This document shows, in pieces, positions 1 to 26,172 of a stretch of DNA of 26,172 nucleotides. A program made the translations under genes and the position numbers. The notes under the pieces were generated by a model. That model was not told where the DNA came from, ran no database searches, and saw only the letters and a list, made by a program, of their open reading frames with translations. Every line of letters begins with the position of its first letter. The first letter of the stretch is position 1. The DNA is from a virus: IMG/VR virus record IMGVR_UViG_3300037504_000492, positions 1 to 26,172 of that record, one strand, 5' to 3'.

Positions 1-122
1 TTTATTAAAGAAGTGTCGAAACTTGGCACTTGAAAATGAATATATGCATAATATTCATACAATTCACATTTTGCGGTTTGTAAAGACATTACAAACAATG
101 CTATTAAAGTTATTTTTTTCAT
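1..122 (-). CDS. Secreted protein, 5' part only (copy of the T9SS-type secreted protein at 10975-11751)
   Basis: Only the first 40 codons lie in the window; the gene runs off the left edge. It starts MKKITLIALF, a Lys-Lys N-terminus followed by a hydrophobic stretch typical of a Sec signal peptide. The predicted 40 residues equal those of the protein encoded at 10975-11751 except Ile4 for Leu4. The DNA is almost identical to 11630-11751, so the copy is recent or kept alike by recombination. The start follows the same leader used by four other genes here. By analogy the product would be exported to the periplasm and perhaps the cell surface, but its C-terminus cannot be seen, so it may differ from the complete copy. 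Confidence 0.85.
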   Translation of the reverse strand, partial: MKKITLIALFVMSLQTAKCELYEYYAYIHFQVPSFDTSLI

Positions 123-144
123 AATCTTGTGTTTTTGGTTAATT
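123..144 (-). promoter_or_regulatory. Shared A-rich translation leader, copy 1
   Basis: Read on the minus strand, an AACCAAAAACACAAGATT element directly abuts the ATG. Five genes here carry a version of it (starts at 122, 713, 1421, 11751 and 12119), with consensus AACCTAAAAACRCAARATT. No gene of the replication or tail blocks carries it. It has no Shine-Dalgarno motif and looks like an unstructured A-rich initiation region of the Bacteroidetes kind. Confidence 0.6.
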
Positions 145-168
145 AATCCTGCGAAAACCCAAAGGATT
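145..168 (-). promoter_or_regulatory. Shrunken hairpin, third member of the cassette hairpin set
   Basis: A perfect 6-bp stem (AATCCT/AGGATT) encloses a 12-nt loop, between the stop of the 171-713 gene and the secreted-protein leader. It sits exactly where the complete 42-nt hairpin sits in the other cassette (11777-11818) and keeps its outer arms and a GCGAAAACCC remnant. I read it as a version that lost the GC-rich core. Confidence 0.5.
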
Positions 169-170
169 CG

Positions 171-713
171 TTATAAGTTAAAATGTTCAATTTTTATAAC
201 ATTTCTTACTATATCTGCAGCTTGTTGCAGTTTTCCTTTTCTTGTAGCAGCAGCATAAGTAGCATAATAATCAGCAAAATAAACAGCCTCAGCAGCAACC
301 TTAGAAGTAGCCTTAGAAGCAGCCTCAGCAGCATAATAATTAGCAACATCAGGAGTAGTAGCAACATAAACAGCATCAGCAGCAACCTTAGCAGCAGCAT
401 CAGCATCAGCAGCAAATTCTTTTAATTCTTTTTTGCTTATTTTCCCTTCTCCGTAAGAAATAGCAGCTTCTACAGCCTTAATGCTTCTTTCATCTTTCAT
501 CAAATGCTTAACCGTTTCTGCACATTTCCCATTTACAAGTGTTAATAATTTTACATCATCAGGATTTGTTTTAGCGAAGAGCCACAGCAGCCAATCGCCT
601 CTCTTACACTCCTCATAAACCTCTTGCCATGATGACTTTGTCTCTGCCCATTTAATCGCTTTATCGCAAGCGTTTAGTGATTTTAATTTTTTTATAAATT
701 TTTCTTTGTCCAT
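171..713 (-). CDS. Ala-rich protein resembling Imm5-like putative immunity proteins
   Basis: A 180-aa protein. Its N-terminal half carries a pattern I associate with a family annotated as putative immunity protein (Imm5-like): an AC-x-A-x(3)-W start near residue 15, then a Trp/Cys-rich block with ECKRGDWLLWL at 35-45, then a conserved cysteine at 64 and a DER motif at 74-76. The C-terminal half (100-157) is Ala-rich with a duplicated ten-residue unit, KVAADAVYVA at 109-118 and KVAAEAVYFA at 138-147, and is probably helical. There is no signal peptide or membrane segment, so the product should be cytoplasmic. It starts right after the shared leader and follows the 819-1421 gene with a hairpin between them. 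The immunity role is a family-level guess from memory; no toxin gene is visible. Confidence 0.75.
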   Translation of the reverse strand: MDKEKFIKKLKSLNACDKAIKWAETKSSWQEVYEECKRGDWLLWLFAKTNPDDVKLLTLVNGKCAETVKHLMKDERSIKAVEAAISYGEGKISKKELKEFAADADAAAKVAADAVYVATTPDVANYYAAEAASKATSKVAAEAVYFADYYATYAAATRKGKLQQAADIVRNVIKIEHFNL

Positions 714-733
714 AATCTTGCGTTTTTAGGTTA
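714..733 (-). promoter_or_regulatory. Shared A-rich translation leader, copy 2
   Basis: Leader AACCTAAAAACGCAAGATT abuts the ATG at 713. This copy contains CGCAAG (717-722), identical to the 3' arm of the hairpin at 770-811, so that hairpin's 5' arm could pair with either. Confidence 0.6.
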
Positions 734-769
734 ATAATTAAATATTGTTTTTTAAAATTTTTTAATAAT

Positions 770-811
770 CTTGCGAAACCCCTACTCACCGTAGCTTTCG
801 GGGAACGCAAG
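770..811 (-). promoter_or_regulatory. 42-nt GC-rich hairpin, left copy
   Basis: On the minus strand CTTGCG (806-811) pairs with CGCAAG (770-775), and inside this CCCC (800-803) pairs with GGGG (779-782), leaving a 17-nt loop region. It differs from the hairpin at 11777-11818 at only two loop positions. It lies just after the stop at 819 and before the next gene's leader. No U-run follows on the minus strand, so it is not a classic terminator in the direction of transcription. A moderately T-rich stretch follows on the plus strand. It may be an attenuator, an mRNA-processing or stability element, or a terminator for plus-strand transcripts. Confidence 0.7.
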
Positions 812-818
812 AGTTTTG

Positions 819-1421
819 TTATTTGTAATAGTTATTTTGATCATCAACAAAGACTATATCGCCTTCATCGTCCTGGTAAGCACCTGTGATGCTATCAAAT
901 ATTTGTTTTATATCGTTTCTTAAATCGTTGTAAGATATGAATTTAACAATCTTGTCGCTTTCTTCGTCTTCATACACTGCAATTCGGACGTCTTCATCGA
1001 AAAAATCTTCAATTTCGATGATTAGATTATAGCAATTATCATTATATTCTCCAGATTCAGCCAGCTCTTTGATTTCTGTTAGATAATAATCAAACAAATC
1101 GTATACTTTATATTCTTTGTAAAGTTTTTTTTCTCGCTCTGTCAATTCGTCTACACTGTCATATCCTAACAAATCAGCGACCATATCCCATTCAACAGAC
1201 CAGGGTTCGACTCCTATTAGTTCTATAAATCCTGGTTTATGCGAGTTGTTATAAGACAAGTCGCCTGAATGTACCTTCCCGGATTTTTCGACATAGATAG
1301 GTATTCTCCACCATGACCACGGAAAGTTAAATGCTTTTTTGATTCCTTCTTCAAGTACTTCTCTTAATTGATCCTCATCAATTACGATTTTTTGTTGTTT
1401 TGTGATTTCTTGTGTTTTCAT
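819..1421 (-). CDS. Hypothetical acidic protein, cassette gene
   Basis: A 200-aa protein that I do not recognise. The start at 1421 (MKTQEITKQQ) is chosen because it follows the shared leader and lies downstream of the promoter at 1467-1498; a 25-residue longer reading would begin upstream of the promoter's expected transcription start. The protein is acidic, with Glu/Asp-rich stretches and an aromatic patch (FPWSWWRIPIYV, about residues 33-44). It has no signal peptide or membrane segment. It holds the position that the winged-helix-like gene (11844-12119) holds in the other cassette, but the two proteins are unrelated by eye. This fits a conserved expression cassette with exchangeable cargo. 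Confidence 0.8.
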   Translation of the reverse strand: MKTQEITKQQKIVIDEDQLREVLEEGIKKAFNFPWSWWRIPIYVEKSGKVHSGDLSYNNSHKPGFIELIGVEPWSVEWDMVADLLGYDSVDELTEREKKLYKEYKVYDLFDYYLTEIKELAESGEYNDNCYNLIIEIEDFFDEDVRIAVYEDEESDKIVKFISYNDLRNDIKQIFDSITGAYQDDEGDIVFVDDQNNYYK

Positions 1422-1442
1422 TTTTTTGCGTTTTTTAGGTTT
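1422..1442 (-). promoter_or_regulatory. Shared leader, copy 3
   Basis: An AACCTAAAAAACGCAAAAAA version of the leader directly abuts the ATG at 1421. It fixes the start codon of the 200-aa gene. Confidence 0.55.
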
Positions 1443-1466
1443 AAATAATATTAAATTAATACAATA

Positions 1467-1498
1467 CAAATATAATACTTTTTTATATAAAAACAAAA
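1467..1498 (-). promoter_or_regulatory. Bacteroidetes-type promoter, left copy
   Basis: On the minus strand TTTTG (1494-1498), 19 nt, then TATATTTG (1467-1474). This matches the Bacteroidetes primary-sigma consensus (TTTG, 19-21 nt, TAnnTTTG). Initiation would fall near 1460, giving a leader of about 40 nt before the ATG at 1421. It should drive the 200-aa gene and, by read-through of the hairpin, the immunity-like and secreted-protein genes. Confidence 0.8.
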
Positions 1499-1506
1499 TA
1501 TTTTTG

Positions 1507-1549
1507 CAATTATTTTTAAAAAAAATATAAAAAAATTTATAAATTATTG
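1507..1549. promoter_or_regulatory. AT-rich inverted repeat upstream of the promoter, left copy
   Basis: An imperfect dyad: CAATTATTTTTAAA (from 1507) mirrors TTTATAAATTATTG (to 1549) with two mismatches. It lies just upstream of the -33 element and is preserved in the other copy (12205-12247). It could be an operator or UP-like element, or an AT-rich terminator for the preceding gene; its weak pairing makes the terminator reading less likely. Confidence 0.35.
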
Positions 1550-1557
1550 ATTAATAG

Positions 1558-2115
1558 TTAAATAAGGTTTTTAAAAAAATCTTCCGGCAATTCTCTTTTA
1601 ATATTGTTTATATTGGTGTGTATCTTAAATGTTTTTTCATTCTCTTTACAAAGAATAATAACAAGATTATTTACATAATCTAAATGTAATACTTTTCCTT
1701 TATATTCTACCCCTTTGTCTCTACAAATAACATCAGTTCCTTTATAAAAGAAATATGTCTTATCCCAATTCCCTTTTGTTTTTAGTTGATAATCGTCCCT
1801 ATAGTCAAAATTAGGAATACCCCAACTTTGTAAAAATTTTTCATATATGTATATATTCTTTCGTTGTTCATTATTAAATATACTTGGAAAACTCTGTTTT
1901 AAAGAAATTGATTCAATCTTTTCTCTCTTTTTTTGACATATATCTTTAAATTTTTTTTTATCTTTTTCTCTTTTCCAAAGTTTATAACGTGTGTAATAAC
2001 TTAAATACTCAATCTGTAATCTTGTAAAAAGATCAGAAATAGTCAAATCCCTACTTTTTCTTAATTCCATTTTTAAATTGTCAAAACTTTCACCGAATCT
2101 TTTAAATAAAAACAT
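1558..2115 (-). CDS. Hypothetical protein with a C-terminal KOW/SH3-like segment, overlaps primase
   Basis: A 185-aa basic protein starting 14 nt inside the end of the primase gene, so it is probably translationally coupled to it. Residues about 20-95 are Lys/Arg/Glu-rich and probably helical. The C-terminal 60 residues (from about 122) read like a small beta barrel of KOW/Tudor type, with GTDVICRDKG, YKGKV and alternating hydrophobic strands ending in KTFKIH. I do not recognise the family. The position suggests a replication or gene-expression accessory. A second possible start is Met16 (2070). Its last codons lie inside repeat P. Confidence 0.7.
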   Translation of the reverse strand: MFLFKRFGESFDNLKMELRKSRDLTISDLFTRLQIEYLSYYTRYKLWKREKDKKKFKDICQKKREKIESISLKQSFPSIFNNEQRKNIYIYEKFLQSWGIPNFDYRDDYQLKTKGNWDKTYFFYKGTDVICRDKGVEYKGKVLHLDYVNNLVIILCKENEKTFKIHTNINNIKRELPEDFFKNLI

Positions 2116-3094
2116 CCAAACGATTTTTATAAAAATAATAAAAATTTTTTGAATTTTTTATAATACTTTTTAAATAATCCTTCGATGAGTCTCCTGCATC
2201 AATTTCTTCTTGTTTAAACTCTCCCACTCTTAAATCATAATCTTTCAATTCCCATCCACACCTTTTTACTTGCGAATTTGTTCCAAAATCATACAATATT
2301 ATTATTTTTTCTACATTTGTTTTTCTTATTAAAGCTGCTTGATGTTCAGAAACATAATTACCAAAAGTATAGCAGCATTTAATTTCCTCATTATCGTACA
2401 ACCCTAACTGTTTATTAACATTAGCGCAATCAAAAAGCCCTTCCACAAGATATAACTCTTTAGTGTTCTCTGTTATCTCATCATACCCACCTAAAATCTT
2501 TTCAAAATCGGTATTGTTACTATTCCTATATCTCAATTTTAATGTTTCCTTATTTTCTTTAAATCTTCTAAAATTGTCTTTGTGCCACTCTTTACTATTC
2601 TTACTTCTTGCAAGCCATCCAACTAATTTATTTTCTTGATATAATAGAAAAATTAAGTATTTTTTTAATCTTATATCCTCACTAACCCCCACTTTATATT
2701 TATTATACTGAATAGGCTCCCACCCTCTGCTGTCTAAATATTCGTCATAATATATCCTCCTGTATTTAAAAGGTTTTTCCTTTTCTTCCAATCCTCCAAC
2801 TTCTACTTTTCTATTATATATCTCAAATGAATTTTCTAATTTTTCTTCAATAGGTTTTGAATAATACTCACCTTCTATCAGGTCACCTCTCCCTATTTCT
2901 TTTAAATACTTGTTTAGAGAAATACCTTCATGTTCATAAAAACAATGAACAACTCCTCCTTTGTTAGTAAATAATATTCCGATTTTATCACTTCTTCCAC
3001 ACAAAGGGCACTTAATATTAGAAGAAGACATCCACCCTTTAGAACCAAAAGGCTTTAAATTAAACTCTTTTACAATTCGTTCTTTATTAATCAA
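2102..3094 (-). CDS. DnaG-like primase (zinc finger plus divergent TOPRIM)
   Basis: A 330-aa protein that would lay down RNA primers for phage DNA replication. A zinc-finger-like region near the N-terminus has C29-x2-C32 and C51-x3-H55, resembling the CHC2 primase finger. A TOPRIM-like region near the C-terminus shows the glutamate motif LYLVEGLFD, a central TFGN and an IIILYDFGTN strand, followed by a DAGDSSKDYL segment like the KDPDEYL stretch of phage primases. The usual Asp-x-Asp of TOPRIM reads Asp-Phe-Gly here, so one metal-binding acid is missing or displaced. The start codon is probably TTG at 3094: a stop lies two codons upstream and the next ATG (codon 22) is close to the zinc finger. 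It lies downstream of the helicase. Confidence 0.85.
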   Translation of the reverse strand: MINKERIVKEFNLKPFGSKGWMSSSNIKCPLCGRSDKIGILFTNKGGVVHCFYEHEGISLNKYLKEIGRGDLIEGEYYSKPIEEKLENSFEIYNRKVEVGGLEEKEKPFKYRRIYYDEYLDSRGWEPIQYNKYKVGVSEDIRLKKYLIFLLYQENKLVGWLARSKNSKEWHKDNFRRFKENKETLKLRYRNSNNTDFEKILGGYDEITENTKELYLVEGLFDCANVNKQLGLYDNEEIKCCYTFGNYVSEHQAALIRKTNVEKIIILYDFGTNSQVKRCGWELKDYDLRVGEFKQEEIDAGDSSKDYLKSIIKNSKNFYYFYKNRLDVFI

Positions 3095-3154
3095 AATTTA
3101 ATATTAGTTTAATATTGAATTAATGGTTTTTTAATATTTTTACAAACAAAAAAA

Positions 3155-3295
3155 ATGAAAAAATTATTTACATTATTTGCTACCATTTTTCTCTTTTCTT
3201 GCTCAGTCAAAAAACAACCTTCAAACTTCCCAAAAAATTTCAAGGAAGCTGAAATTTATATTGAAAATCAATTTGAAAAAGATTATCCACTATAA
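3155..3295 (+). CDS. Small lipoprotein (46 aa), the only plus-strand gene
   Basis: This short frame encodes MKKLFTLFATIFLFSC followed by SVKKQPSNF and ends in KDYPL and TAA. The N-terminus is a good lipoprotein signal: two lysines, a hydrophobic core, and lipobox LFSC with Cys16. The mature peptide would be about 31 residues and mildly charged. The residues after the cysteine (SVKKQ) lack the acidic surface-export signal of Bacteroidetes lipoproteins, so it would probably stay on the periplasmic side. An A-rich stretch with ACAAAC precedes the ATG. It converges with the helicase gene and overlaps its last 6 nt. I found no clear promoter. A phage-borne small lipoprotein suggests superinfection exclusion, as with T5 Llp, but this is inference. 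Confidence 0.65.
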   Translation: MKKLFTLFATIFLFSCSVKKQPSNFPKNFKEAEIYIENQFEKDYPL

Positions 3296-4690
3296 TTTAC
3301 CTTTCTTACCTCTTATCTTTCTGACTGTATTTATAGTTTGATCTAATTCTTTTGTTCTTTGGGGGTCATAAAACCTTCCATGATCATAATTTGTTGCTAT
3401 CTTAATGCTTCTGTTCTTAATCGGATAGTTTCTTAATTTATCAAAATACAACCTCATCACATCTTGCTCTTTTTCTGCTTCTGTTTGATTAAAAGTAATT
3501 GAATAACTAAAAGAGTTAAATAGGTTTTTAGCGCCTGAAATATTATTTCTTGTCATATGCCAAGTTGGATCATTCCATTGTTCTTTAGGAACATTGTCTG
3601 CTTGATCCACAGTCAACACCCTTGTTGACAATTGAGTTGCAATGTTCTTAATCTTTTGCGCTGAATTTTCTTTCTTTTTCTTAATTGCTTCTGTAGATAT
3701 TCCATATTTGTTGCTGTCCCCTGGGTGTAACAAATCAATACTGTCAATTAATATAACATCAGGATATTTACCATTTATTTTGTAAAAATCTTCTCCTAAT
3801 TTCAAAATATCTTTACAAGAAGCCTCATCAAACATCTCAAATGCGTAAATATGTACATCCCGTTTTTTTTGTTGCATTTGGTGTGATATTTTTAATAGTT
3901 TTTTTAAAACATCACTATCAATATCTGCATACTTAACGGCCGGATACTTTAATGCAGTCCAGACCTGTGTATACTTATCAAAACATTCTTTTTTACTTCC
4001 TTCTAATTGTACATGCATCACATCATAACCTAACCTTGCTGCATATACTCCAGCATATTTTAAAAACGTTGACTTTCCAACTCCTGAACGGGTAAGTGCT
4101 ATAAATGTATCTCCTTCATCTATACCACCAAATATTGCTTCGTCTAACTCCTTAATTCCGGTTGGAACCTTATCTCTATCAAATTCCCCCGACTGTTTCT
4201 TTATTTCTTTTTCTTTAACATCTTCTTCAAAGTCTTCAAATAGTTTAATAAATCTTCCACTCTCACGTTTTAAATTAAAATTTACAATACTTTCACTTTC
4301 TTGCGCAGTAAGTTCAATTGCTTCATCTGATTTATCGTCATTATATAAATCAAATGTCTTTTTGTGAAGAATTTGAAACCTAACTTTCTTTATATAATCT
4401 TCAAGTTCAACTAAGAGTGTATCTATATTGATAAAATCACATTTTTTTATCTTTTCAAGATATTCTTGAACTTCCAGATCATTAGAATGTTGTTGACTTA
4501 CAAAACCATATGTTGGTAATTCGTTATTATTACTATAATAAGAGGATATTGATTTGTATATCTTCTTAATATAATCTGTCGGAATGTAATTGTACTTTAA
4601 ATGGTCTTGAGAAAGCTCTAAAATTTTTTTATTTGTAAAACAATATTTTAAAAGCTCTGCAAGGAAATCTTGAGTTAAATGTTGTGCCAT
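3290..4690 (-). CDS. DnaB-like replicative helicase
   Basis: A 466-aa RecA-fold helicase expected to unwind the phage replication fork and work with the primase. Residues 1-110 form an all-helical N-terminal region, then a linker. The ATPase domain begins around PTGIKELDEAIFGG (176-189), which is the typical DnaB entry into Walker A, here RSGVGKST at 201-208. Walker B is DVILIDS at 311-317. A later ISGAKNLFN segment and an RNYPIKNRSI stretch fit the downstream RecA motifs and arginine-finger region. The size matches the DnaB family (about 450-470 aa). It lies between TerL (47 nt upstream) and the primase. Confidence 0.93.
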   Translation of the reverse strand: MAQHLTQDFLAELLKYCFTNKKILELSQDHLKYNYIPTDYIKKIYKSISSYYSNNNELPTYGFVSQQHSNDLEVQEYLEKIKKCDFINIDTLLVELEDYIKKVRFQILHKKTFDLYNDDKSDEAIELTAQESESIVNFNLKRESGRFIKLFEDFEEDVKEKEIKKQSGEFDRDKVPTGIKELDEAIFGGIDEGDTFIALTRSGVGKSTFLKYAGVYAARLGYDVMHVQLEGSKKECFDKYTQVWTALKYPAVKYADIDSDVLKKLLKISHQMQQKKRDVHIYAFEMFDEASCKDILKLGEDFYKINGKYPDVILIDSIDLLHPGDSNKYGISTEAIKKKKENSAQKIKNIATQLSTRVLTVDQADNVPKEQWNDPTWHMTRNNISGAKNLFNSFSYSITFNQTEAEKEQDVMRLYFDKLRNYPIKNRSIKIATNYDHGRFYDPQRTKELDQTINTVRKIRGKKGKL

Positions 4691-4737
4691 TTACAAATTT
4701 TTAAAAATATAAAATTAATAAATTCTATTATATATAA

Positions 4738-6396
4738 CTATATATAATATGCTTTTAATTGTTTTTTCTCTCGTAAGTCACTAAGCGCAAAGAATGAACT
4801 CATCACTCCATCATCTGTTGCCCTTGCGCTTTCTAATTTACCAGAATCTTCAAGGTAAGTTATTGAATTAAATTCACCACAAAGCCAATTAGTTGTTTCT
4901 TTACTTTTCCCTTCTTTATAAGGTAACTTAATTTCTCCCCTTTCAAACATTACAGATATAGAAGGAAGTCCTTCATAGCTGTTTTTCTTAACTTTAGACG
5001 TTGTTGTAAACTCTTCTATGTTTTTAACGCCCCTTTCTCTGACCAAGTCAGACAATATACTTTGGAAACCATTACTTTCAGCTACTATCTTGTTTGCTTT
5101 AAACATTTGATTTAAACGGCATATAACGTCTACTTGTTCACGATGACTTGCTCCCTGTTTACGCCAGACGTGCATCAAATAATATTTACCATCCCAATCC
5201 TTACCCCAAACAGTAAATACACTATAATCAGCCCCTATATTACCAGATATAGCAAAATCACACCCAATGACAACCCGTTTCATTTTTATTGAAAAAGATT
5301 CTATATTATTTACATAACTTACATTTTCCATTCCAATAAATGATTTTCTTAAATAATCGTATGGGAATATTGTTGAATTGTCTGTAACAGGAGAAACAAG
5401 ATACTCTCTTGAGAATACAAGACTCCCCAGTGATCTTTTTATATTCATTAAATGTTCAAAGTCAAAACCTCTTTCAGGTGCAAGAAGAGAACCGTCAGGA
5501 AAAATGGCAGGATATTCAAACACTTTAAACATTGAATCTTCTTTTAATTCTTGATATAAATCAAAATCATGGTAAGGTGTTCCTGTAACCAATAAATGCC
5601 CATATGGTTCAACAATAGATTTTATGGCTCCATAAAATATTTCATGGAATTTGTCTCTTTGTTCTTTGCTATAAAGACAACTTTCATCTAAAAAGTCATC
5701 AACGCAAACAGCTCCAACGTGAAGTCCCCTTATAAACCCACCGAATGTTCTAAACTCTAATGTAGCTCCAGATTTGACAGTTATTTTATCAATACCTAAC
5801 AACGAAAGTGAATCAGGCCTCATGTCTATTAACATATCATTCATTCTAATCTCTTCCGAGATTAATTTCATATGTTTTCTTGCTAACTTGCTTTCATTAG
5901 TTATTATTACAGTTTCTTTACTGTTCTTGTTATCTATAGTTTCTTTTTGTAAGAAATTTGGTCTTCTATGTCTCCATAGTCTCCATAAGGGAAACGAAAA
6001 ACACCCCTCATAACTCTTCCCATGCCCTCTACTTGCAAGTATAACACACCAGGGATACAATTGAATGATATTACCCCATTCAATATTTCTCCACCCCTGA
6101 TTGAAATTAGGAAGCATTGTTGTTTTAAAATAATTATAAGATAGCCTCTTCATTCCATCATCAAATGAATCTGTAAACTCAGAAAGTCCTTTAAATTCTG
6201 GCTTAAAAGTATCATTGCAATTAATAATACTATAAGTAGCGTGCATCATATCTTCTATAAGATCATTGATGTCTCCATCTCCACCCTCTAACAACTCATT
6301 TAAAGCAGTATCAGGTAAATTATCAACAATATCCATCGTTGACTCTAAAAGATTTCTAAGTTCCCTTTGTGTTAGTGCTTTATAATTCTTCCCCAT
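4738..6396 (-). CDS. terL: Terminase large subunit
   Basis: A 552-aa packaging motor and nuclease that translocates DNA into the prohead and cuts concatemers. The ATPase half has Walker A ASRGHGKS at 121-128, Walker B CVDDFLDE at 231-238 and coupling motif TGTP at 271-274. The RNase H-like nuclease half has Asp380 (GCDFA), Glu440 (VAESNG) and a C-terminal acidic pair at 528-529 (ATDDG), the expected three-acid layout. The gene starts 1 nt inside the stop of the exonuclease gene. It lies inside the replication block rather than beside head genes, and no small terminase subunit is recognisable in the window. Confidence 0.96.
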   Translation of the reverse strand: MGKNYKALTQRELRNLLESTMDIVDNLPDTALNELLEGGDGDINDLIEDMMHATYSIINCNDTFKPEFKGLSEFTDSFDDGMKRLSYNYFKTTMLPNFNQGWRNIEWGNIIQLYPWCVILASRGHGKSYEGCFSFPLWRLWRHRRPNFLQKETIDNKNSKETVIITNESKLARKHMKLISEEIRMNDMLIDMRPDSLSLLGIDKITVKSGATLEFRTFGGFIRGLHVGAVCVDDFLDESCLYSKEQRDKFHEIFYGAIKSIVEPYGHLLVTGTPYHDFDLYQELKEDSMFKVFEYPAIFPDGSLLAPERGFDFEHLMNIKRSLGSLVFSREYLVSPVTDNSTIFPYDYLRKSFIGMENVSYVNNIESFSIKMKRVVIGCDFAISGNIGADYSVFTVWGKDWDGKYYLMHVWRKQGASHREQVDVICRLNQMFKANKIVAESNGFQSILSDLVRERGVKNIEEFTTTSKVKKNSYEGLPSISVMFERGEIKLPYKEGKSKETTNWLCGEFNSITYLEDSGKLESARATDDGVMSSFFALSDLREKKQLKAYYI

Positions 6397-7013
6397 TAAA
6401 ACTCAAAAGTTTGCCTGTATCTTACTTCACTGTCTCCATTCTTTCTCCCATCACCTCTCAAAGACATTATAAGTTCTTTAACAAGGTCTTTGTTTGCTCT
6501 TGTATCTCTCATTGCTCTATGTGCATCTACTAATTCAATACCTGCATTATCACAACATGTCGAAAGTTTATAATCAGTGGATTCTTGCCACTTCATTCTA
6601 CCCCACCACATTGTGTCTATAAAAAAATCCGAAACCTGACCATAAAAATTGCTCTTATGAAATTTAAAAAACTCTTCCATAAAAAGATTATCAGATTTAA
6701 CAATATTATGTCCAGACAATATTGGCTTATTTCTACCCTTTTTATATTTTTTAAAGATTGATTCAATATCTTTAACAACTTCTTTTGAATCTTTACCTTT
6801 ATTAATCTTATCTAATGTAAGCCCATTAACAACCAATGCCCCTTCTGTAATCTTATAATTTTCAGAATATGGGACGATTAAATTATCATACTCTTCAATT
6901 TCATTTAAATCATTATCAAGAACAATCATTGCTATCTCTACAACAGCATGATCCGTTGACTTCAAACCTCCGGTTTCTATATCATAAACAATAAAATTAT
7001 AATCTGCCTTCAT
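6396..7013 (-). CDS. DnaQ-like 3'-5' exonuclease (DEDDh)
   Basis: A 205-aa exonuclease of the DNA polymerase III epsilon/exonuclease I type. The catalytic residues are all visible: Asp11 and Glu13 in YDIETGG, Asp108 in the GHNIVKSDNLF motif, and His165/Asp170 in DAHRAMRD. The family removes 3' nucleotides from DNA. Here it may proofread or process phage DNA ends, since no polymerase is in the window. It overlaps TerL by one base and follows a 71-aa gene by 3 nt, so these are cotranscribed. Confidence 0.92.
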   Translation of the reverse strand: MKADYNFIVYDIETGGLKSTDHAVVEIAMIVLDNDLNEIEEYDNLIVPYSENYKITEGALVVNGLTLDKINKGKDSKEVVKDIESIFKKYKKGRNKPILSGHNIVKSDNLFMEEFFKFHKSNFYGQVSDFFIDTMWWGRMKWQESTDYKLSTCCDNAGIELVDAHRAMRDTRANKDLVKELIMSLRGDGRKNGDSEVRYRQTFEF

Positions 7014-7016
7014 TTT

Positions 7017-7232
7017 TTAATCTTCTTTAATGATATTATAAAGATTCACGCTTGTTATCTCTTTTACTTTTTCAATCCTGTACTTTCCTAAATATTTAGG
7101 TAACCTTTTTTGTTGATAAACATATAATTGTACGTTAGCGTAAGTGAAATCCCCTCCTCCACGCTTACAAAAATTCTCATTCATAAAGTCTCTCATTGAT
7201 GAGAGATTTAAATTCTTTGCTATTATTTCCAT
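7017..7232 (-). CDS. Small basic protein, possible DNA-binding
   Basis: A 71-aa protein with no signal peptide or membrane segment. The central FTYANVQLYVYQQKRLPKYL stretch, with two predicted helices and basic residues, reads somewhat like a Cro-type helix-turn-helix, and the C-terminal ITSVNLYNIIKED could be a final helix. It lies 3 nt before the exonuclease gene and 4 nt after the 187-aa gene. I treat the DNA-binding idea as weak. Confidence 0.65.
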   Translation of the reverse strand: MEIIAKNLNLSSMRDFMNENFCKRGGGDFTYANVQLYVYQQKRLPKYLGKYRIEKVKEITSVNLYNIIKED

Positions 7233-7236
7233 ATTA

Positions 7237-7800
7237 TTAATTTATATTTGTATCTATTATTTTAATATTATTCTTATTACGTAAAACGTTTTCAATCATA
7301 CTAAACTGTTCATCTCTTTCTTCTTCATTGTAATATATGAAAGTTTCGTTACTATACAACGGGATATTTTTTGTTATATCTTCATCTACTTTGTTTATAA
7401 TAATACAATAAGATTGTTGTTGCTCTTTTTTATCCCATCTATCAAATTTACCAAAATTATACAAAAACTTTAAAATAAAATAGCTATTTTCTATTTTTAT
7501 ATATTCAGTCTCCTTTTCTGATATATTTTTATTAATACTTTTTTCATTTTCTTCATCCTCTCCCTTATTTTTATTAAAATTAGTATTCCACTCCAAAATA
7601 CTTTCTTCTATATCTTTATCTGCATAATATTTATAATTATCTAAAATAGCAACTAAATCATTAATTTTTAATTTTTTCAATGATTCTCTAATTTCTTTAA
7701 AAATATTAGCGTCTTCTTTAGATATAGGAGATATTCTATATTCTTTCTTTATTAAAGAATTATATATATCTACCGCTTTTTGTACGTGTTTTTTTAACAT
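7237..7800 (-). CDS. Hypothetical charged protein
   Basis: A 187-aa protein rich in Lys, Glu, Asn and Ile. The start at 7800 (MLKKHVQKAV) is chosen because it lies 2 nt after the stop of the membrane-protein gene; the frame is open for 36 further codons upstream, but that extension only shadows the end of that gene. Residues about 1-70 look helical. A low-complexity acidic and Asn/Lys-rich linker (about 72-95) follows, then a mixed alpha/beta C-terminal part with KFLYNFGKFDRW. No family recognised. Confidence 0.65.
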   Translation of the reverse strand: MLKKHVQKAVDIYNSLIKKEYRISPISKEDANIFKEIRESLKKLKINDLVAILDNYKYYADKDIEESILEWNTNFNKNKGEDEENEKSINKNISEKETEYIKIENSYFILKFLYNFGKFDRWDKKEQQQSYCIIINKVDEDITKNIPLYSNETFIYYNEEERDEQFSMIENVLRNKNNIKIIDTNIN

Positions 7801-7802
7801 TA

Positions 7803-8264
7803 TTAAAATAATTCTTTTAAGAATGAATTTATGTATATGAATACATATCCTGATAAATTTAACAAAATTATAAATACATAAAAACCAAATAACATTAATC
7901 CCCACCATTTAATAATTGCCCAATTATTAAATGATTCTAAAAACTTCTTCTTTACTCCCATAATTCTATCTATTATTATGTCATAAAATAAAGAACCTAA
8001 TAAGGCAACATAAACAAGATACATAATTTTATCATAAGTCACAAAAGGAAAATGTATCGGAACAAATAATAAATAAGCTAATAATATTCCAACATTAAAC
8101 CTCATCCAAAATCCATACCTATGATGCAATACAGAATATCTTTCAGATTCTTCTTGAGATGTATTTCTATATAAACCCCACATAATAAAATGCCCCTCTT
8201 TTAGTCCTACAAATATAAATAAAGTTGTTGTCAAAAAATAAAGTCCCAATAATTCTAAGTTCAT
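7803..8264 (-). CDS. Four-helix integral membrane protein
   Basis: A 153-aa protein with about four hydrophobic segments, near residues 4-21, 56-75, 80-97 and 118-146. A charged loop lies between the first two (RNTSQEESERYSVLHHRYG). It would sit in the host inner membrane. It is larger than most holins, has no charged holin tail, and no lysis gene adjoins it, so I do not call it a holin. The next gene starts 2 nt after its stop. A role in membrane-level exclusion is possible but unsupported. Confidence 0.7.
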   Translation of the reverse strand: MNLELLGLYFLTTTLFIFVGLKEGHFIMWGLYRNTSQEESERYSVLHHRYGFWMRFNVGILLAYLLFVPIHFPFVTYDKIMYLVYVALLGSLFYDIIIDRIMGVKKKFLESFNNWAIIKWWGLMLFGFYVFIILLNLSGYVFIYINSFLKELF

Positions 8265-8380
8265 AATTTTTAGTTTTTAAAGTTTAATAATTGTTTTAAA
8301 ATTTGCTAAAGTTGATTTGTGTTTTACATTCATATTCAAATGTTTACATTGTTGGTTTTATATATAATAGTTAGGTACAA

Positions 8381-8608
8381 TTAAATGTAACCTTTATTAT
8401 CTTCTTCCCATTCCGCTTTGCTTATCTCTTTTAATTCTTTTCTATGTAGCTGCGGATGACCTAAGCCCCAACACCAGCTAAGTAACTTACCTTCTTTGTA
8501 TCTCCATTCTACACTCCAATCCCCTGCGTCTCGGTAGTAATACTTTTCATTGTTTTCTAATCGCAAAGCTATACTCCCCATTCTTACATATTTTGGCGGT
8601 TTTTCCAT
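8381..8608 (-). CDS. Small hypothetical protein, Trp-rich
   Basis: A 75-aa protein. I chose ATG at 8608 (MEKPPKYVRM); a TTG two codons upstream is possible. It is rich in Trp, Tyr and Lys, with a DWSVEWRYKEGKLLSWCWG core that reads as beta strands. No family recognised. A 116-nt gap without a clear gene separates it from the membrane-protein gene. Confidence 0.6.
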   Translation of the reverse strand: MEKPPKYVRMGSIALRLENNEKYYYRDAGDWSVEWRYKEGKLLSWCWGLGHPQLHRKELKEISKAEWEEDNKGYI

Positions 8609-8657
8609 AATCAATAATTTAGTGTTTTTAATTTTATGTTATATTCTTTCAAATATC

Positions 8658-8825
8658 TTATTCTTTGTGGTTGTATATTAACTGCATCACCCAAGCATCT
8701 TCAAACTCATACATTCCACAAGTGTCACACGCTTCATCCATTGTATCATAATAAATAATTTCACCTTCTTTATTTTTCATAAAATCCATATTCCGAATAT
8801 CTATAATTACATATTTTCCTACCAT
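8658..8825 (-). CDS. Small conserved-type phage protein (55 aa)
   Basis: The frame runs from ATG at 8825 to TAA at 8658 and reads MVGKYVIIDIRNMDF at the start and YNHKE at the end. The composition is protein-like: strand-forming KYVIIDI, then an acidic CDTCGMYEFEDAW stretch with a CxxC-like pair. I believe similar short proteins occur in other Bacteroidetes phages, but I cannot name a family. It lies between the methyltransferase gene and the 75-aa gene in the same direction. Confidence 0.6.
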   Translation of the reverse strand: MVGKYVIIDIRNMDFMKNKEGEIIYYDTMDEACDTCGMYEFEDAWVMQLIYNHKE

Positions 8826-8933
8826 AAGTTATCATTTTTAAAATTATTTCGTTTGCTATTTTGATAATTTCGTTTTTCATATCTTTTACTATGTTTATTA
8901 TTTACGTTAACTACAAGTGCTACATTCGTTCAC

Positions 8934-9764
8934 TTAATCAGCTTTTGTGGGTTCATCCATAAAAGAAAAAAGCCCTCGCTCTTTTGCCTTTTCAAGGCAA
9001 TTGGGGTTAATATCGCAACCAATAAAACTTCTGTTTAAATTTTTACAAGCGTGTGCAGTTGTAAATGCTCCAGCGTAAAAATCAGCAACTAAATCACCTT
9101 CATGACTACTTGTTTTTATTATCCTCTCAATAAGTTTTACAGGTTTCTTAGTATCGTACTTATAGTTTTTACTTTCACTCTGTAATGAATTTAAAAACTT
9201 AATATCCTCCCATACATCTCTTACCCTAACATCTCTGTAATACCCAAGTTCATCTTGTTTTACATCCATAAATTTCTTTTCAAATCGCACTCTTTCAAAC
9301 TCATTATTAAAAGTAAATTCATTAGTCTTGGTATAAAACAAAATATTATCGTGCTGTTTAATGTATGTTTTACCTAAACCCTGTGAACGATAACCCCAAA
9401 TTATTTCATTTCTAAAATTATCATAACCAAAAACGTCATCCATTATACACCTAATCCAGTGGTTAATTCGCCAATCCATCTGTAAATAAATACTCCCTGT
9501 GTCTTTTAAAATACGGTACATTTCTTTAATTCTTGGTATATAATGTTTTTCTATTACTTCACGTTCAGGCTTTAAATCTTGGTAGTCTTTAAATTTTCTA
9601 CCAGTTCCGTAAAGTATATCGCAATAAATTAAATCAACCGTATTATCTTGCATTTCTGCCATTAATTCAAGGTTGTCGCAAATTCTCATATCTAAAAATT
9701 GCCTTCCCCTTTTTTCTTTTACTATCATTCGTTCATTTATTAAAGTTTGTACTAAATTGTCCAC
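8934..9764 (-). CDS. DNA methyltransferase (N4-cytosine/N6-adenine type, beta-class order)
   Basis: A protein of up to 276 aa that would methylate a base in phage or host DNA using S-adenosylmethionine. Motif order is beta class. Motif IV comes first: LIYCDILYGTG with DILY at 49-52 in place of the usual DPPY. A central target-recognition region follows, then a motif X-like KPVKLIERII at 207-216 and the AdoMet-binding motif I, DFYAGAFTTAHA, at 228-239. FIGCDINPN (248-255) ends the fold. The longest reading starts at GTG 9764; ATG at 9728 (codon 13) is an equally good start and leaves all motifs intact. No cognate restriction enzyme is adjacent, so it is an orphan enzyme, probably for protection against host restriction. 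Confidence 0.9.
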   Translation of the reverse strand: MDNLVQTLINERMIVKEKRGRQFLDMRICDNLELMAEMQDNTVDLIYCDILYGTGRKFKDYQDLKPEREVIEKHYIPRIKEMYRILKDTGSIYLQMDWRINHWIRCIMDDVFGYDNFRNEIIWGYRSQGLGKTYIKQHDNILFYTKTNEFTFNNEFERVRFEKKFMDVKQDELGYYRDVRVRDVWEDIKFLNSLQSESKNYKYDTKKPVKLIERIIKTSSHEGDLVADFYAGAFTTAHACKNLNRSFIGCDINPNCLEKAKERGLFSFMDEPTKAD

Positions 9765-9795
9765 ACCACATCTAATTATTCTATATAATTCTTCT

Positions 9796-10275
9796 TTATA
9801 TTATCAAGTTTTCAGAATTGTTTCTTAATACTACAATCAAATCTTTATTTTTTTGAAATATCTTCATATTTTCTCTGTCTCCAAAATCCCATCTTTGATG
9901 GCAGCTAAAACACAATCTTTCTCCATTAGCTTTGTGCCATCTATATTTAGGATATGCTCCTTTTGAGTAGATGTGTGAATATTGCCATTTATTTAATATT
10001 TTTCCGTTTTCTCTAAACTTCTTATTTAAAGGTTTACCACATTCATTACATTTGTTCGGCAAAATATCGTGTAAATATTTATACCATCTTTCATCTCTTT
10101 TTTTTCTTTCTAAGGCTTTTTCAAAATTATTACTACACCTTTCTCTGTAAACATCTGCCTTACTTTTTCCTTCGTGATTTCTTTTAAACACGCAGTCAGA
10201 ACAAAGATGTTTATTTTTATTTTGAATAAAAAAAGACTTCTTACAATCTTTACAAGGAATATCTGACTTAAACAT
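9796..10275 (-). CDS. HNH/NinG-like zinc endonuclease
   Basis: A 159-aa protein with two zinc-binding regions. The N-terminal one has C8-x2-C11 and C25-x2-C28. The second has C76-x2-C79 (CNECG), then a SHIYSKGAYPKYRW block with His101, then Asn117 and C122-x2-C125-H126. The block order (CxxC, H, RW, N, CxxC) resembles lambda NinG/Rap and other HNH nucleases. Possible roles are recombination-linked cleavage, as with Rap, or a free-standing homing nuclease. It lies 31 nt before the methyltransferase gene. Confidence 0.75.
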   Translation of the reverse strand: MFKSDIPCKDCKKSFFIQNKNKHLCSDCVFKRNHEGKSKADVYRERCSNNFEKALERKKRDERWYKYLHDILPNKCNECGKPLNKKFRENGKILNKWQYSHIYSKGAYPKYRWHKANGERLCFSCHQRWDFGDRENMKIFQKNKDLIVVLRNNSENLII

Positions 10276-10277
10276 AT

Positions 10278-10490
10278 TTAATTTAAATTTACAGAATCAC
10301 AAATCTCTACACACCCACGAATTATTGACATGTGTTGATCTTTATAATTATCTTGTAATTTAAAATTGTTACAATATTTATAAGAATTACAATCACACAA
10401 ATGACAATGTAAATTAAGCAAAGAAAAATTATTGCAAAATATTTCCATTTTTGAGGTCAATATTGACCCCTTTTTTAAATCTTTAGACAT
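10278..10490 (-). CDS. Small cysteine-rich protein
   Basis: A 70-aa protein with seven cysteines at residues 19, 29, 32, 34, 40, 60 and 64 and histidines at 28, 30 and 53, so it probably binds a metal ion. No signal peptide. Its start overlaps the end of the upstream 167-aa gene by 16 nt, and its stop is 2 nt from the HNH gene. No family recognised. A role together with the HNH enzyme is speculative. Confidence 0.6.
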   Translation of the reverse strand: MSKDLKKGSILTSKMEIFCNNFSLLNLHCHLCDCNSYKYCNNFKLQDNYKDQHMSIIRGCVEICDSVNLN

Positions 10491-10978
10491 ATATTTATAT
10501 ATTTACAATTGTTACATAATTCATTTACTTCAAAGATAAGCTCCCTACAATGCAAAAAACCCTTCTCTTCATTAAAAAACCTCTTCTTTTCTCTTCTTTC
10601 AAATTCCAAGCTACCATCTTTATTGTTTACAAGTCCAGGCAGTGGTTTTTTAATATTTAATTTATTTTCATATTGAGTATTAAAATATTTCCAGTTTTTA
10701 TTTTTATTATTCCATCTATCTAAAGCCTTCTTTCCGGTTATCCAATTTAATTGAACAACTCCCCTTCCAAACCTTGTTTTTTTATCTTTATAATACTCAA
10801 ATTGATAAATGATATAATCCCAAATAAAATCTTCATTAATACAATAGGATAATCTATTTATCCAATTTTCTACAAGTTTTACATTTTTACCTTCACATTG
10901 TATTGTATAATTCAACTTTCCGGTTGACTTTTGGTAAATTATATTGAAATATTCAATAAATGTTTCTATCAATATCAC
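10475..10978 (-). CDS. Hypothetical protein with a C-terminal Cys cluster
   Basis: A 167-aa protein. It starts at GTG (10978), which overlaps the TGA of the secreted-protein gene by 4 nt (GTGA), a translational-coupling layout. The middle is basic and aromatic (WNNKNKNWKYF). It ends with CNNCKYINIC, a C-x2-C-x5-C pattern that with C144 could bind zinc. No family recognised. Its coupling ties the secreted-protein cassette to the downstream block. Confidence 0.65.
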   Translation of the reverse strand: MILIETFIEYFNIIYQKSTGKLNYTIQCEGKNVKLVENWINRLSYCINEDFIWDYIIYQFEYYKDKKTRFGRGVVQLNWITGKKALDRWNNKNKNWKYFNTQYENKLNIKKPLPGLVNNKDGSLEFERREKKRFFNEEKGFLHCRELIFEVNELCNNCKYINICLKI

Positions 10979-11751
10979 TGTTTTATGTATTTATAATAAT
11001 ACCTTTTACCCTTGTAGGTTATAATACATATATTAACACCAAGAGGGTCTGAATGTATAAATATTCTATCATAATCTTTTAATGTATATATGTGTCTTCC
11101 AGATAAGCTGTATTTATCTATTCTTTCAACATTTACACCCATCATAACAAAATGTCCACTAACATATGGATTCAATTCATCATTAGCATTTACACTTTGT
11201 ATATAAGATTCAGAAGTGTCTGAATGTGTTGTGTCACTGTTAATAGTATCCCTTAAGCAAGTGTCTATTGTTTGTACTATATAATTATTAACAAATCTTT
11301 CGGCAATACAAGTATCTATAAATTGATAAACGGTATCTTTTACTATTACAGTGTCCTTTTCATAGGCAGCGTCTGTAATAGAGGATAGCTCAAAAATAAA
11401 ATCACAATCATACTGAGTTCCGTACATTACAACACTCACAACCCTTTTAGGAGACTGTAAATATTCAGTTTGCCCTTCATATCTGACAGATTTAACAGTA
11501 ACTTTTCTGTCTGCTGAATAATGAAGATAATTTATTTTCAATTTTGGTACAAATCCAGAAAACTGCTTAACGATAAAGTTAAACTGAATTGGTTTTTTAA
11601 AATAAATTGCACTTTGGGAAGAAAAATCTTTTATTAAAGAAGTGTCGAAACTTGGCACTTGAAAATGAATATATGCATAATATTCATACAATTCACATTT
11701 TGCGGTTTGTAAAGACATTACAAACAATGCTATTAAAGTTAATTTTTTCAT
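10975..11751 (-). CDS. Secreted protein with signal peptide and T9SS-like C-terminal sorting domain
   Basis: A 258-aa protein. The start is ATG 11751 (MKKLTLIALFVMSLQTAKC), placed after the shared leader; the frame is open 22 codons further upstream, but that would read through the hairpin. Residues 1-18 form a Sec signal peptide. Residues 20-125 look like a beta-rich domain. Residues 132-182 are an Asp/Thr/Val-rich linker with repeated DTV and DT units, typical of Bacteroidetes surface-protein stalks. Residues 205-258 resemble a type A type IX secretion sorting domain: a YSLSGRHIY strand, then PLGVNICIITYKGKR and a Lys-containing end (KYIKQ), matching the LxGR, GVYxxxI and terminal-Lys pattern. 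The product would be exported through the outer membrane in a T9SS host. That family match is from pattern memory. Confidence 0.85.
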   Translation of the reverse strand: MKKLTLIALFVMSLQTAKCELYEYYAYIHFQVPSFDTSLIKDFSSQSAIYFKKPIQFNFIVKQFSGFVPKLKINYLHYSADRKVTVKSVRYEGQTEYLQSPKRVVSVVMYGTQYDCDFIFELSSITDAAYEKDTVIVKDTVYQFIDTCIAERFVNNYIVQTIDTCLRDTINSDTTHSDTSESYIQSVNANDELNPYVSGHFVMMGVNVERIDKYSLSGRHIYTLKDYDRIFIHSDPLGVNICIITYKGKRYYYKYIKQ

Positions 11752-11779
11752 AATCTTGTGTTTTTGGTTAATTAATCTT
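11630..11779. repeat. Direct repeat S, right copy
   Basis: The counterpart of 1-150 with about two or three mismatches. It covers codons 1-40 of the secreted-protein gene and its leader, and ends where the hairpin begins. Confidence 0.95.
11752..11773 (-). promoter_or_regulatory. Shared A-rich translation leader, copy 4
   Basis: AACCAAAAACACAAGATT abuts the ATG at 11751, identical to the leader at 123-144. Confidence 0.6.
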
Positions 11780-11818
11780 GCGAAACCCCTACTCGCCGGA
11801 GCTTTCGGGGAACGCAAG
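11777..11818 (-). promoter_or_regulatory. 42-nt GC-rich hairpin, right copy
   Basis: CTTGCG (11813-11818, minus strand) pairs with CGCAAG (11777-11782), with inner CCCC (11807-11810) and GGGG (11786-11789) pairing and a small CTC/GAG stem in the loop. It differs from 770-811 at two positions. It lies between the stop at 11844 and the secreted-protein leader. The stem can extend outward by AATC/GATT with one bulge. No U-run follows on the minus strand. Confidence 0.7.
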
Positions 11819-11843
11819 GATTGTTTATCTTATTTAGCGTTAC

Positions 11844-12119
11844 TTATGCCAGACCATTGTTTTTAGCCCAAGCGTACCCTTCTGTTGTTAAAGCGCAAGT
11901 TTCATCTCCTTCACTTACATCACAACTACAAAATCCTTTCTTAACAAGACTACCCAATGCTCCTGCAAGTTGTTTGGTTTCATTGGTAACTGAGAATGCC
12001 CAAACCGACCAATTAACCATTTCCTCACCGCTTGCATCCATATACTCACTATCAATGATGTTCTGAATTACCTGTCTTTCAAGGTCTGTTACAAATTTTG
12101 TGTCTTTTAAGGTTTTCAT
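11844..12119 (-). CDS. Small probable winged-helix protein, cassette gene
   Basis: A 91-aa protein. The ATG at 12119 follows the shared leader and the promoter at 12165-12196. Residues about 46-90 read like a winged helix: a recognition-helix-like TKQLAGALGSLVKKGF, a two-stranded turn with acidic residues, then ALTTEGYAWAKNN, as in MarR-type folds where LT-x-x-G closes the wing. It could be a transcriptional regulator acting on the two identical promoters, or a small DNA-binding antirepressor. No signal peptide. It holds the slot that the unrelated 200-aa gene holds in the left cassette. Confidence 0.75.
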   Translation of the reverse strand: MKTLKDTKFVTDLERQVIQNIIDSEYMDASGEEMVNWSVWAFSVTNETKQLAGALGSLVKKGFCSCDVSEGDETCALTTEGYAWAKNNGLA

Positions 12120-12139
12120 AATTTTGTGTTTTTAGGTTT
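12120..12139 (-). promoter_or_regulatory. Shared leader, copy 5
   Basis: AACCTAAAAACACAAAATT abuts the ATG at 12119. It fixes the start of the winged-helix gene. Confidence 0.55.
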
Positions 12140-12164
12140 AAATAATATTAAATTAAATACAATA

Positions 12165-12196
12165 CAAATATAATACTTTTTTATATAAAAACAAAA
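12165..12196 (-). promoter_or_regulatory. Bacteroidetes-type promoter, right copy
   Basis: TTTTG (12192-12196), 19 nt, TATATTTG (12165-12172), identical in all key positions to the promoter at 1467-1498. Initiation is expected near 12158. It gives the accessory genes, and perhaps the downstream block, expression independent of the tail operon. Confidence 0.8.
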
Positions 12197-12204
12197 TATT
12201 TTTA

Positions 12205-12247
12205 CAATTATTTTTAAAAAAAATATAAAAAAGTTTATAAATTATTG
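12205..12247. promoter_or_regulatory. AT-rich inverted repeat upstream of the promoter, right copy
   Basis: The same imperfect dyad as at 1507-1549, between the end of the tail operon and the promoter. It could be an operator for a regulator such as the winged-helix protein, or a weak terminator of the tail transcript. Confidence 0.35.
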
Positions 12248-12274
12248 ATTGATAGTTAAATAAGGGTAAAAAAA

Positions 12275-12829
12275 TTAAGTCCAGGATATTACAATATCTA
12301 TACTATCCTGCTTGTCAAGTTGTTTTTGTGAATATATATCTCCGTCTTTTTCGACTAAATTATCATAATCATCATCTATAACGTCTTTTAATAATGTTCT
12401 TTTTATAAATAAACCTAAACTTGACCCGTTTGTTATATCTCCTAAATTAACTTTATTGCTTTCTCCGTCTGCTTCATAAAATGTTACTGAATAAGGTGCA
12501 GAATCATAATTATTCAACCTTTCAATGTAATACTCTCCGTCTGCATCTTGTGTAGGAGTTACTGCACCTATTTCTAATTTAGTATAACAATTTTCAGGAT
12601 AACTGAAATATAATTCTACATCACTTACATCACTCCCAGTGTCATTATTCAGAAATAAAGCTATGTAATGAGTTTTATCGTTCTGATAAGTATATGTAGA
12701 TATATCTCCAAAAAGATTATTCAATTGACTGTTTGGTACTCTTGTAGAAGATTTATATCCTCCTACACTATTTACTGTCTTTTTTTGCTCTTTATCTGTA
12801 CCTGCGCTTGTTGTATAATATAATTTCAT
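12275..12829 (-). CDS. Probable virion protein, last gene of the tail operon
   Basis: A 184-aa protein with no signal peptide or membrane segment. A GGYKSSTRVPNSQLNNLFGDI segment sits near the N-terminus (about residues 23-43). The rest is beta-rich with many Asp, Tyr and Ser, like small tail or fibre-associated proteins. It follows the tail fibre by 24 nt. I have the impression that similar proteins follow tail genes in other Bacteroidetes phages but cannot name a family. Confidence 0.7.
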   Translation of the reverse strand: MKLYYTTSAGTDKEQKKTVNSVGGYKSSTRVPNSQLNNLFGDISTYTYQNDKTHYIALFLNNDTGSDVSDVELYFSYPENCYTKLEIGAVTPTQDADGEYYIERLNNYDSAPYSVTFYEADGESNKVNLGDITNGSSLGLFIKRTLLKDVIDDDYDNLVEKDGDIYSQKQLDKQDSIDIVISWT

Positions 12830-12853
12830 GTTTTTATATATTTAAAATAATTA

Positions 12854-14809
12854 TCACTTAACTGCTATACGTGCGTTCTCTATTGTTGCAGAACTGCCGT
12901 TTACAAGTTTAGCTCTTATTTCTATTTTGTCCGAAGCCTCTAAATCCCTAACATGGATTTGACTTGCTATGTTACGATAATCAATTAAGACCCTATTTCC
13001 GTTAGTAGTTTTAGCTGACGTTCTTGAGTAGATTAATTGTCCCCAGTCTATGCTTTCTATCGCCGCACCACTCCTTATTATACGAAATTTTATGGATGCC
13101 TCAACAAAATTTGTTGTTGAGTTAGTATCATTTAATATCAGTCTTATTGCTGCATTACCATATATTAGAGCGTTAGGCATGTCTCGATCAACAGTTAAAT
13201 CCAATATTGTCTCCTCAGATGTTGATAGACTTCCGTAATCTGCAACCTCTGCAAACAAACCTCTTTTGTGTAGTTTTGCTGGGGTTGTGATTAAAGTATC
13301 ATCCGCCCCTTCATCCACATCTGACTGAGGAGCAATTTTACCACCTCCAATACTTGATTCTGTAGCTTGTTTAACAGGGTAAACCTGACGCCAACTCCCC
13401 CAAGAAATACCGTTATGTTGACGAATTAATATTTCAGGTTCCGTATCTGATGAAATTACTTGATAAGTTTGATAAAGAACAACAGAACTATCCTCTCTTT
13501 TATCAACAATCAAAAAACCCGGCTTATTACTCGGATTATTTGAAGCCGAATCTGGATTTGTTACATATACCTTCGTAGGGGATGTAAGGTTGTCAAAATC
13601 AGAAAAATCAATGTTCCCATTCAAATTAATATATGAAGGAGTGGATATACATATCCAATTACCCCATGAAGTTGTTCCATTAACATATTTCCTGGTATAT
13701 ATAATCAGTTCATCTCCCGAAGAAATTGATCCAATATATTTTTGATATATATCGCCAGATGAATTATCAACATATACCTCTATATAACCATCTTCATTTA
13801 AAGGTATGTTTAAATAATCTGAATTTACAATATAATTTCCCGGAGTAGTTAAATTATCTGCATCTGTTATGGTTGTAGTTCTAAACTTGTTGAGTCCTGA
13901 CAAAAAACTTTTAAAATTATCAGAAGTTAAATTCCCAGCATCCGTATCTGCTTTATCGTCAAGGTTTAAGATAATCTCCCCAAAGTCTAATTTCCAATAT
14001 CCATTATCACTATCTCTTTTATCTTGTACAGTAACTATACCAGTACCATCATCCCACCAAACTCTTGCAAGCCAAAAATAATCTTCATTTTTCGTTCCCG
14101 AAGGAGATGTTGGAGCTTCATCTTCATCTATCTCAGCGACCATTTCATATTCTGCCCAATCATAAATATACAAACCAGATTTTTGATCTGCATCAAGTGT
14201 CGTTCCTAATGTATAAGCTCCTACAACTATATACTTCATATTGTTCTCAGCAGTAAAACTACCTGAAAGTACCATATTTTCATCATCACTAACGCTTACA
14301 ACCTCATATACTCCACTATTATTAGTCGAGCTTGTTACAGTTCCATTAGAAGATTCGCTCATTATACGAATTTTAGTAGGTTGTTTATGTATTTGTCCTC
14401 TTAATAATGATTTAAAATTTGTACTTGTTCCTGAAACACTTCCGTCCGCAGATATATCAATAGTTCCTTCTTCAAGCCTGTACTCTCGATAAGATAACTT
14501 TAACCAATACCACTGGTCTTTAGCTGGAACAGGAAAATTATCAAATACTTTACCATACATTAGTCTCATTTGAGAATCTATTGCATAACTTTCATAATTC
14601 ATCTTCACTGTTCCTACATTGGTTCCTGCTTCTATTAAAAAGTCATTACCTGAAAGAGAAGGGTTTGCTATAATTCCATATTCCTCAGTACTGTTCTCAA
14701 ATAAGAACATAGGAACACTATTTAAGAAGAAGTTTTGAAGTTTATTAACCTCTTCTGATTCAAGAAAAATATTCTTTTGTATATTTAATTTTCCTGTTCT
14801 TTCTGCCAT
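12854..14809 (-). CDS. Tail fibre / receptor-binding protein with two pyocin-knob-like domains
   Basis: A 651-aa protein at the end of the baseplate genes. Residues 1-110 are the likely baseplate-attachment part, and 115-265 a beta-rich region with a TDKx-like DKRDSDNGYW end. Two repeated units follow, about 315-387 and 404-477. Each opens with a DNLT-x-PG/T motif and ends in a WGxW motif (SWGNW, SWGSW), the pattern of pyocin-knob domains. Residues 481-515 (QATESSIGGGKIAP and then ITTPAKL) resemble the short linker repeat of phage tail fibres. The last 130 residues are a beta-rich tip. It probably trimerises and contacts the host surface; no chaperone gene is recognisable next to it. Confidence 0.85.
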   Translation of the reverse strand: MAERTGKLNIQKNIFLESEEVNKLQNFFLNSVPMFLFENSTEEYGIIANPSLSGNDFLIEAGTNVGTVKMNYESYAIDSQMRLMYGKVFDNFPVPAKDQWYWLKLSYREYRLEEGTIDISADGSVSGTSTNFKSLLRGQIHKQPTKIRIMSESSNGTVTSSTNNSGVYEVVSVSDDENMVLSGSFTAENNMKYIVVGAYTLGTTLDADQKSGLYIYDWAEYEMVAEIDEDEAPTSPSGTKNEDYFWLARVWWDDGTGIVTVQDKRDSDNGYWKLDFGEIILNLDDKADTDAGNLTSDNFKSFLSGLNKFRTTTITDADNLTTPGNYIVNSDYLNIPLNEDGYIEVYVDNSSGDIYQKYIGSISSGDELIIYTRKYVNGTTSWGNWICISTPSYINLNGNIDFSDFDNLTSPTKVYVTNPDSASNNPSNKPGFLIVDKREDSSVVLYQTYQVISSDTEPEILIRQHNGISWGSWRQVYPVKQATESSIGGGKIAPQSDVDEGADDTLITTPAKLHKRGLFAEVADYGSLSTSEETILDLTVDRDMPNALIYGNAAIRLILNDTNSTTNFVEASIKFRIIRSGAAIESIDWGQLIYSRTSAKTTNGNRVLIDYRNIASQIHVRDLEASDKIEIRAKLVNGSSATIENARIAVK

Positions 14810-14819
14810 TTTTTATAAT

Positions 14820-16460
14820 TTAATTGTTAATAATTATTCTCCCACCACTATTAAGAAGCACAAAACTTCCAGTATTTAACAATAAATAATTCAACTCTGG
14901 TGTTGTTGATTCTAAATATACTGGATAATATGTGCTATTATAAGGTATTAGAAAATTTTTTATAAGTCTTGTAATGTCATTATTCTTAATACCGCTGTTA
15001 TTAACAAGCCAATTTATTATAAGATTCTTAATTCCAAATATCCCTTGCGAAAGGGGTAAATTAGCTGGTCTTACTTTAATATCACGAATATAAGTTGTAT
15101 TTGATGCTGCATTGCCTTCTATTCTTATAGAAGGAATAATTGACACAACACTACTGTTAAATCTTAAATTATTTCCCTGTGATATATTTAAGGTATCTTC
15201 TGAATTATTGCTTTCATCTTTATTGTAGATAACCCCACGCACCCAATACTCAGTAGATGAAATATTACAAACTTTTAAATTCGTAAAAAAGTTATTTGAA
15301 ATTGACCCGTCTGAATTACTCAACAAATCAACCTGCCCGTCTGATTGATCATATGCAGTAACTCCAAAATTTACATTAGAAAGGTTGTCGTCTTTTTTAA
15401 TTTTAAAACTAATCTCATAATTAACTTCTGGATTGACATATATTTTTGAATTACTGTCTCCTGTAGAGGATAATCCAGAATAACTCCCCGAAGGAACGCT
15501 GTTTATCTTTATATATCCATCTTCTAATGTAATATATGTATCATTTTCTAAAGGATATAAGGATAAATCAGTAACATCTTCTCCGTATTCATATTTTTTT
15601 ATACAATTGACAATTTCTTCTGTCCCTCTATAACAAGGAGAAGATGTTCCGATATTCCAACCTATATTGTTTTGTTCTGTTAAGCAAAATATATACTCAT
15701 CTGTGTTAACATAATCAATCAATCTTAACATTTCACCGTTTGGAACCCCAGTCGTTTCGCTAATAGCATTTATTTGATTTGTTCCTCTTTTTTCAAACTC
15801 ACTAATATAATTATCAAATAAATATTGCAATTCAGCTATAGTGTTGTTTCTATTCCAATATATACCTATGTTTGTTAAAAATTCTTTTAATAATGTATCA
15901 TTTCCTCTAATATCTTGATATTGCCTTGCATAAACAACCAATATTCCATAAAAATGGCAAATACTATACCAATAACTGATAAAATCTTCATCTTCAAATA
16001 AGCTATTTCCGGCATTCCTGTTTAAATACCAGGGTAATATTCCACGATCATATAATTTCTCTAAAACACTCAACGCCCACTGCAACACCCTATAATCATT
16101 TAAATCTATAAAATCTTTAAAAAATGTATTGTCGTAAAATGGATAAATCAAATCACTTTGTATTCCCCTTATCGCTATTTCACTTGATGAAGTAGGAGAA
16201 GATGTTCTAACATATTTATATATTACAACTAAATCACTTCTATTCGTTGCATTTATATCTCTTATATTACTTTCATTTAACGTCTCATATGATGTATATG
16301 AAGTTCCTCCATTTACGCTATACTTAAATTCTTGCGTAAAATAAGATGCATAGTCAGAATTTATAAAACTAAACAAACTTTGTGCTGTCAACTGCGGGAA
16401 AGAAGTTTGTATAGTTAACTCTGCGCCGTTCGATATTTCATTTTTTGTTACTGTTGCCAT
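14820..16460 (-). CDS. Baseplate wedge protein (gpI/gp7-like) with a C-terminal beta domain
   Basis: A 546-aa protein directly after baseplate J, the position of tail protein I (P2) or the gp7 wedge (T4). Residues about 105-260 are helical and aromatic (LPWYLNR, YWYSICHFYGILVVYARQYQDIRG), like the gpI core. Residues about 300-475 look like a jelly-roll insertion (INSVPSGSYSGL, YVNPEVNYEISFKIKKD, NVNFGVTAYD), a typical carbohydrate-binding-type fold, followed by a short tail with repeated LLLNTGSFVLLNSGG. The jelly-roll may decorate the baseplate or bind glycans. Function is inferred mainly from position. Confidence 0.75.
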   Translation of the reverse strand: MATVTKNEISNGAELTIQTSFPQLTAQSLFSFINSDYASYFTQEFKYSVNGGTSYTSYETLNESNIRDINATNRSDLVVIYKYVRTSSPTSSSEIAIRGIQSDLIYPFYDNTFFKDFIDLNDYRVLQWALSVLEKLYDRGILPWYLNRNAGNSLFEDEDFISYWYSICHFYGILVVYARQYQDIRGNDTLLKEFLTNIGIYWNRNNTIAELQYLFDNYISEFEKRGTNQINAISETTGVPNGEMLRLIDYVNTDEYIFCLTEQNNIGWNIGTSSPCYRGTEEIVNCIKKYEYGEDVTDLSLYPLENDTYITLEDGYIKINSVPSGSYSGLSSTGDSNSKIYVNPEVNYEISFKIKKDDNLSNVNFGVTAYDQSDGQVDLLSNSDGSISNNFFTNLKVCNISSTEYWVRGVIYNKDESNNSEDTLNISQGNNLRFNSSVVSIIPSIRIEGNAASNTTYIRDIKVRPANLPLSQGIFGIKNLIINWLVNNSGIKNNDITRLIKNFLIPYNSTYYPVYLESTTPELNYLLLNTGSFVLLNSGGRIIINN

Positions 16461-16468
16461 ATCATCAC

Positions 16469-17638
16469 CTACTCATTAGGGTAAAACACAGGAGAAAGCA
16501 CATTATTGTTATCACTTATTATATTACCGCTCAAATCCCTCATTATAAATTTTTTAATTCTGGGTAATTCATTTTCTGGAACCTCTTCATCCTCTGAAGG
16601 ATTAAAGAAGTCATCTGGAACATATTTAATCCCCTCATTTTCTTTTACAATCTGCAATAAATCATCCCATTCAACTTTTTTATCATCTGTCCAGTATCTA
16701 ATATCAAAATATCTTGACATCTCTATTTGTATATTCTTACGAACCTGGTCTCCATCATAATTATCATACAACTCTACTCTAAAATCAACACCCGTACTTC
16801 CACCAACTTCATACCAGGTTGGATTAACAAGCTCAATCCCCAGATTATTGCCTATTTTATTAATATCGGTTAAAGCAAATTTACCTTGTGCATTATCTAA
16901 AAGTGTCTCTAACTCACCAGAAGTTAAATCTATTCCATTTTGAGTAACTACTGCAATTTGCAATTTCCCATCTGAATTAAAATTTTGATTTTGCAAAAAC
17001 AAAACATCACTTTCAAACTCTTTAAACACTTCTGCAATATGCGCAAGAGTTTTTTGAGATGCAATATTAGGATGTTCGTATATTCTTTGTCTTAAATCTT
17101 CATCACTCTCTGCATCTCTTCCTCCTGTAACCTTAAATTCATTAGTCACTGCAATATGTCCGCCTGGTTGTGGAGAAACTTTTGTGATTGTATTTGCTTC
17201 AACGTTTGCCTTACTTCCTGTATCTTTACTTCTTACTTTAGCATAACCATATCCGTCATCACCGACAGTAAAATTTTCTGTTAATTCAAACTCTACGCCG
17301 GATGTAGAAGTAAATGTTACAGTTGATTGACTATATGTAGTTCCTGATTGTGCAATGATTTTAAGAAAAGTTGACCCCTTTGATGCTGCATTCCTTTCAA
17401 GGGAAGAAAACAATAATGCAGAACTTTCTAATTTACTTCCTGTTGCAAATTGAGGGAAAATAATACTTTCTACAAGAGAAATATCCTTAACTGCTTTTTG
17501 TCCTGCTCTTGACTGACCGAAAAACAAAGCATTTATAACACTTTCGTCTGAAAGTTTCGTTACTGTGCTTTGTTTGTTATAAAAAATTTCACTTAGAAGA
17601 GACTTCATCTCTTCCGTTGTCATCACTTTTGTTCTCAT
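16469..17638 (-). CDS. Baseplate J-like protein
   Basis: A 389-aa homologue of P2 gpJ / T4 gp6, the wedge protein that joins baseplate segments. The family signature is clear: a DTGSKANVEANTIT segment at 139-152, then HIAVTN and TGGRDAESDEDLRQRI (171-186). The N-terminal part has the usual acidic helical start, and the middle holds FTSTSGVEFELTENF, a common beta segment in the family. The length is usual. It lies 8 nt before the wedge gene and 3 nt after the LysM gene. Confidence 0.95.
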   Translation of the reverse strand: MRTKVMTTEEMKSLLSEIFYNKQSTVTKLSDESVINALFFGQSRAGQKAVKDISLVESIIFPQFATGSKLESSALLFSSLERNAASKGSTFLKIIAQSGTTYSQSTVTFTSTSGVEFELTENFTVGDDGYGYAKVRSKDTGSKANVEANTITKVSPQPGGHIAVTNEFKVTGGRDAESDEDLRQRIYEHPNIASQKTLAHIAEVFKEFESDVLFLQNQNFNSDGKLQIAVVTQNGIDLTSGELETLLDNAQGKFALTDINKIGNNLGIELVNPTWYEVGGSTGVDFRVELYDNYDGDQVRKNIQIEMSRYFDIRYWTDDKKVEWDDLLQIVKENEGIKYVPDDFFNPSEDEEVPENELPRIKKFIMRDLSGNIISDNNNVLSPVFYPNE

Positions 17639-17641
17639 ATT

Positions 17642-18577
17642 CTATACAATTTCTAACTTTTCTTCCAAAACTTCCCCAATCCTTGTAACAGCCTTAGCAT
17701 CTAACGAAAGTTTATCTTGACTCCTGCTAATTCCAGTTATTTGAAAATTCTTAAAAGTGTCATCTTTACTAAATATATTTGCAAGTTGCCGAAAAAGTAC
17801 AGGGTATTGTATTGCATTTCGATTTCCTCCTAAAAGTCCTTTATTTATCCCATCATTTGGAAACTCAGGAATGCTTCCCTTAAATGTTCCTATTAATATT
17901 TCATAAGCCTGAAAGATGGTATTCTTATATGATTCTGTTTTCAAATCATAAAAACCATCTTCATCTGCATCTTGAAAAGACAATGTTCTATTTAAATCCT
18001 TTCCGTACACCTTCTCTCCTGACACACCCCCTATAACACTCTGTATAACTAAATTAGCATTATTTTGAAAAGTGATAGTCAGTAAAGAACCTCCCTCTAT
18101 ATCATAATCATCTTCACGTAAACTATTTTGTTGAGCAATCTCTACCCAATCGTTATTTGGGTCTTCATACCCCAATTCATCTGCAAGATTAGATAATGTT
18201 TGTCCTTGTTTTAATACATAATCTTTTTCAAATTCATTATTATAATAAAGAGATTTGTTGCTTCTAAACCACTTATCGCTATTTGAAATAGTATCTAATT
18301 TTGTTCTTACAGATTCTACTTGATCTAACAATTCCCAATAATCATAATATTTACTTAATTTTTCTTTATATAAAGAAAAACTATTTATTATATCTTTAGC
18401 TTTATCTTTTAAATCTAATAAATTACTAACAACACTTTTTTCTAAAGGTTCCTTTGACCCTTCATAATAATTCACTATCTTTTGATAATCAAAATTTAAA
18501 AAATCTGAAAAATCATTGAAAAATTTTTCTATATCAATATTAGTTATGTCTTTATATCTTTCAAATAAATTTTTCAT
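17642..18577 (-). CDS. LysM-containing baseplate protein (gp53-like)
   Basis: A 311-aa protein. Residues 1-100 are helical. A LysM domain spans about 119-169: YVLKQGQTLSNLADEL at its start, then WVEIAQQNSL and LLTI at its end, the usual LysM frame. In contractile tails LysM proteins such as T4 gp53 hold hub and wedge together rather than binding peptidoglycan. The C-terminal part is mixed. It starts on a 1-nt overlap with the adaptor gene. Confidence 0.88.
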   Translation of the reverse strand: MKNLFERYKDITNIDIEKFFNDFSDFLNFDYQKIVNYYEGSKEPLEKSVVSNLLDLKDKAKDIINSFSLYKEKLSKYYDYWELLDQVESVRTKLDTISNSDKWFRSNKSLYYNNEFEKDYVLKQGQTLSNLADELGYEDPNNDWVEIAQQNSLREDDYDIEGGSLLTITFQNNANLVIQSVIGGVSGEKVYGKDLNRTLSFQDADEDGFYDLKTESYKNTIFQAYEILIGTFKGSIPEFPNDGINKGLLGGNRNAIQYPVLFRQLANIFSKDDTFKNFQITGISRSQDKLSLDAKAVTRIGEVLEEKLEIV

Positions 18578-19365
18578 TAAATACTTGATGTTATAAAATT
18601 AGAAATATCTCTACCTACCTCATTAACACCTTTTTGAATAGCCCCTGCTGATAAAAGTGAAGATAATGAACGCTTAATTGTTTTGTTTCTACTGGAAACA
18701 ATATCTGCAATTATTGTAAAATTTAAGCTATATGACCAAATCATATTATTTTGATTTTGATCTTGTTGTAAATTTAAACCATTTGGTTTAGGTACAACCA
18801 GATAACTTTCTCCAAGTGCTGGGTTGTAAAAATATAACCTAAACGGATTCCCTTTTTTATCAACAGACATTGCTTTACTTACAATACTTTGTAATATCTT
18901 TATACACCCATAACCTGTTTTAATCTCTGGGTTAAATTCTGCTTTTATATCGTTTACGGTTGACTCAAGTAAATCAGATGGATTATAATTACCCTCCTTA
19001 ATAGAATACCTTAAACCTTTAAATGATATTGTTTCGTTCGGTGATATTAATATCTTAAATCCCCTTCCAAAATCCCCCTTTAATGTCAAATCATGTGGAG
19101 TAAAATGTTTATTGTTTATAACAACATTAGAAGTTGCTGTCTTCTTTACGTTTATCCTGTTATTTTCGCTTTTATTAATAGAGTTTGGAGCGATGGGGAA
19201 CACAAAATAATCTATTGTATTTTCACCCTCTTCGCTCAATTCAGTTAATTCTAAAGACACCAAATAATATTCAAAATCTCTGGGATAAAGAGCATGTAAT
19301 GCTGCCCTTCCCAAGTCTGAAAGTGTGCTCTTATATCTCCTTATAATTGAATTTGTATCTGCCAA
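18577..19365 (-). CDS. Baseplate/tube-end adaptor protein
   Basis: A 262-aa protein between the small Ala/Thr-rich protein and the LysM protein. A FVFPIAPNSI segment (about 53-62) followed by NVVINNKHFTPHDLTLKGDFGRG (quoted as separate strands) recalls tail-end and LysM-associated baseplate proteins (T4 gp54/gp48 position). FRLYFYNPALGESYLVVP (about 172-189) is a beta-rich continuation. The start codon is TTG: a stop lies three codons upstream and no ATG occurs until far inside. Function is by position and weak motif resemblance. Confidence 0.75.
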   Translation of the reverse strand: MADTNSIIRRYKSTLSDLGRAALHALYPRDFEYYLVSLELTELSEEGENTIDYFVFPIAPNSINKSENNRINVKKTATSNVVINNKHFTPHDLTLKGDFGRGFKILISPNETISFKGLRYSIKEGNYNPSDLLESTVNDIKAEFNPEIKTGYGCIKILQSIVSKAMSVDKKGNPFRLYFYNPALGESYLVVPKPNGLNLQQDQNQNNMIWSYSLNFTIIADIVSSRNKTIKRSLSSLLSAGAIQKGVNEVGRDISNFITSSI

Positions 19366-19415
19366 TTTATTTTAACTTTTTATAAAAATAATAAAAATTT
19401 TTAAAATATAAAAAT

Positions 19416-19652
19416 TTATGATATAGTTCCATTTCCTGTAGACGTTGTTGCTCCCGTTTGTGCTGCTGCCGTTCCTGCTGTTGCTACAGGAATTCCAGAA
19501 GCAACAGTAACAACTCCGTTATTTTTTATATGATTTACTACTTCTGTTGCAATTGCTTCTGCCATCTTTTTTCTTGTATCATCACTTTCAGCATCTATAT
19601 TTTTTATTGCATTTTCAAGTGCGCTTGCTAAAGTTGTCGAATTTAATGCCAT
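19416..19652 (-). CDS. Small Ala/Thr-rich baseplate-region protein
   Basis: A 78-aa protein with a helical N-terminus (ALNSTTLASALENAI) and a Gly/Ala/Thr tail ending NGTIS. Similar short proteins with a VAxxGxA...TGxGTIS tail occur near spikes in contractile-tail phages, as I recall them, but I do not know a defined function. It lies 6 nt after the spike gene. It may cap, chaperone or thread into the spike or hub. Confidence 0.7.
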   Translation of the reverse strand: MALNSTTLASALENAIKNIDAESDDTRKKMAEAIATEVVNHIKNNGVVTVASGIPVATAGTAAAQTGATTSTGNGTIS

Positions 19653-19658
19653 ATATAT

Positions 19659-20510
19659 TTAATTTTTTATATTTTCGTCCTTTATTGAGTCTTTTGTTGT
19701 ATTTGTTAGTGTTGAACCCCACCATGATGCTGATGCTGATTTTAAGGAAGCTCCTCCATCGGTAGGAATAGGAACCCAAACACTAAAAACGTTCTTAATA
19801 GTGTTTAAATCGTTTTCTATTGTATTGTATTTCTCTACTAATTTATTTATATCTGCAATAAAAGAATCCAATACATTATCATTAAACACTATTCCATTAG
19901 TTTTATCTACTTTAACAGAATACTCATCATCTGTTGTAACATTTTTTACCCTTATATCAACACTATTGTTAGACTTTACCTTACATTCATTAGAGGTGTA
20001 TATTTCACTGTCTCCAATAATGTTAATATTCATCTTTCCTGTTCTATTTTGATTTTTAACATTAATATTAACAATCCCACCATCACTTCCATGACTGTCA
20101 ACATTCAAATAAATTTCACCATTTTCTCCCCTTACCCCAACTTCTGCAAAATTTTCACCATCTTCGCCTTTTAACTTTCTTTCATTTTCTTGCAATAATT
20201 CACTCTCATCTTCTTTTTGAAAAGAAGCATAAATCATAGGAACATTGTGCATAGCATCAAGATGAAAAAGAACCGGACTACCTGTTATTCCAAATTTTTT
20301 AGGGAATTCAATATCTTTCATAACCTGCTTGCTAACATAACAATCATGAGCAACACCTCCTCCGTCTTCAAGCAAGATAGACACTCTACATCTGCGAACA
20401 CAGCGTTTTATATAATCCTCTCTTGCATCTTCCTGTTGATCTGGAGGTATTATAACATATCCTTTCCCAATTCCTCCAGAGTTTCTATATTTTTTATAAA
20501 TGCCTTTCAT
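19659..20510 (-). CDS. Baseplate spike protein (gp5/gpV-like)
   Basis: A 283-aa protein directly after the hub. Residues 38-100 resemble an OB-fold insertion (CRVSILLEDGGGV, then FPKKFGITGSPVLF). Residues 118-200 consist of short alternating strands (GENFAEV, GENGEIYLNV, GGIVNINVKN, GKMNINIIGD, NSVDIRVKN), the look of a triple-stranded beta-helix spike. A C-terminal helical stretch ends in a VWVPIPTDGGA motif. Together with the hub it would puncture the outer membrane. No lysozyme domain is present. Confidence 0.8.
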   Translation of the reverse strand: MKGIYKKYRNSGGIGKGYVIIPPDQQEDAREDYIKRCVRRCRVSILLEDGGGVAHDCYVSKQVMKDIEFPKKFGITGSPVLFHLDAMHNVPMIYASFQKEDESELLQENERKLKGEDGENFAEVGVRGENGEIYLNVDSHGSDGGIVNINVKNQNRTGKMNINIIGDSEIYTSNECKVKSNNSVDIRVKNVTTDDEYSVKVDKTNGIVFNDNVLDSFIADINKLVEKYNTIENDLNTIKNVFSVWVPIPTDGGASLKSASASWWGSTLTNTTKDSIKDENIKN

Positions 20511-22771
20511 TAATCAAATTGCTTTCTTTTAAAGAAAAAATCAAAAACCTCTTGATTGATTCCATAATTCACCTTAGCTGTCAATTGCTGATTTTTAAAT
20601 TTAGTTGATTCTTTATCTTCTTCACTTTCTGTATCTATTACGTTCACAAGTGTTTCATATATCTTATTTGTATCTACAACATTAAAATAAGATATATCGT
20701 TTTCTTTAAAATTATCTTTCCAAATAACATAATCTTTAATCATCCCTCTTGAGACATTTAATGTTGTTGTTCTATCAATTCCCCTCATTGATGCTGAAAA
20801 CTTTTGACTAACACCTTCTACATAAAATATTTCATTTGTTGGCTTATAGTAAATAAATGTTCCTTTCTTAATCCTTCTATCTCCTTCTATTGTAATTGAC
20901 CCCTTGCGAGTAAAAGGTAAATAATCATTACAATCTATAACATATTTCAAATCCCTAATTATAGCTTCCCTAAACTTATCTGCAACTGCATCATTCTTTT
21001 GATCTCCTGATAATGCTCTTTCGTTAATATAACTATCACTAATCATATAACGATGATTTCCAAAATTCTCAGCCATTTGTGGAAAATAAACAATAGGAAG
21101 ATAACCTAAAGCCGTAACAGAATCAAATCCTAAAAAATTATTGTTAGGTTGAATTTGATACCAAGTATAATACTCTGTTTCCCACATCAAATTCTGACTT
21201 TCAACTTCATGGCTGTGTATTTCAATTAAATTATATTTATTTATATAATCAGTGATTGCTTTCCCAGTAAATGGCTGTTCTCTTGCTACAAATACATACT
21301 TATCACCATATGTGTCTCCAAAAAATTCAACAAACGGCTTTTGACATATCTCATTCATAAAACTTGCAAGTGTGCCTTCACCTTTAACAAGCAAATCACT
21401 TGCCTGTAATCTATTGTCTATACTATTATCAACTGCAATGTCTATAATCTGCCAAATACCATTAACCTCACTCCATTCAATATAAGGCACTACTTCTTTC
21501 CCTTCGGAATCTCTATCTACATTATCACCGTTTATTCTTACTATCTTGCTTCTTCTATCTCTAATAGATACTTGATCCTTTTCTGTTTCATTGTTTGCTT
21601 CATTATAATGCCTAAACAATTCGTTTGGAACAACTCCCAAATTAGAAAGTTGATTGATAACAAAACCTATACTTTCTCGTATTTTTCTAAACTTAAAAAC
21701 AAACAGATTTTCAAAATTTCCCTTTATAAAAGTCCTTTTAAACCAACGACTGTCATCATTTGAATCAAACATTAACAAATCTGAATCTTCTACAAACATT
21801 AAGGGGTAAAAGTAAGAAGCATCATCGCTTAACAGCCCTAACAAATCTTTCCCTGTTACTGTAACAGTTACATCCCCTGAACCTGAACTATAACTTTCAT
21901 GTACATCTTCAACTAATCCTATCATATCGTACACTCGTGGTTTATCAAATGTTTCTGTATCTTTATCATATCCCATGGATGGTAATTCAGAAGGTTGAAC
22001 AGTAAAATTTGAATCTTTTTTACTAATTCTACTATTCCCTTCCATCTCTAAAGTCTCAAACTTTATAAAAACCACATCTTTTTGTTGTAAATATTTTAAA
22101 AAATAGGGAATATTAAATTTATCTCCATCTGCATAATTGTAATGACACAAATATTCTCCTTTTTGGTCGTGTACATTTTTAAATCCTCCAAACGAATCTA
22201 ATGACAGATTAAAACCACCCCCCGACATATTACTGTTTGTTGATGCAGAAAATATAAAGTCTGTAACATCCTTTATCTCATCTAATGCACGAATATAAAC
22301 CCAAACAGAAATATTATAATTTTTTAATTTTACATAATCCTCTTCAAAAGTTTTATCTGTTCTTACATTACCTTCATTGTTGTGTATAGCTTTATAATTT
22401 TTAGACCAAAATCCATCTATATCATTTTGTTCAAGAAATATATTTTCCCCGATCAACGCAACAACATCTAAAGGAGCTTTACCCTTTTCTATAACTAAAA
22501 CAGTCCCTTTATTTACAACACTTAATAATCCACTTTGATTGTAATCTTCATCATACTCTTTTTGTTGTTCTTCTGTATAATTGCTCCATATTCTATCTAT
22601 ATTGTAAATTTCTTTATCATAGTTAGAATAATCAGTTGAGCAGACAGTGACATTTAATAAATCTGTTTTATTATAATTTTTAAAAACACCTCCTTCTGAT
22701 GCTCCTGATACAAGCTCTTCAACTGTTGTATCTTGTTTTATTGTATATTTAAAATAATTAAATCTTGGCAT
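20510..22771 (-). CDS. Baseplate hub protein (gpD/gp27-like)
   Basis: A 753-aa protein immediately after the tape measure, the usual place of the hub. Around residues 280-310 it carries YDMIGLVEDVHESYSSGSGD and VTVTGKDLLGLL, the hub pattern in which a domain carries a 'function defined on the spot' loop and a GxDL motif. The N-terminal region is large and acidic. Residues 430-520 include the KGEGTLASFMNEIC-type segment of gpD/gp27 hubs. It is longer than many hubs (about 350-400 aa), probably by N-terminal and loop extensions. It overlaps both neighbours' start/stop codons by 1 nt. Confidence 0.8.
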   Translation of the reverse strand: MPRFNYFKYTIKQDTTVEELVSGASEGGVFKNYNKTDLLNVTVCSTDYSNYDKEIYNIDRIWSNYTEEQQKEYDEDYNQSGLLSVVNKGTVLVIEKGKAPLDVVALIGENIFLEQNDIDGFWSKNYKAIHNNEGNVRTDKTFEEDYVKLKNYNISVWVYIRALDEIKDVTDFIFSASTNSNMSGGGFNLSLDSFGGFKNVHDQKGEYLCHYNYADGDKFNIPYFLKYLQQKDVVFIKFETLEMEGNSRISKKDSNFTVQPSELPSMGYDKDTETFDKPRVYDMIGLVEDVHESYSSGSGDVTVTVTGKDLLGLLSDDASYFYPLMFVEDSDLLMFDSNDDSRWFKRTFIKGNFENLFVFKFRKIRESIGFVINQLSNLGVVPNELFRHYNEANNETEKDQVSIRDRRSKIVRINGDNVDRDSEGKEVVPYIEWSEVNGIWQIIDIAVDNSIDNRLQASDLLVKGEGTLASFMNEICQKPFVEFFGDTYGDKYVFVAREQPFTGKAITDYINKYNLIEIHSHEVESQNLMWETEYYTWYQIQPNNNFLGFDSVTALGYLPIVYFPQMAENFGNHRYMISDSYINERALSGDQKNDAVADKFREAIIRDLKYVIDCNDYLPFTRKGSITIEGDRRIKKGTFIYYKPTNEIFYVEGVSQKFSASMRGIDRTTTLNVSRGMIKDYVIWKDNFKENDISYFNVVDTNKIYETLVNVIDTESEEDKESTKFKNQQLTAKVNYGINQEVFDFFFKRKQFD

Positions 22772-24651
22772 TAGTTTATTCCGCCCGGTTTTTGTTCAAT
22801 ATTTTTTAAACTATCACTTATCTCTCCCAATAGAAAATTTTGTTGCTCGTATGCATCAATCATTTGACTGGATATATATACATCAGGATGTGTATTTAAG
22901 TAATCCCCCTTTAGTAATGCTTCTATATTTTCATCAACCTTTTTTTGATATTCAGTTTTCTCTTTTTTATTTTTTTCTACCCATTCAATCAACTTATCTA
23001 TTCCGTTATTGAATTTTTCAGTAATAAATTCAACTCCCTTGTATCCGTACTTTTCTGATAATCCTGCTGTCTTTGCAGCACTTTCACCAACTTCTCCTGT
23101 TATATTTACAGCCCTTCCAGAGGCACTTACGTTCTTTTCTTTTAGAATGTTTAACATCTCCTTACTTACCCCTTTTCTAATATCCCAATTAGAAACAAGT
23201 TCTGCTTGCTGAGGAGTAAGATTAAACATATTCATAATTCCACGTTGATAACGCTGCCCTCCTCCTGTAACGCCCTGCATTTGCTCTAAAACTTGTGTCA
23301 TATATTCAGGATTATTGAGAGGGTCTGCCATTATCTTTTCAAGGTCAAATAATGTTGCCCCATCTCCTGCTGCTCTTGAAGCAGCACGAAATTGAAGTGC
23401 TTGTATTACAGGATTAGAAGAACGTGTAAATCCTTGCCTAACTTTCCCGAATACATTAGACATGGCTTCACCCTTAAATCCTGTTTGTTCGCCAAAAGAG
23501 GCTAATACAGTTGCAATATTTTCTGTATTTACTTTATTAGTCTGCAATGCCACATTTCTTGCCTCCTGTGTAAATACTTGTACAGTCTCTGATAATGCAG
23601 CTATATCTTGCCCTGTTTGTTGTAAATATTTTTCAAAAAATAACGCTGTTTGTGTTGCATTTGTTCCTGCTCCAAATCTTCTTAATCCTGTAACACCTGA
23701 AATAGTTCCTTGATCAAGGGGCATTGCTTTTTCAAGTGCCATTAAATTCACAGCAGATTCACCAAAATCCATAGTCCTTGCTCCTCCTGCAAATCTTGCA
23801 TAGCCACCATACAGATCAGAAGGTTTAAATTCCATCTTAGAAAGGGCTGTTATATCATCTTTTCTAATAGATTCACCCATTCTTGATGTATTTGCTCCTG
23901 TGTATTGACCATACTGCCCTAAAGAGCTTTCCAAAGTCCTGGCAGAATTAAATGCAGCGTTTACTGCCTTATCTAATCCAATAAATGCCAATAGCCCTCC
24001 AATTACGCCAGCAGCTCCTCCTGCACCTCTCATTGACGCCATACCTCCAGAAACTGCACTGCCGTAAAAATCTCCAGCATCTCTTGCTCCGAGCAGATCA
24101 CCTCCTGTAATAGGAGAACGCATCAAATTCATTCTTTGATCTGCTTCTTCTCCTCCAAGTCTCGAAAGCTCTCCGGCTTGCAATGTTTCTTTTAATATTT
24201 CTAACTCGTCTCCCTGTGGAGAAAGTTGACTAACACGTTTAGAAGAACTGATTCTTTTTTCTACTGCTGTTCTGTCTTGCCTAATCTCTTCTTTAGAAGA
24301 GTTTTTTACAGTTTCAATTAATTCACGAAGAAGTTGTGTCTGTAATTTATCTTCACGTGATTCCCCACGCAATTGAGACATTTGAGATTTGTAAGAAACC
24401 TTATCAATCTTACCAGATTCTCTTGCTTTCTCAATTCTTGCTTGCCTAAACTCTGTTTCTAACCGATTTCTTTTCTCAATTGCACGAATCTGATCATCAA
24501 TGGCAGATGTCAATTCTTTTGATGAAGTTGTGTACTTTCTAACATCTTGCACCATGCCCCTTGCAAGTTGTTCAGCAGATTGCCTCAACTTACTTTGATA
24601 CTGCTCTATAGCAGTATCATCAACACCAATACGTACCTTTTTATCTGCCAT
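22771..24651 (-). CDS. Tail tape measure protein
   Basis: A 626-aa protein. Residues 1-180 are a long charged coiled-coil-rich part, a hydrophobic Gly/Ala-rich segment spans about 198-235 (SAVSGGMASMRGAGG, VIGGLLAFIGL), and a further helical stretch reaches the C-terminus. Size and composition suit a tape measure. At about 0.15 nm per residue a tail near 90 nm is expected, an estimate close to T4's. It lies between the chaperone-position gene and the hub. Confidence 0.92.
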   Translation of the reverse strand: MADKKVRIGVDDTAIEQYQSKLRQSAEQLARGMVQDVRKYTTSSKELTSAIDDQIRAIEKRNRLETEFRQARIEKARESGKIDKVSYKSQMSQLRGESREDKLQTQLLRELIETVKNSSKEEIRQDRTAVEKRISSSKRVSQLSPQGDELEILKETLQAGELSRLGGEEADQRMNLMRSPITGGDLLGARDAGDFYGSAVSGGMASMRGAGGAAGVIGGLLAFIGLDKAVNAAFNSARTLESSLGQYGQYTGANTSRMGESIRKDDITALSKMEFKPSDLYGGYARFAGGARTMDFGESAVNLMALEKAMPLDQGTISGVTGLRRFGAGTNATQTALFFEKYLQQTGQDIAALSETVQVFTQEARNVALQTNKVNTENIATVLASFGEQTGFKGEAMSNVFGKVRQGFTRSSNPVIQALQFRAASRAAGDGATLFDLEKIMADPLNNPEYMTQVLEQMQGVTGGGQRYQRGIMNMFNLTPQQAELVSNWDIRKGVSKEMLNILKEKNVSASGRAVNITGEVGESAAKTAGLSEKYGYKGVEFITEKFNNGIDKLIEWVEKNKKEKTEYQKKVDENIEALLKGDYLNTHPDVYISSQMIDAYEQQNFLLGEISDSLKNIEQKPGGIN

Positions 24652-24658
24652 TATATTA

Positions 24659-25042
24659 TTATTCTTGCTCTATATATTGATTAAATTGCTCAATCATCTC
24701 TTCGTTTGTTAATCCACTTTCGTCTTCACCTTCTTCATGTACCCTATCTTTTAGCCAATTTCCATTTGAAGGATCATATTTTTCTTCTGTATTTTGATTT
24801 ACCAATTCTTCATATATCTTATCTTCTTTATATTCAATCATCATATCTATAAAAGAAACAACCCTGTGTTCAGGTGAATTAAAACGTAAATTGTACTTCT
24901 TTCTATACCATCTGTCCACAGGGTTGTCTATATTCCACTTATATATAAATTCATTAATATCTTCTATAGAAGATGATTGTTGCTTAATATCATAATCACT
25001 TATTTGCTTGTGTCGAATCTTTTTATTAAATATTCCGAACAT
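24659..25042 (-). CDS. Small acidic protein in the tail-chaperone position
   Basis: A 127-aa protein, acidic, with a Glu/Asp-rich C-terminus. It lies between the other small protein and the tape measure, where many tailed phages encode a second tail assembly chaperone as a frameshift extension. Here it has its own ATG (25042) with an in-frame TGA just before it, so it is made independently. A chaperone role is by position. Confidence 0.65.
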   Translation of the reverse strand: MFGIFNKKIRHKQISDYDIKQQSSSIEDINEFIYKWNIDNPVDRWYRKKYNLRFNSPEHRVVSFIDMMIEYKEDKIYEELVNQNTEEKYDPSNGNWLKDRVHEEGEDESGLTNEEMIEQFNQYIEQE

Positions 25043-25052
25043 TCATATATAT

Positions 25053-25424
25053 TTACTCTTTTTCTTCTACTTCTTCCTTATTTTCAAACACTTTATTAAT
25101 TACATCTCTCCATTTGTTTATAAAAGGTAAAAGCTGATTTTTAAAAACATCTGTAACTTCTTTAGCATCACTTAAACTCAATTCACGCAAAGATGTTACA
25201 TTCAAATCTTTCTTTAAATCAGGAATAAGTACCATAATATATGCCTCTGTATCTATAATGTCTAAAGCAAATTCACTATCTCTCGTTCCACTTCTAAACA
25301 TTTGCCCATATAGCCCATCAGATAGAGTTGATTTTAATTTTTCAATATCAATAAACTGACCAGCGGTTGGGAATTTTACAACGTAATTATTTTCCTTAAT
25401 TTTTATTCTAATAGTTTCTTTCAT
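25053..25424 (-). CDS. Probable tail assembly chaperone
   Basis: A 123-aa acidic helical protein between the tail tube and tape measure, the position and size of lambda gpG / XkdN-like chaperones, which bind the tape measure during tail assembly. It contains KFPTAGQFIDIEKLK near the N-terminus and a C-terminal helix ending EEVEEKE. Position-based call. Confidence 0.72.
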   Translation of the reverse strand: MKETIRIKIKENNYVVKFPTAGQFIDIEKLKSTLSDGLYGQMFRSGTRDSEFALDIIDTEAYIMVLIPDLKKDLNVTSLRELSLSDAKEVTDVFKNQLLPFINKWRDVINKVFENKEEVEEKE

Positions 25425-25452
25425 TTATCAAAAATTTTATAATTTATAAATT

Positions 25453-25941
25453 TTACTCCGTAAAGAACACAGGAGTTAAATACCTTCCTGATATATTTGA
25501 ACCTGATATTTGCCCTTCTGCAATATCAAAATTTTGACCTTCTGTATAAAAATCATCAATTACAGCAATTGTTTCAGGGGAATCTAAAGAAGTAACAACC
25601 TTATTCTCCCTTGTTCCTGCTTTTTTACTTAAAATTTGTATACTTGTAGCTCCGTCTCCTAAAATTAAAGTATTTAACAACACTTCTGCCCCCAAATCAC
25701 GATTTAAAAAAGCTCTCATCTCTGGGCGTTTTAAGTTTATAAAGAAAAAGTCACAAGTTAAAGAGCAAGAGATAGACAATGCTGGCAATTCTTGCGCAGC
25801 TATATTCCCTATCCCTCTTACCTCTCCACGTTGTATATTTTCACTAACCCTTACATTTCTCATAAAACCAGAGGGTTTATTATTAACCCAAATTATAGCT
25901 TTAGGAGCTGTGAATGTTTTTGTATTTAAACTTTCTGCCAT
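25453..25941 (-). CDS. Tail tube protein
   Basis: A 162-aa protein, in the length range of myophage tube proteins. It has an N-terminal beta strand (APKAIIWVNNKPSG) and repeated strand-rich segments. The gene lies before the tail chaperone and after a probable sheath, the standard tube position. Family assignment is by size, order and composition rather than by a sharp motif. Confidence 0.75.
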   Translation of the reverse strand: MAESLNTKTFTAPKAIIWVNNKPSGFMRNVRVSENIQRGEVRGIGNIAAQELPALSISCSLTCDFFFINLKRPEMRAFLNRDLGAEVLLNTLILGDGATSIQILSKKAGTRENKVVTSLDSPETIAVIDDFYTEGQNFDIAEGQISGSNISGRYLTPVFFTE

Positions 25942-25977
25942 TTTTATTTATATATTATTAGCTCTCAAATGTTTCAC

Positions 25978-26172
25978 TTATCCAATTATAACCCCAGTGA
26001 AGAAGAGTTTTGTTATCTCTCCGTTTGGGACAAACCCATAAGTTATATTATAATTATCCTGTGTCCTTGTAACTGTTATATCTTTGAATCCATTTGGCAC
26101 ATCTTCTGTTGCAACCAATAAATTATCTTGAGACGCAGAAGCAACTTTAGATTTTAAAAATTTCTCTGTCCA
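25978..26172 (-). CDS. C-terminal fragment of a probable tail sheath protein
   Basis: The frame enters the window from the right and ends TAA at 25978, giving 64 residues with no start. It has NLLVATEDVPNGFKD and a final FFTGVIIG. A gene directly before the tail tube in a contractile-tail phage is usually the sheath, and strands followed by a short hydrophobic end fit a sheath C-terminus. The evidence is positional. Confidence 0.5.
   Translation of the reverse strand, partial: WTEKFLKSKVASASQDNLLVATEDVPNGFKDITVTRTQDNYNITYGFVPNGEITKLFFTGVIIG

Follow-up and report, generated by a model that had tools for sequence, protein, structure and literature searches.

Whether a bacteriophage can supply its host with a surface protein of its own, addressed to the T9SS by a C-terminal sorting domain (CTD), is the question raised by a single gene of the virus record IMGVR_UViG_3300037504_000492 from IMG/VR. 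T9SS is a main route for surface coating in many Bacteroidota. The analysis covered positions 1 to 26,172 of the record, and this whole stretch of 26,172 nucleotides is called the window below. The initial annotation described a phage-encoded protein, and its viral setting is borne out by the record, in which a large terminase gene and a tail-type neighbourhood surround the gene of interest (the target gene). The reading favoured here, held to be probable though well short of certain, is that the target gene encodes a host-exported cargo protein of a Bacteroidota phage, which would use the T9SS and act at the host surface.

The target gene and the predicted parts of its product are as follows.

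10975-11751, minus strand: target gene, 258 aa plus TGA stop (from the sequence and the list of open reading frames)
11695-11751, minus strand: Sec-type signal peptide, residues 1-19 (MKKLTLIALFVMSLQTAKC; from sequence and hydropathy)
11362-11694, minus strand: passenger region, about residues 20-130 (about 110 residues), with no detectable relatives
11182-11361, minus strand: Thr/Asp/Val-rich linker, about residues 131-190 (from sequence)
10978-11175, minus strand: putative divergent type A-like T9SS CTD, about residues 193-258, with NP, LSGR, GVN and K..IKQ (from profile scores and spacing)

The 258-aa open reading frame originally described is present, and is to be read on the minus strand, the plus-strand frame over the same interval having many stops. 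Translation starts at an ATG at 11751 and runs to a last codon at 10978, and the TGA at 10975-10977 adjoins the GTG of the conserved gene that comes next (10475-10978). A 280-aa version from a TTG start was dropped because the extension passes through the hairpin listed further below. The N-terminus combines a positively charged n-region (MKK) with a hydrophobic core, where Kyte-Doolittle values averaged over 8 residues are 2.8-3.0 (residues 4-14), in support of the Sec signal peptide first proposed, and the Thr/Asp/Val linker was likewise found where the annotation had seen one. A lipoprotein reading was rejected, since TAKC, with Lys at -1 relative to the Cys, is not a standard lipobox.

The landmarks of the candidate CTD (66 residues) are NP at 194-195, LSGR at 216-219, GVNI at 238-241, K254 and K257. 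Their roles were taken from published work on the motifs of such domains, in which the Lys residues of motif E are reported to be necessary for efficient secretion (PMC10202324); the assignment of residues of this protein to motif letters A (NP), B (LxGR), D (GxY) and E (K...K) is our own. By that assignment NP, LSGR and the two Lys residues are all present, and motif D reads GVN, not GVY, so that the conserved GVY strand named as a mark of the domain has its Tyr replaced by Asn. The layout first described, of LSGR, GVNI and a terminal Lys, holds for its first two elements only: the protein ends in Gln, preceded by its last Lys, and this KQ ending also occurs in several genuine CTDs. Spacing closely follows that of a genuine CTD used for comparison (L036), with 22 residues from NP to GR in both, 18 versus 19 from GR to GV, and 21 from GV to the C-terminus in both. 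Sequence identity to genuine type A CTDs is 15-26%.

A search with Por_Secre_tail and TIGR04183 had been proposed as the check on the sorting domain, and the absence of a match was the first outcome listed as counting against it. Taken literally, that is the outcome obtained: TIGR04183, Pfam (including Por_Secre_tail) and NCBIfam gave no relevant match to the target protein up to E=10. To look for a divergent member, a custom CTD profile was considered alongside, made from 30 genuine CTDs collected from Bacteroidota plasmid records via TIGR04183, minus one near-duplicate, i.e. 29 sequences. The local HMMER score of the target protein against this profile was 5.6 bits, with profile positions 17-72 aligned over residues 206-258 and ending exactly at the C-terminus. 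It ranked 7 of 1316, and about 4 per 1000 shuffles equalled it, which is near chance. Because the local score alone was not discriminating, end-to-end scoring anchored at the C-terminus (glocal) was adopted. Under glocal scoring the target protein reached +9.6 bits with the 29-CTD profile, a value attained by none of 2000 shuffles of its sequence (mean -27, SD 6, maximum 2.2). The best score among the other open reading frames of the same and related phages (455 + 1384, about 1,840) was 2.6, and that among 112 E. coli control frames was -3.0. Profiles built from random halves of the CTDs placed the target protein at Z = 5.0-6.4. Genuine CTDs in control records scored 22-73 bits (lowest 22.3), including those of four phage-labelled records (L114-L116 and L118), and the 29 profile members gave leave-one-out scores of 28.8 to 83.8. 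By these scores, the C-terminus resembles type A CTDs far beyond chance, since +9.6 stands against -27 for shuffles and at most 2.6 for other phage frames, yet the resemblance is weaker than that of any confirmed CTD scored. Of the T9SS-like sorting domain claimed at the outset, the end-to-end match to type A CTDs is supported; the curated profiles do not detect it, and GVY reads GVN. As to the phage-labelled controls, L114, L115 and L116 (MT836839, MT835643 and MT839268) are human fecal scaffolds deposited as phage that encode CTD proteins; the frames seen on them appear bacterial, and the phage label is possibly wrong.

Homology searches with the target protein against Pfam, NCBIfam, PHROGs and PADLOC returned nothing. 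No relatives, either of the whole protein or of the CTD alone, were found in viral contigs, genome contigs, phages, plasmids or the records of the phage's relatives, and no recognisable CTD was found in those relatives. A PDB sequence search with the CTD gave chance matches only. Single-sequence AlphaFold models of the target protein and its CTD had pLDDT values of 34 and 53, too low to bear on the seven-stranded Ig-like sandwich expected of type A CTDs, and Foldseek of these low-confidence models against the PDB gave no confident match.

The large terminase is 35% identical to those of Bacteroides phages DAC16 and relatives, 50% to that of a human fecal phage scaffold and 71% to that of an IMG/VR contig; its alignment against genome contigs gave no relative. 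In relatives of the phage the large terminase and a DnaB-type helicase are enlarged, apparently by inteins (L003, 10128-12227 and 12243-14768; probably also L019, 7901-10915). Upstream of each of the two gene cassettes listed below lies a predicted promoter of the form TTG-N19-TATATTTG, which we take to be the Bacteroidota promoter consensus. A host in the Bacteroidota is likely, because the promoters are of Bacteroidota type and the phage is related to Bacteroides phages. These nearest cultured relatives infect B. thetaiotaomicron, which to our knowledge has no T9SS, and the host may therefore belong to another lineage.

The relatedness to phages of Bacteroides bears on the strongest alternative. 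The target gene could encode a phage protein of superinfection-exclusion type that is exported to the periplasm or associates with the outer membrane and never passes through the T9SS; its end would then be no more than a generic Ig-like/beta domain, or else a CTD that has decayed. The signal peptide is clear, the CTD falls under all curated cut-offs as well as all genuine CTDs, and the key Tyr has become Asn, all of which would suit such a protein. It is nevertheless considered unlikely, though to be taken seriously. The match to CTDs extends specifically to motif order, spacing and anchoring at the C-terminus, the motif E lysines K254 and K257 are kept, and among the phage, E. coli and Hymenobacter controls no exported or beta-rich frame came close to the score of the target protein, genuine CTDs aside.

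The surroundings of the gene give a second line of information. On one side of it lie tail-type genes (12275-12829 and 12854-14809) and on the other the conserved gene at 10475-10978. In four related records (L001, L007, L015 and L017) the homologues of 12275-12829 and 10475-10978 adjoin directly and the site is empty, and in a fifth (L008) the same site holds a gene for an HNH/AP2-type (homing) endonuclease, named by eye. The site, being empty or otherwise occupied in relatives, is therefore a variable insertion point. Judged by gene order, the target gene is an accessory (cargo) gene, part of a lineage-specific insertion that separates conserved phage genes; measured against the cargo genes of Cryophage, it is likewise a variable accessory gene in a phage genome, flanked by phage core genes. 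Elsewhere in the window, the N6/N4 DNA methyltransferase gene at 8934-9764 (minus strand) has a counterpart in only one examined relative (L094), at another place, and is therefore also an accessory gene.

The insertion forms a cassette, transcribed in the order promoter region, 91-aa gene, hairpin, leader and target gene.

12096-12274, minus strand: right promoter region, with Bacteroidota-type -33/-7 elements (TTG-N19-TATATTTG at 12194 to about 12165)
11844-12119, minus strand: first gene of the cassette, 91 aa, with a weak match to phrog_25342 (function unannotated)
11777-11818, minus strand: 42-nt hairpin between the first gene and the target gene (from the repeat and fold prediction)
11749-11770, minus strand: repeated 5' leader TAACCAAAAACACAAGATTATG before the target gene (from sequence)

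A second cassette is found at the left end of the window, in the order promoter region, 201-aa gene, hairpin, 180-aa gene, leader and, last, the 5' end of a further copy of the target gene.

1398-1576, minus strand: left promoter region, the other copy of 12096-12274, with Bacteroidota-type -33/-7 elements
822-1424, minus strand: first gene of the left cassette, 201 aa (from the list of open reading frames)
770-811, minus strand: second hairpin copy, 40/42 identical to 11777-11818
171-713, minus strand: second gene of the left cassette, a 180-aa Ala-rich repeat protein, weakly matching phrog_18326 and the Imm5_like immunity proteins (below cut-off)
1-122, minus strand: start of the second copy of the target gene, truncated at the left contig end (from sequence identity to the target gene)

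The two promoter regions are a duplication of about 160 bp, 84% identical without gaps over 179 nt, and the leader, AACC(T)AAAAACRCAARATTATG, recurs on the minus strand at 120, 711, 11749 and 12117. The hairpin copies are separated by 11 kb, and each follows the first gene of its cassette. The RNA reads CUUGCG UU CCCC GAAA GC-UNCG-GY GAGUA GGGG UUU CGCAAG; the two differences between the copies preserve the predicted structure. Its GAAA/GAGUA portion resembles a loop E motif. No match to the hairpin was found in Rfam, and viral contigs held no true second home for it; an 18-nt match in one of them (L121) was dismissed, as it falls within a coding region and the remainder of the element is missing there. 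The first gene of the right cassette had no relatives when searched. The Ala-repeat protein of the left cassette shows weak similarity also to a protein of a Methanomicrobiales virus (H68).

Of the second copy of the target gene 40 residues can be read, and 39 of them are identical to those of the first. Nucleotide identity between the two is exact over about 111 nt, and the contig ends inside that stretch. Assemblies break at repeats, so the left contig end was probably caused by this one. By sequence, the target gene is probably present in two copies.

The same gene order has to be weighed in a further alternative, by which the product is a virion-associated protein, for example of the tail tip or a decoration protein, and its signal-like N-terminus is coincidental. 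A place between tail-type genes and the conserved gene at 10475-10978 is where such a protein might be sought. The site is, however, a variable insertion that relatives dispense with, the gene stands in a separate promoter cassette, and its second copy adjoins non-structural genes, which together make a virion protein very improbable. That the CTD resemblance arose by chance in a Tyr/Lys/Ile-rich C-terminus, as the closeness of the local score to the best shuffles and the original picking of the CTD by eye might suggest, is likewise very improbable, the end-to-end score being reached by 0 of 2000 shuffles and 0 of about 1,840 frames, with Z of 5-6.4 on resampling.

Export through the T9SS thus remains the favoured reading for the target protein. 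The protein would be carried by Sec to the periplasm, where the host T9SS, if the host has one, would then recognise the CTD. The CTD would be removed, and the passenger of about 110 residues may be released or stay attached to the cell surface. The most likely benefit to the phage would be an altered surface of the infected cell, for example a receptor masked or blocked against competing phages. Surface change or superinfection exclusion, also proposed for Cryophage (PMC7468147), would be the most economical gain for the phage. A fuller version is offered only tentatively, and taken whole is doubtful: the phage may carry a small protein family, exported to the surface and encoded in duplicated promoter-hairpin cassettes, expressed by the host RNA polymerase and bearing a divergent T9SS signal, that would remodel the surface and exclude rival phages.

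Phage-encoded T9SS cargo has been reported before. Three such genes were reported in Cryophage, with a surface or superinfection role proposed for their products (PMC7468147), and proteins with T9SS sorting domains were reported in the crAss-BACON cluster 2 phages (PMC6949934). Cryophage, by its published description, shares with the present case variable accessory phage genes, type A sorting domains and a phage of Bacteroidetes; its passengers are identifiable (endoglucanase, GH39, PA14) and its sorting domains recognised, whereas here the passenger has no match and the CTD is divergent (PMC7468147). The crAss-BACON cluster 2 phages, which are gut phages, also have phage frames with sorting domains, near the head section; they differ in belonging to another phage group and in having BACON repeats in the same or adjacent frames (PMC6949934). 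Among the records scored, a 634-kb uncultured huge phage (LR745206, L118) has a frame at 7611-8210 that is likewise short (199 aa) and has a signal peptide and a CTD, in its case a canonical one of 57.6 bits. With the type A sorting domain family itself (TIGR04183 / PF18962) the target protein shares the signal peptide, the C-terminal site, the layout of NP, LSGR, G-V-x and K-x-x-K, and the spacing; it differs in being missed by the curated profiles, in a score under all confirmed members and in GVN for GVY. As it lies under the TIGR04183 cut-off, it was not placed formally in that family. The target gene is probably a divergent further case of phage-encoded T9SS cargo, and not the first.

If phages routinely add T9SS cargo of their own, they could rewrite the surface of the infected cell. 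The sorting signal described here is missed by standard profiles, which suggests that phage T9SS cargo may be under-counted; in this phage such a gene has apparently been duplicated, in promoter-hairpin cassettes.
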